Assembly (NCBI GenBank): GCA_019261985.1
Contig: JAFAQY010000027.1
Location: forward strand, 1 to 64,000
DNA length: 64,000 bases
Origin: Bryobacterales bacterium
GTDB lineage: Bacteria; Acidobacteriota; Terriglobia; Bryobacterales; Bryobacteraceae
Direction of reading: 5' to 3'
This document shows, piece by piece, positions 1-64,000 of this stretch. Under the pieces are notes generated by a model. It made no database searches. It worked only from the letters and a program-made list of their open reading frames with translations, and was not told where the DNA came from. How positions within the stretch are numbered: the first letter of the stretch is position 1; each line of letters begins with the position of its first letter. The position numbers and the translations under genes were made by a program.

Positions 1-96
1 AAGGAAAGTATGGCGCGGCTCATGGATCGCCTGCGCGCGATCACGTCGACGGCCAGAGGCTTCACGCCTGTGCTGGCCACGGCTCTCCGCCTCTGA
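1..96 (+). CDS. 3' end of an unidentified gene (partial)
   Basis: An open frame runs from base 1 to a TGA at 94-96 and encodes 31 residues rich in Arg, Leu, Ala and Thr, ending in ALRL. A hairpin starts three bases after the stop, which is what one expects at a gene end. The start lies outside the window. No family is recognisable from so short a tail, and the frame could be chance in GC-rich DNA. Confidence 0.4.
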   Translation, partial: KESMARLMDRLRAITSTARGFTPVLATALRL

Positions 97-98
97 AA

Positions 99-132
99 GC
101 CGTCGTGCATAAATTTCTATGCACGAAACGGC
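99..132. terminator. Hairpin terminator candidate between convergent gene ends
   Basis: GTGCATA (105-111) pairs with TATGCAC (118-124) around the loop AATTTC. The stem extends through C104-G125 and, past a two-base AA bulge, GCCGT (99-103) pairs with ACGGC (128-132). It starts three bases after the TGA of the upstream plus-strand frame and lies between that gene and the convergent lipA. There is no U-tract on the plus side, so rho-independent termination is only plausible. Confidence 0.45.
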
Positions 133-248
133 CAAACAAAACAACAACCTATAGGAGGAGAGCAGAACTAGTCGGATCTTAACAGCTTTCCCGACTACAG
201 ATCGGATATCAGAACCGCGCAGGAGGAATGGTCTGCGCGCATAATTTA
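133..248. other. Intergenic stretch with two further small inverted repeats
   Basis: TAGTCGG (169-175) can pair with CCGACTA (191-197). GCGCAG (217-222) can pair with CTGCGC (233-238), with an AGGAGG-like purine run partly in its stem and loop. Another purine run, AGGAGGAGAG, lies near 153-162. The stretch sits between two convergent genes, so a leader for a gene is not expected. No known ncRNA or riboswitch was recognised. Confidence 0.3.
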
Positions 249-285
249 GGTGGCAAGCCGCCGCAGGATGGCATCCTGCCCCACA
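249..285 (+). repeat. Dispersed two-hairpin element, GGC-loop type
   Basis: A near-palindrome GGTGGC-AA-GCCGCC is followed by a perfect hairpin CAGGAT-GGC-ATCCTG (264-278) and the tail CCCCACA. The architecture matches the element at 50185-50227. It begins eight bases beyond the lipA stop codon, on the antisense strand relative to lipA. Confidence 0.7.
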
Positions 286-293
286 GGGGCTGC

Positions 294-1160
294 TTAAAGA
301 ATGGCGTCGGCGGCGTGATACGAACTGCGCACTAGCGGACCACTCTCCACGTGGCTGAATCCTATTTCGTAGCCGCGGCGCTTGAGCTCGGCGAATTCGT
401 CTAGCGTCACATAACGCAGGATCGGCAAATGCTTGGGCGATGGCCGGAGGTATTGTCCGAGCGTAAGGATGTCAACATTGGCGGCGCACAGATCGCGCAT
501 GACCTCCAGCACTTCTGCGATGGTCTCGCCCAAGCCGAGCATTAGACCGCTCTTGGTTGGCGTCGAAGGACATGCTTGCTTGGCATATGCCAGCATGTCG
601 AGCGAGCGCTGATATCGCGCGCCCAGCCGCACTTGGCGGTACAGCCTGGGAACCGTTTCCGTGTTGTGGTTCAGAATGTCCGGCGCGGCTTCGAGCACGA
701 TGTCCATGGCCGCGTGTGAGCCTTGGAAATCGGGGACCAAGACTTCGACGCCGCATCCGGGAACCCGCTCGCGTATGGCGCGGATCGTCATGGCGAACAA
801 CTCCGCTCCGCCGTCCTTGCGGTCGTCGCGGTTCACGCTGGTGATCACGGCGAATTTGAGACCCAGCGCGGCGCAGGCTTCGGCGACCCGGCGCGGCTCG
901 TCGTAATCGACCGGAAGGGGTCCGCCTTTTTGAACGGCGCAAAATCCGCACCGGCGCGTACATACATTGCCGAGGATCATGAAGGTCGCGGTGCGACGAT
1001 TCCAGCAATCGCCCACATTGGGGCAGGCCGCGCTTTCGCAGACGGTGTGGAGATGGAGCGATTGGACTAACTGTTTTAATCCGCGGTAGTTCTCACCAAC
1101 AGGGGCGGGCGCGCGCAGCCAAGCTGGCCGCACAGTTCTGGGTTCGATGGAAACGAGCAC
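294..1160 (-). CDS. lipA: Lipoyl synthase
   Basis: Radical SAM enzyme that inserts two sulfurs into octanoyl groups on lipoyl domains of 2-oxoacid dehydrogenases and the glycine cleavage H protein. The LipA-specific cluster C41-x4-C46-x5-C52 is followed by the radical SAM triad C67-x3-C71-x2-C74. The C-terminal RSSYHA motif that supplies the auxiliary-cluster serine is present. At 288 residues it has the usual length. The start is GTG at 1160, two bases after the TAA of the upstream formimidoyltransferase, so the two are co-transcribed. No lipB is visible nearby. Confidence 0.95.
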
Positions 1161-1162
1161 CT

Positions 1163-2038
1163 TTAGTTCGAGTTTAACAACTGCTCAATTCGATTCTCGA
1201 TAATTCGCGCTGGATTGAAGTTTTCAGCTCGATCGAAAAATGCGGGGAAAAGCTCATAGGCGCGCCGCGGAATGAAGCCGATCAACTCGCCGGTTAAAAC
1301 GCGTGTGCCCAGCCGCTGTGCTTCCGCCTCGATTGTTTCAAAAACCCGATCGAGAGGCGTTTCCATGAATCTCGTCAGGTTCATGGAGACTTGAGCGCGG
1401 CTGGCCGACGCGAGAAAGAGGCCGATGGCTTTCACGTGCGGGAATCCCCCGGAAGACGCGCGAATTTTCTTCGCGATCGCGCGGGCGATGGCGGTATCGG
1501 CGGTTTCTAGCAGGACGTTATACGCGATCAGGATGTGGCGCGCTCCGACCATGGAGGCTCCCCAGGATGGGTGCGCAGTGAGATTGCCGATGTCCGGAGG
1601 AAGTCCGTCGAATTCGCGACGCCGCACTTTCTCGAGTCGCTCCCGTCCGGGCGTCAGTGCCGCGGCTTCGTAGAAATAAACCGGAATGCCGAATCGGCTC
1701 CAGAGTTCAGCTCCCGCCCGATGGGCAGCTTTTGCGCAGTCTTCGAGCGATGCGCCGGCAAGCGGAACGAAAGGAATTACATCCGCCGCGCCGACGCGAG
1801 GATGTTCGCCCCAATGGCCTGCGAGATCGATTAACCCGGCGGCCTTACCCGCCGCGCGGACTGCCGCTTCTACCACCGGCTCCGGCGTTCCCGCGAAAGT
1901 GACGACGCTGCGATTGTGGTCGGCATCGGATTCCCATCCGAGAAGCAGAACGCCGGGCGTGGCGCGTATGCTTTCTACGATCGCGCATACGATCGCTGCG
2001 TCTCGCCCTTCGGAGAAATTTGGAACGCATTCGATCAT
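1163..2038 (-). CDS. Glutamate formimidoyltransferase (FTCD N-terminal type)
   Basis: Transfers a formimino group between tetrahydrofolate and glutamate in histidine breakdown or folate one-carbon metabolism. The 291 residues match the stand-alone formiminotransferase domain: [11 protein letters not shown] at the N-terminus, a glycine- and His-rich stretch with [20 protein letters not shown], and a C-terminal subdomain with QVSMNLTRF. The cyclodeaminase domain of the bifunctional enzyme is absent. The ATG at 2038 overlaps the TGA of the DUF2461 gene (ATGA), and lipA follows two bases after its stop, so this is a three-gene operon. No hut genes are next to it. Confidence 0.88.
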
Positions 2039-2715
2039 GCTTCGGCGGCCTTACGCACCAGCCCGGCGTTCAGCATTTCAATCACCGGCGCTCCGGCGCG
2101 GAAGCGCTTCACGATCTCGGGGAGCAGCTTGGGTGATTCGGTAATTTCGGGCTCCAGCTCGGCGCCGAAATACCAAGCCTTGCGCCGGATTAAATCGCTG
2201 GCGGGGTGCGCGGGATCGAACCCCTTGGGGCTGCGCGCAAGCGAGTCGCCGCGAAGCTCGCCCATTAGCTTTTCGACGGATTTCATTGCTTCGCGAAATT
2301 CCTGGTGATGCGCGGCAAGCCACGTCCGGACCGCGAACAGTTCCACCGGCCCCGGCATGTAAGCGCCCATAGCGATGGCCACCGATTTCGGCGCGATATG
2401 GAAATAGAATCCGGCGCTGGTGTGGCGCTCTTTATCGCGCCGGGGAAAGATTGCGGCAACGTGGGTCTTGTAGGGAGTTTTGTCCGGGCTGAATCGCGTG
2501 TCGCGATAGATGCGATACACGGCTTTCTTCGGGTCGGTGATGTGATCGGGAGCGAAGCGCAATAATTCGGCGTTAACAGCTTCAACAAGCTCCAGCATCG
2601 GCGCTTTGACGCTGGTTTCGAAGATCTCCTTTCGCGGCTGGAACCATTCCCGTCGATTGTTGCGTTCCAAACCGCGTAGAAATTTGAGCGCTTCGGGCGG
2701 AAATCCGGCGAACAT
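2035..2715 (-). CDS. DUF2461 (TIGR02453) family protein
   Basis: A 226-residue protein with the hallmarks of the DUF2461 family: FLRGLERNNRREWFQPRK near the N-terminus, then AVYRIYRDTRFSPDKTPYKT and AGFYFHIAPKSVAIAMGAY. The biochemical role of the family is unknown. It is the first gene of the DUF2461-formimidoyltransferase-lipA operon. Only 19 bases separate its ATG from the divergent murB, so the two promoters must overlap or lie within the coding sequences. Confidence 0.85.
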   Translation of the reverse strand: MFAGFPPEALKFLRGLERNNRREWFQPRKEIFETSVKAPMLELVEAVNAELLRFAPDHITDPKKAVYRIYRDTRFSPDKTPYKTHVAAIFPRRDKERHTSAGFYFHIAPKSVAIAMGAYMPGPVELFAVRTWLAAHHQEFREAMKSVEKLMGELRGDSLARSPKGFDPAHPASDLIRRKAWYFGAELEPEITESPKLLPEIVKRFRAGAPVIEMLNAGLVRKAAEA

Positions 2716-2734
2716 AGGGTAAGTTTAGAATACG

Positions 2735-3676
2735 ATGCTTGCCCGCCTCCGGGACATTCCCGGTCTCGAAATTTGCAAAAACGTCCCGCTAAGCGGCCTT
2801 ACGCGTTTTGGGCTGGGAGGACCGGCCTGTGTGCTCGCGGACGCATCGACAGAGGAGGCTCTGGCCGCCGCGCTTGATGTTGTTCGAGGGGCCGCATGTC
2901 CTTACGCGCTGGCCGGCGGCGGCACGAATCTCATCGCCTCCGATGCCGGCTTTCCTGGCGCGGTACTGCGATACACGGCCAACCGTATCGAAGTTGACGA
3001 TCACAGAATCGTGGTAGAAGCAGGAGCCGTGCTTCAACATCTGGTCGATTTCAGCATTGCGCGCGGACTGAAAGGGCTGGAGACGATGACTGGAATTCCG
3101 GGATGGACAGGAGGGGCGGTTTACGGAAATGCGGGAGCTTATGGTCATTCGATCCAGGAACGCATCGAGTGGGTTCGTTTCTATGATGGCCGGCGCTGTC
3201 GCGAAATCGGTAATGCCGAGTGCGATTTCCGCTACCGGGAGAGCGTGTTCAAGGCGCGGAAGGGTTGGATTGTTGTCGCGGCGGGGCTGCGCATGGAAGC
3301 CGGCGATGAGGATCAACTGCGGACTACAGCCGAAGGAATTCTTCGCATCCGCAACGAGAAATACCCTCCCTCCATGCGGTGCGCGGGCAGCATTTTCAAA
3401 AACCTTCTACTTGCCGATCTGCCGGAGTGCGTGCGGGCGATGATCCCGCCAACCGTAATTCGAGAGGGCAAAGTGCCATCCGCCTACTTCCTGGAGCAAG
3501 TGGGCGCGAAGGGGATGGCCAATGGACCGATTGTGGTTGCCGGGTACCATGCGAATCTCATCTACAACACGGGCGGGGGAACCGCGCGCCAGCTTCGCGA
3601 ATTAATTCGAGAGCTTAAGCTGCGCGTCAAGGCCGCATACGCGATTGAGCTTGAGGAAGAGGTGCAGCATTTGTGA
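2735..3676 (+). CDS. murB: UDP-N-acetylenolpyruvoylglucosamine reductase
   Basis: FAD- and NADPH-dependent reduction of UDP-GlcNAc-enolpyruvate to UDP-MurNAc in peptidoglycan synthesis. FAD-binding motifs are LAGGGTNLIASDAGFPG and TGIPGWTGGAVYGNAGAYG. The C-terminal domain carries RCAGSIFKN, with the serine expected to be the proton donor, and a late conserved glutamate. The length (313 residues) and lack of a tyrosine-loop insertion suggest a type II enzyme. It stands apart from any mur/fts cluster. Its 3' end overlaps the convergent thiE by 50 bases. Confidence 0.94.
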   Translation: MLARLRDIPGLEICKNVPLSGLTRFGLGGPACVLADASTEEALAAALDVVRGAACPYALAGGGTNLIASDAGFPGAVLRYTANRIEVDDHRIVVEAGAVLQHLVDFSIARGLKGLETMTGIPGWTGGAVYGNAGAYGHSIQERIEWVRFYDGRRCREIGNAECDFRYRESVFKARKGWIVVAAGLRMEAGDEDQLRTTAEGILRIRNEKYPPSMRCAGSIFKNLLLADLPECVRAMIPPTVIREGKVPSAYFLEQVGAKGMANGPIVVAGYHANLIYNTGGGTARQLRELIRELKLRVKAAYAIELEEEVQHL

Positions 3677-4280
3677 GAGCGATCCACTCCTGGCACCGGG
3701 CGCGGACATTCGGAAATAAATCTCCAATCACGGCCGCGGAATCCGCTCCCGCATCGAAGACTTCGATCGCGTTCGCGCGCGTGATGCCGCCAATCGCGAC
3801 CAGCGGACGATTCGAGAGCGGGCGCAGGCGGCGCAATCCATCCACTCTGACGATCGGATCGGGGTTCTGCTTCGAAGCTGTGCCGAAGATAGGACCTAGC
3901 GCGAGGTAATCCGCGGGCTCGTCCGCCGCGGCGCGCAATTGTGCTTCGTTGTGGGTAGAAAGACCTATTGGCGTTGTTGCTCCGACAATCGAACGAACTT
4001 CGGACGGCCGGAGGTCGTCCTGGCCCAGATGCAGGGCAGCTCCCATCAGGCGAGCGAGGTCGGCACGATCATTCACGACGAACAGCGCTCCGGCGTCGCG
4101 ACAGATGGCGCCAATGCGCTGAAGCAGATCGACGGTTTCGCGAGACCAGAAACCCTTGTGCCGCAACTGAAGAATTCTGACGCCGGCAGCCACCATTTCC
4201 AGCGCGGCGCTTTCGGGACGTATGCCGTGGCGCGCGGCAGTTTCCGTATCGAGGATGGGGTAGAAGCGCGGCAGAAGCAT
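3627..4280 (-). CDS. thiE: Thiamine-phosphate synthase family protein
   Basis: Condenses HMP-pyrophosphate with the thiazole phosphate to thiamine monophosphate in a TIM barrel. The motifs ILQLRHKGF, LFVVNDRADLA, ALHLGQDDL, IGLSTHN, YLALGPIFGT-K and LVAIGGI follow in family order. The 217 residues are normal for ThiE. The basic C-terminal tail PQAQSRMRP lies in the overlap with murB. It starts at an ATG eight bases after the fumarase stop and is probably co-transcribed with it. A TenI-type aminase is less likely given the intact phosphate-binding motifs. Confidence 0.9.
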   Translation of the reverse strand: MLLPRFYPILDTETAARHGIRPESAALEMVAAGVRILQLRHKGFWSRETVDLLQRIGAICRDAGALFVVNDRADLARLMGAALHLGQDDLRPSEVRSIVGATTPIGLSTHNEAQLRAAADEPADYLALGPIFGTASKQNPDPIVRVDGLRRLRPLSNRPLVAIGGITRANAIEVFDAGADSAAVIGDLFPNVRARCQEWIALTNAAPLPQAQSRMRP

Positions 4281-4287
4281 GCCGCGC

Positions 4288-5808
4288 CTATTTCACCGTT
4301 TGCAAATCTTCCAAGGCTTTGCCGGATTCATGCTCGATGCCCGCGTGCAGACTATTGCCGTGCGCGTCCATGGTGACGATGGCTAAGAAATCGTGCACAG
4401 TCAAATGCCACATGGCCTCGGGAATTCCAAAATCGAGGAGGTGAACCCCGAGGACCCGATCGACTTTGCGCGCGTAGAATTGAGCCGCGCCGCCGATCGC
4501 ATTCAGGTAAACTGCGCCGCATTCCTTCATCGCAGCCAGCGTTTTCTTACCCATGCCGCCCTTGCCAATCACGGCTCGAACACGGTAGTTCTTAATTATG
4601 TCGGCTTGATATGGCTCCTCGCGGCTGCTGGTGGTGGGTCCGGCGGCTTTGACCGTCCACGTATCGCCGTTCTTCAGCATCACCGGTCCGCAGTGGTAGA
4701 GCACGGAACCGCGCATATCGACCGGCGGAGGATTCTTCATCAGATGAGCGTGGACAGCATCGCGACCGGTGAACATTTCTCCGTTGACGATGACGACGTC
4801 GCCAACCTTGAGCGAACGCACCTGCTCCTCGGATAGCGGAGCGCGGAGCGCGATTTCGCGGCCGGTAAGAGGAAATCCTTCGCTGCGCGCCATTTTTTCT
4901 ACAGGGCGCGATGGATCACGATACAGCCACTGCGTGATCGCGCCGCTTTGCGCATCCAGGCGGACCCCGAGGCGGCGGAAGGCCCAGCACTCATAAGCAA
5001 CCGACACGAAGAAACTCGCCGGCAGACGGTTCGCAACGGCAATCTTGCATCCGATCAGAGAGACTTTGCCGCCGAAGCCCATCGCGCCGATGCCGAGCCG
5101 GTTCGCTTCCTCGACGATTTCCGCTTCGAGCTTTGCGAGTTCGGGAACCGGGTTGCTGTCATCGAGGGTGCGGAATAACTGGTTTTTCGCAAGCAGATAT
5201 CCGTGCGCGCGGTCGCTTCCGACGCAAACTCCCACAGCTCCCGGAGCGCATCCCTGCCCCTGCGCCTGCCAGACGGCGTGCAAAATGCATTTGCGAACTC
5301 CTTCCAGATCGCGCCCGGCTTTGCCTAGATGATCGAGTTCTGCAGGCAGAGAGTACTGGATATTCTTGTTCTCGCAGCCGCCCCCCTTGAGGATCAGCTT
5401 CACTTCGATTTCATCGTTTTCCCACTGCTCGAAGTGGATAACGGGAGTTTCGATGCCCAGATTATTGCCCGAATTTTTGCCGGTAAGCGAATCGACGGAG
5501 TTTGGCCGCAGCTTGCCTCGCCGCGTCGCTTCGGCGACCGCGTCGCGAATGGCTTTTCGAATGGCGATCTGGTTGACTCCGACAGGAGTATGCACATCGA
5601 AGGTCGGCATGCCGGTGTCCTGGCAGATCGGACCTTCGTCCGAGGCGGCCATATCGATGTTGGACGCGATTATGCCGAGAGCTTGCGACGCCTGGGTGCC
5701 GGGCGCCTCGTTCGCAATGGCGATACCCATCGCCGCGCGGACGTCGGGAGGCAGATTTGTGGCTGTTTGAGCGATCAGTTCGATGAGGCTTTCTTCGATG
5801 AATTGCAT
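4288..5808 (-). CDS. Class I (iron-sulfur) fumarate hydratase
   Basis: Reversible hydration of fumarate to malate, or a related hydroxyacid, in a single chain of 506 residues. The N-terminal Fe-S domain shows GPICQDTGMPTFDVHTPVG, LKGGGCENKN and GCAPGAVGVCVGSDRAHGY, whose cysteines include the expected [4Fe-4S] ligands. The C-terminal beta domain shows GPTTSSREEPYQ and VIGKGGMGKKT. I chose the ATG at 5808 (MQFIEESLIELI) over the upstream ATG at 5871, because the 21 extra residues are not family-like and would overlap the divergent methyltransferase. L-tartrate dehydratase is an alternative in this fold. Confidence 0.9.
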   Translation of the reverse strand: MQFIEESLIELIAQTATNLPPDVRAAMGIAIANEAPGTQASQALGIIASNIDMAASDEGPICQDTGMPTFDVHTPVGVNQIAIRKAIRDAVAEATRRGKLRPNSVDSLTGKNSGNNLGIETPVIHFEQWENDEIEVKLILKGGGCENKNIQYSLPAELDHLGKAGRDLEGVRKCILHAVWQAQGQGCAPGAVGVCVGSDRAHGYLLAKNQLFRTLDDSNPVPELAKLEAEIVEEANRLGIGAMGFGGKVSLIGCKIAVANRLPASFFVSVAYECWAFRRLGVRLDAQSGAITQWLYRDPSRPVEKMARSEGFPLTGREIALRAPLSEEQVRSLKVGDVVIVNGEMFTGRDAVHAHLMKNPPPVDMRGSVLYHCGPVMLKNGDTWTVKAAGPTTSSREEPYQADIIKNYRVRAVIGKGGMGKKTLAAMKECGAVYLNAIGGAAQFYARKVDRVLGVHLLDFGIPEAMWHLTVHDFLAIVTMDAHGNSLHAGIEHESGKALEDLQTVK

Positions 5809-5861
5809 GAGGGAATCAGGATTAATTTTAGCGCGTGGAGCCGGGTTATCCTGGAGAACTG

Positions 5862-6527
5862 ATGTCAGCACATACTCCGGCCGAGCTTTCGAACATCTAT
5901 AAAACTCGGTTCGCAGGCCAATCCGAGTACCGGCTTAGAGTTTGGAGAGTTCTGTGCGATTTCTTTTCCGAGTGGATACCAGCCGAGTCCAGCGTCCTCG
6001 ACCTCGGCTGCGGCTATTGCGAATTCATTAACAACGTCCGCGCCCGGAACAAGTTCGCGATGGATCTCAACCCCGACGTAGATCAACTCGCGGCTCCGGG
6101 TATTCGCGTTCTGCGGCAGGATTGCTCGGCAGACTGGGATCTGGCATCTAATAGTTTGGACGCGGTCTTCACCAGTAATTTCTTTGAACATTTGCCGGAC
6201 AAGGCGGCGCTGCAGCGAACGCTGGAAAATGCCATGCGATGTCTACGGTCGGGCGGCCGCCTGGTGGCGATGGGGCCCAATATCAAATACGTTCCTGGCG
6301 GCTATTGGGATTTTTTCGATCATTACATTCCTCTTACGGAACTTTCTTTGGCAGAGGTCCTAAAATCGTGTGCGTTTGATATTGAGGTGTGTATCGGCCG
6401 TTTTCTGCCCTACACGATGTCGCAAGGCCGAACCTATCCTGTTTCGATGCTGAGAATTTATCTTGCGACGCGATGGATTTGGCGGCTTTTCGGAAAGCAG
6501 TTCCTTGTGGTTGCGCGAAAGGCGTAG
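5862..6527 (+). CDS. Class I SAM-dependent methyltransferase
   Basis: A 221-residue Rossmann-type methyltransferase. Motif I is VLDLGCGYCEFINNV, followed by an acidic post-I strand (FAMDLNPDVD), motif II near DAVFTSNFFEHLPD and a motif III region RSGGRLVAMGPN. The start is the ATG at 5862, with GGAG eight bases upstream. It opens the plus-strand glycan cluster, and seven bases separate its stop from the next gene. The substrate is probably a sugar or lipid carrier intermediate, judged from context only. Confidence 0.8.
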   Translation: MSAHTPAELSNIYKTRFAGQSEYRLRVWRVLCDFFSEWIPAESSVLDLGCGYCEFINNVRARNKFAMDLNPDVDQLAAPGIRVLRQDCSADWDLASNSLDAVFTSNFFEHLPDKAALQRTLENAMRCLRSGGRLVAMGPNIKYVPGGYWDFFDHYIPLTELSLAEVLKSCAFDIEVCIGRFLPYTMSQGRTYPVSMLRIYLATRWIWRLFGKQFLVVARKA

Positions 6528-6534
6528 TTCGACT

Positions 6535-8304
6535 ATGGCGCAAGTCGTTACCGCATCTTTAAAACTCGAAAAGGATTTCCCCCAAACGCCGAGTGTTGCG
6601 CGGTTCGGGCGCTGGGCAATGCCGTTCGGCCCAGCCGTGTTTTTTCTAAATCTGGCTACCTCGATTTTATTCCTGCTTTTCGGACCATATTCGAATTTCG
6701 CCGCCGCGGGTTATCTTGACCCATGGTTTTACACCGGATATTTCACGCACTTCACGTACATGGTCAGCCATTTCGGAGCCACCTATTACGCCTCGCGTCT
6801 GCCTTGGATTATCCCCGGCGTTCTCGTGTTCAAGATCGCCCCACCGATGGCGGCGAGCGTGCTGTTGAACGCACTGATCTGTGCCTTTAGCGGCACTGCG
6901 CTTTTCTTTATCGTCTATTGGTCTTATGGCCCGTTTCCGGCTGTATTGGCGTCGATCGTTCTCGTTACCAATCCGTATTTCATGTCTACAATTTCATGGG
7001 ATTATCCGGATGGGCCGGCCATTGCGTACGCATTCGCCGCTTTAGCTTTATTCGCGCATCCGCCGCCCGTGCGTTTCAAGTACAGTATGGGCGCGGGAAT
7101 TGCGTTCGCATTATGCGCGGCCACAAATCTCGCCGCCATCCCGGTGCTGTTGGGAATCCTTGTAGTTCCTGTTTGGAGATATAAACGGGATCCAAAAGCG
7201 TTTGTGCATACCGCCGTAGGCGCGTTGTCAGGCGCTATTCTCACTTCGGCCATCCTAATCATATTGAGCAAATGGCTGCTCAACCTCTACCAGTTCTATC
7301 TGCCGCAGGTCAGGATGATCGAATACGTCCGCGCCCACCCGGACTATTTGGCGAATATGTGGGGCACCGGTAATGCATGGATTCCGAAAGCGTACAGGCT
7401 GGGGCCTGCGTTGTTTACGGTCTTTGCGGGAGGGGCAGTGCTGTTTCGGCGGAGCGCCAGGACTGGCATATACCTGCCGGTTTATCTCTGCTGGATCACG
7501 ACGTTCGGGCTGTTATGTTTGTTTGAGTTCGGGTTCCACAATGTAAGTTTGCGCGTGGCGTACGTAGGTTCGTATATGGTTTGCCCGTTGATGGCCTGCG
7601 CGGGTCTCCTTATCGGCGAAGCTATGTTCCAGCGGGACGCGAGGTCGAAACCGTCCGCGGCGGGGTACGTCATCGCCGCCGCGCTGGCGGCATTCGGCAT
7701 CGCCCTGCCGGTCTTGTATGCACAATCGCGTGTGCCCCCGATCTCCTTTTCCGAATTCTGGATCGGTCTCGCCGTCTTGTCGCTCGTGACACCGGTTTTA
7801 CTTGCGGTCCCGCGGCGTTCGCGTATTTTCGGAACCGCGGCATGTGGTCTTATCTTTATCGCTCTGTTCCTTGGACCGGCTCGCGACCAGGCGCTGGGAT
7901 ATGTGTGGACGAACGAGAACGCGGATGTCTTTCAGACCTTGATGCGAATTGAAGGAGTAATCGATTCGAGCGTTCCGCGAACCAGAACGGTGCGGTTCTG
8001 GTACGATCTTCACGAGCCCGCGTCTAATCTGTTCGATTCCGCGTATTCGCTGTACTTGTGGGCTTACTTCGACTTTACGAAGCAATTGCCTTCGGCACGT
8101 GAAGGTGACATCAAGCGACTGGTGGATTCGAACACGACTTTCGCGCATCTCACGCTTAACACCGACAAGACGGCTGAACGGACGCGTCTTCTTGCGGAGC
8201 GCGGAATCATTGTGGGCAACCAGAGGAGCGCAGTGATGCATTCACAACTGGGGGATATTCATCTTGTTTTGCAAGATGTTGTCGATGATTCTAAACTTCA
8301 CTGA
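6535..8304 (+). CDS. Polytopic membrane protein, GT-C / PMT-like
   Basis: 589 residues with about eleven predicted membrane segments from residue 15 to about 460, then a soluble tail of about 130 residues. The topology and the large loop after the first segment (GYLDPWFYTGYFTHFTYM) resemble GT-C glycosyltransferases that use polyprenyl-phosphate sugars (PMT/ArnT group), but no acidic catalytic pair is clear. The start is the ATG at 6535. Lying between a methyltransferase and an epimerase, it probably transfers or flips a glycan. The assignment rests on shape, not on diagnostic residues. Confidence 0.6.
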   Translation: MAQVVTASLKLEKDFPQTPSVARFGRWAMPFGPAVFFLNLATSILFLLFGPYSNFAAAGYLDPWFYTGYFTHFTYMVSHFGATYYASRLPWIIPGVLVFKIAPPMAASVLLNALICAFSGTALFFIVYWSYGPFPAVLASIVLVTNPYFMSTISWDYPDGPAIAYAFAALALFAHPPPVRFKYSMGAGIAFALCAATNLAAIPVLLGILVVPVWRYKRDPKAFVHTAVGALSGAILTSAILIILSKWLLNLYQFYLPQVRMIEYVRAHPDYLANMWGTGNAWIPKAYRLGPALFTVFAGGAVLFRRSARTGIYLPVYLCWITTFGLLCLFEFGFHNVSLRVAYVGSYMVCPLMACAGLLIGEAMFQRDARSKPSAAGYVIAAALAAFGIALPVLYAQSRVPPISFSEFWIGLAVLSLVTPVLLAVPRRSRIFGTAACGLIFIALFLGPARDQALGYVWTNENADVFQTLMRIEGVIDSSVPRTRTVRFWYDLHEPASNLFDSAYSLYLWAYFDFTKQLPSAREGDIKRLVDSNTTFAHLTLNTDKTAERTRLLAERGIIVGNQRSAVMHSQLGDIHLVLQDVVDDSKLH

Positions 8305-8364
8305 GAGAACCTGGTTTGATGGCCAAACTAGAAGAGCAACATTGCCAGAGCCTGATGTGCGTTC

Positions 8365-9435
8365 ATGAAGATCCTGATTACCGGAATTTGTGGCTTCGTC
8401 GGCAGCCGTCTGGCTCACGCATTTCAGGCACGGTTAGAAGGCGCGGAAATTTTTGGCATCGACAACCTTGGCCGCGCGGGTTCCGAACTGAATCGGCCGC
8501 TTTTACGGCGCGCGGGATTTCGCCTGTTTCATGGTGATTTGCGGTTGGCCAGCGATTTCGAGGGGCTTCCCGCAGCCGATTGGGTGATCGACGCCGCGGC
8601 AAATCCTAGCGTGCTCGCCGGTGTCGACGGGAAATCCACAAGCCGTCAATTGCTAGAACACAATCTCTGGAGCGTAGTGAACACGCTGGAATATTGCCGT
8701 CAATGCAACGCGGGCGCGATTATTCTCAGCAGCAGCCGTGTGTACTCCGTCCCAGCGCTCGCCGCTCTTCCCGTCCACGCTGAAGGATGTGCTTTTCGGC
8801 TCGATCGCTCGGGGTCCGTGCAGCCGGGTGTTAGCGAAAGGGGAATTTCGGAACAGTTCTCCGTAGCGCCTCCGGTATCGCTGTATGGCGCCAGCAAACT
8901 CGCCTCGGAAACTATGGCGCTTGAGTACGGCGCCACCTTCGGCTTTCCGGTGTGGGTAAATCGCTGTGGAGTCCTGGCAGGCGCGGGGCAATTCGGCACC
9001 GCTGAACAGGGCATCTTCTCCTACTGGATACATGCGCATGCCGGCAGACATCCGCTTCGGTATATCGGCTTCGGGGGCCACGGGTGGCAAGTGCGGGATG
9101 CTTTTCATCCCGATGACCTCGCGGCGCTCATAATCGCTCAGATGCGCTCCGGAGCGAACCGGGGCTGCGTACTGAACGCCGGCGGAGGCGACGATAACTC
9201 CATGTCACTCGCACAACTCACGGCGTGGTGCGATGACCGCTTTGGAGCCATGACGCCGGTCGCGGATTCTGTCCACCGCCCGTTTGATGTACCTTGGCTG
9301 GTAATGGACTCGGGTCTTGCTGAAAAAACGTTTGATTGGCGGCCGGCAAAACCTCTTACAGCGATCCTTGAAGAAATTGCCGGACATGCACGGGAGAATC
9401 CCGGCTGGCTTGAGTACTGCGGAGTTGCGACGTGA
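8365..9435 (+). CDS. NAD-dependent sugar epimerase/dehydratase (CDP-paratose 2-epimerase-like)
   Basis: Extended short-chain dehydrogenase of 356 residues. The N-terminal ILITGICGFVGSRLA is the NAD-binding GxxGxxG. IDNLGRAGSELNRPLL and FHGDLR follow as in CDP-paratose/tyvelose epimerases. The catalytic motif is YGASK (SLYGASKLASE), preceded by the serine stretch ILSSSRVYS. WQVRDAFHPDDLAALI is the usual substrate-domain motif. It supplies a nucleotide sugar to the surrounding glycosyltransferases. The next gene overlaps its stop (GTGA). The exact sugar cannot be told from sequence. Confidence 0.82.
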   Translation: MKILITGICGFVGSRLAHAFQARLEGAEIFGIDNLGRAGSELNRPLLRRAGFRLFHGDLRLASDFEGLPAADWVIDAAANPSVLAGVDGKSTSRQLLEHNLWSVVNTLEYCRQCNAGAIILSSSRVYSVPALAALPVHAEGCAFRLDRSGSVQPGVSERGISEQFSVAPPVSLYGASKLASETMALEYGATFGFPVWVNRCGVLAGAGQFGTAEQGIFSYWIHAHAGRHPLRYIGFGGHGWQVRDAFHPDDLAALIIAQMRSGANRGCVLNAGGGDDNSMSLAQLTAWCDDRFGAMTPVADSVHRPFDVPWLVMDSGLAEKTFDWRPAKPLTAILEEIAGHARENPGWLEYCGVAT

Positions 9436-10277
9436 GTTCCAACACAGAATCGAATCCCTTACAACTACTTAGCGTCATCATTCCGGCGCGAAACGAGCAG
9501 GACTGTATTCGCTCCATGATCGAGCATCTGGATTTGGAGCTGCGACTGAACGGCGTTCCGCACGAAATCATAGTGGTGGATGACGGGAGCACAGATTCCA
9601 CGTGGCGCTTGCTAACCGAACTGGCAACTACAATTCCGGCGGTACGCCCGATTCAGAATACCGGTCAACATGGATTCGGACGCGCCGTAATGCACGGCCT
9701 GGCTCATTTCAAAGGCGATGCCGCGGTTATCATGATGGCCGACGAATCGGACGACTGCCGCGATGCAGTGACGTACTGGAGGCTCCTTAACCAAGGTTGG
9801 GACGCGGTTTTTGGTTCAAGATTCTTAAAAGGAGGCGGGGTCGTCGACTATCCGTGGCTTAAATTAACTTTGAACCGCCTCGCGAACCTATTCATCAGGC
9901 TTCTGTTTCGCATCAAGTTAAACGATGTGACAAACGCCTTCAAAGCGTACCGCCGCACGACTATCGACGGCTGCCGTCCTATTTTGTCGCCGCATTTCAA
10001 TCTGACGGTCGAGCTTCCGCTAAAAACCATTGTTCGGGGCTACTCGTGGACGACAACGCCTATCACCTGGAGAAATCGAAAAACCGGCGAGTCGAAACTC
10101 AAAATTAAGGAAATGGGGAGCCGGTATTTATTTATTGTTCTTTATATATGGCTGGAGAAATATTTCAGCCGCGGCGATTACCGCCGCGAGAATGTATCGA
10201 GTCCCGGACATGGTATTCGTGAGGAAAGCATTCCGGCTACCGCGGACTATAACGGTGAGCACTCTACGGCGAATTAA
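9432..10277 (+). CDS. Glycosyltransferase family 2, polyprenyl-phosphate sugar synthase type
   Basis: 281 residues starting at a GTG that overlaps the epimerase stop. GT-A fold: LSVIIPARNEQ, then EIIVVDDGSTDST, and a DXD-like acidic patch in MMADESDD. VFGSRFLKGGG and the NAFKAYRR segment are typical of DPM1-like enzymes that load a sugar onto a polyprenyl phosphate. There is no C-terminal membrane pair. A lipid-linked sugar made here could feed the GT-C-like proteins at 6535 and 14532. Confidence 0.85.
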   Translation: MSSNTESNPLQLLSVIIPARNEQDCIRSMIEHLDLELRLNGVPHEIIVVDDGSTDSTWRLLTELATTIPAVRPIQNTGQHGFGRAVMHGLAHFKGDAAVIMMADESDDCRDAVTYWRLLNQGWDAVFGSRFLKGGGVVDYPWLKLTLNRLANLFIRLLFRIKLNDVTNAFKAYRRTTIDGCRPILSPHFNLTVELPLKTIVRGYSWTTTPITWRNRKTGESKLKIKEMGSRYLFIVLYIWLEKYFSRGDYRRENVSSPGHGIREESIPATADYNGEHSTAN

Positions 10278-10341
10278 ATGAGCAGTCGCGTACTAGGCCG
10301 GACCCCAACGAAGGATACGCGAGCGCGCGACAGGACCTTAG

Positions 10342-10449
10342 ATGGATATCCACGCGCTCGCCGGCAGGGAAAAGCGCTTTTTGAGATTCGTTGTCGCTTA
10401 CAACGCGGAGCGGACGATTCAAGAAGTTATTCGCAGAGTCTTAAAATAA
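10342..10449 (+). pseudogene. Relic of a GT2 N-terminus
   Basis: An ATG at 10342 opens 35 codons ending in TAA at 10447-10449. Residues 13-35 read FLRFVVAYNAERTIQEVIRR and so on, which is the canonical first beta strand and helix of a family 2 glycosyltransferase (VVAYNAERTI). Nothing GT2-like continues downstream in any frame, so it is probably the stump of a deleted gene. The rest of 10278-10607 shows no other supported gene. Confidence 0.55.
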
Positions 10450-10607
10450 ATCGTATGCTGATCTCACTTTCGGGAGGATTGTTTTCTTGCCAGATTTTGA
10501 TGATTGCCACGCCTCTGCCATCACTAGAAAGCCTGTTAAAGCGCGCTGTTGAAGCGAGCGAGTCGCGGACGGCTGCGGCGATCCATGTCGACCGGTAAAG
10601 CACGAGG

Positions 10608-11465
10608 ATGATGGAAACCATTACGAAATCCGGATCTTTCGATCAGGCGTCGATTGCGGAGGTTTCAGCTTACTGGAACGCTCGTCCATGTAACATCCGC
10701 CATTCGCCGAAGCCCGTAGGCACGCGGGAATATTTCGACGAAGTGGAGGCGCGCAAGTACTCGGTAGAATCGCACATTCCGCGCTTTGCGGAGTTCGAGC
10801 GGTGGCGCGGCAAGAAGGTCCTGGAGATCGGCTGCGGGATCGGCACCGATACCATCAACTTCGCGCGCCATGGAGCGCAGGTTACGGCGATAGACTTAAC
10901 GGAAAAGTCGCTTGAGGTCGCTCGGCAGCGGGCAAAGGTGTTTGGACTGGAGGACCGGATATGTTTCGTTCAGGCGAACGCGGAGCGACTTAGCGATTAC
11001 GTTCCCGCGGCGCCGTACGATCTGGTTTATTCGTTCGGGGTGATTCATCACACACCAGACCCGGGGCATGTGATCGAGGAGATTAAGAAGTACACTCATC
11101 CTGGCAGCTCGGTACGCATCATGGTGTACAACACGTGGTCCTGGAAGGTTTTGTGGATTCTGTTCGGTTACGGAAAAGGGCAATTTTGGAAACTAGATCG
11201 TCTTATTGCGCAACACTCCGAGGCGCAGACGGGCTGCCCGGTGACCTACAGCTACTCGCGCCGCCAAGGCCGGCGGCTTTTGGAACGGCACGGGTTTCGT
11301 GTGACGGATGTAAAGGTGGACCATATCTTCCGGTACAGCATTCCCGAATACGTGCGGTACGAATATAAAACGGTGTGGTATTTTCGCTGGATGCCCCGGC
11401 GGCTTTTTCGCGTACTGGAGCGTTTATTCGGTTGGCACCTTTGTCTCACGGCAACTCCGCAATAG
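10608..11465 (+). CDS. Class I SAM-dependent methyltransferase
   Basis: 285 residues. Motif I is VLEIGCGIGTDTINFARHG, followed by VTAIDLTEKSLEVARQRA, then DLVYSFGVIHHTPDP and SSVRIMVYNTWSW, the order seen in UbiE/Coq5-like (Methyltransf_11/25) enzymes. The C-terminal 100 residues are aromatic- and Arg-rich and look like a substrate lid. Two in-frame ATGs (10608, 10611) are equally possible. The stop TAG overlaps the GTG of the next gene, so it is coupled to the DHGGN protein pair. It is unrelated in detail to the methyltransferase at 5862. Confidence 0.82.
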   Translation: MMETITKSGSFDQASIAEVSAYWNARPCNIRHSPKPVGTREYFDEVEARKYSVESHIPRFAEFERWRGKKVLEIGCGIGTDTINFARHGAQVTAIDLTEKSLEVARQRAKVFGLEDRICFVQANAERLSDYVPAAPYDLVYSFGVIHHTPDPGHVIEEIKKYTHPGSSVRIMVYNTWSWKVLWILFGYGKGQFWKLDRLIAQHSEAQTGCPVTYSYSRRQGRRLLERHGFRVTDVKVDHIFRYSIPEYVRYEYKTVWYFRWMPRRLFRVLERLFGWHLCLTATPQ

Positions 11466-13063
11466 TGCAGAATCCTTACCTGTCTCTCGTTGTAACCGCC
11501 CGTAATGACGACCACGGCGGCAATCTCCTCGGCCGTATGCAGCTTTTTACGGATGGATGGATTGCGCAGGCGCGGCGTTATCGAATCCCATCCGAACTGA
11601 TCATCGTCGAATGGAATCCGCCGGATGGCCGGCCGGCGCTGAAGGACGCGTTGCGATGGCCCGAAGATCTTGGGCCATGCGAGGTTCGCTTCGTCGAAGT
11701 GCCCCCGGAGTTACACCGCAGATACGCTCACGCGGAAGCACTGCCCCTGTATCAAATGATCGGCAAAAATGTGGGCATCAGGCGGGCGCGCGGCGAATTT
11801 ATTCTGGCTACGAATATCGATATTCTTTTTTCGAACGAACTCGCCGAATTTCTCGCCCGGCGGCAATTAGATCCGAAACGCATGTATCGCATCGACCGGC
11901 ACGACGCCATGAGCGATGTTCCGGCCGGCGGGTCGCTGGATGAACAGCTTGAATACTGCCGGACGCACTTGATCCGCATCAACCGCCGGGAAGGAACGTT
12001 TTCCACTGCGCCTGATGGATCGGCGGTGCTGCACTCCTCTGACGTTGCGGATGTAGATTCCGGGATCGTATTCGGACCAGGGTGGCTGCCTCCGGAGCGC
12101 CTGGGACGGTCACGATTCCGTTGGGCTTTCGATCGCGCGGAGTTGGTTGTAAACGACAATCAGCCCGGATCCACGCTCGTTTTCGACATCGAGCCCGGTC
12201 CTGGCGTGGGCGGCCCGGTGCTTGATCTTGAAATCGTGTCCGGCAACGCATCGCGCCGAATATCGCTCCGGCGGAGAAGCAGGTTGCGAATACCGCGTGC
12301 GATGTTCGCCGATTCACGGTTGGTGTTCCGCTCGAACGGCTGCAGAACACCAGCCGGCGCCGATCCCCGAGTGCTGTGCTTACGGGTTTTCCATGCTCGA
12401 TTAGATCGGAAACCGACCGCAGGTGTGAAGCTCAAACCGATCGGCCCGATAGGGCGCGCGGCGAATGCCTGGCGCGCTTTTCAATATTTAGTGACGAAGC
12501 TTGCTCATGGCGGACCGCTGGTGCCCGTTACGATACCCGTGTCCCCGCGGATGGCGAGATTGTTGAGAATGTACGTGAACGCCGGCGGAGTTACGGGTAT
12601 GCTCCGCCACGGGGTTCGAACCGCAACCGGCATGTCTCCACCCGGGGCGGGTGGAATCGATTTCATCCACTGCAACGGCTGCGGCGATTTCACTCTACTG
12701 GCCCGTGAGAAATGGTTCGATTTGCGCGGATACCCGGAATTCGATGTATTTTCGATGAATCTGGATTCGATATTCTGTTTCGCCGCGCATTACGGAGGAG
12801 CGCGCGAAGAAACGCTTTTGGAGCCCATGCGGATTTACCACATTGAACATGGCACGGGTTCCGGCTGGACTCCCGAAGGGCAATCGCAACTCTTTGACCG
12901 CATCGCCGCGAAAGGACTGACATTTGTCGCCAATGATGAAGTCCTTGCCTGGGCGGCGCAGATGGCGCGTCTTCAATCTCCGATGATTTTCAACCACGAG
13001 AACTGGGGGCTGAGCGATTTTGCGCTGCGGGAAACAGTGGTCGGCACTCCGGTGAAGGTTTAG
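11465..13063 (+). CDS. Putative GT-A-like glycosyltransferase with ARNDDHGGN motif, copy 1
   Basis: I place the start at the GTG at 11465, which overlaps the previous stop (TAGTG). The resulting VQNPYLSLVV matches the MPNPYISVVV of the next gene. The 532 residues have two conserved blocks. The N-terminal GT-A-like block (about 1-150) has TARNDDHGGNLLGRM, LIIVEWNPP, GKNVGIRRARGEFIL and ATNIDILFSNEL. The C-terminal block has HCNGCGDFTLLAREKWF, IYHIEHGTGSGWTPEGQ and PMIFNHENWGL. A variable beta-rich middle of about 200 residues separates them. The substrate is unknown. Confidence 0.65.
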   Translation: MQNPYLSLVVTARNDDHGGNLLGRMQLFTDGWIAQARRYRIPSELIIVEWNPPDGRPALKDALRWPEDLGPCEVRFVEVPPELHRRYAHAEALPLYQMIGKNVGIRRARGEFILATNIDILFSNELAEFLARRQLDPKRMYRIDRHDAMSDVPAGGSLDEQLEYCRTHLIRINRREGTFSTAPDGSAVLHSSDVADVDSGIVFGPGWLPPERLGRSRFRWAFDRAELVVNDNQPGSTLVFDIEPGPGVGGPVLDLEIVSGNASRRISLRRRSRLRIPRAMFADSRLVFRSNGCRTPAGADPRVLCLRVFHARLDRKPTAGVKLKPIGPIGRAANAWRAFQYLVTKLAHGGPLVPVTIPVSPRMARLLRMYVNAGGVTGMLRHGVRTATGMSPPGAGGIDFIHCNGCGDFTLLAREKWFDLRGYPEFDVFSMNLDSIFCFAAHYGGAREETLLEPMRIYHIEHGTGSGWTPEGQSQLFDRIAAKGLTFVANDEVLAWAAQMARLQSPMIFNHENWGLSDFALRETVVGTPVKV

Positions 13064-13074
13064 CTGCGATTCGG

Positions 13075-14535
13075 ATGCCGAATCCTTACATTTCCGTGGT
13101 TGTTGCGGCGAGGAACGACGATCACGGAGGTAATATGCTCGCGCGCATGGGCGCGTTCGCCGGTTCATGGATTCAGCAGGCGGAGGCTTTGGGGCTTGCT
13201 TCCGAGTTAATCGTGGTGGAGTGGAACCCGGTCCCGGGATGCCGCAGTTTGGCGGATGCGATTCCCTGGCCCAAAAAGCATGAACACTGCCGCATTCGCT
13301 TCATTACGGTGCCGCCCGAGCGGCATGCGCTATTCCCGCATCCGGAAAGCATTCCGTTGCACCAGATGATCGCGAAAAATGTCGGTCTCCGGCGGGCCGA
13401 TGGCGAATTTGTGCTTGCCACGAATCTCGACATCGTTTTCTCGGCGGAACTGATGCAATTCCTGGCTTCGCGGCGACTCAATCGCGCCGAGATGTATCGC
13501 ATCGACCGCTACGACGTGGACAGGAATATTCCGGCAGGCTGGTCCGTAGACGGTCTGCTGGAGCATTGCGCAGGCCGGTTGCTTCGGGTCCACACGCGCG
13601 AGGGCGATTTCGAGATTGATAATTACGGCAATCGTAAACTTCAGGCGGCAGATGTCGTCACCGAGGGAACTGGAATCCTGTTCGGAAAAGGTTGGTACCC
13701 ACCCGAGAGCTACGGGGGGGAAAAGTTCCGGTGGATGCAGCCCTTCGCTGAAGTTATTTTTCGTCGCCCTGGCGGGAAGTTGCCGCGCTTGTTCATCGAT
13801 TTGGAGGCTGGGCCGAGCGCCGGCGGACCACTGCGTTTAGATGCTGCCAGCCAAGATGGGCGAACTTTGGCCACCGCGACGATTGAAGGGCGATGCCGGA
13901 TCGCGCTCGCTATTCCAGCCGAAATTGAGAGCGCGCGAATCTACTTGCGCGTGGCCGGCGGAAATGTTCCGCTCGGTACCGATCTGCGTTTTCTCAACCT
14001 GCGGGTATTCAGCTTAGAATGGGCGCCACGAATGTGGGGACGTGAGGCCGCGACCTGGCAATTCGAGGTCTGCGGCGCCAAACGGTCGGTGGATTGGGCC
14101 ACTACCCCGCAAGCGCCCACCCCATTCGCACACGATATGACAAACGCTGCCTATTTACATACCAATGGGTGCGGAGACTTCACGTTAATGTCGCGCGAAA
14201 GTTGGTTCGCTCTGCGGGGCTATGCTGAAATCCCGATTTGGCCGATGCATATCGACAGTCTTTTGTGCTACTCCGCGCATCACGCTGGTATTCGGGAAGC
14301 GATTCTCAACGACCCGCTGCGGATCTATCATATCGAGCATCCCTCCGGGGCCGGGTGGACGCCCGAAGGCGAGCAGGAGCGAACGGCCCGCGTTGCAAGC
14401 AAGAAAGTCCCTGCGCTCCGAAATGAGGATGTTGTCGAACTGGTCACGAAAATGCGCCGTCTGAATACGCCGATAATATTCAATTTGGAGAATTGGGGCC
14501 TCTGCAATGAAGCTCTGACGGAACGGAAGCTTTAA
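13075..14535 (+). CDS. Putative GT-A-like glycosyltransferase with ARNDDHGGN motif, copy 2
   Basis: A 486-residue tandem paralogue of the preceding gene, 11 bases downstream. It keeps AARNDDHGGNMLARMGAF, LIVVEWNPVPG, MIAKNVGLRRADGEF, ATNLDIVFSAELM, HTNGCGDFTLMSRESWF, IYHIEHPSGAGWTPEGE and TPIIFNLENWGL. The middle region is about 45 residues shorter and diverged. NxDIxFS may act as the acidic metal-binding motif and the late His/Glu cluster as the active site, but this is inference. Its last four bases overlap the convergent membrane protein gene. Confidence 0.65.
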   Translation: MPNPYISVVVAARNDDHGGNMLARMGAFAGSWIQQAEALGLASELIVVEWNPVPGCRSLADAIPWPKKHEHCRIRFITVPPERHALFPHPESIPLHQMIAKNVGLRRADGEFVLATNLDIVFSAELMQFLASRRLNRAEMYRIDRYDVDRNIPAGWSVDGLLEHCAGRLLRVHTREGDFEIDNYGNRKLQAADVVTEGTGILFGKGWYPPESYGGEKFRWMQPFAEVIFRRPGGKLPRLFIDLEAGPSAGGPLRLDAASQDGRTLATATIEGRCRIALAIPAEIESARIYLRVAGGNVPLGTDLRFLNLRVFSLEWAPRMWGREAATWQFEVCGAKRSVDWATTPQAPTPFAHDMTNAAYLHTNGCGDFTLMSRESWFALRGYAEIPIWPMHIDSLLCYSAHHAGIREAILNDPLRIYHIEHPSGAGWTPEGEQERTARVASKKVPALRNEDVVELVTKMRRLNTPIIFNLENWGLCNEALTERKL

Positions 14536-16106
14536 GGCGATCCGTGGTGGGTCGCGCTGCAGCTTAGTTCGCGTTTGTCTGCATTCCAGGTGAGCTCCGC
14601 TGGATCACTCACGGCAGGGAGTGCGCTCGCCGATGATTGCGCCGCCATGCCGACGCATTCCGGAAAACCCACGCCGAGAAAATAAACTCCATCCAGGCTG
14701 CCGGGCACGCCGCTTACTCGGGAGCTGCCGTTTTTGGAACACGCCGCGGCCGCGGCGCAGGTCCGCTTTGCGGTTTCACCGACATCTCGCCAGATGTCGA
14801 TGTTGTGTTGCAGCGCGGCGAGATTAAAGACGACGAGCGTCGTCGAAACGACCGCGCGCCCGCTCGCCGGCAAGGCCTCCGCGGCTCGCCCCAACAACAG
14901 ACAAAATCCTACCAGCGGCAGATAGAGCTCGCGAGATTTCTGCAAGTCCGGGCCGATGAGCAACTGCTCGAGCGGCGGTAGAGCCGAAACGAGAACGAAA
15001 GCAATAGCGAACGCAATCGATCGTCGATTACTCGACTTTGCCGCGAGCCACACGAGAGCGGCTATGTACAAAGCTGTCAGGAGAGCCAGCCACAGCTCCG
15101 GTTGACGGCTCCAGTTAACCGGGAAATAGAGCACAGCCCAAATCCGGAGTAGTAGACTTCGCAATGCAGAAATGATGCTCAGCCTCATCAATAACGGACC
15201 ACCGCCGCTTAGATCCGTGTATCCGCCGATTCCCCCGAGCAAGCTCCAACGATAGGCGAAGATGACTGCTGCGCCCGCAAAAAATGCAATAAGCATAGGC
15301 ACCGCCCGGCGTACCACGACTTGCCGGTCCCAAGCCAATAACAACGCAAGGAGCGGGAAGGCGTACGCCGTTTCTTTCGTCAGTAGCGCGAAGGCCATCG
15401 CGGCCAAAGCTGCGATTCCATACCACACCCGAGACGGGCCCTTGCGCGCCAGATGCTCGAGAAAAAGAATCAACCCGCACAGGACGAAAAAGGTGGATAG
15501 TGTCCCAAACCAACCTGCGATCCAAAGGACACTTTCCGGAAGAAGGCCGTGGACCCCGAATAACGCGCCGGCGAGGAGCGCAGACATTCGCGACAATCCC
15601 AAGCGAGCCGCCAGCATAAAAACCAAAACGGAGTTCACGGCGTGAAGCGCGACCGCGGTTAGCCGCCACATGTGCGGATCGAAGTGCGCCCATTGAGCCG
15701 TCCCGGCCATCGTCAAGTGGACCAGGGGACGAAAAAAGGCGGCCGCCTCGGCTGTGGTTAACAGTTCCTTCACTTTGGACAAGTGGAAGGCGTTTGCGCG
15801 GGTAACTAAAACAAGGTCGTCAGCGAGGAAATAGATTCCGATCGCGCGCCAAAATCCGGCTACGACCAGGGCCACTATTACAAACACGGCTATAGCGATA
15901 TTTGCTTGCCTCTTCGGGGTCGCGGGCGTGTTGTCCGTGCCGCCGCAGAGGAACACAACCGTGATCAGCAACGCACAAAAGCTCTCGATGTTGATGGGTG
16001 TGCGGACGGATACCGGAAACACCAGCGGGCCCACCGCTGCCCTCGCAAAAATCAGCAATCCAAACAATGCTGCCGCAATCAGCGCGGCGTATCGAAACTT
16101 GTGCAT
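14532..16106 (-). CDS. Polytopic membrane protein, GT-C (TMTC/PMT_2-like)
   Basis: 524 residues with about eleven hydrophobic segments up to residue 430, then a soluble tail of about 95 residues. The first extracytoplasmic loop carries FLADDLVLVTRA, an acidic pair where GT-C enzymes hold catalytic Asp residues. LLTKETAYAFPLLALL is a motif seen in TMTC-like and related mannosyltransferase families. No TPR repeats follow. It lies opposite to and converges on the glycan cluster, and probably uses a polyprenyl-phosphate sugar as donor. Confidence 0.65.
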   Translation of the reverse strand: MHKFRYAALIAAALFGLLIFARAAVGPLVFPVSVRTPINIESFCALLITVVFLCGGTDNTPATPKRQANIAIAVFVIVALVVAGFWRAIGIYFLADDLVLVTRANAFHLSKVKELLTTAEAAAFFRPLVHLTMAGTAQWAHFDPHMWRLTAVALHAVNSVLVFMLAARLGLSRMSALLAGALFGVHGLLPESVLWIAGWFGTLSTFFVLCGLILFLEHLARKGPSRVWYGIAALAAMAFALLTKETAYAFPLLALLLAWDRQVVVRRAVPMLIAFFAGAAVIFAYRWSLLGGIGGYTDLSGGGPLLMRLSIISALRSLLLRIWAVLYFPVNWSRQPELWLALLTALYIAALVWLAAKSSNRRSIAFAIAFVLVSALPPLEQLLIGPDLQKSRELYLPLVGFCLLLGRAAEALPASGRAVVSTTLVVFNLAALQHNIDIWRDVGETAKRTCAAAAACSKNGSSRVSGVPGSLDGVYFLGVGFPECVGMAAQSSASALPAVSDPAELTWNADKRELSCSATHHGSP

Positions 16107-16147
16107 CGGAATCCTTTTCTATCATCAGCTATGATCGGAGCGTACAC

Positions 16148-17407
16148 ATGGGAGCAACCATCGCCGAGAAAATCCTTGCGGCTAAATCGGGCAAATCGAG
16201 CGTTGCGCCGGGAGAGATCGTGGATGCCTACCCGGACCTGGTGATGAGCCACACTGCGACGTGGCGCTCCGCGAGCGTTATGCAACGGATCGGGGCGAAG
16301 AGCCTATACGATCCGGACCGGCTGGCGATTGTTCTCGATCACATTTCACCTGCAAAGACGGAGAAATATGCCGCCGACCAGCAGATCTCTCGCAATTTCG
16401 CCCGCGCGCACGGCGTGCAGAAGTTTTACGACATCGACGCGGGCATCGCACATCTCGTCTTGATGGAGGCAGGGCACGTTAAGCCCGGCGATCTGATCGT
16501 CGGCACGGATTCACATTGCACCATTTATGGCAGCCTGGGCGCGCTCGGCACCGGGATCGGCTATACCGAAGTGGCCTCGGTCTGGATTACCGGAAAGTTG
16601 TGGATGAAAGTGCCGGCGACGATCAAGATTGTGCTGGACGGACGGTTCGCCGGAGGAGTCTACGCGAAGGATTTGATGTTGTATTTGATCGGCAAACTCG
16701 GGGCGGATGGATGCAGCTACAAATCGGTGGAATTCTACGGCAGTTCCGTACCGGACCTGAGCGTGTCCGAGCGGATGACCATGACGAACCTCGCCATGGA
16801 AATGGGCGTAAAATGCGCGTTCGTTCCCCCGGACGAAAAGACGGCGCAGTACTTGGAGAACAGGCTCGAAAAGACGGCGTACCGGCCGGTTTACGCGGAC
16901 CCGGATGCGGTGTATGAAGAACGGATACCGGTGGACCTTGGAGAGCTACACCCGATGGTGGCCTGTCCGCATGAGGTGGAGAATACCAAGGCGATCGGCG
17001 TGGTGGCCGGAACCCACATCGACCAGGCCTTCCTTGGCTCTTGCGCTAATGCCAAATACGAAGACCTGGTTGTCGCGGCTGGGATTTTGAAGGGCCGCAA
17101 GATTCATCCGGGCGTCCGATTAATCGTGACGCCGGGCTCAAAGCAGATCTTACTTCAGGCCATGAATTCGGGAGTTTTGCAAACCTTGATTGAAAGCGGC
17201 GCCCTGGTCACCAATCCCGGCTGCGGCGCGTGCGCGGGAGACGGAGGCATGCTCGCGGACGGCGAAGTGTGCCTTTCCACGGCCAACCGCAATTTCCTCG
17301 GCCGTATGGGCAGCGCCAAATCGCAGATCTATCTTTCGAGCCCGGCTACGCTTGCCGCTTCGGCTATCAAAGGCGAGATCGCGGACCCGCGGGAATTCAT
17401 GAATTAG
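16148..17407 (+). CDS. leuC: 3-isopropylmalate dehydratase large subunit (homoaconitase family)
   Basis: 419 residues, the size of the short LeuC/HacA type. The [4Fe-4S] ligands are C299 (LGSCANAKYEDL), C359 and C362 (TNPGCGACAGDGG). VGTDSHCTIYGSLGALGTGIG and the final GRMGSAKSQIYLSSP are family hallmarks. It isomerises 2- to 3-isopropylmalate in leucine synthesis together with the small subunit encoded two bases downstream. The ATG at 16148 was chosen because upstream residues are not family-like. Homoaconitase or methylmalate dehydratase activity cannot be excluded, and no leuA/leuB is present. Confidence 0.87.
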   Translation: MGATIAEKILAAKSGKSSVAPGEIVDAYPDLVMSHTATWRSASVMQRIGAKSLYDPDRLAIVLDHISPAKTEKYAADQQISRNFARAHGVQKFYDIDAGIAHLVLMEAGHVKPGDLIVGTDSHCTIYGSLGALGTGIGYTEVASVWITGKLWMKVPATIKIVLDGRFAGGVYAKDLMLYLIGKLGADGCSYKSVEFYGSSVPDLSVSERMTMTNLAMEMGVKCAFVPPDEKTAQYLENRLEKTAYRPVYADPDAVYEERIPVDLGELHPMVACPHEVENTKAIGVVAGTHIDQAFLGSCANAKYEDLVVAAGILKGRKIHPGVRLIVTPGSKQILLQAMNSGVLQTLIESGALVTNPGCGACAGDGGMLADGEVCLSTANRNFLGRMGSAKSQIYLSSPATLAASAIKGEIADPREFMN

Positions 17408-17409
17408 AT

Positions 17410-17925
17410 ATGAACTCTATTATCGAGGGGCGCATTTTCAAATTCGGCGACAACGTCAATTCGGATGTAATTATTCCCGGACGATATCTGATCTATATCG
17501 ATCGCGAGCGGCTGGCGCAACACGCTTTCGAGATGCTTGGCGACGGGTTTCCGGATAAGCTGCGCGGCTTCGAAATCCTGGTGGCGGGCCGCAATTTCGG
17601 CTGCGGCAGCGCGCGCGAGCAGGCGGCGACGGCTATCCAGGGGCTCGGCATCAAGGCTGTGGTCGCGTGCTCGTTTGCGCGGACGTTTTACCGGAATGCT
17701 ATCAACGATGGACTACCCATTGTCGAGTGCCCGGAGCTTTATTCTGCCGTTCAGGAAGGCGATGAAATTCGGATCGACTTGGCGGCGGGAAAAATTCACC
17801 GCGGCGCTCAAGAGTATTCCTGTCCCGCGATGCCCGATTCGGTGCGAAAGATCTTAGAGCTGGGCGGCCTGGCGGAGTATCTGAAGTCACAGCTTCGTGG
17901 CGTAGAATCCGCCCCCGTAGAATAA
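17410..17925 (+). CDS. leuD: 3-isopropylmalate dehydratase small subunit
   Basis: 171 residues, the swivelling domain partner of LeuC. DNVNSDVIIPGRYL and AGRNFGCGSAREQA are the substrate-binding signatures. ACSFARTFYRNAINDGLP and a late hydrophobic strand complete the family. The ATG at 17410 is two bases after the leuC stop, so translation is probably coupled. The last 39 bases overlap the convergent gene at 17887. Confidence 0.9.
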   Translation: MNSIIEGRIFKFGDNVNSDVIIPGRYLIYIDRERLAQHAFEMLGDGFPDKLRGFEILVAGRNFGCGSAREQAATAIQGLGIKAVVACSFARTFYRNAINDGLPIVECPELYSAVQEGDEIRIDLAAGKIHRGAQEYSCPAMPDSVRKILELGGLAEYLKSQLRGVESAPVE

Positions 17926-19167
17926 AGGCACTTCCGCCAGCTTTCGGAGCACCGCGCGAGAGGAGCGGTATGCGCCGTCTCGCGCGATCCTGGCCTCCTC
18001 GCGCGCCACCAGCCGGGCGATTTCTTCGTTTGCCGGATCGAATCCGAGCTTCCGATAAAACCAGAACGCGCCGGACTCGATTGCCTCATCGTTGTTGTCG
18101 CCGAGCTGATAAGGATCGATCGAAAAGGAATCGACGCCCACTTGTTCCCGTATCAGCTTCAATATGCGCGCGAATACCCAGGCTGTTTCGCCATCCCGGA
18201 ATGTGTAGTACAAGTTGAAGCCGATTTGGGCGTGCCCCTTCAGTGACAGGGCTTCAACATAGCCGGTCGGGACGGCATTCGTGAAGAACATGCCGCAGTG
18301 GTAGTCTCTCAGCGGCAACTGCTGTTTTTCAGCGACGCCAAAGAAGTACAGATCCACACCACGTCCGAGATCGGCGTGATAAACATTTCGCGGGGGGTGC
18401 TGAAATCCGTGCAACTCGCGATATCGGGCGGCGGATGCGTCGATGATTGCGGCTTCGACCAGCTGCGCTTCGGTCGAGGAAAGGCGGCGCGCGCGGATCG
18501 GGGGGGCGGCGAACTCAGCTTCGAGCGAAACTTCGGCCCGTTTGAGGAACGGGCCGGTGCGGCAGAAGAGGTCGCGGCGCTCCAGGCGTAAACCGCTCCG
18601 GGAAGAGCGCGCGCTCAGTTTCCAGCGAATCGGAATTTCGAGCAGTTCATACGTGAGCGGATCCACATTTTCAAGCAGCCACGGTAAGCTCCGCCGCGAT
18701 TTCTCGAACCAGGCGCGCCAATCTACGTGCGGCTCGACGGCGTAGAGTTCTTGCGCCATCGGCAACAACCGAGCGAGCACCGGGCCAAGGCGCTCCGGCC
18801 GTTCATAGCTCTCCCAATCGATACTGACCGCCTCGCCATGGCGCTGGACAAGACTGCGGGCGAACTCGTAACTAAAGTTCGTCGAGACTGCTGTTCCCGC
18901 GATGCCCGAAATCTTGGGGTCGTCAAACACACCGGTATCGACGCCTCGCAGGCGGTCCTCGAAGGCCAGCAAGATTTCGTCGCAGAGCCGCGCCACTGGC
19001 GGACTTTGCGGAAAGGCTCGGAGAAACAGAGTCGTTTCATGCAGCCGGATGAGTTCGCCGGGATGTTTAAACCGAGCGCTCCCGAGGCGTTTCAGCAGGC
19101 CGGAAACGCGCTGCGCCGATGGTTTGCCAAATGTTGTCTTGTACAGCTCAAGCTGATCGAGCAGCAC
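17887..19167 (-). CDS. Uncharacterised protein with GNAT-like C-terminal half
   Basis: 426 residues without a signal peptide or membrane segment. The N-terminal 230 residues match no family I recognise. The C-terminal half reads like a GNAT fold: GMFFTNAVPTGYVEA as a beta4 strand, AWVFARILKLIREQVGV as the acetyl-CoA-facing helix, and SGAFWFYRKLGFDP, the usual N-terminus of the last strand. A canonical QxxGxG/A loop is not obvious. It could be a divergent acetyltransferase or a non-catalytic GNAT. It is followed by the FecR protein gene only three bases upstream. Confidence 0.55.
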   Translation of the reverse strand: MLLDQLELYKTTFGKPSAQRVSGLLKRLGSARFKHPGELIRLHETTLFLRAFPQSPPVARLCDEILLAFEDRLRGVDTGVFDDPKISGIAGTAVSTNFSYEFARSLVQRHGEAVSIDWESYERPERLGPVLARLLPMAQELYAVEPHVDWRAWFEKSRRSLPWLLENVDPLTYELLEIPIRWKLSARSSRSGLRLERRDLFCRTGPFLKRAEVSLEAEFAAPPIRARRLSSTEAQLVEAAIIDASAARYRELHGFQHPPRNVYHADLGRGVDLYFFGVAEKQQLPLRDYHCGMFFTNAVPTGYVEALSLKGHAQIGFNLYYTFRDGETAWVFARILKLIREQVGVDSFSIDPYQLGDNNDEAIESGAFWFYRKLGFDPANEEIARLVAREEARIARDGAYRSSRAVLRKLAEVPLFYGGGFYATKL

Positions 19168-19170
19168 TCG

Positions 19171-21153
19171 TTAGTCGTTCCGTTTTTTGTCTTCCTTCTC
19201 TGCACGGCCTTTTTGGTTCTCCCGGCCGTTGTTACCCGAGGGCTGATTTCCTCGCCGCGATTCGGGCTGAGCCGCGGATTGGGGCGCGGGTTGCGCCGCC
19301 GGTTGCCGGGAGGTGGGTTGGGGTCGCGCGGGCGCTTGCTGTTGCGGCTGCGCTTGCTGTGGCGCGGGATTACGGCGGAACTCAGGCTGCTGTTGCGCCG
19401 GCGTTTGCCGGTCGGTGGGTTGAGGTCGCGCCGGCGCTTGCGGTTGCGGCTGCGCCTGCTGCGGCGTGGGATTACGCCGGAACTCAGGCTGTTGTTGCGC
19501 CGGCGCTTGCGTAGCCTGTCCCGCGGGCGGTTCTCCTGAAGACCGGCGGTTTGGGGGCTGAGCCTGGGCCGGTTGGCCCGGAGTTGAGGCTGCGGGATTG
19601 TTCTGCCGGACTTGCGCGGGCGCAGACGGAGGCGGGCCGACCTGTCGAATGGCCTGACGCGGCGAGCCGCTCTGCGCGGGAGCGCGCTGCTGAATCTCCG
19701 CCAGCGAACTGCGCGGAACCGGCTGGCCCGGGTTTTGCCGCAACATTTGCTGCTGTTGCGCGAAGGCGGGCGCGGGAGGCGGCGGGGTCTGTCTGGCGAC
19801 CACAGCACGGTTCACAACCGCGGCGGGAGGCGCGGCGGACGCCTGAACCCGCGGCCCCAATACAGCCGTTCGCTCAGGCGCTACCACCGAAACGTTCCGT
19901 ACCTCCGCCCGAGCGACCACGTCCGGGGTGACGCGAACCGCCGCAACGGCAACGGGGCGTCCGACCGTCATTGCATTTTGCGGCACGACAGTTACGGCCC
20001 CGGGGACGGTACGATTCACGTAGGTAACATTGGTTACGTTGATGTTATTGATTACGGTCCGGTTGACGATGACCGTATTGGTGACATTAACGCGTTCGAT
20101 GTAGGCGGGACTGTAGCGATATGCGGGCACCCACACTTCGCGTGGCCCAAGTGGGAACCAACCCACGGCGGGACCGCCGCCGACCGCGATGCCTACGCTG
20201 AAGCTTGGTCCGCCAACCCACGCCACCAGCGCCGGAGCATACACAGGGCGCGGGACAACCGGCCCGGGAACCCAACCCCAGCCTCCGCCCACGAAAACCC
20301 AGCGGCCATAGTGGAACGGAGCATAGCCCCACGGCGCATCGTCCACCCAGGTCCAGCCCCATGGAGCAATCCAAGCCCAGTGCCCGTAGTGATACGGCGC
20401 CCAGCCTGCGACCACGACGGTCGGCGACCATACCCAGCCATAATCGGGATATTCGCGCCACGCGCCGTTGCCGTCGAGGTCGGCATAGCCGGGGATATCG
20501 CGAGAGACATGCCGGGCGGATTCCGACATATCTTCCCGGCGGTCGCGGTCCGAGCACCAGTTATCGAAAGCATCGGAGGCGGGAATCGTGCGCGTGTCCA
20601 AGACGGGTTGATCCGCGCCCATGACGCGCAGTTGCTCGCGGGGATGAATGGCGACGGCCTGCGACGCCACATTAGCTTCGGCTTCGCCACCGCGGACGCT
20701 CGCGATGGTGGCATCGCCGGCCTCGTTCACTTCGACGCGGTACTCGCCCGGGCGCAGGAGCGTCAGCGCCATCTGCGGGGTGTCGATCTCGAAGCTCTCA
20801 TCGTCAGCAAGGCGCCGGAGGCGCACGCTGACCGTACCCAGGGAGACCTGCACCTGCGTCGTGCGATCGTCGAGGTTCATGAAGGCGAAATTGGTTCGGC
20901 CATTCAGCCGTATTCCAGCCGAGCCGATGTGCATTTCGGCGCGCGCTCCGGCTTCGGTCCACAGGCGGTCGCCGGTGGTCAGGGGGCGATTGAGCGTGGC
21001 GGGAACCCAGTCCTCCACGCTACCGGGCTGGAACGAGACGGTACCGCTTATATAGCTGAGGCGGGCCGCGCGGCCGGGAGGATCGTCATTTTGTGCCATC
21101 GCGGCCGATGCGGGCAAGGCCGCGATCGAAGCCATTAACCAAACTCGTTTCAT
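19171..21153 (-). CDS. Exported FecR-domain / DUF6600 protein with Pro-Gln-rich tail
   Basis: 660 residues starting at the ATG at 21153, behind a good ribosome site (AGGAGAG). Signal peptide MKRVWLMASIAALPASAAMA. FecR-like domain at about 35-150 (GTVSFQPGSVEDW, GDRLWTEAGARAEMHIG, LRPGEYRVEV). A Trp/Tyr/Gly-rich DUF6600-type segment at about 225-310 has repeated YGHWAW and YGRWVF units. Residues 440-660 are low-complexity Pro/Gln/Arg and contain two tandem 34-residue copies beginning PAQQQPEFRRNP. The function is unknown; such proteins are usually envelope-associated. No sigma factor gene is adjacent, arguing against a classical FecR anti-sigma role. Confidence 0.72.
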   Translation of the reverse strand: MKRVWLMASIAALPASAAMAQNDDPPGRAARLSYISGTVSFQPGSVEDWVPATLNRPLTTGDRLWTEAGARAEMHIGSAGIRLNGRTNFAFMNLDDRTTQVQVSLGTVSVRLRRLADDESFEIDTPQMALTLLRPGEYRVEVNEAGDATIASVRGGEAEANVASQAVAIHPREQLRVMGADQPVLDTRTIPASDAFDNWCSDRDRREDMSESARHVSRDIPGYADLDGNGAWREYPDYGWVWSPTVVVAGWAPYHYGHWAWIAPWGWTWVDDAPWGYAPFHYGRWVFVGGGWGWVPGPVVPRPVYAPALVAWVGGPSFSVGIAVGGGPAVGWFPLGPREVWVPAYRYSPAYIERVNVTNTVIVNRTVINNINVTNVTYVNRTVPGAVTVVPQNAMTVGRPVAVAAVRVTPDVVARAEVRNVSVVAPERTAVLGPRVQASAAPPAAVVNRAVVARQTPPPPAPAFAQQQQMLRQNPGQPVPRSSLAEIQQRAPAQSGSPRQAIRQVGPPPSAPAQVRQNNPAASTPGQPAQAQPPNRRSSGEPPAGQATQAPAQQQPEFRRNPTPQQAQPQPQAPARPQPTDRQTPAQQQPEFRRNPAPQQAQPQQQAPARPQPTSRQPAAQPAPQSAAQPESRRGNQPSGNNGRENQKGRAEKEDKKRND

Positions 21154-21253
21154 CTTCTCTCCTAGAGCGGTCGATACCAACCAATGATCTTACTTCTAAG
21201 TGATGGATGCCGATTCAAAAAAAGGGGTTACGCGCGAAAGCGTGAACGAAAGT

Positions 21254-23321
<2,068 letters not shown>

Positions 23322-23325
<4 letters not shown>

Positions 23326-25439
23326 CCACGCTCAATTCAGTCGGCCACGCAACGCCGCGTATCGACGCGCTGAAACGGGTCACCGGCGGAGCTACATACA
23401 CAGCGGATATTGCCGTTCCGAACATGCTGTACGCACGGGTGCTGCGCAGCCCGCATCCGCACGCGCGCATCCGCAAAATCGACCTTTCGAAGGCGCAGGC
23501 GTTGCCGGGTGTAAAAACGATTCTGACGCATGATAACTGCGACATCATCTGGTCCAGCGGGGACACGCGCAACAAGCGGTATCTGTTCAACAATCCGGTG
23601 AGGTTCGCGGGTGATGCGGTGGCGGCGGTCGCCGCCGTGGACAGATATGTGGCCGAGGAAGCGCTCCGCCTGATCGAAGTGGATTATGAAACGCTGCCGT
23701 TTGTCCTGGAGCCTGAGGAGGCTCTGAAACCTGACGCTCCGGAAATTCAGCCTGGGGGCAATCTCTCGCCGAATAACCAAGGCAAGGCCGAACCGGCGAT
23801 TGAAAAGCGCGGCAATATCGAAGAAGGTTTCAAAGCCGCCGATCACGTCTTTGAAGACAGGTACCAAACGCCGCACATCAACAATGCGCAGCTTGAGCCT
23901 CGGGCTTCGATGGCGCACTGGGAAGGCGACAAGTTGATTGTCTACGCCTCGACGCAGGGGATCGCAAACTGCCGGACCGATATCGCCAAGGACATGAAGA
24001 TACCTGTCGAAAAAGTTCAGGTCATCTGCCAATACATGGGGGGCGGGTTCGGCAACAAGAATCAATGCCATGACTTTGACCTCATGGCGGCCGAATTATC
24101 CAAACGCGCGGACGCACCCGTACGCTTGGAATTTACGCGCAAGGAAGATTTCATCTCCGTTCACGGACGCTGGCCGACGGTGCAGTATTACAAAGTCGGC
24201 GTGAAAAACGACGGAATGCTCACCGCGATCCAAATGCGCGGTTATAGCGGCATGGGGCCGTACCGCAAGGGCGCGGGCGATATCAGCGGAGTGGAGGTCT
24301 ACCAGGTTCCGCATGTCGAAAAAACGTCGTATATGGTGTACACCAACAAGGCGGTGTCCGCGAATTTCCGCGCGCCGGCGTATCCGCAAGGCGTGTTCGC
24401 GCTGGAATCCGTCATGGACGATGCCGCGCACGGATTGAAAATGGACCCGCTGGAGTTCCGGCTGAAAAACTATACGCGCAAGTTCCGCGATCAGCAGCCG
24501 TATTCAAGCAGCGGCCTGGAGGATTGCCTTCGCAAAGGCGCCGAGCGGTTCGGGTGGAAGCAGCGCTGGCGTCCAGCGGCAGCAGACACTGGGGTGGTGA
24601 AGCGCGGCGTAGGCATGGGGATGGGAATGTTCCCCTCCAGCCTCGGCCGCAGCAATGCGATTCTACGCGTCGATTCCAAAGGCAATTATGATGTGCACGT
24701 CGGCGTGACCGACTGCGGCACGGCGGCGAAGACCACGATGGCGCTGATTGCGGCCGAGGCTTTGGAAGCTCCGCTCGACAGGATCACGGTGATATGGGGC
24801 GATACCGACACGTGTCCATACTCGGTGGGCGAATCGGGCAGCCGCACGACCGTCTTCACAGGTCAGGCCGTTATCGAGGCTGCGAAAGACCTGAAGAAGC
24901 AGATCGCCGAAAAGGGTCTGCCGAAGGGCGATCAGTTCTGGCGCGCGGATGCCGCGCCGAATCCACAGTTGCGCGACTTGGCGCGCTACTCGTTTACGGC
25001 TCACTTCGCAGAGGTGGAAGTCGACACCGAAACGGGGCACATCCGCGTGACCAAATTTGTCGCCGCGCATGACAGCGGGCGGATCGTGAATCCGCTGACG
25101 GCGGAGAGCCAGGTAAAGGGCGGGGCAACGACGGGCATCGGCATGGCGTTACACGAGCAATTGCTGTACGACAAGCGCTCGGGCCTCCCGCTCACAGCCG
25201 GGTACTACAATGCGCGGATCATGACGCATATGGATGCGCCGGAGATCGAGGTTGTTTGGGTGGAGACCGACGATCCGTATGGGCCTTACGGGGCGAAGAC
25301 ACTGGGCGAGCCGACGATCATCCCGGCTGTGGCCGCGGTTGCGAACGCGTTCTTCAACGCCACGGGAAAGCGAGTTAAGGAACTGCCGTTAACGCGCGAC
25401 AAGGTTTTGGGCGCGTTGTCGGAAGGAGCCCTGGCATGA
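23322..25439 (+). CDS. Molybdenum-cofactor subunit of xanthine dehydrogenase/aldehyde oxidoreductase family (PaoC-like)
   Basis: 705 residues with no signal of its own. N-terminal GHATPRIDALKRVTGGATYT opens the Ald_Xan_dh domain. Mo-domain motifs are YMGGGFGNKN, VSANFRAPAYPQG, GESGSRTT and, near the C-terminus, YGAKTLGEPT, whose Glu is in the place of the catalytic glutamate. It probably travels with the Tat-tagged small subunit. Its stop overlaps the FAD subunit start. The substrate is not predictable; aldehydes are likely if the PaoABC likeness holds. Confidence 0.9.
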
Positions 25440-26410
25440 AAACCTTTACCAATGTGAATCCCAAGAGCGTGCAGGAAGCCGTGAAGCTGTTGGGACAGCA
25501 GGGCAAGACGACGGCGGTCGTCGGCGGCGGCAGCGACCTGCTCGGCATGGTGAAGGAGCGCCTGATTCAACCGGATATTTTGGTGAACCTGAAGACGATC
25601 CCCGGACTCGACAAAATCACTGAGCAGGGCGGCGAGGTACGGATCGGCGGCTTGACTACGCTCGCCACCATTAGCCAGGACCCGACGATCCGCAGCCGCT
25701 ATAAGGTGCTCGCGGACGCAGCCGGAGCCGTGGGGACCCCGCAGATTCGCAATGCGGGCACAATCGCGGGAAATGTTTCTCAAAGGCCCTGGTGCTGGTA
25801 TTTTCGCAACGGGTTTCCGTGTTTCAAAAATGGCGGGAAAACCTGTTTCAGCATCGCGGGCGAAAACGAATTCCACGCGATTTTCGGCGGTGGTCCGAGC
25901 TATATCGTGCATCCGTCCGATACGGCGCCGGCGCTGGTTGCATTGGACGCGAAGTTCCGAATTGCGGGTCCTGCCGGCGAGCGCACGATAGCGGCGTCGG
26001 AATTCTTCGCTCCGCCTTCTAAAGATCCATCCCGTGAAAATGTGCTGGCGCACGATGAGGTCCTGGTGGAAATCCATTTGCCGGCGGCGCCTCGCGGGCT
26101 GCGCAGCACTTATCACAAAGAGCTCGACCGCGAGTCTTGGACGCATGCAATCGTGAGCGTCGCCGTTGCACTCGAAATGGATCGCGACTTCTGCAAGAAA
26201 GCGCGCGTGGTGCTGGGCGGCGTGGCTCCGATCCCGTGGAGGTTGCCGAAGGTGGAAGCGATGCTCGCCGGCAAGCGAATCACGCCGGAACTGGCCGCCC
26301 AAGCCGGTGCGGCGTCCATTGAAGGCGCTCAACCGCTGGCCAAAAATAAGTACAAGCTGCCGCTCACGAAAGCGATCGTTAAGCGAACTTTAACGGCCGT
26401 TGCCGCATGA
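25436..26410 (+). CDS. FAD-binding subunit of molybdenum hydroxylase, with extra Cys segment (PaoB-like)
   Basis: 324 residues of the FAD_binding_5/CO_deh_flav_C type. VVGGGSDLLGMVKER is the flavin motif and GTPQIRNAGTIAGNVSQR the second. Then comes WCWYFRNGFPCFKNGGKTC, an inserted Cys-rich stretch like the [4Fe-4S] loop of PaoB and 4-hydroxybenzoyl-CoA reductase beta subunits. The operon order here is Fe-S, Mo, FAD, rather than the paoA-paoB-paoC order. The stop overlaps the next ATG. No PaoD/XdhC maturation factor is seen. Confidence 0.88.
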   Translation: MKTFTNVNPKSVQEAVKLLGQQGKTTAVVGGGSDLLGMVKERLIQPDILVNLKTIPGLDKITEQGGEVRIGGLTTLATISQDPTIRSRYKVLADAAGAVGTPQIRNAGTIAGNVSQRPWCWYFRNGFPCFKNGGKTCFSIAGENEFHAIFGGGPSYIVHPSDTAPALVALDAKFRIAGPAGERTIAASEFFAPPSKDPSRENVLAHDEVLVEIHLPAAPRGLRSTYHKELDRESWTHAIVSVAVALEMDRDFCKKARVVLGGVAPIPWRLPKVEAMLAGKRITPELAAQAGAASIEGAQPLAKNKYKLPLTKAIVKRTLTAVAA

Positions 26411-27249
26411 TGCATTGGAGCAGACGAGCGGTATTTGTCGTCTGCCTGGCGGTTGCCTTGTTCGGCAGCCTCTACGCCTTCCAGAAACCTTTCAAGGAGT
26501 TCTCGGGAACAGAATATTACGCGGGGGATATTCCTCTGCCCGCCGACTGGAAAGATAAAACCGAGTTCGCTTTCGCGCGTATGATGTTCCCCGGAGGCCC
26601 GCTGGACGGCTACCAGCGCACCGGCCGTTTTACGGGCGATTACCATTACGGGTTATCGTTGTGGACGCAGGACTATCCGCGCGCGGACCGTCATTTTCTC
26701 GAAGCCGTGCGCCGGTTGACGCGTATTAACGCCCGTTCGGTGGAGCAGGCGGTCGACATCGAAGACGGTGATGATGTTTTCAATTGGCCCTTCCTCTATG
26801 CGGTGCAGGCCGGCGAGTGGGGATTAACGGAGAAGCAGGGCCAGAGGTTGCGCGAGTACCTCGATCGCGGCGGCTTCTTCATCGGCGACGATATCCACGG
26901 TCCAGCGGAGTGGGGCGAATGGGAACGGCGCATCAAGTATGCGTATCCGGACCGGCAGATGGTGGATATTCCCAACGAGGACGCGATCTTTCATACGGTT
27001 TACGATTTGAACGATCGCCAGATCATCGTCGGCCGGGATCACCTGCGCGAAGGCTCAAAGAACGGCGGTACCGTGCCGCGCTGGGTCGCAATCTACGACG
27101 ACAAGAACCGCATCGTGGTCGCGGGGTGGTTCAATCAGGACACCGGCGATTCGTGGGAGTGGGCGGATGATCCCTACTATCCCGAAAAATACTCCGCGCA
27201 GGGGATTCGTCAGGGAGTGAACTACATTATCTATGCGATGACGCATTAG
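26407..27249 (+). CDS. DUF4159 exported protein
   Basis: 280 residues with an N-terminal hydrophobic segment (AVFVVCLAVALFGSLYAF) acting as signal or anchor. The body is DUF4159: FAFARMMFPGG, YPRADRHFLEAVRRLT, LREYLDRGGFFIGDD and a C-terminal QGIRQGVNYIIYAMTH. The fold is related to glutamine-amidotransferase-like domains but no catalytic triad is evident. Being fused by an ATGA overlap to a periplasmic Mo enzyme operon, it may assist or scaffold it. That is context inference. Confidence 0.78.
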   Translation: MMHWSRRAVFVVCLAVALFGSLYAFQKPFKEFSGTEYYAGDIPLPADWKDKTEFAFARMMFPGGPLDGYQRTGRFTGDYHYGLSLWTQDYPRADRHFLEAVRRLTRINARSVEQAVDIEDGDDVFNWPFLYAVQAGEWGLTEKQGQRLREYLDRGGFFIGDDIHGPAEWGEWERRIKYAYPDRQMVDIPNEDAIFHTVYDLNDRQIIVGRDHLREGSKNGGTVPRWVAIYDDKNRIVVAGWFNQDTGDSWEWADDPYYPEKYSAQGIRQGVNYIIYAMTH

Positions 27250-27263
27250 TGCTTAATTGCCGA

Positions 27264-27339
27264 ACTTCACGTAACCGCTCAGGCTAAAGCCCGCCGCAGA
27301 CTAAAGCCAGGCTAAAGCCCGGCTAAAGCCTGCCCCTCA
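27264..27339 (+). repeat. Dispersed element, TRAA-loop type, with shared 5' leader
   Basis: TTCACGTAACCGC (27267-27279), also present before the element at 42876, is followed by GGCTAAAGCC units at 27282, 27310 and 27321, and a tail GCCCCTC. Linker words CGCCGCAG and CCTGCCCC match other copies. It starts within 32 bases of the DUF4159 stop. Confidence 0.65.
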
Positions 27340-27416
27340 GTCGGCTTTACGCCACCTTTTGCCATTGCGCTGTCATCGGTGCCGCCGCTGGTGAATGATA
27401 GAGTGAAGTCGAGAGT

Positions 27417-27743
27417 ATGCGTTTTCCAGAATCGCCATATATAGATCAGGAGAACGGTGTCCTACGGATCGCCGGCACACGGGTTGGGCTGGATTCTGTT
27501 GTTGCGCATTTCCAGGAAGGCCGTACTCCCGAACAGATCATTGAGTCCTTCCCAGCTGTTAGACTCGCCCAGGCGTATGGTGCAATCGCGTATTACCTCG
27601 ACAATCAAAAGCTGATCGATGACTTCATTGAGGAAGTCGACCGCAGGTTTGAAGTGTTGGTGCCGCCGCTGAGCCGGCAGAATCCCGAACTGTTTGCTCG
27701 TTTGCAATCAGCCCGCGAAAAATTGTTTTCAAAGCGTTCGTGA
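27417..27743 (+). CDS. DUF433 antitoxin-like protein
   Basis: 108 residues. GVLRIAGTRVGLDSVVAHFQEGRTPEQIIESFP is split here as NGVLRIAGTRVGLDSVV and EGRTPEQIIESFP, the DUF433 winged-helix signature. It is followed by LAQAYGAIAYYLDN and a charged C-terminal helix. DUF433 proteins are usually paired with DUF5615 PIN-like toxins, and the next reading frame is exactly that, with a GTGA overlap. It probably binds its own promoter. The toxin partner is frameshifted. Confidence 0.82.
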   Translation: MRFPESPYIDQENGVLRIAGTRVGLDSVVAHFQEGRTPEQIIESFPAVRLAQAYGAIAYYLDNQKLIDDFIEEVDRRFEVLVPPLSRQNPELFARLQSAREKLFSKRS

Positions 27744-28100
27744 GCATCCGCTTCTTGGCGGATGAGAATGTCGAGGCAGACATTGTCGACGGTTTGCGTT
27801 CTCGCGAACCGGCTATCGACATTCTGCACGTGAAAACGGCCGGTCTGAGAGGAACCGGAGATCCGGCACTTCTCAAAGGTCGCTGCGGAGCAGGATCGAA
27901 TCCTGATCAGCCACGACCGGAATACAATGGCGGGTTACTTTCACAACCGCATTCAGGCGGGAGAGTCAGTGCCGGGCTTATTCATCCTTCCTAAGCAGCC
28001 AAGCGCAATCGGGCAGATCATCGACTGCTTACTCCTGGTTTGGGCAGCATCGAACGCGGAGGAGGGGCGGGATCGGATCGTGTATTTGCCGTTTCGTTGA
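27740..28100 (+). pseudogene. DUF5615 PIN-like toxin, frameshifted
   Basis: A GTG at 27740 overlaps the antitoxin stop. IRFLADENVEADIVDGL and ILHVKTAGLRGTGDPALLK are the DUF5615 N-terminus, with the first acidic pair (DEN). At 27878-27879 one extra G shifts the frame. In the other frame the family continues with VAAEQDRILISHDRNTMAG, FHNRIQAGESVPGLFILPK and ends IVYLPFR at the TGA at 28098-28100. As read, translation would stop early with an unrelated tail. A single-base assembly error is the alternative explanation. Confidence 0.75.
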
Positions 28101-28316
28101 ACGAGTAGATTTGACCCAATGCCCTCGGAGGAGAACCGGGGAAGTCATGGCCTGGCCCACGACGCTGCCGCCGACGATCGCAACTGGTAGTGCACCCGAA
28201 GGAACGAACTCTCCCGCGCTTGCAACAAGAGCGGACGGGTGCGGGCTCAAGGCCAGCGGCTCTTGATTTGGTCCGGTTAGAAGCTGAAGAGGCCGGGACC
28301 AGATGCTATTCGCTGA

Positions 28317-28859
28317 TCACGCCGATAGCGAGCTACAGCGGATGAGTTCTAAAGGACCGAGAGCGGGGAAGCGGAGAGGAGCGGTCTCGATGCCGTTCCG
28401 TATCGATTCGAAATCAGCGGCGTTATTGTGGATCAGCGGGAGGCGGTGTAGAAGGGCCGTGGCCGCGATCATGGCGTCGAAACGCCAGCGTACCAAGCGT
28501 TCCTGCCGGCCTTCCATAAACGAACGCGCTCTCTTCGGCGATGTGGGCGGGTTTGGAAGCAGCGCGCTAATTTCACCGGCAACGGCAGCCACAGCCGAGT
28601 CGATTGGTAGCACGCGGTCGAGGTTGGAGAGGTAAGCGATACGTGCATTTTCTACGCTGTGCCGCTCTTCGGGATGCCGCCTTCGCCACAACAGGGCATA
28701 GCCGCGAATCCGCTCCATTACGGTTGCCGCCGATATTTGCAAACGGTAATGCGAGAGGTACCGGCGAATCCAATCGTCAACGAGCGGGTCGTGCGCTCGT
28801 AGCAACCAGCTTTCCGCGCTGGTATCGAATAAGAAAGGACCGCGTTCGGGATCAATCAC
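28317..28859 (-). CDS. PIN-domain toxin (VapC-like)
   Basis: 180 residues from a GTG at 28859 that overlaps the antitoxin stop (GTGA). PIN acidic residues are visible: D in FLFDTSAESW, E in TVMERIRGYA, D in RFDAMIAATALLH and D in NNAADFES. VapC-type toxins are Mg-dependent RNases acting on tRNA or rRNA. It is 40-50 residues longer than typical VapC, with an insertion around residues 60-110. Confidence 0.8.
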   Translation of the reverse strand: MIDPERGPFLFDTSAESWLLRAHDPLVDDWIRRYLSHYRLQISAATVMERIRGYALLWRRRHPEERHSVENARIAYLSNLDRVLPIDSAVAAVAGEISALLPNPPTSPKRARSFMEGRQERLVRWRFDAMIAATALLHRLPLIHNNAADFESIRNGIETAPLRFPALGPLELIRCSSLSA

Positions 28860-29170
28860 GCCCGGCGGTCAGGTTTCGATTCCGGGGCCACACCATCGAG
28901 AATCAGCAGCTCATCTTCGGTGAAGCCCAGGAACGCCTTCCGATAATTCCTCAGGACTTGTTCCGATCTTTCCACTGCGGAGTGGGAACGCAACCCTTCC
29001 TCTAGCGCTTGGGCGACCGCACTGCTTAAATTGACCCCGGTCGCGATAGCAAGGCGCTCTGCGCGCTCCAGAGCGTCGACCGGCAAGGTAAGCGTAGTGC
29101 GGCGTTTTAATGGTCTTGCCGAGCGTGCCGACTTTCGCATCTGATACAGTTTAACATCAAATTTAATCAT
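28856..29170 (-). CDS. Ribbon-helix-helix-type antitoxin
   Basis: 104 residues. A basic N-terminus (RKSARSARPLKRR) precedes TTLTLPVDALERAERLAIATG, which fits an RHH strand and helix. The C-terminal half (VERSEQVLRNYRKAFLGF) should wrap the PIN toxin. The ATG at 29170 was taken; a second ATG at 29140 would give a 94-residue form and leave the RHH intact. Two direct repeats flank the start and may be its operator. Confidence 0.72.
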   Translation of the reverse strand: MIKFDVKLYQMRKSARSARPLKRRTTLTLPVDALERAERLAIATGVNLSSAVAQALEEGLRSHSAVERSEQVLRNYRKAFLGFTEDELLILDGVAPESKPDRRA

Positions 29171-29190
29171 AAGAGTATCACTTCAAATTC
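29149..29190 (-). promoter_or_regulatory. Possible operator of the PIN/RHH locus: direct repeats
   Basis: Two 16-base words, GTTTAACATCAAATTT (29149-29164) and GTATCACTTCAAATTC (29175-29190), match at 12 of 16 positions and are offset by 26 bases. They flank the antitoxin ATG. Spaced direct repeats are common operators for RHH antitoxins. The first copy lies inside the coding start, so chance resemblance is possible. Confidence 0.35.
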
Positions 29191-29251
29191 AACACTGGAA
29201 TATACGCGCCCGGCGAATGTAAGATTAGGAAACCGCTCGGACCTCCGAGAA

Positions 29252-30277
29252 ATGCGTAGAACTGTCATACAGATAATCGCGATCGGCCTCGCAGTGATCT
29301 ATAGCTCGATCGCTTCGGGACAACCGGCAATCAGCGGCACTGTCACCGACCCCGACGGCGGTGTGGTGAAAGAAGCCGCAGTGCAGGCAAAGAACTCCGC
29401 GACCGGCGCGGTGGTTCGCGAGTTCAGCTCGGCCAATGGTGAATATCGCCTGAATCTTCCGCCTGGAATATACGACGTCAGTGTTCCTATGCCGTGCTGC
29501 CAGTACGGGTCTTTTACCCAGCCCGGAGTCGCCGTAAATGCTGGAGAGACGCGAAGGCTTAATATCCGACTGCCCTGGGGCGCTAACCTGGGCACCATCG
29601 GCGACGATCCCATTCTTCTTCTGAATGAATTCCGCGAGCGCGCGGCCGTTCCCAGGGGGCCGGCTCCGCGCACGGCCGATGGGAAGCCGGATGTTTCGGG
29701 AATTTGGATCAATGTGTACAATCCGGATAGTCCTCCTCCACCGCTCCAGCCGTGGGCGGACCAGTTGCATCGCCAGCGTCAAGAAAACGATTCCAAGGAT
29801 TACCCGGGTGGGTTTTGCTTACCCGCGAATGCCGCGCCGATCACGCGGGCATTTCCATATAAATTCGTTCAGACGCCGAAGCTGATCGTGGTGCTTCATG
29901 AATCGGATACCCCTGGCGTGCGGCAGATTTTCTTAGACGGCCGGGGCCACCCCAAGGACATGAATCCGACATGGGAGGGACATTCGATCGGGCACTGGGA
30001 AGGCGATACCCTTGTGGTGGATACGGCAGGGTACAACGACCGCTCCTGGCTGTCGCTTTCCGGAATTCCTCACACCGAAAAGCTGCACACGGTTGAGCGA
30101 ATCCGCCGGCCCGAATACGGGCGGCTGGAGGTGGAAATAACCATGGACGATTCCGACGCTTTCACGGGCCCGTGGAAGCGCACGTTCACGGCGACGCTCG
30201 CGCCCCCAGACGAAGAGATCATGGAATTTGTCTGCGGCGAGAATAACCGGGACGTGAACCACTACCGCGGCAAGTAG
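29252..30277 (+). CDS. Exported CarboxypepD_reg-domain protein fused to an unnamed domain
   Basis: 341 residues. Signal peptide ends near YSSIASGQ. Residues 27-95 are a carboxypeptidase-regulatory (CNA-B-like) beta sandwich: ISGTVTDPDGGVVKEA through LNLPPGIYDVSV. Residues 130-341 are shared with the protein at 49122-50228: RTADGKPDVSGIW, RQIFLDGRGHPKD, GHWEGDTLVVDTAGYNDRSWL, LHTVERIRR and EFVCGEN. That second domain recurs in Acidobacteriota proteins but I know no function for it. Confidence 0.72.
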   Translation: MRRTVIQIIAIGLAVIYSSIASGQPAISGTVTDPDGGVVKEAAVQAKNSATGAVVREFSSANGEYRLNLPPGIYDVSVPMPCCQYGSFTQPGVAVNAGETRRLNIRLPWGANLGTIGDDPILLLNEFRERAAVPRGPAPRTADGKPDVSGIWINVYNPDSPPPPLQPWADQLHRQRQENDSKDYPGGFCLPANAAPITRAFPYKFVQTPKLIVVLHESDTPGVRQIFLDGRGHPKDMNPTWEGHSIGHWEGDTLVVDTAGYNDRSWLSLSGIPHTEKLHTVERIRRPEYGRLEVEITMDDSDAFTGPWKRTFTATLAPPDEEIMEFVCGENNRDVNHYRGK

Positions 30278-30290
30278 CGTAAAACTATCC

Positions 30291-30319
30291 TTGCATTCGT
30301 AAGGGTCCGCGAGCATAAT
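30291..30319 (+). promoter_or_regulatory. Candidate sigma70-type promoter for the TonB receptor
   Basis: TTGCAT (30291-30296), a 17-base spacer and CATAAT (30314-30319), leaving a leader of about 100 bases before the receptor ATG. GGGTCCGC occurs twice (30303-30310 and 30325-30332), around the -10. The same CATAAT -10 occurs before the MarR gene at 46877. Confidence 0.4.
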
Positions 30320-30426
30320 ATACGGGTCCGCCTCCTTCTCTGTTGGAAGTTCCTGAGGCAATCATTCCGCATTTATTTGACCTCATTCGGGAACGTCGAG
30401 AAGTTCAAAGTTGAGGAGGGAGGGCT

Positions 30427-33400
30427 ATGTACTCTATTCAGAAGCGGCTTTGCCCGGGCATCGCTCTGTTTCTAAGCTCTATTGCGGCACATGCGCAGAA
30501 CGTGGCCACGGGAGCAATCTCGGGTCAGATAACGGACCAGCAGGGCGCGGCAATCCCCAGCGCCAAAGTCACCCTCACGGAAACTTCCACGAATTCCACA
30601 AGCGTCACTAACACCAATGAGGCTGGCCGGTACACATTTCCCACAGTGCCGCCGGGAACTTACGACTTGACGGTCACAAAGGAAGGCTTTGCACTCGCGA
30701 AGTTGGTGGCGCAAAAGGTAGATGTCGGCATGGCCCTGACGATGAACCTCGCCATGCAGATCGGGCAGGCGACGACAATTATCGAGGTGGAGGCGACCGC
30801 TGGAGCGGAGCTGCAAGTTATGAATGCCACCATCGGTTCGACGATTTCGGGCGATTCTTTGCAATTGCTACCCAACCTCGGACGCGATGCATCCACACTG
30901 GCCGTGCTTCAAGTAGGCGTGACTGCATTTGGAAACACCGCGGGGGCCAATCAGGATCAGAACAGCTTTCAGCTCGACGGCGGCAACAACAGCAGCGACA
31001 TGGATGGCAACCAGAGAACCTATACTCCTAGCAACGGGTACACAGGTACTTCGTCCACGGGAGGTTCTCCATCCGGTGTGATTCCCACGCCCGTCGAAAG
31101 CATCGAAGAGTTCAAGATTGGAACAAGCAACCAAACCGCCGATTTCGCCGGCGCGGCAGGCAGCCAAGTCCAAATGGTGACCAAACGGGGAACCAACACA
31201 TTTCATGGCGCCGCGTACGAACACTACTTCGCAGCCAACATCGGAGCCGCCAACCTATGGAAGAACAATCACACCCCTTCTTATGGTTTGCCATATACTC
31301 CGCTTCCTTCAACGCATCGGAACCGGTTTGGCATGGCGGGCGGCGGTCCGTTGACGCCGTCGTTCTGGGGCGGCAAGACGTATATTTTCGCCAACTACGA
31401 AGGCTACCGCTTTCCGCAAACCACGACGTTTGAAAAGGCCGTGCCTTCCCTCCTGCTGCGCAACGGAATCATTCAGATTCCGAATTCCGCGGGCGTTTAT
31501 CAGGCCTACAACCTGAATCCTGTTCCGGTGACCGTTAGCGGGGTCACGTACCAACCCGCCATCTGCAGCAATGGTTCCTTCTGCGACCCGCGTGGACTCG
31601 GCTTCAATCCCATCGTCCAGAAGATCTGGAACACGATGATGCCAATGCCGAATGATCCGCAGTACATCGTTTCGGGCGCTTCGGACGGTGTGAATCAGCA
31701 AGGCTATCTCGCGAATATACGCTTGCCCCAAAGCTCGGACTTTTTCGTGGTCCGGCTGGATCACGACTTCGGTAGCAAGTGGAAGTTCATGTCCAGCTAT
31801 CGGTACTACCGGTTCACGCAACTGGCGACCACCCAGATCGATATCGGAGGCGTGTTACCAGGCGATACGTTCGGCGTACCGTCTTCTTCAGCGCCGCGGC
31901 CGCAGAAACCCTGGTACCTCGTCGCCGGACTGACGGGCGCAATAACGCCGAACCTCACTAATGACTTCCGCGTCAGTTATCTGCGTAATTATTGGGAATG
32001 GTCGACGGTGGGCGGACCGCCACAAATACCCGGTTTAGGGGGCGCGTTGGAGATGGGCGGAGAAACCGCCGCGGTGAACGCATTGATCCCTTACAACGTC
32101 GACGCGCAAAACACACGCAGCCGATTCTGGGACGGGCAGGATTGGTTGATACGCGATGATCTCAGCCTACTGCGCGGGAACCATCTATTCCAATTTGGGG
32201 GAACGTATCAGCGCAACTACGACTATCATCAACGCAACGACAACGGAGTGGGTATCGATACATCCGTGGTTTATCAGATCACCAATGGGACCGGCATCAA
32301 CTTTCCCGCTGCATATGAGCCGGCGAATCTGCCTGCCTCGCAGATCACCAACTGGGCGAATCTCTATGCACAGGCATTGGGGATGGTCAGCCAGCCCCAG
32401 GTGATGTACACGCGAAGCGGCGCGAATTTGAATTTGAATCCGTTAGGAACTCCGGGCTTCGATCAAAGCATCATTCCGGCTTACAACGTATACTTCAGCG
32501 ACACATGGCGCATGAAGCCCACCTTTACGCTGACCTATGGATTGGCATATACGCTGCAGCTTCCGCCTTATGAGATTAACGGCAAACAGGTGGGACTGGT
32601 GGATTCGGCAGGCAATCCGATCGAGCTTGCGGATTACCTGGCGCAAAAAGAAAAAGCCGCGCTGGCCGGCCAAGTCTACGATCCTATCGTGGGTTTCGCG
32701 ACGGTCCGCAATACGGGCGGGGGCCAGAAGTACCCTTTCAATACCTTCTACGGCGGGTTCAGTCCGCGGGTCTCGGCCGCTTGGAGTCCGAAAGCCGATA
32801 ACGGCGTGCTAGGCGATATTTTGGGCCATGACAAAACCGTGATCCGCGGCGGGTATGGCCGGATCTATGGCCGTCTGAACGGCGTTGGTCTCGTCTTGGT
32901 CCCGCTGCTCGGTACGGGACTGTTGCAGCCGATATCGTGCATTGGCGCTAGCCGGAGCGGCCAGTGTCTGGGCAACGGCGGCGTGGATCCGACCACCGCC
33001 TTCCGCATCGGCGCGGACGGCATGAGTGCCCCTTTACCGGCGATCTCACAGACACTTCCTCAGCCGTATTTTCCAGGCGTAGGCGGAAATGCGTCCGCGG
33101 GCGATGGATCGCAACTCGATCCCCATTTCAAGCCCAGCCACTCCGATGAATTCAATTTCACCGTACAGCGCGCGCTCTCGCAGAAGCTGGTGATCGAGGC
33201 CGGTTATATCGGACGACGCATGCGGGACGAGTTTCAAGAGATTAATATCGACGCTGTTCCGTATATGACTACGCTTGACGGGCAAAGTTTTGCCAATGCC
33301 TATGCCAACCTTTATCAGCAGCTGAGCTCCGGCTCAACCGCTGTCTCAGCGCAGCCGTTCTTTGAGGCAGCTCTCGGCGGGACCGGATCGGCATATTGCG

Positions 33401-34464
33401 CGAAATTCGGTACCTGTACGGCTGCAGTGGCCGCGAACTTTAAATCGTCGATACTTGCGACGCAAGTATACAGCCTGTGGAATGGCCTGAATGCGGCGCC
33501 TTCGTGGACGCTAGGGCGGACCCTGCTCAGCTCTCCCGCCCAGGCGGGAGGCGCGGTAGGCACGCAACTCTCATCACTCGAGTACTACACGAACTTCGGA
33601 TACGGCAACTACAATGGCGCATTCCTCTCATTTACGGCGAAGGATTGGCATGGACTGACAGCCCGTTCCAATTTCACTTGGAGCCGCGCGCTTGGAACGG
33701 GAAGTCTGCAACAATCTTCAAGCTCCATCACGGTAGTGGACCCCTGGAACGTGCATGCATCGTACGGAACGCAGCCGTTCGATATCCGTTTCGTGTACAG
33801 CCTGATGATGGTTTATCAGCCGCAATTTTGGAAAGGCCAGAAAGGATGGGGACGCGCATTGGGCGGCTGGTCGATATCGCCCTTGTTTATGGCTCAGAGC
33901 GGCGCACCGCTACAGGTGAACGTCGGAACGGGTAGCAACTCCGACGCTCAGGCTTTTGGTGAAATTTACGGCAACAACAACCGCGCTTTTGAGAACGCTG
34001 TGCTCACCGGTCCTTTCACAGGCGGCAATTCCACGCATTACAACGTGACTGCCAGCGGAGCGGGCGTCAATGGCAACGCGTCCAAGGGGGGATCCGGAAT
34101 CAACTTGTTTGCCGACCCAAATGCTACATATGCATTATTCCGCCGTCCCATTCTCGGCTACGATACATCGGGCGGCGGTGCGGGAGTCATTCGGGGTCTG
34201 CCGTCGTGGACGCTGGACACGAGCATCTCGAAGGATATTGTTTTGAACGAGCGCTTCGGTGCGACGCTTTTATTCCAAATCACGAACATCTTGAATCATT
34301 TCCAACCCGCGAATCCCACCTTGAATATCGATAGTCCGCAGACTTGGGGCGTGATTACGGATCAGTCGACCGTAGGGGCGTTGTCGGGGATCGGAGGAAC
34401 GGCGGGAGGAGTTCCGGCGATCAACCCAAGGCAGATGGAATTCGGTCTGAGGCTTCGTTTCTAG
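30427..34464 (+). CDS. TonB-dependent receptor with N-terminal CarboxypepD_reg domain (Oar-like)
   Basis: 1,345 residues, outer membrane. Signal peptide to about residue 22. CarboxypepD_reg domain at about 26-110 (ISGQITDQQGAAIPSAKVTL, YTFPTVPPGTYDLTV). Plug region at about 125-260, with the family's NSFQLDGGNNSSDMDGNQR and PTPVESIEEFKIGTSNQ. The rest is a long beta barrel ending in EFGLRLRF, with the terminal aromatic residue that Bam recognises. The ligand is unknown; such receptors are abundant in Acidobacteriota and are usually linked to saccharides or peptides. An M20-type protein follows 19 bases downstream. GAGGAGGGAGGG precedes the ATG. Confidence 0.88.
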   Translation: MYSIQKRLCPGIALFLSSIAAHAQNVATGAISGQITDQQGAAIPSAKVTLTETSTNSTSVTNTNEAGRYTFPTVPPGTYDLTVTKEGFALAKLVAQKVDVGMALTMNLAMQIGQATTIIEVEATAGAELQVMNATIGSTISGDSLQLLPNLGRDASTLAVLQVGVTAFGNTAGANQDQNSFQLDGGNNSSDMDGNQRTYTPSNGYTGTSSTGGSPSGVIPTPVESIEEFKIGTSNQTADFAGAAGSQVQMVTKRGTNTFHGAAYEHYFAANIGAANLWKNNHTPSYGLPYTPLPSTHRNRFGMAGGGPLTPSFWGGKTYIFANYEGYRFPQTTTFEKAVPSLLLRNGIIQIPNSAGVYQAYNLNPVPVTVSGVTYQPAICSNGSFCDPRGLGFNPIVQKIWNTMMPMPNDPQYIVSGASDGVNQQGYLANIRLPQSSDFFVVRLDHDFGSKWKFMSSYRYYRFTQLATTQIDIGGVLPGDTFGVPSSSAPRPQKPWYLVAGLTGAITPNLTNDFRVSYLRNYWEWSTVGGPPQIPGLGGALEMGGETAAVNALIPYNVDAQNTRSRFWDGQDWLIRDDLSLLRGNHLFQFGGTYQRNYDYHQRNDNGVGIDTSVVYQITNGTGINFPAAYEPANLPASQITNWANLYAQALGMVSQPQVMYTRSGANLNLNPLGTPGFDQSIIPAYNVYFSDTWRMKPTFTLTYGLAYTLQLPPYEINGKQVGLVDSAGNPIELADYLAQKEKAALAGQVYDPIVGFATVRNTGGGQKYPFNTFYGGFSPRVSAAWSPKADNGVLGDILGHDKTVIRGGYGRIYGRLNGVGLVLVPLLGTGLLQPISCIGASRSGQCLGNGGVDPTTAFRIGADGMSAPLPAISQTLPQPYFPGVGGNASAGDGSQLDPHFKPSHSDEFNFTVQRALSQKLVIEAGYIGRRMRDEFQEINIDAVPYMTTLDGQSFANAYANLYQQLSSGSTAVSAQPFFEAALGGTGSAYCAKFGTCTAAVAANFKSSILATQVYSLWNGLNAAPSWTLGRTLLSSPAQAGGAVGTQLSSLEYYTNFGYGNYNGAFLSFTAKDWHGLTARSNFTWSRALGTGSLQQSSSSITVVDPWNVHASYGTQPFDIRFVYSLMMVYQPQFWKGQKGWGRALGGWSISPLFMAQSGAPLQVNVGTGSNSDAQAFGEIYGNNNRAFENAVLTGPFTGGNSTHYNVTASGAGVNGNASKGGSGINLFADPNATYALFRRPILGYDTSGGGAGVIRGLPSWTLDTSISKDIVLNERFGATLLFQITNILNHFQPANPTLNIDSPQTWGVITDQSTVGALSGIGGTAGGVPAINPRQMEFGLRLRF

Positions 34465-34483
34465 ATCTAAGGAGATTGGTTTG

Positions 34484-36088
34484 ATGTCACCCAAATCTGC
34501 GTCTTCCGCGCTGGACAAGCTGAAGCTTGTCCTACCTGACCTGGACAAGCGGGAACTTGTCGTACCTGGCCTGGACAAGCGGAGGGGTGTCCTGCCTGAG
34601 GTGGATCGCCGCACCTTTCTATTCAGTGCCGCTGCCGCGCTCGCGCCTGCCTTGAAGGCTGATTCGACGCCCGATCTTAAACCGGTCTTTACGGAAATCG
34701 AAAAGCGCCATGCCGAATATCTGCGCCTGATTCAGGATTGGATCCGCCAACCCACCATCGCGGCGGAAAACAAGGGCATCAACGAAGGCACGGAGCTGAT
34801 GATGCGCATGTTGCGCGAGATCGGATGCCAGCAAGTGATCAAATGCCCCACCGATCTGCATCCCGGCGTATTCGCCACGCTAGACGCGGGCGCACCGAAG
34901 ACCTTGGCGGTTTACATCATGTACGACGTTAAGCAAGTGGACCCGTCGGAGTGGTCTTCGCCGCCTTTCACTCCTACGTTGGCGGACAAGCCAGGGCTCG
35001 GGAAGGTGCTGGTCGGGCGGGGCGCCGTGAATTCTAAGGGACCCGAAGGTGCCTTCCTCGCGGCCGTACACGCGCTCCGAAGCAGCAGCCGGAAGCCGCC
35101 CGTCAATCTTGTGTTTGTATGTGAGAGCGAAGAAGAAATCGGTTCGCCGCACATTCAACAGGTTGTGCGGCGTCCCGATGTCACTGCCGCCTTACAGAAA
35201 TGCATGGGTGTGTTGACGCCTTCCGCAACGCAAGCGCTCGATGGAACGGTCACCATGTCGCTCGGCGCAAAGGGAGTCGTCGAATTGGAGCTCGTTTCGA
35301 CGGGCGAAAAATGGGGCCGCGGCCCGAAGCTGGACGTGCACTCAAGCAATAAGGCGCGGCTCGACAGCCCTGCCTGGCACTTGGTGGAAGCACTCGCCTC
35401 GCTGGTTTCGCCGGACGGCAATACGATCCTGGTGGATCATTATTTGGACAAAGTGCGACCCGTCAGCGCGGCGGAGAAAGCTATGATCGATGAGGCCGCG
35501 AAACGCCAGGACGAGGCTTTGCTAAAGAAGCAGCTTGGCGTGCAGCATTGGGTGCACGACGTGAGCTTCCGCGAGTCCCTGGAACTGCTCTGCTCGCAGC
35601 CGACGATCAATATTGAAGGTTTGGTTGGCGGCTACACGGGACCTGGCGGTAAAACTATTCTTCCCCATAGAGCCGTCGCCAAGATGGATCTGCGGCTGGT
35701 CCCGGACATGACCGCTTCGGATGCGCTCGCCAAGCTGAAGGCCCATCTGGCCGCGAAGGGCTTCGGAGATATCGAAGTGAACATGACCGGCGGCTATGAT
35801 CCTACGAGCACTTCTCCAGACTCTCTGCCGGTTCGCGTGGAAAGCGCCATCTACAAGCGCAACGGAATCGATCCCATCGTTTGGCCTCGGCAGGCGGGTT
35901 CCTGGCCAGGATACGTTTTCACTGGCGAGCCGTTGAAACTTCCCGCAGTCCACTTTGGGTTGGGCCATGGAAATGGCGCTCACGCCCCCGATGAATACTA
36001 TTTGATCGAGTCGGATAACCCGAAAATTCAAGGCTTAAATGGCGCCGTGCGGAGCCACGTTGAGTTGCTGTATGAACTAGCCGCGTAG
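34484..36088 (+). CDS. Exported M20-family hydrolase homologue with substituted metal ligands
   Basis: 534 residues, ATG at 34484 behind AAGGAG. Residues 10-39 are three tandem ten-residue units (LDKLKLVLPD, LDKRELVVPG, LDKRRGVLPE) made by a 30-base DNA repeat. A Tat-like signal follows (VDRRTFLFSAAAALAPALKA). The M20 fold is clear: VDPSEWSSPPFTP, VGRGAVNSKG, ESEEEIGSPH and late GHGNGAHAPDEYY. Yet the usual GHxDV metal His is Met146 (YIMYDV) and the bridging Asp of GRGxxDxKG is Asn182. The Asp148 and Glu216/217 positions remain. It may be a distinct subfamily or an inactive binder. Confidence 0.8.
   Translation: MSPKSASSALDKLKLVLPDLDKRELVVPGLDKRRGVLPEVDRRTFLFSAAAALAPALKADSTPDLKPVFTEIEKRHAEYLRLIQDWIRQPTIAAENKGINEGTELMMRMLREIGCQQVIKCPTDLHPGVFATLDAGAPKTLAVYIMYDVKQVDPSEWSSPPFTPTLADKPGLGKVLVGRGAVNSKGPEGAFLAAVHALRSSSRKPPVNLVFVCESEEEIGSPHIQQVVRRPDVTAALQKCMGVLTPSATQALDGTVTMSLGAKGVVELELVSTGEKWGRGPKLDVHSSNKARLDSPAWHLVEALASLVSPDGNTILVDHYLDKVRPVSAAEKAMIDEAAKRQDEALLKKQLGVQHWVHDVSFRESLELLCSQPTINIEGLVGGYTGPGGKTILPHRAVAKMDLRLVPDMTASDALAKLKAHLAAKGFGDIEVNMTGGYDPTSTSPDSLPVRVESAIYKRNGIDPIVWPRQAGSWPGYVFTGEPLKLPAVHFGLGHGNGAHAPDEYYLIESDNPKIQGLNGAVRSHVELLYELAA
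34511..34600 (+). repeat. Three tandem 30-base units of the TRAA hairpin element inside a gene start
   Basis: Units at 34511-34540, 34541-34570 and 34571-34600 each begin CTGGACAAGC and end in a TACCTG or TGCCTG word. The first contains the perfect palindrome GGACAAGC-TGAA-GCTTGTCC (34513-34532), identical to the copy at 49103-49122. The second and third are degenerate in their right arms. The period of 30 keeps the reading frame. Confidence 0.8.
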
Positions 36089-36180
36089 GGCGCGTATCCT
36101 CGCCCGGTCGCCCTTTGCGAGGCGAGCCGGCGGGTGCTGCCCCCCGGCGGCCCAACTCAGCGCGCAGATTTCGGCATATC

Positions 36181-39100
36181 TCAATCCTGAAGCGCGGGCT
36201 CGCGGAGGACTTCCGCGGTCCGCTTCACCGTGCGCTTGCGGCGCTTGAAGATGCCGCGGACGCGTTCCAGGTAGACATAAACAACGGGAGTGATGTAGAG
36301 CGTCAGAAGCTGGGAAACGACCAAGCCGCCAACGACCGCCAAACCTAACGGCCGCCGAGCCTCCGCGCCCGCGCCCATGCCGAGAGCGATGGGAAGTGTT
36401 CCCATCAGCGCCGCCATCGTCGTCATCATGATGGGGCGAAAGCGGACCAGGCACGCCTCATAGATCGCGTCTCCGGGAGTCGCGCCGTGAACGTTCTGCG
36501 CCTGCAGCGCGAAGTCGATCATCATGATCGCGTTTTTCTTCACAATGCCGACGAGCATAATGATCCCGACGAACGAATAGATATTCAGTTCGTCACGGAA
36601 GAGCAAAAGGGTCGCGAGCGCGCCCAAGCCCGCCGAAGGCAAACCCGAAAGAATTGTCAAAGGGTGAATAAAGCTCTCATACAGAATCCCAAGCACCATG
36701 TAGATCACCAGGATCGCCATAATGACAAGGAAACCCATGCCGGTGAGCGAAGATTGAAATGCCGCCGCCATGCCAAGGAATGTGGCATGAACGGTATCGG
36801 GAAGCGTTTCCCGCGCGGCCTGCTCGATGTGGTCGACGGCATCACCCAAGGCGACACCCGGCTGCAGGTTGAAGGAGATCGTAACCGATGGCGTTTGCCC
36901 CAGGTGCGTCACCGCGAGTGGTCCGGCAGTAGTGCGCGCCTTGGCGACCGTGCTGAGGGGCGTGAGCTTGCCAGTGGTCGTCGAACGGACGTACAGCAGA
37001 TCGAGCGCCGTGGGATCGGTTTGGAACTGCGGAAGCAGCTCCATAATTACCCAGTAATCGTTGGTCGCCGCATAAATATCGGAGACCTGGCGCGAGCCGT
37101 ACGCGCTATAGAGCGCATCCTCGATTTGATCCGCTTTGATTCCCAGGGCCGATGCGCGATCGCGGTCGATGTCGAGCAGGATTTCCGGGCTCGAGATCAG
37201 TAGATCGCTGTTCACGTCGGTGAGACCGGGGATCTCCCTCATTCGTTTTTCGAATTCCTGAGATGAGCTGTACAGGTCTTCCAAATTCTGAGCTTGCAGC
37301 GTGTACTGATAGACGCTGCGGCTCTGCTGGCCGCCGATGCGTACGAGAGGAGGGTTCTGAAGGTAGGTTCGAACGCCCGGGATTCCGCTGAGCCTCGGAC
37401 GAAGGTCTTCGATAATCTGCTCTGGAGTTCGAGTCCGTTCGGCTCGCGGCCTCAGACGCAGCATCAGGTTCCCGGAATTACCCACCTGACTTCCACCGCC
37501 GCCGGCGCTCGCGCGCGACATGAAACCTTCCACATCCGGATCGGCGCGGACCACGTTCGCGACACGTTCCTGCAAATCCACCATGGATCTAAAAGACGCG
37601 TCCTGCGCGAACTCCGTAGAGCCTTGAATCTGATCCGTGTCCTGATTGGGAATGAAGCCTCGGGGCACCATGCCGTAGAGGTAGATCGTCGCGACGAGCG
37701 TCCCTATCGCCACCACCAGCGAAACGAAGCGATGCCGCACAACTCCGCGGAGCGTCCAGGCGTAGGAGTCGCGCATCCAGTCGAAGACACGCTCGGAGGC
37801 GCGGTACAGAGCGTTGTGTTTTTCCGAAGGCGGTTTCAGGAAGCGGCTGCAAAGCATCGGTGTCAGGCTGAGCGAGACGAACCCGGAGATCATGATGGCT
37901 ACCATGATTACGACTGCAAACTCATGGAAGAGCCGGCCAATGATTCCGCCCATGAACAACACCGGAATGAATACGGCCGCCAGGGAAATCGTCATCGAGA
38001 GGATGGTGAACGCGATCTCGCGCCCGCCTTCGAGAGCCGCCGTGAGCCGCGACTTGCCCATTTCCAAATGGCGGACGACGTTCTCCAGCACGACGATCGC
38101 GTCGTCGACCACGAAACCCACGGCAAGCGTGAGAGCCATTAACGAAAGGTTGTCGAGGTTGTAGCCAAGCAGCGACATGGCCGCGAAGGTGCCGATTACG
38201 GAGAGCGGAAGAGCGAGGCTGGGGATGATGGTGGCCGAAACGTTGCGGAGGAAAAGAAAGATGACCAGGACGACGAGCACCATCGCGAGCTCGAGCGAAA
38301 ATTTTACGTCGTTGACGGATTCACGGATGGATACAGACCGATCAAAGACCGTGTCCAGGTTGATAGCGGGCGGCACCAGCGAACGGAACTCCGGCATGAG
38401 CCTCTGAATGCGGTCGACGACTTCGACGGTATTGGTCCCGGGCTGGCGCCGGACCTGAAACATAATCGCCCGGTTCTTGCTATACCAGGCGTATTCCTTG
38501 TCGTTTTGCACGCTGTCGCTCACGTGGCCGATCTCTTCAAGGCGCACGGGCGAGCCGTTGCGATAGGCGACGATCAAGGGACGATATGCGTCCGCCGTCA
38601 TGACTTGGCCGTTGGCCTGGACAGTGAATGCCTGATGCGGACCCCAAAGAGTTCCGGACGGCAGATTCGCGTTATGGCGCGAGATGGCGTCCATCACCTC
38701 ATCGATTCCTATATTGCGCGCGGCAAGCTGATTCGGATTAAGCTGCGCACGCACCGCATACTTCGCGGATCCCCAAACGTTCACCTGCGCGACACCGTTA
38801 ATAGACGAGATTCGCGGAGCGATGATGGATTCCGCATATTCGTCCACTACCTGAAGCGACACAGTGCTCGAGTTCAGCGACATCATCAGAATGGGCTGGT
38901 CGGCGGGGTTCACCTTTTGAAGCTGCGGAGGGGCGGGCATGTTGGGCGGCAAGCGCCGCACCACCGCGGCGATGGCGGCTTGCACATCCTGCGCAGCCGC
39001 ATCGATATTCCGCTCCAGCACGAACTGCAAGGTGATGTTCGTACTCCCGCGCGAGCTTTGCGAAGTCATCGAATCTACGCCCGGAATAGTGGTGAACTGC

Positions 39101-39306
39101 CGTTCCAACGGCAGCGCCACGGATGCGGCCATCGTTTCCGGGCTGGCGCCCGGCAAGCTTGCCTGCACTTGGATGGTTGGGAAATCGATATTCGGCAGGT
39201 CGCTGACGGGCAGGGCGCGATAGCCCGCTATGCCGAACAACAGGATTGCCATCATCAACAGTGCCGTCATTACCGGACGCTGGATGAACAACGCGGTTAT
39301 GTTCAT
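36181..39306 (-). CDS. RND efflux permease, HAE-1/MdtBC-like
   Basis: 1,041 residues, inner membrane, proton-driven drug or lipid export. It starts MNITALFIQRPVMTALLMMA (TM1), with the two large periplasmic loops and twelve TM segments of the family. TM4 has VGFVVDDAIVVLENV, the essential Asp pair, and TM10 has GIVKKNAIMMIDF, the essential Lys. LPVSDLPNIDFPTIQV and the MdtC-like loop RSTTTGKLTPLS favour the MdtB/MdtC branch. No membrane-fusion protein or outer-membrane channel gene lies beside it, so partners must be elsewhere. Confidence 0.92.
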   Translation of the reverse strand: MNITALFIQRPVMTALLMMAILLFGIAGYRALPVSDLPNIDFPTIQVQASLPGASPETMAASVALPLERQFTTIPGVDSMTSQSSRGSTNITLQFVLERNIDAAAQDVQAAIAAVVRRLPPNMPAPPQLQKVNPADQPILMMSLNSSTVSLQVVDEYAESIIAPRISSINGVAQVNVWGSAKYAVRAQLNPNQLAARNIGIDEVMDAISRHNANLPSGTLWGPHQAFTVQANGQVMTADAYRPLIVAYRNGSPVRLEEIGHVSDSVQNDKEYAWYSKNRAIMFQVRRQPGTNTVEVVDRIQRLMPEFRSLVPPAINLDTVFDRSVSIRESVNDVKFSLELAMVLVVLVIFLFLRNVSATIIPSLALPLSVIGTFAAMSLLGYNLDNLSLMALTLAVGFVVDDAIVVLENVVRHLEMGKSRLTAALEGGREIAFTILSMTISLAAVFIPVLFMGGIIGRLFHEFAVVIMVAIMISGFVSLSLTPMLCSRFLKPPSEKHNALYRASERVFDWMRDSYAWTLRGVVRHRFVSLVVAIGTLVATIYLYGMVPRGFIPNQDTDQIQGSTEFAQDASFRSMVDLQERVANVVRADPDVEGFMSRASAGGGGSQVGNSGNLMLRLRPRAERTRTPEQIIEDLRPRLSGIPGVRTYLQNPPLVRIGGQQSRSVYQYTLQAQNLEDLYSSSQEFEKRMREIPGLTDVNSDLLISSPEILLDIDRDRASALGIKADQIEDALYSAYGSRQVSDIYAATNDYWVIMELLPQFQTDPTALDLLYVRSTTTGKLTPLSTVAKARTTAGPLAVTHLGQTPSVTISFNLQPGVALGDAVDHIEQAARETLPDTVHATFLGMAAAFQSSLTGMGFLVIMAILVIYMVLGILYESFIHPLTILSGLPSAGLGALATLLLFRDELNIYSFVGIIMLVGIVKKNAIMMIDFALQAQNVHGATPGDAIYEACLVRFRPIMMTTMAALMGTLPIALGMGAGAEARRPLGLAVVGGLVVSQLLTLYITPVVYVYLERVRGIFKRRKRTVKRTAEVLREPALQD

Positions 39307-39412
39307 TGCCTGAGTTTCCGGAGGAACATTAAGTCTATATTAAGCTTGCGCGCCCGGAGGTGTACCCCGCCGAATGGCTTATGACGTGGCTGACCCAACC
39401 GCCAGCGATGGG

Positions 39413-41503
39413 CTAACCCGTTACGCCCAACTGCTCAAACAGGAAGCTGAACATGTCGGTCGCATCGCTGATGCCCTGCGTCACCGACCGGCCGCCGGAA
39501 TGCCCGGCCGTAAGCTCGTAGCGCAATAAGATCGGCCGGTCGGAGGCGGTGTTGGCCTGAAGAAGGGCGGCCATCTTGCGTGCATGTAGCGGCGCGACGC
39601 GCGTATCGCCGTCGCCGGTCATGAACAGGACCGCCGGATACTTCACGCCAGACTTGACGTGCTGGTATGGGGAATAAGCGTTCAGCCATTTGAATTGCTC
39701 TGCGTCTTTCGCGGATCCATACTCCGAAACCCAGAACTGCGCTTCCATAAATTGGTCGTAGCGCAGCATATCCAAAAGCGGATGCCAGCACACGACGGCG
39801 CGGTATAGATCCGGACGCTGCGTTAACGCGGCGCCAACCAGCAGCCCCCCATTGCTTCCGCCCAGGATGGCCAGTTTCGAAGGGTCAGTGTACTTATTCG
39901 CTATCAACCATTCCGAAGCGGCGATGAAATCGTCGAAAACGTTTTGTTTTTTGTCCAGCATGCCCGCGCGATGCCAAGCTTCGCCGAACTCCCCCCCGCC
40001 ACGGAGATTCACTTGCGCGTACACTCCGCCGTGCTCTGCCCAGACGATTGCATCCGGCGAGAAATCCGGCGTCAGGCTGATTACGAACCCTCCATATCCT
40101 GTCAGCAAGGCCGGGACGTTTTCGGGTTTGGCGCCTTTCTTGTGCACCAGGAACATCGGGATCTTCGTTCCGTCCTTTGAAGGAAACCATACCTGCTCTA
40201 CCGCGAACCGGCTGCTATCGACCGGGACTTTTTGGCGCGCCCACTCGAATTGATTGCCGGTGGCCGATTCCCAGCGGTACACGGTATAGGGAATGACGAA
40301 TGAGGAATATCCGATAAACGCGTTGCGGTTCTCCCAACGCGATTGAATGGAGGACACGGCGCCTAGCGCGGGAAATTTAAGCTCGCCCGCCGGCTTTCCA
40401 TCGGCTTGGAACACCTTCACGACGGAGCTTGCATTATTGATGTAGCTCACCAGGAGTTTTCCGCCGGCTAGCGCAATGTTATCGATAGGCACCTCGGTCT
40501 CCGGCACGACTTCGCGCCAATGTTCGCGGCCTGGATTCGCGAAATCCATAGCCAAGACTCGGCCATGCGGCGCGTTCCAGTTGGTCTGCAGAAAGAGCTG
40601 GTTTCCTCCAGGGAAGGCGAAGAAGCGAGCATCGATGCCCTTCGTGATCTGTTCGATCGGTCCGTTCTTCATCAGGTCCTGAGTCCAGATCTCGACCTTA
40701 TCCGCGGAGGACCCGTGCATTGCCTGGACCACTAAATGACGGCCATCCTCCGAGGGCGCGCCGACGACGATATCTTCCTTCGAATAACCCTTTCCAAAAA
40801 CATCCGTGTCGGAGGCGACATCCGTGCCGAGCTTGTGAAAACGCAGCCGCGGTCCGGCATCCGGACCTTCGTTGATCATGGTTGCGTAATAAAAACCGCT
40901 GCCATCGGGCAGGAAATCGACCTCGAAATAAACTGCCGCGGGCAAGCGGTCCGGCAACTCGCGGCGTGCGTTGACGTCCATCAAATGTATTTCAGACTCA
41001 TCCTTGCCACCTAGCCGAAGCATGTATGCAAGGATTTTTCCGTCTTTTGAAACATCCGCGATCGCGGCATTGGTGGAATGGTCGGCGCTCATCGGGTTCG
41101 GGTCGACCAGGACCTCACCTTCGGCGTCGCTTCCGACGGGCGACATATAGATGACCGATTGCTCCTGTTCGGGCTGACGCTTGCGGAAGAACAATCGTCC
41201 GCCGCGCTCGACTGGGGCTTCGATCGTTTCGACGCGCCGCAGCTCTGTGAAACGCTTCGAGACCGCCTCGCGCCCAGACCACTTATCGAGGATTGAATGT
41301 GTATATGCATTCTGGGCGTCGATCCATTTGCGTGTTTCCGGGCTATTCTGGTCTTCTAGCCAGCGGTAATGGTCATCCACTTTGACGCCGTGCAGGACGT
41401 CGGAAACGTCGTCGTGGCGCGTTTCGGGGGGTTTGGGTGTGTGGGAGCACGCTATTTGGATTAGCACGGCGAAGAGGGATAGATAAATCAAGCGAACTGG
41501 CAT
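39413..41503 (-). CDS. Prolyl oligopeptidase (S9A)
   Basis: 696 residues. The N-terminus MPVRLIYLSLFAVLIQIACS looks like an export signal with a possible lipidation Cys, though the lipobox is atypical (Q at -3). Beta-propeller at about 70-410. Alpha/beta hydrolase domain with nucleophile Ser in ILGGSNGGLLVGA, Asp in MTGDGDTRVAPLHA and His in LTAGHSGGRS. It cleaves short proline-containing peptides, here probably in the periplasm. The ATG at 41503 was preferred to 41515 since it puts the signal at the very start. Confidence 0.9.
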   Translation of the reverse strand: MPVRLIYLSLFAVLIQIACSHTPKPPETRHDDVSDVLHGVKVDDHYRWLEDQNSPETRKWIDAQNAYTHSILDKWSGREAVSKRFTELRRVETIEAPVERGGRLFFRKRQPEQEQSVIYMSPVGSDAEGEVLVDPNPMSADHSTNAAIADVSKDGKILAYMLRLGGKDESEIHLMDVNARRELPDRLPAAVYFEVDFLPDGSGFYYATMINEGPDAGPRLRFHKLGTDVASDTDVFGKGYSKEDIVVGAPSEDGRHLVVQAMHGSSADKVEIWTQDLMKNGPIEQITKGIDARFFAFPGGNQLFLQTNWNAPHGRVLAMDFANPGREHWREVVPETEVPIDNIALAGGKLLVSYINNASSVVKVFQADGKPAGELKFPALGAVSSIQSRWENRNAFIGYSSFVIPYTVYRWESATGNQFEWARQKVPVDSSRFAVEQVWFPSKDGTKIPMFLVHKKGAKPENVPALLTGYGGFVISLTPDFSPDAIVWAEHGGVYAQVNLRGGGEFGEAWHRAGMLDKKQNVFDDFIAASEWLIANKYTDPSKLAILGGSNGGLLVGAALTQRPDLYRAVVCWHPLLDMLRYDQFMEAQFWVSEYGSAKDAEQFKWLNAYSPYQHVKSGVKYPAVLFMTGDGDTRVAPLHARKMAALLQANTASDRPILLRYELTAGHSGGRSVTQGISDATDMFSFLFEQLGVTG

Positions 41504-41545
41504 AGAGGTCATCACCAGACTGTAGTTATTCTACTCAAGAAAAAC

Positions 41546-42606
41546 ATGAAAATTTCGAGCGCTTTTACAATATCGACGGTTCTCGTTTCAATGGGTTTCG
41601 CGGCAGACCAGGTCACCATGAAAAATGGCGACCGGCTTTCCGGTTCGATCGTTCGATCGGATACGAAGGAACTTCTTTTTAAGGCGGAATTCGCGGGCGA
41701 GGTCAAAATTCCGTGGGACGCCGTCACGGCGATCAGTTCGACCGATCAGCTCAATGTCGGTTTGAAAGATGGGCAAGTAGTGGTTGGGACAGTGATAACA
41801 ACGCCTGAAGGCGGAATTCAAGTAACGACGCGCGATGCGGGGACTGTTTCGACGACGCGAGACAGGATCGAATTCGTGCGTTCCCAAGGGGCGCAGAAGG
41901 CCTACGAGGCCGAAATCGATCATTACCTGAATCCGCGACTGGTGGATTTATGGACCGGCACGCTGGATCTGGGTTACGCGCTCGCGCGCGGCAACGCCGA
42001 TACGATAACTTCACCCTGAACTCTAACGCCGCCCGTGTAACGACGCGAGATAAGATTGCTGTCTATTACACGCAGATCTATGCTTCGAGCAAGGTGAATG
42101 GAGTGAAGGCGACGACCGCTAATGCCAAGCGCGGCGGCCTCGCCTATAACCTGGATTTTTTGCCACGATGGTTCGTTTTCGGATCGGTGGATCTGGAGAA
42201 CGATCAATTCCAGAGCCTGAACCTGCGCTTCGCGCCAGCCGGGGGACTCGGGTATCACGTAGTGAGAGACGAAAGAACGCAGTTCGATCTTTCGGCGGAG
42301 CGTCGCTAAACCGCGAATTCTTCACTTCGGGCCTTGACCGGACGTCCGGTGAGATTGTGATCGGCAACACGTTGATTCATAAATTCAACAACGTTACGAC
42401 CCTTAACGAGAAATTCTCGTTCTTTCCGAACTTGCTACACCGGGAACTATCGCATGAACTTTGACATGACGGTAGTTACCGCTCTTCGCAAGTGGTTCGG
42501 ATGGCAGTTCACGGCTAGCGACCGGTACTTGAGCAATCCGGATGTCGGGCGCAAGAAGAATGATGTTTTGTTCGCGACGGGGCTGCGATTGACGTTCGCT
42601 AAATAG
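41546..42606 (+). pseudogene. DUF481-type outer-membrane protein gene with three frameshifts
   Basis: The first frame (41546-42019) gives a signal peptide and a domain with KNGDRLSGSIVRSDTKELLF, ending after LGYALARGNAD. The homologous sequence continues in other frames: FTLNSNAARVTTRDKIAVYY through DERTQFDLSA, then ASLNREFFTSGLDRTSGE, then YRMNFDMTVVTALRKWFGW to LRLTFAK at the TAG at 42604-42606. Shifts lie near 42010, 42300 and 42437. Joined, the pieces form a DUF481 beta barrel. Three indels in 430 bases suggest decay, though local assembly error is possible. Confidence 0.75.
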
Positions 42607-42853
42607 CGGCTTACAGCGGGCTGCGGCGGTCAGCGTCGCGAGATTCGATACAACTCGGCGCCCGGCGGCGGGGTTGGATACCGTCCTCCGTAGAGTGGTT
42701 GAAAACTACCACCGGTTCCAGGAGAATCGGTGGAATTGGTTATGCGAGGGACCACCACCGAGGCGTTTGTGGCGATTCCCGTGAAACCGGCGCTCCTGAT
42801 GGTCAGCCCGCGAGGGAGAACCTGAAACCAATTGCGATTGTGCTTTTATTGCA
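42607..42853. other. Intergenic stretch, possible gene relic on the minus strand
   Basis: No start-bearing gene is seen. On the minus strand an open frame without an ATG ends at a TGA at 42630-42632 and reads WFQVLPRGLTIRSAGFTGIA and onwards to PTPPPGAELYRISRR. It could be the tail of an eroded exported protein, or chance. Confidence 0.25.
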
Positions 42854-42938
42854 GAATTTCACGTAACCGCGCAGAGGCGGGCTGAAGCCCGCCACAGGCT
42901 AAAGCCGGGCTAAAGCCGCGGCTAAAGCCTGCCCCACA
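42854..42938 (+). repeat. Dispersed element, TRAA-loop type, longest copy
   Basis: The leader TTCACGTAACCGC is followed by the perfect hairpin GGCGGGC-TGAA-GCCCGCC (42876-42893), three GGCTAAAGCC-type units and the tail CCCCACA. The leader is shared with the copy at 27264. The element ends 15 bases beyond the DUF6152 stop, antisense to that gene. Confidence 0.75.
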
Positions 42939-42953
42939 GCGGGAATCGTGTGG

Positions 42954-43406
42954 CTACTGCTTCTGCTGCTTGGCTTGGCCTACAGAATTCGGATTCACGT
43001 ACTGCGAGCCCGGCGCGGCGGCATCACCGCCCGAGGATCCGGCAAACACCTTGCGTCCGTCCGGCAGCATGATCGAAGTAGCGTTGCAGGTGCGGGAACC
43101 ATCTTTAGAAAGGGTTCCGTCGATAGACACCGCATCGCCTTCCTTTAAGGCATCCTTGGTCCAGCCATTTCTGGTGAGCGTGTTGGGCGGGCCGCCTTCG
43201 CATTGCCAGCGGGACGCGGCGCCTTTCTCGTCCTTTACATCCAGATAAATCCAGATGTGCGGATTCATCCATTCGACCTTTGCGATCGTCCCTTTAAGGC
43301 TAATTCGCTTCTGCGAGTCGAACTCCGCCGAAAAAGAATGATGTGCGAGCACCGGCACGGCCGTGGCTACCACTCCCACTGCAACTAGAGCAACATGAGC
43401 TTTCAT
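42954..43406 (-). CDS. DUF6152 exported protein
   Basis: 150 residues from the ATG at 43406, behind GGAGG. The signal peptide ends at VPVLAHHSF; HHSFSAEFD at the mature N-terminus and GTIAKVEWMNPHIWIYLDV are DUF6152 hallmarks. WQCEGGPPNTLTRNGWT and DGSRTCNATSIMLPDGR follow. The family is common in Acidobacteriota and Proteobacteria and its function is unknown; the His pair and late Cys could bind metal. The C-terminal 30 residues are low-complexity. Confidence 0.8.
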   Translation of the reverse strand: MKAHVALVAVGVVATAVPVLAHHSFSAEFDSQKRISLKGTIAKVEWMNPHIWIYLDVKDEKGAASRWQCEGGPPNTLTRNGWTKDALKEGDAVSIDGTLSKDGSRTCNATSIMLPDGRKVFAGSSGGDAAAPGSQYVNPNSVGQAKQQKQ

Positions 43407-43418
43407 CAAGAGCCTCCA

Positions 43419-43437
43419 GGGTGAAATTTTATCACCC
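43419..43437 (-). promoter_or_regulatory. Palindrome just upstream of the DUF6152 ribosome site
   Basis: GGGTGA (43419-43424) and TCACCC (43432-43437) form a perfect six-base inverted repeat around a seven-base AT-only loop. It abuts the GGAGG of the DUF6152 gene. It could be an operator or an RNA hairpin controlling translation. Confidence 0.35.
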
Positions 43438-43464
43438 GGTAGGGGCTAGTGTGAATCAATAGCT

Positions 43465-43512
43465 GCACAAGCCGGCCAGGGGGCCGGCTGCGGACCAGGG
43501 GTCCGCCCCACA
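43465..43512 (+). repeat. Dispersed two-hairpin element, AGG-loop type
   Basis: GCCGGCC-AGGG-GGCCGGC (43471-43488), then GCGGACC-AGG-GGTCCGC (43490-43506) sharing its end with the tail CCCCACA. Both hairpins use the same AGG loop. It lies between divergent genes, 19 bases before the SDR start, unlike most copies, which sit at gene ends. Confidence 0.7.
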
Positions 43513-43530
43513 AATCTATATCATCGGAGC

Positions 43531-44319
43531 ATGAGAAATCCAAACTCCCTCAAAGACCGGGTTGTGCTGATCACCGGCGGAACGCGCGGCATCGGGCGGG
43601 CGATCGCGGAAAGGCTGCTGGCCGATGGCGCTGCTGTCGCGATTTGCGGGCGCAGTCAGAAGGATGTCGAGGCGACAGTGCGGGAGATGCAATCGCAACC
43701 CGGCGGTAAAGTGAAGGGCAAAGCTGCCGATGTGACGAAACATGAGCAGGTTGAACCTCTGTTCCGGTTCATCGACGAGCAGTTCGGGGGTCTGGATGTT
43801 CTGGTCAACAACGCCGGGATCGGCGTATTCCGCCCGCTCCGCGATCTCACGGTTGAAGAATGGAAGGCAACGCTTGAAACGAACCTCAGCGGAGCTTTTT
43901 ACTGCTCACGTGAAGCTTTATACAGATTCGGAAATCGAAAGGGCGGGCACATCGTCAATATCAGTAGCTTGGCTGGAAAGCACGCCTTCGCCGGTGGGTC
44001 TGCATACAACGCCTCGAAATTTGGGCTGAATGGGCTCACCGAAGCGATGATGCAAGAGCTGAGAAGCGAGGATGTGCGGGTGAGTTATGTGATGCCTGGA
44101 AGCGTTGCCACCGACTTCAGCGCGCCGCGTTCGGCCGTTTCTGCTCCGCAGCGGTCCGTTTCGGGCGGCGATGTAGGACAAATTGGTGTGGAAAAGAGTG
44201 CACTTGATTGGAGAATCTGGCCCGAAGATGTGGCCGATATCGTCCACATGGTGCTATCGATGCCTGCAAGAACGCTGGTGAGTTCGGTTGAAGTAAGGCC
44301 CTCGAAGCCTAAGAAATAG
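43531..44319 (+). CDS. Short-chain dehydrogenase/reductase
   Basis: 262 residues, classical SDR. VVLITGGTRGIGRAIAERL is the TGxxxGxG cofactor motif, followed by AICGRS (suggesting NADP), NNAGIGVF, and the catalytic set S in NISSLAGK and YNASK. The substrate is unknown. An insertion of about 20 residues after the PGSVATDF loop is a local feature. No partner genes are adjacent. Confidence 0.88.
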   Translation: MRNPNSLKDRVVLITGGTRGIGRAIAERLLADGAAVAICGRSQKDVEATVREMQSQPGGKVKGKAADVTKHEQVEPLFRFIDEQFGGLDVLVNNAGIGVFRPLRDLTVEEWKATLETNLSGAFYCSREALYRFGNRKGGHIVNISSLAGKHAFAGGSAYNASKFGLNGLTEAMMQELRSEDVRVSYVMPGSVATDFSAPRSAVSAPQRSVSGGDVGQIGVEKSALDWRIWPEDVADIVHMVLSMPARTLVSSVEVRPSKPKK

Positions 44320-44376
44320 GTGGAAGTAGGTAAATCGCTACGTGGGAACCCTGGCCGAATTAGGAGCATCTAAGAG

Positions 44377-45639
44377 ATGGCATTAGAATTGCCTCAAAGC
44401 TGGTTGAAAGGAGAGCCAAGGCAGATGGCCTCCCGGAGTAGAAAGGCGGTGGACAAAATGGAACGGCAGAACATCCCGCTCGATCCGGACAAAACTGGAA
44501 GAGACGCACAATCGTTAGAAATGGGCCTCCGCCGGATGATCGTAGGGCAGGAAGAAGCGATTCAGCAAATCGTAAGCATCTACCAGATGCATCTGACGGG
44601 TCTGAATCCTCCCGGCAGACCGATAGGGAACTTCCTGTTTCTAGGACCAACGGGGTCCGGCAAGACTCGAATTGTGGAAGCGACTGCGGAGGCGTTGCTA
44701 AAAAACGCCCGCGCAGTTATAAAAATCGACTGCGCTGAGTTTCAGCACAGCCATGAGATCGCGAAGCTAATTGGGTCGCCCCCCGGCTATCTGGGGCATC
44801 GTGAAACGCACCCGTTGCTATCGCAGGAAGTGCTGAACCAATATCACACGGAAAACGTGAAGCTGAGCTTTGTGCTTTTCGATGAAATTGAGAAGGCGTC
44901 CGATGCGCTTTGGAATCTGTTGCTGGGTATTTTAGACAAGGCAACCTTGACACTTGGTGACAATCGGAAGGTAGATTTTTCCAGGGCAATGATTTTTATG
45001 ACAAGCAACCTGGGCGCTTCCGAAATGAGCTCGCTGCTCTCCCCCCGTTTGGGCTTCCACGCAGCCGAGGCAAAGGAAAATGTCACCGCAGGCGTGTTCG
45101 ACGACAAGCTTACCGGCAAACTGGCACGCAGTGGAGTGGAAGCGGCGCGGCGAAAGTTCACGCCCGAGTTCATAAACAGGTTGGACAAGATCGTCACGTT
45201 CCAGCCTTTGGGCGCCGAACAACTCCGGAAGATTTTGGACATCGAGCTGAACATGGTACAGCAGCGCGTGTTCAATACATCCGCCGATCGGGCTTTCGTC
45301 TTCACTCTCTCAGACCCCGGCAAAGATTTTCTCCTGGCGGAAGGAACGGACCTCAAATATGGCGCGCGCCATTTGAAACGGGCCATCGAACGGCTGCTGG
45401 TTCAACCGATGTCCAATCTCATCGCTACCGATCAAGTGCGGGGCGGCGATTGGATTCGAGTGGATTTCGACGACAGCTCCAGGGCCTTGAGGTTCTCTCG
45501 CGAATCCGAGGGTTTGCCCATCCAGGACATGGCGCGGCTGGTGGATACGTCGATTGTGTTGCCGACCGTATCGTTTTCGGCTGGCGCTGTTGCTGAGATT
45601 CCTCGGACACAGACTGCGAAGAGCTCAAAGCGCGGCTGA
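44377..45639 (+). CDS. Stand-alone Clp/HSP100-type AAA+ ATPase (D2-like)
   Basis: 420 residues, one AAA module in place of the usual two. Walker A GPTGSGKT, pore loop PPGYLGH, Walker B FVLFDEIEKA, sensor 1 IFMTSNLGA, arginine-finger region FTPEFINRLDKIVTF and sensor 2 GARHLKRAIER are intact. Between sensor 1 and the finger it has SPRLGFHAAE; LGF sits where ClpC/ClpX carry the ClpP-binding loop, so protease coupling is possible. The N-terminal 45 residues are basic and unlike ClpX zinc or ClpA N domains. The closest resemblance is the second ring of ClpB/ClpC. Confidence 0.82.
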   Translation: MALELPQSWLKGEPRQMASRSRKAVDKMERQNIPLDPDKTGRDAQSLEMGLRRMIVGQEEAIQQIVSIYQMHLTGLNPPGRPIGNFLFLGPTGSGKTRIVEATAEALLKNARAVIKIDCAEFQHSHEIAKLIGSPPGYLGHRETHPLLSQEVLNQYHTENVKLSFVLFDEIEKASDALWNLLLGILDKATLTLGDNRKVDFSRAMIFMTSNLGASEMSSLLSPRLGFHAAEAKENVTAGVFDDKLTGKLARSGVEAARRKFTPEFINRLDKIVTFQPLGAEQLRKILDIELNMVQQRVFNTSADRAFVFTLSDPGKDFLLAEGTDLKYGARHLKRAIERLLVQPMSNLIATDQVRGGDWIRVDFDDSSRALRFSRESEGLPIQDMARLVDTSIVLPTVSFSAGAVAEIPRTQTAKSSKRG

Positions 45640-45684
45640 TATCCGACAATTGTTTTTACCGGATCTCCGACACGAGGCGGACGG

Positions 45685-46398
45685 TTAGGGTTCCGCCTCG
45701 ATTGTTTGCAGCCCATTGTGCGACCTCGCTTTGCGGCGGGTTGCGCGCCAAACGATAAATGGCGCGATGAAAATAGAACCCTGAACCAGGAGTAGCCGCA
45801 CACCTTCCGTGAATTGTGCAACCAGGGAGGGAGGGGTTCGACCAAACTTCCGTGCTAAGTCGCTGAGCTGGTTTATTGCAATCGGCAACAGCGGAAGCCT
45901 CACAAAGAGGAACATAACCAAAAGCCCATATATAACGACGGCTGCCAAACTTAGGGTTCGCAGGAGTTCCGCGGACGTTTGGCTTGGCGATTCATCCGGC
46001 GATTTCCACCAGACCGTCAGCAATAGCAGCACTATCGTGATATCCGGTAGTGGGGTAATTAAACTGGAGGCTTCATTGTAAGTCCACGACTGTCCACGGA
46101 TTTTTTCAAGATAAAGTCCCTTGATGAGCGCCGCCATCGTCCAAAGGAAATTTGCCGCGAGTACGGCTGCTGCTGCGAGGGCTAAACCTCGGTGACGTCG
46201 GGAAAACGCTAGGGGCTGCTCGTTCCGATATAACGCGAAACAAAAAAGCGGTAAAGCTGCACCGAAGATCCCGGCCAGCGCGAGGAGCCACCACATGCCC
46301 GACCTAACGGCGGTCTGTACTAAATTCCAGAAAGGTATCGATTCGCCGATGAGGCCAGCAAAGCAGGCGCCCAGAGCGGCACGTCTGATGGCGGTCAA
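45685..46398 (-). CDS. Hypothetical integral membrane protein
   Basis: 237 residues with about six hydrophobic segments, for example WWLLALAGIFGAALPLFCFA, LALAAAAVLAANFLWTMAAL and AAVVIYGLLVMFLFVRLPLL. No family recognised. The only reading that opens the frame fully begins at a TTG (46398), 12 bases after the stop of the small exported protein gene upstream, so it may be a second gene of that transcript. An internal ATG (46296) would remove the first segment. Confidence 0.5.
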   Translation of the reverse strand: MTAIRRAALGACFAGLIGESIPFWNLVQTAVRSGMWWLLALAGIFGAALPLFCFALYRNEQPLAFSRRHRGLALAAAAVLAANFLWTMAALIKGLYLEKIRGQSWTYNEASSLITPLPDITIVLLLLTVWWKSPDESPSQTSAELLRTLSLAAVVIYGLLVMFLFVRLPLLPIAINQLSDLARKFGRTPPSLVAQFTEGVRLLLVQGSIFIAPFIVWRATRRKARSHNGLQTIEAEP

Positions 46399-46410
46399 AG
46401 AGTTCGGTGG

Positions 46411-46785
46411 TTACTTATTTTTCTTGACCACCAGCTCAAACGGCATGCCCATGGCATCACCGGTCAGTTTTATTTGATCCGGGGCGACGACGCCGGTGTA
46501 GCTCAACATGAACGGCATACCGCCGAAATCGAGCGAAACCGAGAAGGAGATATTGGCGCCGTTGATTTTGCCGTCCTTAATCGCGACCTCGGCGCCATCG
46601 AGGCCCGTCATGGATCCGGTGAGGGTCGCGCCGTCGGCTTTGAAGGTGAATGCCTGCGGGAAATCGCCGTTTGGCGTGGACACAGTGCCGGTCCATTTTC
46701 CGTCCACGTCGGCGGCCAGAGCGGAAGATGCTACAAAGAACAGGGCGGCAACGATCGCCGGAGCCTTGGTAACCAGATTTTTCAT
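46411..46785 (-). CDS. Small exported protein of unknown function
   Basis: 124 residues from the ATG at 46785. The signal peptide ends at SSALAADVDGKW. The mature part is a small beta-rich domain: GKWTGTVSTPNGDFPQAFTF, ATLTGSMTGLDGAEVAIKDG, ISFSVSLDFGGMPFMLSYTG. It resembles a widespread lipocalin-like exported domain of unknown role in Acidobacteriota. It is divergently transcribed from the MarR gene, with a good promoter of its own. Confidence 0.68.
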   Translation of the reverse strand: MKNLVTKAPAIVAALFFVASSALAADVDGKWTGTVSTPNGDFPQAFTFKADGATLTGSMTGLDGAEVAIKDGKINGANISFSVSLDFGGMPFMLSYTGVVAPDQIKLTGDAMGMPFELVVKKNK

Positions 46786-46794
46786 AATAGTTGC

Positions 46795-46823
46795 AGTATG
46801 GAAGTAATTTTTTGGCGTGTCAA
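46795..46823 (-). promoter_or_regulatory. Promoter of the small exported protein
   Basis: On the minus strand TTGACA (46823-46818), a 17-base spacer and CATACT (46800-46795), ten bases before the ATG at 46785. The -35 is perfect and the -10 matches at four of six. The transcript would be almost leaderless. Confidence 0.55.
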
Positions 46824-46853
46824 GCACAAAAATCCATTGTGGAAGCGCTATGG

Positions 46854-46882
46854 TTGACATGTGCCTACGGGTACTTCATAAT
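46854..46882 (+). promoter_or_regulatory. Strong promoter of the MarR-ABC operon
   Basis: TTGACA (46854-46859), a 17-base spacer and CATAAT (46877-46882). Transcription should begin near 46889, which rules out a start at the TTG at 46882 and favours TTG 46891 or 46894. It lies 30 bases from the divergent promoter, so one MarR dimer could cover both. Confidence 0.6.
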
Positions 46883-46890
46883 TGCAAATA

Positions 46891-47358
46891 TTGTTGAGTC
46901 GAAGTACGCGCCCGCCCGCGGCGCTGGAGCGGCAGTCGGGCCAGTTGCTCGGTTATCTCGATACGCTATTCCGCCGGTGGATGCTGGCGCGCAAGGGAGA
47001 GGCTTTTGAAGGCCCGGAGTGCTCCCGCGAAGAACACCGAATGTTGTTCCTGATCCACGCTAAGGGCCGGAGCACGATGAGCGGCCTCGCCGATGAATTG
47101 GGAGTTCCTTTGAGTACGGCCACGCACACGATCGATAGGCTGGTGGCGAAGGGGCTGGTGGTTCGCACGCGTTCGGAACAGGACCGCCGCGTGGTGCAAG
47201 TGGGGATGAGCGATTTCGGCAAGCAGCTGCAAGAAAATTTTAAAGGCAAGCGCTTATCCATGGCGCATAGCTGGTTGGAACCCCTGAGCCCGGGGGAAAG
47301 GGAGATCTTTCTGGAGCTGATGGCGAAGATCACTGAGCGGGCGAAACCGGAGGCCTGA
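46891..47358 (+). CDS. MarR-family transcriptional regulator
   Basis: About 155 residues. The winged helix reads STMSGLADELGVPLSTATHT for the recognition region and VVRTRSEQDRRVVQVGMS for the wing with the conserved DRR. The start is uncertain: no ATG precedes the domain, and the promoter position makes TTG 46891 or 46894 the likely first codon on a near-leaderless mRNA. Its stop overlaps the ATG of the ABC ATPase, so it probably represses its own exporter operon and perhaps the divergent gene. Confidence 0.82.
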   Translation: MLSRSTRPPAALERQSGQLLGYLDTLFRRWMLARKGEAFEGPECSREEHRMLFLIHAKGRSTMSGLADELGVPLSTATHTIDRLVAKGLVVRTRSEQDRRVVQVGMSDFGKQLQENFKGKRLSMAHSWLEPLSPGEREIFLELMAKITERAKPEA

Positions 47359-48152
47359 TGATTCGTGTAATGAATCTGACGAAGAAATACGGCGACTTCA
47401 CCGCAGTGAACGACATATCGTTCGAAGTCGCGGAAGGAGAGATTTTTGCGTTTCTAGGCCCGAACGGGGCGGGCAAAACCACGACCATAAAGATTTTGAC
47501 TACGCTGTTGAAACCCACTAGCGGAAGAGTGGAGCTGGACGGGCTGAATCCGGCGGTGCAGCATAACGAAGCGCGGAAGCGTTTCGGCATTGTTTTCCAG
47601 GATCCGAGCCTGGACGACGAACTCACGGCGTACGAGAACATGGATTTTCATGGCGTGCTGTACAAGGTGCCGCACAAGGTCCGGGTAGAGCGCATTGAGC
47701 GGCTTCTGAAACTGTTCGAGTTGTGGGACCGCCGTAACGATCCGGTGAAACAGTTTTCGGGAGGAATGAAGCGGCGACTGGAAATCTCGCGCGGCTTGCT
47801 GCATACGCCGCGAATCGTATTTTTGGATGAACCAACGCTCGGGCTCGATCCGCAGACGCGCAATCAGCTTTGGACGCATGTACAGAAGCTGAATCGCGAA
47901 GAGAACGTGACCGTGTTCATGACGACACATTATATGGAGGAAGCCGAGCGCGTGGCGCAGCGGATCGCGATTATCGACCACGGGAAAATCGTGGCGCAGG
48001 GGACGGCGGAACAGCTGAAAGCGCAGACCGCCGCGAGCACGCTGGAGCAGGCGTTCCTGGCGTTGACGGGATCGACCATCCGCCAGGAAGAAGCAACTTC
48101 GCTGGACCAAATGCGCGCTATGGCGCGTATGTTTAGGGGGAAAAGACGATGA
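47358..48152 (+). CDS. ABC exporter ATP-binding protein (DrrA-like)
   Basis: 264 residues. Walker A LGPNGAGKTTT, Q-loop VFQDPSLDDELTAYEN, signature QFSGGMKRRLEISR, Walker B IVFLDEPTLGLDP and H-loop TTHYMEEAERV. It belongs to the DrrA/NodI group that powers two-gene drug or polysaccharide exporters. The permease starts 25 bases after its stop. Regulation by the upstream MarR is likely. Confidence 0.92.
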   Translation: MIRVMNLTKKYGDFTAVNDISFEVAEGEIFAFLGPNGAGKTTTIKILTTLLKPTSGRVELDGLNPAVQHNEARKRFGIVFQDPSLDDELTAYENMDFHGVLYKVPHKVRVERIERLLKLFELWDRRNDPVKQFSGGMKRRLEISRGLLHTPRIVFLDEPTLGLDPQTRNQLWTHVQKLNREENVTVFMTTHYMEEAERVAQRIAIIDHGKIVAQGTAEQLKAQTAASTLEQAFLALTGSTIRQEEATSLDQMRAMARMFRGKRR

Positions 48153-48177
48153 GCGAAGCGAAGACAGGGAGGGAACA

Positions 48178-48924
48178 ATGAGCGCTATTTATATCTTGTG
48201 GCTGCGGCAGATCAAGCGTTATGTGCGTTCGAAACCGCGTATTATTGCATCGCTGGGCCAGCCGCTGCTGTTTCTGCTGGCGCTGGGGTTCGGATTTGGG
48301 CCGATCTTCCAGCGAGCCGGACAAGGAAACTACATTCAGTTTCTCGCGCCAGGTGTGATCGGCATGACGATTCTGTTCACCGCGATTTTTTCCGGCATCG
48401 AGTTGATTTGGGACCGGCAGTTCGGGTTTCTCAAAGAGACGCTGGTCGCGCCGGTGCCGCGCGTGGTGATCATGATCGGCCGCACTCTGGGAGGGGCGAC
48501 GGTCGCGCTGATTCAGGGCTTCATTGTTGTTTTGATTTGTTTCGCGGCCGGTTTCCGGGTCACGAGCTTCGCCACGCTGCCATATGCGGTATTGGTGATG
48601 ATCCTGATTGCGGTGATGTTCACGGCGCTGGGCACTGCGATCGCTTCAGTGCTGTCGGATTTCCAGGGTTTTCAGTTGGTGATGAACTTTCTGGTGATGC
48701 CGATCTTCTTCCTGTCGGGCGCGTTGTTTCCATTGACGAACCTGCCCAAAGTTCTCGATTTCATCGCGAGCATCGATCCGCTATCGTATGGAGTGGATGG
48801 TTTGCGCAGCGCGTTAATCGGTCTGCCGCATTTTGGGCTGGCGCTGGATTTGGTGGTGCTGTCGATCATCGCTGCGGCGTTGTTGGCCGTGGGTGGACAT
48901 TTGTTTTCGAGGATTCAACTGTAG
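48178..48924 (+). CDS. ABC-2 type exporter permease (DrrB-like)
   Basis: 248 residues with six TM segments. An N-terminal amphipathic stretch leads into PRIIASLGQPLLFLLALGFG, followed by the ABC-2 signature region FLVMPIFFLSGALFPLTNLP and DPLSYGVDGLRSALIG. It forms a homodimer with two copies of the ATPase encoded upstream. The substrate is unknown. Confidence 0.9.
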   Translation: MSAIYILWLRQIKRYVRSKPRIIASLGQPLLFLLALGFGFGPIFQRAGQGNYIQFLAPGVIGMTILFTAIFSGIELIWDRQFGFLKETLVAPVPRVVIMIGRTLGGATVALIQGFIVVLICFAAGFRVTSFATLPYAVLVMILIAVMFTALGTAIASVLSDFQGFQLVMNFLVMPIFFLSGALFPLTNLPKVLDFIASIDPLSYGVDGLRSALIGLPHFGLALDLVVLSIIAAALLAVGGHLFSRIQL

Positions 48925-48956
48925 CGAAAAGCTGTGGCGCCTCTTGAGAAAGCGTT

Positions 48957-48982
48957 TCGCGCTAAGACGCAAAGATCGCAAA
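48957..48982. repeat. Short CGCAAAG-type direct repeat
   Basis: TTTCGCGCTAAGACGCAAAG followed by ATCGCAAAG: near-repeats of the word CGCAAAG/CGCTAAG at about ten-base spacing. Similar words occur as dispersed intergenic filler in several phyla. The rest of 48925-49100 shows nothing recognisable. Confidence 0.4.
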
Positions 48983-49102
48983 GTCTATTCAGACCTTTGT
49001 TTGCCTGCTCGGTTTCCCTGTGCCTGCCCAGGTAGCGCGGCCGTTTTATGCGGCGGATAGGGGAGCGTTTGCTGCTCTGATTGGGAAATAGGCAATCTGA
49101 GT

Positions 49103-49128
49103 GGACAAGCTGAAGCTTGTCCTACCTG
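49103..49128. repeat. TRAA-loop hairpin element overlapping a stop codon
   Basis: Perfect palindrome GGACAAGC-TGAA-GCTTGTCC (49103-49122) followed by TACCTG. The CTA at 49122-49124 is the TAG stop of the minus-strand gene that ends here, so the element supplies its stop and lies directly downstream. The same 20 bases open the tandem array at 34513. Confidence 0.75.
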
Positions 49129-50228
49129 GTGCGCGTAAAGCGATAGTCGCCGGAGACGTGTTTTACAAAAAGCTGGGTGACGGGATCGGCTTTGGTGAAC
49201 TCGACGCCGAGGCCGTACAGGCCGGAAAAAGACGTTTGCGATTGTGCGGTCAAGGGAGTCTTTCCGCGCCCGTCCATGTCGCCGAAGAGAGTATCGCCGG
49301 ATAGAGAAATTTCAACCACGCGCGGCGCCAGCCGCCATAGTTTCGGCTGTTCCTTATACACGCCTACGTACTTCGCGAGAATTTCCGGCGCGACCTTTAC
49401 TTCGAGCTTTTTCTCATCGGAAGCTTTGCCAACCCAATGCTGGAGCGCGCTGCTTGCATTCTCACCGCAGACCCATTCGATCATCTCGGTATCGGGCGCG
49501 AGTTCCGCGCGGACCTTTACGGTCCACGGCTTCGCGTAGACGGACGGATCCGTGAATGTGACTTCTATATCGAGATTACCGAAATCGCGGCGGCGGTAGC
49601 GCTCGGTGATGCGTAGGTTTTCGGAATGCGGATGGCCGTCGTGATCGAGCCAAGTGCGATCGTTGAAGCCGAAGCTTTCGACCACCAGCGTTTCGCCTTC
49701 CCAGCGGCCGACCGAGTAGCCCATCCAGCTCGGATTCGGCGCTGCTTCCAGGGTGCGGCCATCCATGAAGATTTGCCGATAGGTGAGATCAGGGTTGAGG
49801 ATCAGGATTAGCGACGGAGTCTGGATGATTTTCATCATCTCGGCTCCGGTACTATCGGCGGAGGTGGTGTAGCCGGGGCCGAGCGGGAGGCAGAGGACGT
49901 TCATGTAATCCTTGCCGAGGGATTCCTTGCGCTGCGCAACTAGGGCTTCCGCCCAAGGCTGGACTTCGCCGGGCTGCAGGTCGGCGGCAATATTGCGGGC
50001 ATACTTGGGCGAGATGCGATACCAGAGGCCGGAGAGATCGGGCCGGTCATCGGCTGTGCGCGGGGCGGTCGCGGAGAGATCGGGTTTGCCGTTGGAGGTG
50101 CGGGGGATGCCGGGGGTTGGGCGGTTGAGCCATTGTGCGGCGAGTGGAATCGTAAATACCATCGCCAGCATCAGGACGCGTGCAGGCGGCTTGGCAAGCC
50201 GCCGCAGATTTGGCAATCTGCCCCACAT
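49122..50228 (-). CDS. Exported protein sharing the unnamed domain of the 29252 gene
   Basis: 368 residues if it starts at the ATG at 50228, one base after the TAG of the MBL-fold gene. Residues 1-17 (MWGRLPNLRRLAKPPAR) are the translation of a dispersed repeat. The hydrophobic signal LMLAMVFTIPLAAQ follows, so an ATG at 50171 or 50159 would give a normal signal peptide. The body repeats GKPDLS/RPDLSGLW words, then matches the 29252 protein: RQIFMDGRTLEA, GRWEGETLVVESFGFNDRTWL, LRITERYRRRDF, EWVCGEN. A C-terminal 80 residues are extra. Function unknown. Confidence 0.7.
   Translation of the reverse strand: MWGRLPNLRRLAKPPARVLMLAMVFTIPLAAQWLNRPTPGIPRTSNGKPDLSATAPRTADDRPDLSGLWYRISPKYARNIAADLQPGEVQPWAEALVAQRKESLGKDYMNVLCLPLGPGYTTSADSTGAEMMKIIQTPSLILILNPDLTYRQIFMDGRTLEAAPNPSWMGYSVGRWEGETLVVESFGFNDRTWLDHDGHPHSENLRITERYRRRDFGNLDIEVTFTDPSVYAKPWTVKVRAELAPDTEMIEWVCGENASSALQHWVGKASDEKKLEVKVAPEILAKYVGVYKEQPKLWRLAPRVVEISLSGDTLFGDMDGRGKTPLTAQSQTSFSGLYGLGVEFTKADPVTQLFVKHVSGDYRFTRTR
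50185..50227 (+). repeat. Dispersed two-hairpin element, GGC-loop type, within a gene start
   Basis: GGCGGCTTG-G-CAAGCCGCC (50185-50203), then CAGATT-TGGC-AATCTG (50205-50220) and the tail CCCCACA (50221-50227). It ends two bases before the MBL gene's stop and covers the first codons of the next gene. Confidence 0.8.
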
Positions 50229-50229
50229 A

Positions 50230-51138
50230 CTATTTCTCGTCGAGCCAGGTGTAGAGGCGGCGCATGCCGCGGATATCCGCGCCCGGGCCTTGAATTTGTG
50301 GGAACGCTTTGGCATGCGCGGTAAGATCGACGCGCTTGGCGGCATCGTCGGCTGAGACGCCTTGCTTTTTGAGAGCTGTTCCTTGCTTGACCAGGTCGCT
50401 GAGATAAGCCTGGAATGCGGTGATGAGGCCCTTATCGCTGAAGGGAGCGCCGTGGCCGGGCAGGACGGTGGCGAAATCCAACTTTTTGAGGTTCTCGAGC
50501 GTGGTCACCCATTCATCGAAGTATGCGTCGCCCATATAGGCGAGACGGCTTTCCATAAGATCGCCAGTGGCGACGATGCGTTCTCGCGGCAGGAAGACGA
50601 CGGTGTCGCCCGCCGTGTGGCCGCGGCCGAGGAACAGCAACTGGATTTCGCGCGGGCCTTTGTTGAGGATCATTTTCGACGAATATGTCACATTCGGTGG
50701 AGTGGGTTTGATGGTGTCCCGTTCCGCAGCGGGCATCCGCGCCTGCGAGGTGATGAACGGCTCGCGGTGAAGCACGTCGAAATCGAGAATGGCGTGACGG
50801 ACGAATTCGTGGCCGATGATGTCGACATCGGGAGGAAAGACCGAGTTGCCGTCGGTGTGATCGTAGTGGAAATGGGTGTTGACGACGTAGCGAATGGGCT
50901 TGCTCGTCAATGTCTTGACGTCTGCGATGAAGGCGCGTGCGGCGGTGGGGGTGGTTCCATCGTCGACGAGCAGAACATCGGCGTCGTTCACGACGACTAC
51001 GTTGTTGCTGCCACCTCCTCCGGTGGCATAGTAGATGCCGTCTGCGATCTTTTCGAATTTGTATGTCTTGCCCTGGGTGACAGGATAAGTTTGCGCGGCG
51101 GCGCAAGCGGCGGCTGCGAGGAGGGCGAGGGCTCTCAT
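50230..51138 (-). CDS. Exported metallo-beta-lactamase-fold hydrolase
   Basis: 302 residues. Signal peptide MRALALLAAAACAAAQ. Zinc motif THFHYDHTDGN (HxHxDH-like: H-x-H-x-D-H), later His in FLGRGHTAGDTVV, Asp in VATGDLMESR and His in VLPGHGAP complete a two-metal site. The group includes subclass B3-like lactamases, lactonases and many uncharacterised periplasmic hydrolases; nothing points to antibiotic hydrolysis here. The next gene begins one base after its stop. Confidence 0.85.
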   Translation of the reverse strand: MRALALLAAAACAAAQTYPVTQGKTYKFEKIADGIYYATGGGGSNNVVVVNDADVLLVDDGTTPTAARAFIADVKTLTSKPIRYVVNTHFHYDHTDGNSVFPPDVDIIGHEFVRHAILDFDVLHREPFITSQARMPAAERDTIKPTPPNVTYSSKMILNKGPREIQLLFLGRGHTAGDTVVFLPRERIVATGDLMESRLAYMGDAYFDEWVTTLENLKKLDFATVLPGHGAPFSDKGLITAFQAYLSDLVKQGTALKKQGVSADDAAKRVDLTAHAKAFPQIQGPGADIRGMRRLYTWLDEK

Positions 51139-51209
51139 CAGGCCTCCTTTCGAGGTTTCAGCCAGATTATATGGTGGGATTCAGGCGCCGCGCAACCGGA
51201 GTTACTGGG

Positions 51210-52139
51210 TCACCGCGCGGCGGCGCGGCGGCTCTTCGGCGTGGCGCCGGCAGGCATCAGTAATTGTTCGATCTGCTGCTCGGGGAGCGAAAGAGACACA
51301 GTTGCGGTAGAACCGTTCACGTTGAAGCTCGCACCTTGCAGTAAGGTTGCGGCGTTGGTGGCTCCAGCGTTCTGCCCGCCGTTGGACTGAACCATGGTGA
51401 CGAGGAATTTGCCGATATCGACGAGCGCTTGCGCATCTTGGGGCGATCGGGCAACGAGAGCGAGACCGACTGTTACTCCGGTGGAGGCGAACTTAACTCC
51501 GCCCGAGGTCTGTTGAATCGATTGGAAGGCATTGGCCAAATTTCCGATTCCCTGGTTCGGCGCCTTTCCGGAAAAGTAGGCTGCAGGAGATTCGGAGGCT
51601 ACGAACCAAATGTCATTCACCGCGCTCACTTGAATGGCCTGTTGGGCCAGCGGTGCGGAATAAACCGCGCCGGCGATGTACCGGTCAATAGCGGCCTTGA
51701 CCGAGGCGACATCCCCAAGCAGCGCAGTGGTGTTGTCGAGGAAAGCGACGGCGCCGGTTTGGCTAGCACCGTTTCCGCTGAGGATTTGAATGCCGCGATA
51801 ATTTGTGGAAACCGCTCCTGCCTGAATGGCTGCATACGAGATCAGTGAAGGTTGGAAGGTACCACGGCCGATGACGAGGCCGCTCTGTGTTCCCGGACTA
51901 GCGGCAACGATTTCATGCAGGTCGCGGCGCGGATCAAAGCCAGTGGAACCGATTATTTGATTCAAGCCGGGATCCAGTTGAATTTGCGAAATCACATACT
52001 GGCCGAAGGGCGAGGAACGGACGGCATCGGCCTGGACGCCAGTGATGGCCTGGGCGTCGGGCATGACCAGATTCAGGAGCCCGGAGTTGACTCCGGCGAA
52101 TAAAGGAGCGGCGGCGATTATGAAAGAGAAGAGCTTCAT
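51210..52139 (-). CDS. Hypothetical exported protein
   Basis: 309 residues from the ATG at 52139. Signal peptide MKLFSFIIAAAPLFAGVNSG. Recognisable features are LNLVMPDAQAITGVQADAVR and VAFLDNTTALLGDVASVKAAIDR, the latter like a phrase common in exported Acidobacteriota and Planctomycetes proteins that report protein levels (DUF3352-like). Ala/Gln-rich throughout, with no catalytic motif. The C-terminus is basic (KSRRAAAR). Confidence 0.6.
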   Translation of the reverse strand: MKLFSFIIAAAPLFAGVNSGLLNLVMPDAQAITGVQADAVRSSPFGQYVISQIQLDPGLNQIIGSTGFDPRRDLHEIVAASPGTQSGLVIGRGTFQPSLISYAAIQAGAVSTNYRGIQILSGNGASQTGAVAFLDNTTALLGDVASVKAAIDRYIAGAVYSAPLAQQAIQVSAVNDIWFVASESPAAYFSGKAPNQGIGNLANAFQSIQQTSGGVKFASTGVTVGLALVARSPQDAQALVDIGKFLVTMVQSNGGQNAGATNAATLLQGASFNVNGSTATVSLSLPEQQIEQLLMPAGATPKSRRAAAR

Positions 52140-52197
52140 GCTAGTCCTCATGCCCATTCTACGAACTACGGGCCCCCGGAGTTCCAGGAAAGAGTAC

Positions 52198-52893
52198 TTA
52201 ATTCAGGGACGCTTCGAGCAGGACGTTGGCGTCGATTTCGATTTGTCCGGACATGATCGGAGTGGCAGGGGCGGCCGCGCCAGCGGCGGCTATCACGGGG
52301 ACCACAGGCTGCGCCGTGCTGTTTTCCTGGATTAATACGATGGTACCCACGGTCCTGCCTAAAGCCGTGGCCATGGCATTGGCGTGCGCTTTCGCGGTGG
52401 TAGCGGCTTGTTGGAGCGCCTGACTGCGCGAAGGCTCGGGATCCTTGAGGCTGAAACGAACGCCTCCTACGGAAGTTGCGCCGGCTTGAACCGCGGTGTC
52501 GATGACCGAGCCTACGGTGGTAACTGAGCTTAATGTCACCTCGACGGTATTGCTGGCGCTGTAATCGAGCAAGGTAGGCGTGGCGGCGTTCGGCGGGTAC
52601 ATGAAGTTCGGAGTGATCGAATAATTGACGGTTTTGATGTTGGCGCCACTGCCAAGCAGCTGAGTGAGGGCGGAGAGCACGGAGGCGGTTTGGGTCGCGT
52701 TTTGAGAGGCGGCGGCCTGGGCGGTAGTGGCTCTTGTGGTCACGGTGGCATCCACGATGGCTTGATCGGGCTGGACGAAAACACTCGCGGTACCCGTTGC
52801 GCGAACGGCGGGAGTCGCGTTCGCGGGAATCTGGGCGGGCGAAATAGCGGGCGCGAGGACGTACAGAACCGAGAGAAGGATGGGTTTCTTCAT
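52198..52893 (-). CDS. SIMPL (DUF541) domain exported protein
   Basis: 231 residues from the ATG at 52893. Signal peptide ends near AISPAQIPA. The DUF541 core is clear: VRATGTASVFVQPDQAIVDA, GANIKTVNYSITPNF, YSASNTVEVTLSSV, and VGGVRFSLKDPEPSRSQALQ with the following alanine-rich helix. Family members (E. coli YggE) are periplasmic, linked to oxidative stress, mechanism unknown. It is divergent from the PAP2 gene, 34 bases apart. Confidence 0.85.
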   Translation of the reverse strand: MKKPILLSVLYVLAPAISPAQIPANATPAVRATGTASVFVQPDQAIVDATVTTRATTAQAAASQNATQTASVLSALTQLLGSGANIKTVNYSITPNFMYPPNAATPTLLDYSASNTVEVTLSSVTTVGSVIDTAVQAGATSVGGVRFSLKDPEPSRSQALQQAATTAKAHANAMATALGRTVGTIVLIQENSTAQPVVPVIAAAGAAAPATPIMSGQIEIDANVLLEASLN

Positions 52894-52927
52894 GGACGGG
52901 CTCCTTTGCCCATTATGATGGGAACAC

Positions 52928-53770
52928 GTGCCGCGGTTCCGGTTCTCTGAGTGGCTGGCCATCGGTTATTTCCTGTATGTGGCGGCCATTGCTCCCTTCT
53001 TTGTTCGCGCGCCTTGGCGGCCGCTGGTGCTTGCGGCCGCAATCGCCGGTCTGTTTTGGCTGGCGGCGCTGTGCAGACCTGTGGTTCGCGATTTTGCGCC
53101 GTTGGCGGCGGCTTTGGTTGCCTACAGGGAAATGGAATGGTTTACTCCAGCCGTGCAGGACCATCACTTGGAACGTGTGTGGGTACTGTGGGACCGGGTG
53201 CTGCTGGACCAATACGGATTGCGCGCGGCGATTGAGAGCGCCGGACGCGTGTTGCCGGAATTCCTGGAGCTTTGCTACGTGCTGGTTTACGCGGTCGCGC
53301 CGATCGCTGTATGGGTGCTTTATGCGAACGGAAAAGGGTTGCGCGCTCGGCAGTTTTGGGTGGCTTATTTGGCTGCGACGCTGGGAGCCTATGCGTTGTT
53401 CCCGTATTTCCCTTCCGAGCCTCCGCGTATTGTTTTCCCGGGCTTGGACATGCCTCATGTCGAGGCTATGGTGCGAAACGTGAACATGATGATTCTCGGC
53501 GGATATGGGATTCATTCGAGTGTTTTTCCGAGCGCGCATGTGTCGAGCGCATTTTCGGCGGCTTGGGCGCTGCTTGTGATTCTGCCGGAGAAGCGCTGGA
53601 TTGGATGTAGCTTCGCCGGTTACGCCGTGTGCGTGGCCATCGCGACGGTTTATGGCCGTTATCATTACGGCGCGGATGCGCTGGCGGGTTTTGCGGTGAG
53701 TTTGGTGGCGTTTCCGGCACTTTGGGTGGCAGGGGCGGCTAATGGCGGACTGAAGTCCGCCGCAGGCTAA
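52928..53770 (+). CDS. PAP2-superfamily membrane phosphatase/transferase
   Basis: 280 residues from a GTG at 52928, with six or so membrane segments. The acid-phosphatase motifs are VFPSAHVSSAF (PSxH) and VYGRYHYGADALAGF (GRxHxxxD). The layout resembles the inositolphosphotransferase (Aur1/Ipt1-like) PAP2_3 group, so lipid head-group chemistry is likely. The last ten residues (NGGLKSAAG and stop) are encoded by a dispersed repeat, so the native C-terminus may have been replaced. Confidence 0.8.
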   Translation: MPRFRFSEWLAIGYFLYVAAIAPFFVRAPWRPLVLAAAIAGLFWLAALCRPVVRDFAPLAAALVAYREMEWFTPAVQDHHLERVWVLWDRVLLDQYGLRAAIESAGRVLPEFLELCYVLVYAVAPIAVWVLYANGKGLRARQFWVAYLAATLGAYALFPYFPSEPPRIVFPGLDMPHVEAMVRNVNMMILGGYGIHSSVFPSAHVSSAFSAAWALLVILPEKRWIGCSFAGYAVCVAIATVYGRYHYGADALAGFAVSLVAFPALWVAGAANGGLKSAAG

Positions 53771-53794
53771 AGCCCGGCTAAAGCCTGCCCCACA
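53744..53794 (+). repeat. Dispersed element, TRAA-loop type, overlapping the PAP2 stop
   Basis: GGCGGAC-TGAA-GTCCGCC (53744-53761), then CAGGCTAAAGCC, CGGCTAAAGCCTG and the tail CCCCACA. The PAP2 stop TAA is the TAA of the first GGCTAAAGCC unit. Confidence 0.8.
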
Positions 53795-53800
53795 TGAAGG

Positions 53801-53880
53801 CTGCAGAACAGTGTGGAGGCTTGCAGAACAGTGTGGAGGCTTGCAGAGCAGTGCGGAGGCTTGCAGAACAGTGCGAAGGC
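53801..53880. repeat. Four tandem 20-base units
   Basis: Units at 53801, 53821, 53841 and 53861 are variants of YTGCAGARCAGTGYGRAGGC. A degenerate fifth follows. It sits between the PAP2-associated element and the ABC ATPase gene, within about 60 bases of its start. The rest of 53881-53936 shows nothing. Confidence 0.8.
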
Positions 53881-53936
53881 TGCAAGACGCCGTGACCGCT
53901 GCAAAATCACGGGAAGGCTGTCGCGGATGCTGAATA

Positions 53937-54659
53937 ATGGGAGTAGTGGCGATCCTGGAAGTACGCAATCTCACCAAGGTCATCGATACCGGGACGCATC
54001 GAGTGGAGATCTTGCGCGGGATCGATTTCGAAGTGCCAGCGGGCCAGTTTGTGGCCATAATGGGGGCCTCGGGCAGTGGAAAAAGTACGCTGCTTGGACT
54101 GCTGGCCGGGCTGGACACACCGAGTTCTGGAACAATCGTCCTCGACGGTACCGATATCACGGGCCTGGACGAGGACGCGCTGGCGCTGGTTCGCGGACGA
54201 AAGATCGGGTTCGTTTTTCAAAGCTATCAGCTGATTCCGACGCTCACGGCGGAAGAAAACGTTTTGCTGCCGTATGAGCTATTGGGCGGCGACGTAAAAT
54301 CGGGAATCGCGCGCGCGCGGAAATTGCTGGAGAGCGTTGGACTCGGGGACCGGTTGGATCACTGTCCAATCCAGCTCTCGGGCGGGGAGCAACAGCGAGT
54401 TGCGTTGGCACGCGCTTTTATGGCTAAGCCTCCGGTCCTTATGGCGGACGAACCTACGGGGAATCTGGACAGCGTGAATGGGCAGCATGTGCTGGATCTG
54501 CTGCTAAGTCTCAACCGTAGCGAAAACACGACGCTGATTCTGGTGACGCACGATCAGATGCTGGCCTCGCGCGCGGATCGGATCGTGATGCTGCGGGACG
54601 GCGCGATCGTGGCGGATGAGATTCGCCAGGCTGCGCCGGTGGGACGCGAATCGGAATGA
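53937..54659 (+). CDS. ABC transporter ATPase (YbbA/LolD-like)
   Basis: 240 residues. Walker A MGASGSGKST, signature LSGGEQQRVALARAF, Walker B VLMADEPTGNLDS and H-loop LVTHDQML. It is of the MacB/LolD/YbbA group that energises FtsX-type permeases. Its TGA overlaps the ATG of exactly such a permease. It probably moves envelope lipids or peptides, or drives mechanotransmission rather than transport. Confidence 0.92.
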   Translation: MGVVAILEVRNLTKVIDTGTHRVEILRGIDFEVPAGQFVAIMGASGSGKSTLLGLLAGLDTPSSGTIVLDGTDITGLDEDALALVRGRKIGFVFQSYQLIPTLTAEENVLLPYELLGGDVKSGIARARKLLESVGLGDRLDHCPIQLSGGEQQRVALARAFMAKPPVLMADEPTGNLDSVNGQHVLDLLLSLNRSENTTLILVTHDQMLASRADRIVMLRDGAIVADEIRQAAPVGRESE

Positions 54660-57214
54660 AATTATCTCTAGCAACGGCTGCACGGATCGCGTGGCGGGAA
54701 ACGCGATCTTCGATGTTGAAGTTCGTGTTCGTGGTGCTGGGCGTCGCGGCGGGAGTAGGCGCTTTGTCTGGGGTGCGAGGATTCAGCCAGAGCTTCGAGT
54801 CCATGCTGACGCGCGAGGCGCGCACGGTAATGGCGGCCGATGTCACCGCGCGGCAGTTTGTTTTGCCCGATGCTTCGCAGACTGAGCAACTAGACGCACT
54901 CGCGGCGCGAGGAGTGGAGCGGACGCTAATTACGGAAACGGTTTCGATGGCCTCGGCCGCTCGGGGCGCGGCGGATGCTCCACCGGTGCTCGTGTCGATT
55001 AAAGCCGTCGACCCTTCGAGATATCCATACTACGGAACAGTCACGCTGAATCCCGCGATGCCGCTGAATGAAGCGCTGAGACCTGACACTCTCGTGGCGG
55101 GAGAAGACGTCCTGATCCGGCTAAAGGTGAAAATTGGGGATTTGGTCCGGGTGGGCGGGCAGGATTATCGCGTGGCCGCAACCGTGGTATCAGAGCCCGA
55201 CCGTATGTCCGGCAGCTTGAACATCGGCCTTCGCATGATGATGTCCCGGGAGGCGTTCGAGCGGACCGGGCTAATGCAGATCGGCAGCCGCGCGGCGCAG
55301 AGAGTTCTATTCAAGCTCGAGCCGGGCGCGCCGCCGGTGGAGCAAGTGCGCGCGGCGGTTAAGCGGGCACTACCGGATTCTTCCGTCGCGGATTTCCGGC
55401 AATCCCACCCGATTATTACGAATGGACTAGACCGCGCGACGGTTTTCCTCAGCCTGGTGAGCTTGATTGCGTTGATTGTCGGCGCGATCGGCGTTGGTAT
55501 GGCAATGCATGCTCACCTGCAGCAGAAGATGGATCATATTGCCGTGATGAAATCGCTGGGCGGGACGTCGCGGGAGATCATGCGCATTTACGTTTTGCAG
55601 ACGTTGATGCTGGGCTTGGCTGGAGGCATCGCCGGCGTGCTGGTCGGGCGCGGCGTAGAGCAAGTTTTCCCCGCGTTGATCAGTAAGCTATTCGCGATCG
55701 ATACTCACATGAGCTGGCACATCGCGGCTTCTTTTCAGGGAATCGCCGTTGGTGTGCTGACGACTCTTCTATTCACGCTGCCTCCGCTGCTGGCGATTCG
55801 GAGCGTGCGGCCGGCTTTGATTTTGCGGCGGGATATGCCCGAGGCGCGGCTCCCATGGAAGCGGCGCCTGATCGATAACCGCGGGTCGATTGCCGCAGGC
55901 GTTGCGATCGTGGCGGGGATAAGCGGAATTGCAGCGTGGCTGGCGGAGTCGCCTAAAGTGGGTGCGTATTTCGCGGGCGGTCTGGTGGTGAGTCTGGTGG
56001 TGCTGGCAGCAGTGGCAGCGGTTTTGTTGCGGATGCTGCGGGAGTTCGTGCGGCGGTCGCCTTGGAGAGTGGCTGCGCTGACGCGACAAGGATTGGCGAA
56101 TTTGTATCGTCAGGGAAACCAGGCGCAGGCGATTTTGGTGGCGCTTGGGCTAGGCGTCATGTTTACGTTGAGCGTGTATCTGGTGCAGAGGTCACTTGTG
56201 AAGGAGATTATCGCGACGGCGCCTCCGGATATGCCGAACGTTTTTTTGGTTGGCGTGACCGCGGCGCAGACGGAGCCGTTGAAGGCGCTGATCGAGAAAC
56301 AGCCGGGCGTGCTGGATAAACCAGTGCTGGGTCCGAGCGTCTCCGCGCGGATTGTAAGTATCGATGGCGCGCCGATTTCCGATCGCAACTTGCGTGGAGT
56401 GGGGCGGCGGTTTACGAATACTCGCTCGATGACATGGGAGGAGTTGAAGCCGCCGGATATTCGCATTGTGCGCGGCTCGTGGTGGCCAAAGGGCACGACG
56501 GAACCGGTGCTTTCGGTGGATGACGAGGCGGCCCGGACGCTGCAGATTCAGCCGGGGTCGGTCATCGAAATGACTGCGAGCGGACGGACGATTCACGCGC
56601 GGGTTGCGGCGGTCCATGAACTTCAAGCAATGCGCGCGACGCCCTCGGCGGAGTTCATTTTCAACCGAGAAGCGTTAGAGGGTTTGCCAGTGGTGTTTTA
56701 TGGCGGCGTGCGGATGCACCCAGCGGCGGTGGGAGCGTTACAGCGGGCCGTATTCGAAAAATATCCGACGATTACGGTGGTAAACATCGCCGATGCTTTA
56801 GCGATCGCGCAGCAAGTAATCGATCAGATTGCGCTCGTGATCCGCTTCCTTTCGGGTTTTGCGATTCTGGCCGGCGCGATTATTCTGGCAGCCAGCGTTG
56901 CCGGGACTCGTTTCCGGCGTGTCCGCGAGGTTGTGATTCTGAAGACGCTAGGGGCTACGCGCCGGCATGTGCGGAAGATATTTTCGATCGAATTTCTGAC
57001 GTTAGGCGCGGTTGCAGGCCTGCTTGGATCGCTTTTGGCCGCCGGGTTTTCGAGCCTGTTACTCAAACGCCTTTTGGACGCGAAATTCCAGTTCGACCCT
57101 TGGGCGACGCTGGTGGCGGTCGCAGCGACCGCGCTGCTGGCGAATGCATCGGGGTGGCTGGCGAGCTTCAGAATCCTTCAGCAGAAGCCCTTAGAAGTGC
57201 TACGGGAGGAGTGA
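54656..57214 (+). CDS. FtsX-type ABC permease, large YbbP-like
   Basis: 852 residues with two FtsX domains. TM1 (FVFVVLGVAAGVGALSGVRG) precedes a periplasmic domain of about 220 residues. Three TM segments follow at about 255-390 (VSLIALIVGAIGVGMAMHAH), then a middle pair and a second periplasmic domain, then three C-terminal TM segments (FLSGFAILAGAIILAASVAG). This ten-TM layout is that of YbbP and related lipid-handling systems. It is translated with its ATPase via the ATGA overlap. Confidence 0.87.
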   Translation: MKLSLATAARIAWRETRSSMLKFVFVVLGVAAGVGALSGVRGFSQSFESMLTREARTVMAADVTARQFVLPDASQTEQLDALAARGVERTLITETVSMASAARGAADAPPVLVSIKAVDPSRYPYYGTVTLNPAMPLNEALRPDTLVAGEDVLIRLKVKIGDLVRVGGQDYRVAATVVSEPDRMSGSLNIGLRMMMSREAFERTGLMQIGSRAAQRVLFKLEPGAPPVEQVRAAVKRALPDSSVADFRQSHPIITNGLDRATVFLSLVSLIALIVGAIGVGMAMHAHLQQKMDHIAVMKSLGGTSREIMRIYVLQTLMLGLAGGIAGVLVGRGVEQVFPALISKLFAIDTHMSWHIAASFQGIAVGVLTTLLFTLPPLLAIRSVRPALILRRDMPEARLPWKRRLIDNRGSIAAGVAIVAGISGIAAWLAESPKVGAYFAGGLVVSLVVLAAVAAVLLRMLREFVRRSPWRVAALTRQGLANLYRQGNQAQAILVALGLGVMFTLSVYLVQRSLVKEIIATAPPDMPNVFLVGVTAAQTEPLKALIEKQPGVLDKPVLGPSVSARIVSIDGAPISDRNLRGVGRRFTNTRSMTWEELKPPDIRIVRGSWWPKGTTEPVLSVDDEAARTLQIQPGSVIEMTASGRTIHARVAAVHELQAMRATPSAEFIFNREALEGLPVVFYGGVRMHPAAVGALQRAVFEKYPTITVVNIADALAIAQQVIDQIALVIRFLSGFAILAGAIILAASVAGTRFRRVREVVILKTLGATRRHVRKIFSIEFLTLGAVAGLLGSLLAAGFSSLLLKRLLDAKFQFDPWATLVAVAATALLANASGWLASFRILQQKPLEVLREE

Positions 57215-57254
57215 TGGCGGGTCCGCTCTGGTACCTTGTAATCTGTTCCAACAA

Positions 57255-58289
57255 ATGTCTCAGCGACCACCCAGGATTACGTATAAGAATGCCGGTGTAG
57301 ATATCGACGAAGCGGATCGGGCTGTGGAGTCGATCCGTAAGATGGCGCGGAAAACTTTCACCGCGGGAGTGCTTACCGATATTGGGAGTTTCGGGGGCGG
57401 ATTTTTCTTGAAGGGCTATCGGGAGCCGGTGCTGGTTTCTTCAGCGGATGGGGTCGGGACTAAAATCAAGCTGGCTTTTTTGACCGGGGAACATTCGACC
57501 ATTGGCGAGGATTTGGTCAACCACTGCGTGAACGATATTGCGGTGCAGGGCGCGGTTCCGTTGTTTTTCATGGATTATTTTGCCGTCGGGAAGCTGGAGG
57601 CACGGATTGCGGCGGACGTGGTTTCAGGAATCGTGCGCGGATGCAAGGCGAACTCTTGCGCCTTAATCGGGGGAGAAACCGCCGAGATGCCGGGCCTGTA
57701 CGCGAAGGGCGAGTACGATTTGGCAGGTTTTATCGTGGGCGTAGTCGAGCGGAAAAAAATGCTTACCGGGGCTTCGATAAAGGCCGGAGACGTTGTTTTG
57801 GGGCTGCCATCGACAGGTTTGCATACGAACGGTTATTCGCTGGCGCGGAAGTTGCTGTTCGAGGTGGCGGGGCACGCGGCGGATACGCGGCTGGCGGAGT
57901 TGGGCGGGTCCGTTGCCGCGGAACTGCTGAAAATTCACCGAAGCTATTTGAAGCCGCTGCAAGCGCTGCATCAAGCAGGCGTGTTGAAAGGAGCCGCGCA
58001 CATTACGGGCGGAGGCATCACCGAGAATACGCCGCGAATTCTGCCAAACGGGCTGGGGGTGCGCATCAAGGTGGGATCGTGGCCCGTGCTGCCGATCTTC
58101 GATGTTTTGCGTAAGCTCGGCCGGATTCCCGAGGACGACTGGCGGCGGACGTTTAACTTGGGGATCGGGATGATATTGCTGATTTCGCCGAAGCGACTGA
58201 ATGACGCGGCGGAAATTCTTGACTCTTCGAAAGAGCCCTGGCACAAGATTGGCGAGGTCGTGCGAGGCAGGGGCGTGACTTACCGGTGA
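57255..58289 (+). CDS. purM: Phosphoribosylformylglycinamidine cyclo-ligase
   Basis: AIR synthase, fifth step of purine synthesis. 344 residues, normal for the family. ITYKNAGVDIDEAD at the start, SSADGVGTKIKLAF, DLVNHCVNDIAVQGAVPLFF, IGGETAEMPG, GLPSTGLHTNGYSLARKL and GGGITENTPRILP are hallmark segments. The ATG at 57255 was taken. purN overlaps its stop by GTGA, and coaX follows, giving a three-gene operon. Confidence 0.96.
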   Translation: MSQRPPRITYKNAGVDIDEADRAVESIRKMARKTFTAGVLTDIGSFGGGFFLKGYREPVLVSSADGVGTKIKLAFLTGEHSTIGEDLVNHCVNDIAVQGAVPLFFMDYFAVGKLEARIAADVVSGIVRGCKANSCALIGGETAEMPGLYAKGEYDLAGFIVGVVERKKMLTGASIKAGDVVLGLPSTGLHTNGYSLARKLLFEVAGHAADTRLAELGGSVAAELLKIHRSYLKPLQALHQAGVLKGAAHITGGGITENTPRILPNGLGVRIKVGSWPVLPIFDVLRKLGRIPEDDWRRTFNLGIGMILLISPKRLNDAAEILDSSKEPWHKIGEVVRGRGVTYR

Positions 58290-58888
58290 GCGGCCGGCTC
58301 GGAGTTTTACTTTCGGGGCGGGGTTCGAATCTTATGGCGATTGCAGATGCGATTGCCGAAGGGCGGCTGAATGCGGAAATCGCAGTGGTGATTTCGAATC
58401 GCGCCGATGCGGGGGGAATCGTTTTGGCGCGCGAACGCGGGTTGCCGGCTATGTGCTTGCCTTCGCGCGGGACCGATCGGGAAGAATACGATCGGGAACT
58501 GATTCGCGAGCTTTGCGACGCGCGCGTGGATCTGGTTTGTCTAGCCGGATACATGCGGATTTTAAGTGGAAAATTTATACGAACGTTTGCAGGACGAATT
58601 CTGAATATTCACCCTTCGCTGCTGCCCGCTTTTGCTGGATTGGACGCCCAACATCAAGCGCTGGAGCATGGCGTTAAGTTCTCGGGTTGCACGGTGCATT
58701 TTGTCGATGAGGGGTTGGACTCGGGTCCGATTTTGAAACAGGCGGTTGTGCGGGTTCTTGATGAAGATACCTCGGATACGCTCGCGGCCAAGATTTTGAA
58801 CGAAGAGCACCGGATTTACCCAGAAGCGATTGCATTGGTGCTTTCGGGGCAGTACCGGATCGAGGGAAGAAGAGTCATTGAGGTTTAG
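58286..58888 (+). CDS. purN: Phosphoribosylglycinamide formyltransferase
   Basis: Folate-dependent third step of purine synthesis. 200 residues from a GTG that overlaps purM's stop. GVLLSGRGSNLMAI binds the phosphate. LVCLAGYMRILSGKFI, ILNIHPSLLPAFAGLDAQHQ and GCTVHFVDEGLDSGPIL carry the catalytic Asn, His and Asp. AGLDAQHQAL differs mildly from the usual FxGxxAxxxAL, but catalytic residues are intact. Confidence 0.94.
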   Translation: MSGRLGVLLSGRGSNLMAIADAIAEGRLNAEIAVVISNRADAGGIVLARERGLPAMCLPSRGTDREEYDRELIRELCDARVDLVCLAGYMRILSGKFIRTFAGRILNIHPSLLPAFAGLDAQHQALEHGVKFSGCTVHFVDEGLDSGPILKQAVVRVLDEDTSDTLAAKILNEEHRIYPEAIALVLSGQYRIEGRRVIEV

Positions 58889-58894
58889 GGGCCG

Positions 58895-59662
58895 ATGCTA
58901 CTGGCGCTGGATGTGGGGAACACGAATGTAACGATCGGCGCGTTCGAGGGCGAGCGGCTGGCGGGCAGATGGCGGCTGCGGACGATCCGAGAGCAGACAG
59001 CGGATGAGTGGGGGATACTGATCCGGAATTTGTTTGCGCTTTCGACGCTGGATTTGTCCGCGGTGCAAGGGGTAATTATTTCGAGCGTGGTTCCAGCGGT
59101 GGATCAACCGCTGGAGACGATGGCGGGGCGGTACTTTCATAAACGGATCGTTTTCGTGAATTCGGCGACGGACCTGGGGCTGCGGATTTGTTATGACAAT
59201 CCGCGGGAAGTGGGCGCGGATCGCCTGGTGAACAGCGTGGCGGCGCTGAACAAGTATGGCGGTCCGGCAGTGGTGGTGGATCTGGGGACGACAATCAATT
59301 TCGACATTGTTTCGGGACATGGGGACTTTTTAGGGGGCGTGATTTGCCCAGGGATTGGGATGTCGATTTCCGGATTGGTCGCTCAAACCGCTCGGCTGCC
59401 AATGGTGGACTTCCGAGAGCCGGATAAGCTGATCGGGTCAAATACAGTGGGGAGCATTACATCGGGGCTGTATTACGGATTCGCCGGCATGATCGATGGG
59501 ATACTCGAACGGCTTGCCGGGGAACTGGGGCCTTCGATGAAGACGGTCGCGACGGGCGGGCAGGCGCATATGATTGCAAAGTCGTCGAAGTGGGTGAAGA
59601 CTTACGACGAAGATCTCACGTTGGACGGGCTGCGGTTTATTTGGGAGAGGAATAGGGCCTAA
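58895..59662 (+). CDS. coaX: Type III pantothenate kinase
   Basis: First step of CoA synthesis, needing a monovalent cation. 255 residues. MLLALDVGNTNVTIGAFEG is the phosphate loop, EVGADRLVNSVAA and VVDLGTTINFDIV the second and third nucleotide motifs, and GGVICPGIGMS a family signature. Six bases separate it from purN. It is the last chromosomal-type gene before the phage module. Confidence 0.94.
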   Translation: MLLALDVGNTNVTIGAFEGERLAGRWRLRTIREQTADEWGILIRNLFALSTLDLSAVQGVIISSVVPAVDQPLETMAGRYFHKRIVFVNSATDLGLRICYDNPREVGADRLVNSVAALNKYGGPAVVVDLGTTINFDIVSGHGDFLGGVICPGIGMSISGLVAQTARLPMVDFREPDKLIGSNTVGSITSGLYYGFAGMIDGILERLAGELGPSMKTVATGGQAHMIAKSSKWVKTYDEDLTLDGLRFIWERNRA

Positions 59663-59779
59663 ATAGCCTGGCGTCCTGCCTACATTCACCTCTTTTACAA
59701 AAACTAAAACTTTTTTGATTTGTTGAGGCTGGCGCTTGCGGTGTACTACGTCCGCAGGGTCGAATTGTACGCTTCGGGT

Positions 59780-60115
59780 GTGAGTGGAGCCAAGCGGAAA
59801 ACGCCAGCCAAGCCAGTAAAGATTTCAGCCAAGCGGGCACAGACTCCGGTGAAGCCAGCAAAGGCGACGGAGGAGCCCGCTCCGAGTAGCGCGACGTCGC
59901 CCGAGAAGACGAATAAAGCGGAACTTGTCGAGACTCTAATCGGGAAGGTTGAACAAAAGCTGGTGGAGCGGGGCGAGGTTAAGGCAAGCGTGGGCGACTA
60001 CATTAAGTTGGTCCAGCTTCATAAAGAGCTGCAGGACGAAGAGGCACAGGATATCGAGGTGAGATGGATCGATCCGGCGAAAAGGGAAGAAGAGGAGCCA
60101 GACAAAGGCACATAG
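59780..60115 (+). CDS. Possible phage terminase small subunit
   Basis: 111 residues if it starts at the GTG at 59780 (SGAKRKTPAKPVKISAK), or 131 from a TTG at 59720. The N-terminal half is Lys/Ala/Pro-rich and probably disordered. The C-terminal half is a helical, acidic segment (KAELVETLIGKVEQKLVERG, KLVQLHKELQDEEAQDIEV). Its 3' end overlaps the terminase large subunit by 52 bases, the position and size expected of TerS or a helper. No DNA-binding motif is certain. 59663-59719 contains no att-like or tRNA sequence that I can see. Confidence 0.5.
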   Translation: MSGAKRKTPAKPVKISAKRAQTPVKPAKATEEPAPSSATSPEKTNKAELVETLIGKVEQKLVERGEVKASVGDYIKLVQLHKELQDEEAQDIEVRWIDPAKREEEEPDKGT

Positions 60116-61377
60116 AATACAGTCCGCTGCCTTCGCAGCGGAGATTCCACGAATCGACGGCGAGATTCAAGGGATTCTCGGGTCCGATCGGGTCGGGTAA
60201 GAGTCAGGCGCTGTGCCAGGAAGCGATCCGGATGTCATATGTAAATCCGGGGAGAACGGGGTTGATCGGGGCGCCGACGTATCCGATGTTGCGCGATGCG
60301 ACAGTGTCGTCGTTAATTGAGGCGCTGGAGAAAAACAAGATTCCGCACGAGGTGAACCGGGCGGAGAATTTCGTGTTATTTAAGGAAACAAAATCGAAAA
60401 TTTTGTTTAGGGCAGTGGAAGAGTTCGAGCGGCTGAGGGGCAGCAATCTGGCGTGGTTCGGAGTGGATGAACTGACGTACACCTCAGAGGGAGCATGGCT
60501 GCGGCTGGAGGGGAGATTACGCGATCCAAAAGCGACGCGGTTGTGCGGATTCGCGGTGTGGACTCCGAAGGGATTCGATTGGGTGTACGAGCGATTTATT
60601 GCGAAGCCGGTGCGGGGCTATGAAACGGTGGTCGCCAAGCCGTTCGAGAACAGATTTTTGCTGGAGCAGATTCCGGATTATTACGAGCGATTGCGGAGCA
60701 GCTACGACGCGCGGTTTTTTGAGCAGGAGGCGCTGGGAGAATACGTCAGCATGCATGCGGGGCGGGTTTATTACGCATTCGATCGAAAGGCGAACGTCGC
60801 CAAATTGAGCATAGACCGGTGGCGGCCGCTGCTGTGGGCTTTGGATTTTAACGTCGATCCGATGTCTTCGGTGGTGGCGCAGGTAGTGGGGCCGGAAGTG
60901 ATCGTTCTCGACGAAATCGTACTTAGCCGGGCGACGACATCGCAGGCGTGCGAGGAATTTGCCCGGCGGTTCCCCGGGCATTCGGGCGGGCTAGCGATTT
61001 ATGCCGACGCATCGGGGGCAAATATGCAGACGACGGGGAAATCGGATTTAGCGATGGTGAGGGAATTTTTCCGAAGCGGCGAGTACGGAGAAGTCGATTA
61101 CAAAGTGCCGCTAAAAAATCCTCCGGTGCGCGACCGGATCGCGTTGATGAACGCGAAGCTGGCGGCGGCGGACGGACAACGGATGTTAAAGATCGACGCA
61201 GGCTGCACGGAACTAATTAAGGACCTGGAGCAGGTGACTTACAAAGAGGGGAGCCAGGTGGTGGACAAGGAGCGGGATGCGAAACGAACGCACCTTTCCG
61301 ACGCCTTGGGATACCTGGTTTGGCGGGAATTCGAGAGTAAGGCGGCGCCGATGGAAGGAAATCGGCGATTGGTATAG
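60064..61377 (+). CDS. Phage terminase large subunit
   Basis: 437 residues, ATP-driven DNA packaging motor and headful nuclease. Walker A GFSGPIGSGKSQAL, a Walker B-like strand LAWFGVDELTY with catalytic Glu, and coupling motif region LCGFAVWTPKG. The RNase H-like nuclease follows: LLWALDFNVDPMSSV, AIYADASGAN and HLSDALGYLVW hold the acidic residues. It has the Terminase_6C layout. The ATG lies in the 3' end of the upstream gene, behind GAGGTGAG. Confidence 0.9.
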   Translation: MDRSGEKGRRGARQRHIEYSPLPSQRRFHESTARFKGFSGPIGSGKSQALCQEAIRMSYVNPGRTGLIGAPTYPMLRDATVSSLIEALEKNKIPHEVNRAENFVLFKETKSKILFRAVEEFERLRGSNLAWFGVDELTYTSEGAWLRLEGRLRDPKATRLCGFAVWTPKGFDWVYERFIAKPVRGYETVVAKPFENRFLLEQIPDYYERLRSSYDARFFEQEALGEYVSMHAGRVYYAFDRKANVAKLSIDRWRPLLWALDFNVDPMSSVVAQVVGPEVIVLDEIVLSRATTSQACEEFARRFPGHSGGLAIYADASGANMQTTGKSDLAMVREFFRSGEYGEVDYKVPLKNPPVRDRIALMNAKLAAADGQRMLKIDAGCTELIKDLEQVTYKEGSQVVDKERDAKRTHLSDALGYLVWREFESKAAPMEGNRRLV

Positions 61378-61388
61378 GCGGAGATCAA

Positions 61389-62786
61389 ATGTTTGATATC
61401 GACCGGGAGCATCCGGATTACGTTGCGCGGAAGGCAATGTTGAAAAGGTACCGCGACCTGTACGTCGGCGGGGAACAGATGCGGATCAACGCCCAGGATT
61501 ATTTGATCCGCCGGCAAAGAGAGCCCGGCGACGTGTATGCCGAACGGTTGAACCGAGTGTTTTACCAAAACTATATCGGCTCGATTGTGGATTGGTACTC
61601 TGCGACGCTGTTCCGGCAAGAGCCGGTGGTGACGTTTGAAGGATCGAACGACGCCGCGAAAAAATTCTTTTGCGCATTGGTCGAGGACATCGATCAAAAG
61701 GGAACACAACTGGCGGATTTTTTCCGGCGCCAGTTTATTGAGGCGCTGATTACGGGTGCCAGTTATGTCCTGGTGGATTTTCCACGAGTGCCCTTGAAGT
61801 TCGGGACGCGCGGGGAAGAAGATGCGGTGGGCGCATCCCGGGCGTATCTGGTGGAGTACGCGGCGGACGATCTCATTAATTGGAATTTGGACGATCGGGG
61901 CAGCTTTGACTGGGTTGTGTTGCGAACGAAGTCGTTGAAACAGGACCGCGTGGAGGACGCGAACTGGCGGATTGAGTCACGGTGGCTGTATTACGACAGG
62001 CAGAGATTTCGTGTTTACTCAAGCTCCGGCGATTCGACGACCGGCGAAAAGCCGAGGTTGATCGATGAAGGCACGCATGGCTTAGCGAAGCTCGGGAAAG
62101 TGCCACTGTTTGGGCTCCGAATGCCGGAAGGATTATGGATGCTGAACCGGGCGGGCTCATTGCAACTGGAGCACTTCAATAAATCGAACGCGCTGGCGTG
62201 GGCACTGACGATGGGGCTGTTTGCGATGCCGGTGGTCTATTCCGATCGCGAATGGACACAGATGGTCGGCGAGAGCTACTACATCCAGCTCGGGCCGGGG
62301 GACAAATTCGGTTGGACTGAGCCGGAGGGCAAGGTTTATCAGATCGCTTCGGACAACCTGATGCATTTGCAGGAGGAGATTTATCGCGTGTGTTATTTGC
62401 CTCAGGCGGGAGGGTCGCTCGATAAGGGCGGCAGGCAATCCGGCCTGGCAAAGCAGATGGATTTTTCGATCACGCAAGAAGTTCTACGGGCGTATGGGGA
62501 TTCGGTTAAGGACCAGATCCGGCGGGTTCTGCAAGCGATCGGGGCGGCACGGGAGGACGCTCTCGAGATCGGCGTTACAGGAATGGATGAGTTCGACATC
62601 GCCGATTTTTCGACGGAGCTGGATAACGCGGAGAAATTGTTGGCGTTGGGCATGGCTTCGCCGACGTTGAAGAAGGAAGTTTTCAAGAGATTGGCATTGA
62701 AGTATCTGAGCGATACGCGGCAGGACGTGAAGGATCGAATTGTCGGGGAGATTGAAGCGGGGGCTAAAGCCCCCGTTGCAGGCTGA
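61389..62786 (+). CDS. Phage portal protein (DUF4055-like)
   Basis: 465 residues. Begins with HPDYVARKAMLKRYRDLYVG and NYIGSIVDWYSATLFRQEP, then FIEALITGASYVLVDFPR and the wing domain. The long C-terminal helix region follows (QMDFSITQEVLRAYGDSVKD). It forms the dodecameric ring through which DNA enters the head. Its last residues (AGAKAPVAG) and stop codon are the translation of a host-type dispersed repeat, which is unusual for a phage gene. The start is 11 bases after terL. Confidence 0.85.
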   Translation: MFDIDREHPDYVARKAMLKRYRDLYVGGEQMRINAQDYLIRRQREPGDVYAERLNRVFYQNYIGSIVDWYSATLFRQEPVVTFEGSNDAAKKFFCALVEDIDQKGTQLADFFRRQFIEALITGASYVLVDFPRVPLKFGTRGEEDAVGASRAYLVEYAADDLINWNLDDRGSFDWVVLRTKSLKQDRVEDANWRIESRWLYYDRQRFRVYSSSGDSTTGEKPRLIDEGTHGLAKLGKVPLFGLRMPEGLWMLNRAGSLQLEHFNKSNALAWALTMGLFAMPVVYSDREWTQMVGESYYIQLGPGDKFGWTEPEGKVYQIASDNLMHLQEEIYRVCYLPQAGGSLDKGGRQSGLAKQMDFSITQEVLRAYGDSVKDQIRRVLQAIGAAREDALEIGVTGMDEFDIADFSTELDNAEKLLALGMASPTLKKEVFKRLALKYLSDTRQDVKDRIVGEIEAGAKAPVAG

Positions 62787-62798
62787 AGCCTGCTCCAC
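62758..62798 (+). repeat. Dispersed element, TRAA-loop type, inside the phage portal gene end
   Basis: Two perfect hairpins: CGGGGGC-TAAA-GCCCCCG (62758-62775) and GCAGGC-TGAA-GCCTGC (62778-62793), with the tail TCCACCA. The TGA of the second loop is the portal stop codon. The same architecture is found in chromosomal intergenic regions of this window. Confidence 0.8.
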
Positions 62799-62819
62799 CA
62801 GAAGAGAAAGGAACAAGAG

Positions 62820-63371
62820 ATGGCCGAAGAAGGCGGAAAGAATAATATTCGGGAGATTGTGCAGGCGGTGGTCCAGGAGTTCGTGAGGGCGGAGCAAAGC
62901 AAGGCGGAGCCAGGATACAAAACGGAACTGCTGGAGGAGAGACGCCGGCGGGAAACGCTTGAGCAGAGGGTGAATGAACTCGTTACTGAAACAGAGCGGG
63001 CTCGCGCGAAAGCGGAGGAGGCGGAGCGAAGCGCGTCGATTCGCGCGGAGCTGCAGAAGCTCGGGGTCGCGAAAGTGGAGCTGGCGTACAAGGCCGTGAA
63101 GGACGAAATTCAACGAGGCGAGGATGGCCGCCTGATGGCGCAAGACGGGGTCGATATGAAGGACTATCTGACGCGCTTCGTTGGAGAGAATCCGGAGCTG
63201 CTGCCGGCGAGGCTCGCGGGAGGATCGGGGGCAAGCGCCGGACAAAGAAGTTCGGGTGGACAGGCGGCCATTGATATCGACAAGATTAAGCCCGGCATGA
63301 GCGCGGAGGAGTTAGACCGGGTGCGGCAGGAGATCGCGAGGGTGGCGTCGCAGACGCTGCGCGGGATGTAG
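62820..63371 (+). CDS. Phage scaffolding-like protein
   Basis: 183 residues, ATG at 62820 behind GAAAGGAACAAGAG. Highly charged coiled coil at about 25-80 (RRRRETLEQRVNELVTETER and similar), a small middle domain and a C-terminal helix ELDRVRQEIARVASQTLRGM. Position between portal and coat protein, size and composition fit an internal scaffold. Sequence alone is not diagnostic. Confidence 0.65.
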   Translation: MAEEGGKNNIREIVQAVVQEFVRAEQSKAEPGYKTELLEERRRRETLEQRVNELVTETERARAKAEEAERSASIRAELQKLGVAKVELAYKAVKDEIQRGEDGRLMAQDGVDMKDYLTRFVGENPELLPARLAGGSGASAGQRSSGGQAAIDIDKIKPGMSAEELDRVRQEIARVASQTLRGM

Positions 63372-63417
63372 GCAGGACAGAAGAACAAAACACAACAGAA
63401 GAGAGGACTGAAATCGA

Positions 63418-64000
63418 GTGGCAATTCTTACTTCAGCAAATGTGGCGACTGCGATTGTCAAGCTCGTGGCAGCGGATGCGCTGCCCGCGCTCTTAGGGAA
63501 CCTTGTTATGGGCAACCTGGTCAATCGCGACTACGAGCCGGTGCTGGCGCAGACGGGAGACACGGTGAACGTGCCGATTCCGCCGACGCTGGTGGCGAAC
63601 AACATCGCAGAAGGCGGCACGGTGCAGACGCAGAATCCGAATTTGGGGAACGCGCAGATCGTACTGAATACGCATGTGGAAGCTACGTTCCAGATTCCGG
63701 ACGTTACGAAAGTGCTGGCCGTGCCGGACCTTTTGAAGCTTTACATGCAGCCGGCGGTGGTGGCGATTGCCGAGCGAATCGAGTCGGATCTGCTGGGCCT
63801 GTATCCATCGTTTACGGCGAACACTCCGGTGGGCACCGGCGGAACGCCGATTACGGAAGCGGTGGTGGATGCGGCAGAATCGACTCTGTTCCAAGCGCAG
63901 ATGCCGTCCAGCGCGGCGAAGTATCTGGTGGTGGATTCGGTGACGTATTCGACACTGCGACAGATTCCCCGGTTCAGCGAATTCCAAACGGCCGGCGAGG
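63418..64000 (+). CDS. Phage major capsid protein, P22 coat-like (partial)
   Basis: A GTG at 63418 (MAILTSANVATAIVKLVAAD) opens a frame that stays open to the window end, 194 residues visible. ALLGNLVMGNLVNRDYEPVL, GDTVNVPIPPTLVANNIAEG, THVEATFQIPDVTKVLAVPD and AIAERIESDLLGLYPSF match the P22 gp5-like coat family in layout: N-arm, then an E-loop-like beta region, then a spine helix. GAGAGGACTGAAATC precedes the start. It would form the procapsid together with the scaffold encoded upstream. The C-terminal half lies outside the window. Confidence 0.78.
   Translation, partial: MAILTSANVATAIVKLVAADALPALLGNLVMGNLVNRDYEPVLAQTGDTVNVPIPPTLVANNIAEGGTVQTQNPNLGNAQIVLNTHVEATFQIPDVTKVLAVPDLLKLYMQPAVVAIAERIESDLLGLYPSFTANTPVGTGGTPITEAVVDAAESTLFQAQMPSSAAKYLVVDSVTYSTLRQIPRFSEFQTAGE

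Follow-up and report, generated by a model that had tools for sequence, protein, structure and literature searches.

In the carnosinase CN2, metal 2 is ligated by the N-terminal nitrogen of bestatin, a dipeptide analogue. The 5-nitroanthranilate aminohydrolase has the M20 fold with a changed reaction, as its entry titles also indicate, and the zinc ligands have been lost from the ectodomain of nicastrin. For mouse CN2, the ligands of metal 1 are given as His445, Asp132 and Glu167 and those of metal 2 as Asp132, His99 and Asp195 (PMC6271292). A table in PMC13058870 lists five metal ligands for HiDapE and assigns the catalytic roles in M20 enzymes to the Asp of the HxD motif, the Glu preceding the metal Glu and the oxyanion-hole His; the nicastrin ectodomain is described as aminopeptidase/transferrin-receptor-like and as possibly binding substrate N-termini (PMC4326451).

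The protein analysed here is encoded in a 64,000-nucleotide stretch of DNA from a soil bacterium of the Bryobacterales (contig JAFAQY010000027.1), the whole of which is called the window. It is an M20 protein by fold and profile and, as judged by alignment, lacks the ligand set that defines M20 metallopeptidases. Its top match by both sequence and fold is the metallo-carboxypeptidase SsoCP2 (4mmo, M20), which has the metal His and the bridging Asp and is without the six-residue insertion described below, whereas the window protein shows the reverse. CN2/CNDP2 (2zof, 4ruh) has the same two-domain fold (Z of 39.2 and 40.0) and shares the catalytic Glu, the metal-1 Glu, the late His and the oxyanion His region, but its His99, Asp132 and Asp195 stand against Met146, Asn183 and Ser247, and it too is without the insertion. 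Mono-zinc DapE (4o23, 3isz), an M20 fold with one metal according to the entry titles, was matched with Z of 30.3 and 28.2, and the 5-nitroanthranilate aminohydrolase (5k8m-5k8p) at just 13-15% identity. The dipeptidase-like profiles PRK06446, PRK08201 and PRK09104 were the best from NCBIfam, with 152-233 bits against cut-offs of 327-441 bits, so that by score the window protein is a member of none of them.

Gene and predicted fold

The gene (Table 1) was read from the ATG at 34484, which has AAGGAGA 8 bases upstream, to the stop at 36088, in an intact frame; the mechanical start of the open reading frame is an in-frame TTG at 34481. Residues are numbered from the ATG. Using Pfam curated cut-offs, both the catalytic and the dimerisation domain were recognised, PF01546 (Peptidase_M20) at 47.7 bits (cut-off 24.6) and PF07687 (M20_dimer) at 33.1 bits (cut-off 21). 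None of the 25 best NCBIfam families listed reached its own curated cut-off, the top one, PRK06446, scoring 233 bits against 369. Structure prediction, proposed in an earlier note made from the sequence alone, returned an M20 fold: the AlphaFold model (75 sequences) has a mean pLDDT of 90.5, with 94-98 in the blocks holding the site residues, and its top match among solved structures is 4mmo (Z 42.4, rmsd 2.5, 432 residues, 32% identity). The modelled fold is of the two-metal M20 dipeptidase/carboxypeptidase type, like carnosinase and SsoCP2, with a lid/dimerisation domain.

Table 1. Positions in the window of the M20-fold gene, its upstream neighbour and the residues discussed
Feature	Position	Strand	Remark
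Outer-membrane receptor-like gene (PF25183, CarboxypepD_reg), upstream neighbour	30427..34464	+	Probably incidental
M20-fold protein gene, group A of the altered-site clade	34484..36088	+	534 aa from ATG
Tat-like signal, residues 40-60 (VDRRTFLFSAAAALAPALKAD)	34601..34663	+	Motif in sequence
Met146	34919..34921	+	Aligns with metal-2 His (CN2 His99)
Asp148, kept	34925..34927	+	HxD Asp; His-orienting Asp in DapE/aminoacylases
Asn183	35030..35032	+	Aligns with metal-bridging Asp (CN2 Asp132)
Glu217 (position of the general base) and Glu218 (position of the metal-1 ligand), kept	35132..35137	+	
Ser247	35222..35224	+	Aligns with metal-2 Asp (CN2 Asp195); variable within group
Inserted residues 275-280 (Glu-Lys-Trp-Gly-Arg-Gly), clade hallmark	35306..35323	+	
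His286, oxyanion-hole His of dimerisation domain, kept	35339..35341	+	
Arg404, conserved Arg	35693..35695	+	Possible substrate-carboxylate binder
His500, late metal-1 ligand His, kept	35981..35983	+	

Metal site and insertion

Ligand positions were assigned by profile alignment to mouse CN2, SsoCP2 and 2pok. From the five-ligand M20 set His-Asp-Glu-Asp-His, Glu218 and His500 alone remain in the window protein; in the alignment to CN2, all metal-2 ligands are changed and the metal-1 side chains are kept except for the bridging Asp. The earlier note had named a Met at the metal-2 His position with the following Asp retained, which is what YIMYDVKQ gives (Met146, Asp148), and a late His motif that remains, which is His500, aligned with the metal-1 His of CN2. 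It was also right that the bridging Asp is replaced by Asn in GRGAVNSKG and that the Glu pair is retained, but these residues are Asn183 and Glu217/218, and not 182 and 216/217 as numbered there. A third lost ligand, beyond those in the note, is CN2 Asp195, which became Ser247. Simple misalignment was rejected, since the letters around the motifs run on without a break and the PDB-chain alignments give the same picture.

The catalytic Asp148 and the general base Glu217 are invariant in groups A-C (defined below) and His286 is present in all groups aligned, and the trio named by the roles in the PMC13058870 table is thus kept whole. By analogy with the row for Arg258 of HiDapE in the same table, Arg404 is possibly the Arg that binds a substrate carboxylate. 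Conserved residues specific to the clade were also found beyond the metal site (Asp134, Gln250, Asp294 and Asn376). As a control, the 17 PF01546 matches of the window's own genome were examined, of which 9 could be aligned to the profile and 8 could not; the bridging Asp is kept in seven of the nine, the exceptions being the window gene and its C13 paralogue, and two of the nine could not be read in the column of the metal His.

The insertion is filled in all 154 altered sequences and is a gap in all 16 canonical ones, and it is also absent from 4mmo, 2pok and 2zof. Its consensus is mostly x-x-Trp-Gly-Arg-Gly, it ends six residues before His286, and its block was modelled with a mean confidence of 96. 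At position 277, 150 of the 154 altered rows have Trp, 3 have His and 1 has Thr; at position 279, Arg occurs in 143 rows, Gly in six, Leu in two, and Lys, Ala and His once each. Since all seven group B rows have Gly or Ala at 279, Arg279 cannot generally replace metal 2, and its candidacy as a general substitute was weakened. Lys150 was rejected in the same role, Lys150-Gln151 being confined to group A, with Gln-Pro in group B and Met-Pro in group C. The group C forms with Gln at 146, as aligned, are without the loop carrying the conserved Gln250; a pairing of Met146->Gln with loss of this loop is only partial, as some group C forms with Met are without it too.

The altered-site clade

Relatives were taken from a contig scan (best 80 of 337 relatives, 62-86% identity to the window protein), and further rows came from genome searches. 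Matches with <300 aligned residues were omitted first, which removes broken pieces of L102. The 225 sequences were reduced to 185 by removing near-identical copies, and 13 of the 185 were dropped because a motif position was gapped; ten of them are fragments of genes that had been counted already, and the other three (L132, L100, L101) are truncated or broken copies. Removal of two further duplicates left 170 distinct rows, 154 altered and 16 canonical. The altered rows, which are partly near-copies with shared ancestry and not independent events, comprise 119 of group A, 25 of group C, 7 of group B and 3 further-altered. Residues 146 and 183 are Met/Asn in 142 of the 154 and Gln/Asn in 8; three are the further-altered rows and one is unreadable at 183. 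Group A has Met146/Asn183 in 119/119 distinct full-coverage rows. Group C has Met/Asn in 17 and Gln/Asn in 8 of its 25 rows, and group B has Met/Asn in 6/7, one of the six being a Bacillota plasmid gene and the seventh row (L134) having X at 183; Met146 is invariant in both A and B. Group B and C proteins are about 30-46% identical to the window protein, and Glu217, Glu218, His286 and His500 are kept in 151/151 distinct full-coverage rows of groups A-C.

A first tree of 50 rows, with 13 motif columns excluded, and a second, with more motif columns and the insertion columns excluded, both separated altered from canonical proteins with 100/100 support, the canonical sampling being modest (16, then 21 rows). 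The second tree (33 altered versus 21 canonical rows) omits four rows of the first, three of group A and the truncated L132, and adds 8 later ones. The deep branching order inside the altered clade is less sure, with 83-94% bootstrap. The altered-site proteins are one conserved clade and not an isolated mutant. The impression recorded earlier, of a true subfamily sharing the VN-KG form, is thereby upheld by the co-conservation of Met146 and Asn183 in group A; homologues with the canonical residues, which the note would have taken as a sign of isolated mutation or misalignment, do exist but fall outside the clade. A description of the clade was not found in the literature as searched by titles and abstract beginnings, with subscription papers mostly outside its coverage.

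Two haloarchaeal plasmid genes have Met146 and Lys183, and one Bosea plasmid gene has His146 and Ala183. In these three (L202:4983-6470, L207 and L203:5115-6578), Leu or Ile replaces the metal-1 Glu, and Glu or Ala the late His. They are annotated as M20 metallo-hydrolases, and transporter genes lie nearby. The later rows L245-L274 all fit the defined groups except for L246 and L256, found in two genomes of the same phylum as the window, which have Asn at 146 and Gln at 218, with Glu (L246) or Gln (L256) at 183. The late His is absent from its aligned place in both, and their Glu motif is altered to DRQ and DEQ, L246 having also lost the Glu217 base. These two rows are sister to the Cytobacillus gene L201 (99/97). 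Both side lineages with changed metal-1 ligands keep the insertion, His286 and the Arg. The Cytobacillus plasmid gene (L201:5016-6398) has the Met/Asn form, apparently without a signal peptide, and its neighbours are genes for M14 peptidases and for an ABC transporter of oligopeptides. Four plasmid-borne relatives within the clade are annotated 'M20/M25/M40 family metallo-hydrolase'.

Export, selection and neighbouring genes

The export claimed in the earlier note is in keeping with a Tat-like motif, VDRRTFLF, at residues 40-47 of the window protein. A Tat-like motif was found in 109/119 distinct group A N-termini, against a mean of 10.65 after shuffling, and a lipobox-like motif in 17/25 group C N-termini, against 2.4. 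Judged by these motifs, with provisional start codons, most group A proteins are probably exported by Tat and most group C proteins are probably lipoproteins. In the window, positions 34511-34599 hold a 30-bp unit repeated in tandem to make three copies (77% matches), which lengthen the N-terminus ahead of the Tat motif; the repeat gives recurring LDKR-like decapeptides, absent from the N-termini of the relatives inspected. Compared with six relatives over 470 codons, dN/dS was 0.045-0.107, with dS near saturation.

As had been pointed out, the M20-fold gene follows a receptor gene, here receptor-like by PF25183 and CarboxypepD_reg, and begins 19 bp past its end. A receptor clustering with it was found in 3/81 group A stretches (the window included; lengths differ). 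The receptor family has 66 match rows in the genome that holds the window, with 65 of 110 candidates scored; a single gene may underlie two of the rows, and the receptor of the window itself is missing from those listed. Because such genes are so numerous there, the adjacency was not taken as meaningful. Upstream of the receptor, at 29252-30277 (+), lies a gene for a protein with a carboxypeptidase-regulatory domain, the remainder of which is without a Pfam match. Clustering of the open reading frames of 81 stretches (80 loci and the window), in 74 of which the M20 frame itself was picked, gave no general neighbour of group A, and a conserved operon was rejected for these stretches. The commonest neighbour was a frame directly upstream in 12 loci, of which the one scanned has BNR/sortilin-like repeats.

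For group C, 16 stretches from 13 genomes were compared (20 were fetched, 4 of which proved to be group B; some overlap or share a genome). An ABC ATPase is present in 13/16, with MacB and LolD as top profiles, below their cut-offs. MacB_PCD/FtsX-type permeases are also present in 13/16, two or three of them in 11; a frame of 421-781 aa occurs in 11/16, the three examined being without a Pfam match and showing CHE[GA]YPGHH, and an outer-membrane receptor-like gene in 9/16. The recurrent cluster (for instance at L208, L213, L215, L217 and L222, the last in the window's own genome) has between one and three M20-like proteins. As many as three group C copies stand in tandem, and Gln and Met forms occur together in L208, L213 and L217, being adjacent in L208. 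Near the group C genes of L213, at 2630-3565 (-), a secreted-looking protein with HxH motifs is encoded; this one protein matched YtkA at E 0.06, below the cut-off, and had no PDB match.

Proposed function

The window protein may be a Tat-exported hydrolase working with one metal, a reading that we favour tentatively. The metal-2 half of the binuclear centre is dismantled in this clade, its His having become Met or Gln, its terminal Asp Ser or other residues and the bridging Asp Asn, and a six-residue loop has been gained beside the oxyanion His286. In groups A-C, one metal would then be held at site 1 by Glu218, His500 and Asn183. Asn is a possible terminal metal ligand and is unable to bridge two metals as Asp does; a one-metal hydrolase is favoured because a single metal needs no bridging carboxylate and Asn could still serve it as a terminal ligand. 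Glu217 would still act as general base and His286 would still supply the oxyanion group, and the inserted loop would fill or compensate for the emptied metal-2 pocket, possibly reaching over from the partner subunit. As it is metal 2 that ligates the free amino terminus in CN2, its loss predicts that ordinary dipeptidase activity is lost and that the substrate has changed, perhaps to a periplasmic amide that bears a carboxylate and is N-blocked or otherwise different. That Glu217, Glu218, His286 and His500 are kept despite about 30-46% identity argues for use of metal 1, since a residue serving mainly as a metal-1 ligand would be expected to drift without a bound metal. Position 183 leaves Asn in the lineages where Glu218 and His500 change (Lys in haloarchaea, Ala in Bosea, Glu in L246, Gln in L256), which suggests that 183, 218 and 500 act as a unit, and the Tat-like motif in 109/119 group A rows fits export of a folded, cofactor-loaded protein.

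Against a single metal stand the two side lineages with changed metal-1 ligands and the lost base of L246, by which the function shared across the clade may be metal-free, and also mono-metal DapE, which uses the opposite site, its single zinc being bound at the site equivalent to the one missing here. Because of these two lineages and the row without the base, a metal-free pseudoenzyme is nearly as likely: the M20 pocket would bind a peptide or amino-acid ligand, as a receptor, chaperone, carrier or regulatory lipoprotein, with no hydrolysis. Such a role would account for the change of at least three, and at most all five, metal ligands across the clade and for the retention of the insertion, His286 and the Arg where metal-1 ligands are lost; it would also suit the lipobox-like motif in 17/25 group C rows with MacB-type ABC transporter genes nearby, and the nicastrin ectodomain, as described in PMC4326451, offers a possible precedent. 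Binding would not obviously need Glu217, Glu218, His500 and His286, which are nevertheless present in 151/151 rows of groups A-C. It is improbable that Met146, His500 and Glu218 form a softer periplasmic site for Cu(I)/Cu(II) or some other metal. Groups A and B always have Met where a metal ligand used to be, and this, the probable export to the periplasm and the HxH-motif protein at some group C loci point that way, but Met gives way to Gln in 8/25 distinct group C rows, the YtkA hint is non-significant, and a Met beside a Trp-containing loop may be mere packing.

Just as little probability is given to a chemistry other than amide hydrolysis, after the manner of the 5-nitroanthranilate aminohydrolase: the presence of 5k8m-5k8p among the fold matches suggests a fold able to change its reaction, and the clade-specific residues lie beyond the metal site, but the neighbours of group A give no hint of a substrate. 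That the substitutions mark a gene decaying toward a pseudogene is scarcely credible, even though the relatives in G049 and G122 are fragmented with in-frame stops. The same substitutions occur in 119/119 group A rows, whose genomes bear the labels of several phyla, the frame is intact, and conservation and the dN/dS of 0.045-0.107 make the pseudogene reading very unlikely for the window gene. Taken at its fullest, the one-metal reading is that half of the binuclear centre was replaced by a loop, giving an enzyme with one metal (metal-free in the side lineages) for a new periplasmic substrate class, and in this combined form it is rather unlikely. If true, it would provide a natural series of steps within one fold from a binuclear metalloenzyme to a metal-free protein. 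The clade and its canonical outgroups contain one-site intermediates and members without any remaining ligand, so that the loss of metal from a two-metal enzyme that stays useful could be tested directly with a handful of proteins. The names Peptidase_M20 and metallo-hydrolase may mispredict activity here, the metal-2 ligands being changed.

Distribution

The spread of the altered clade is patchy. It covers Acidobacteriota and Gemmatimonadota as well as genomes labelled with further phyla, the labels being those of the record titles, and it reaches Bacillota, haloarchaea and Alphaproteobacteria as outliers. Group A was found in 19/200 sampled genomes of the window's family (its own included; three partial) and, among 12 sampled genomes of its genus, in its own alone. 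Two genomes of the family carry broken or rearranged group A copies, L101 and L102 (G049:C713, G122:C124). In the phylum sample, 20/297 genomes have group A (the window's own included), 2 more have group B and 11 more have group C. For the other phyla, matches at E up to 1e-50 were counted, giving 2/145 genomes in the phylum of the Spartobacteria-labelled genome, 4/117 in that of the Deltaproteobacteria-labelled genome and 27/150 in that of the Gemmatimonadetes-labelled genome. These 27 comprise 16 of group A by identity, 8 at 41-46% that are group B-like, four of them read, and 3 at 33-35%.
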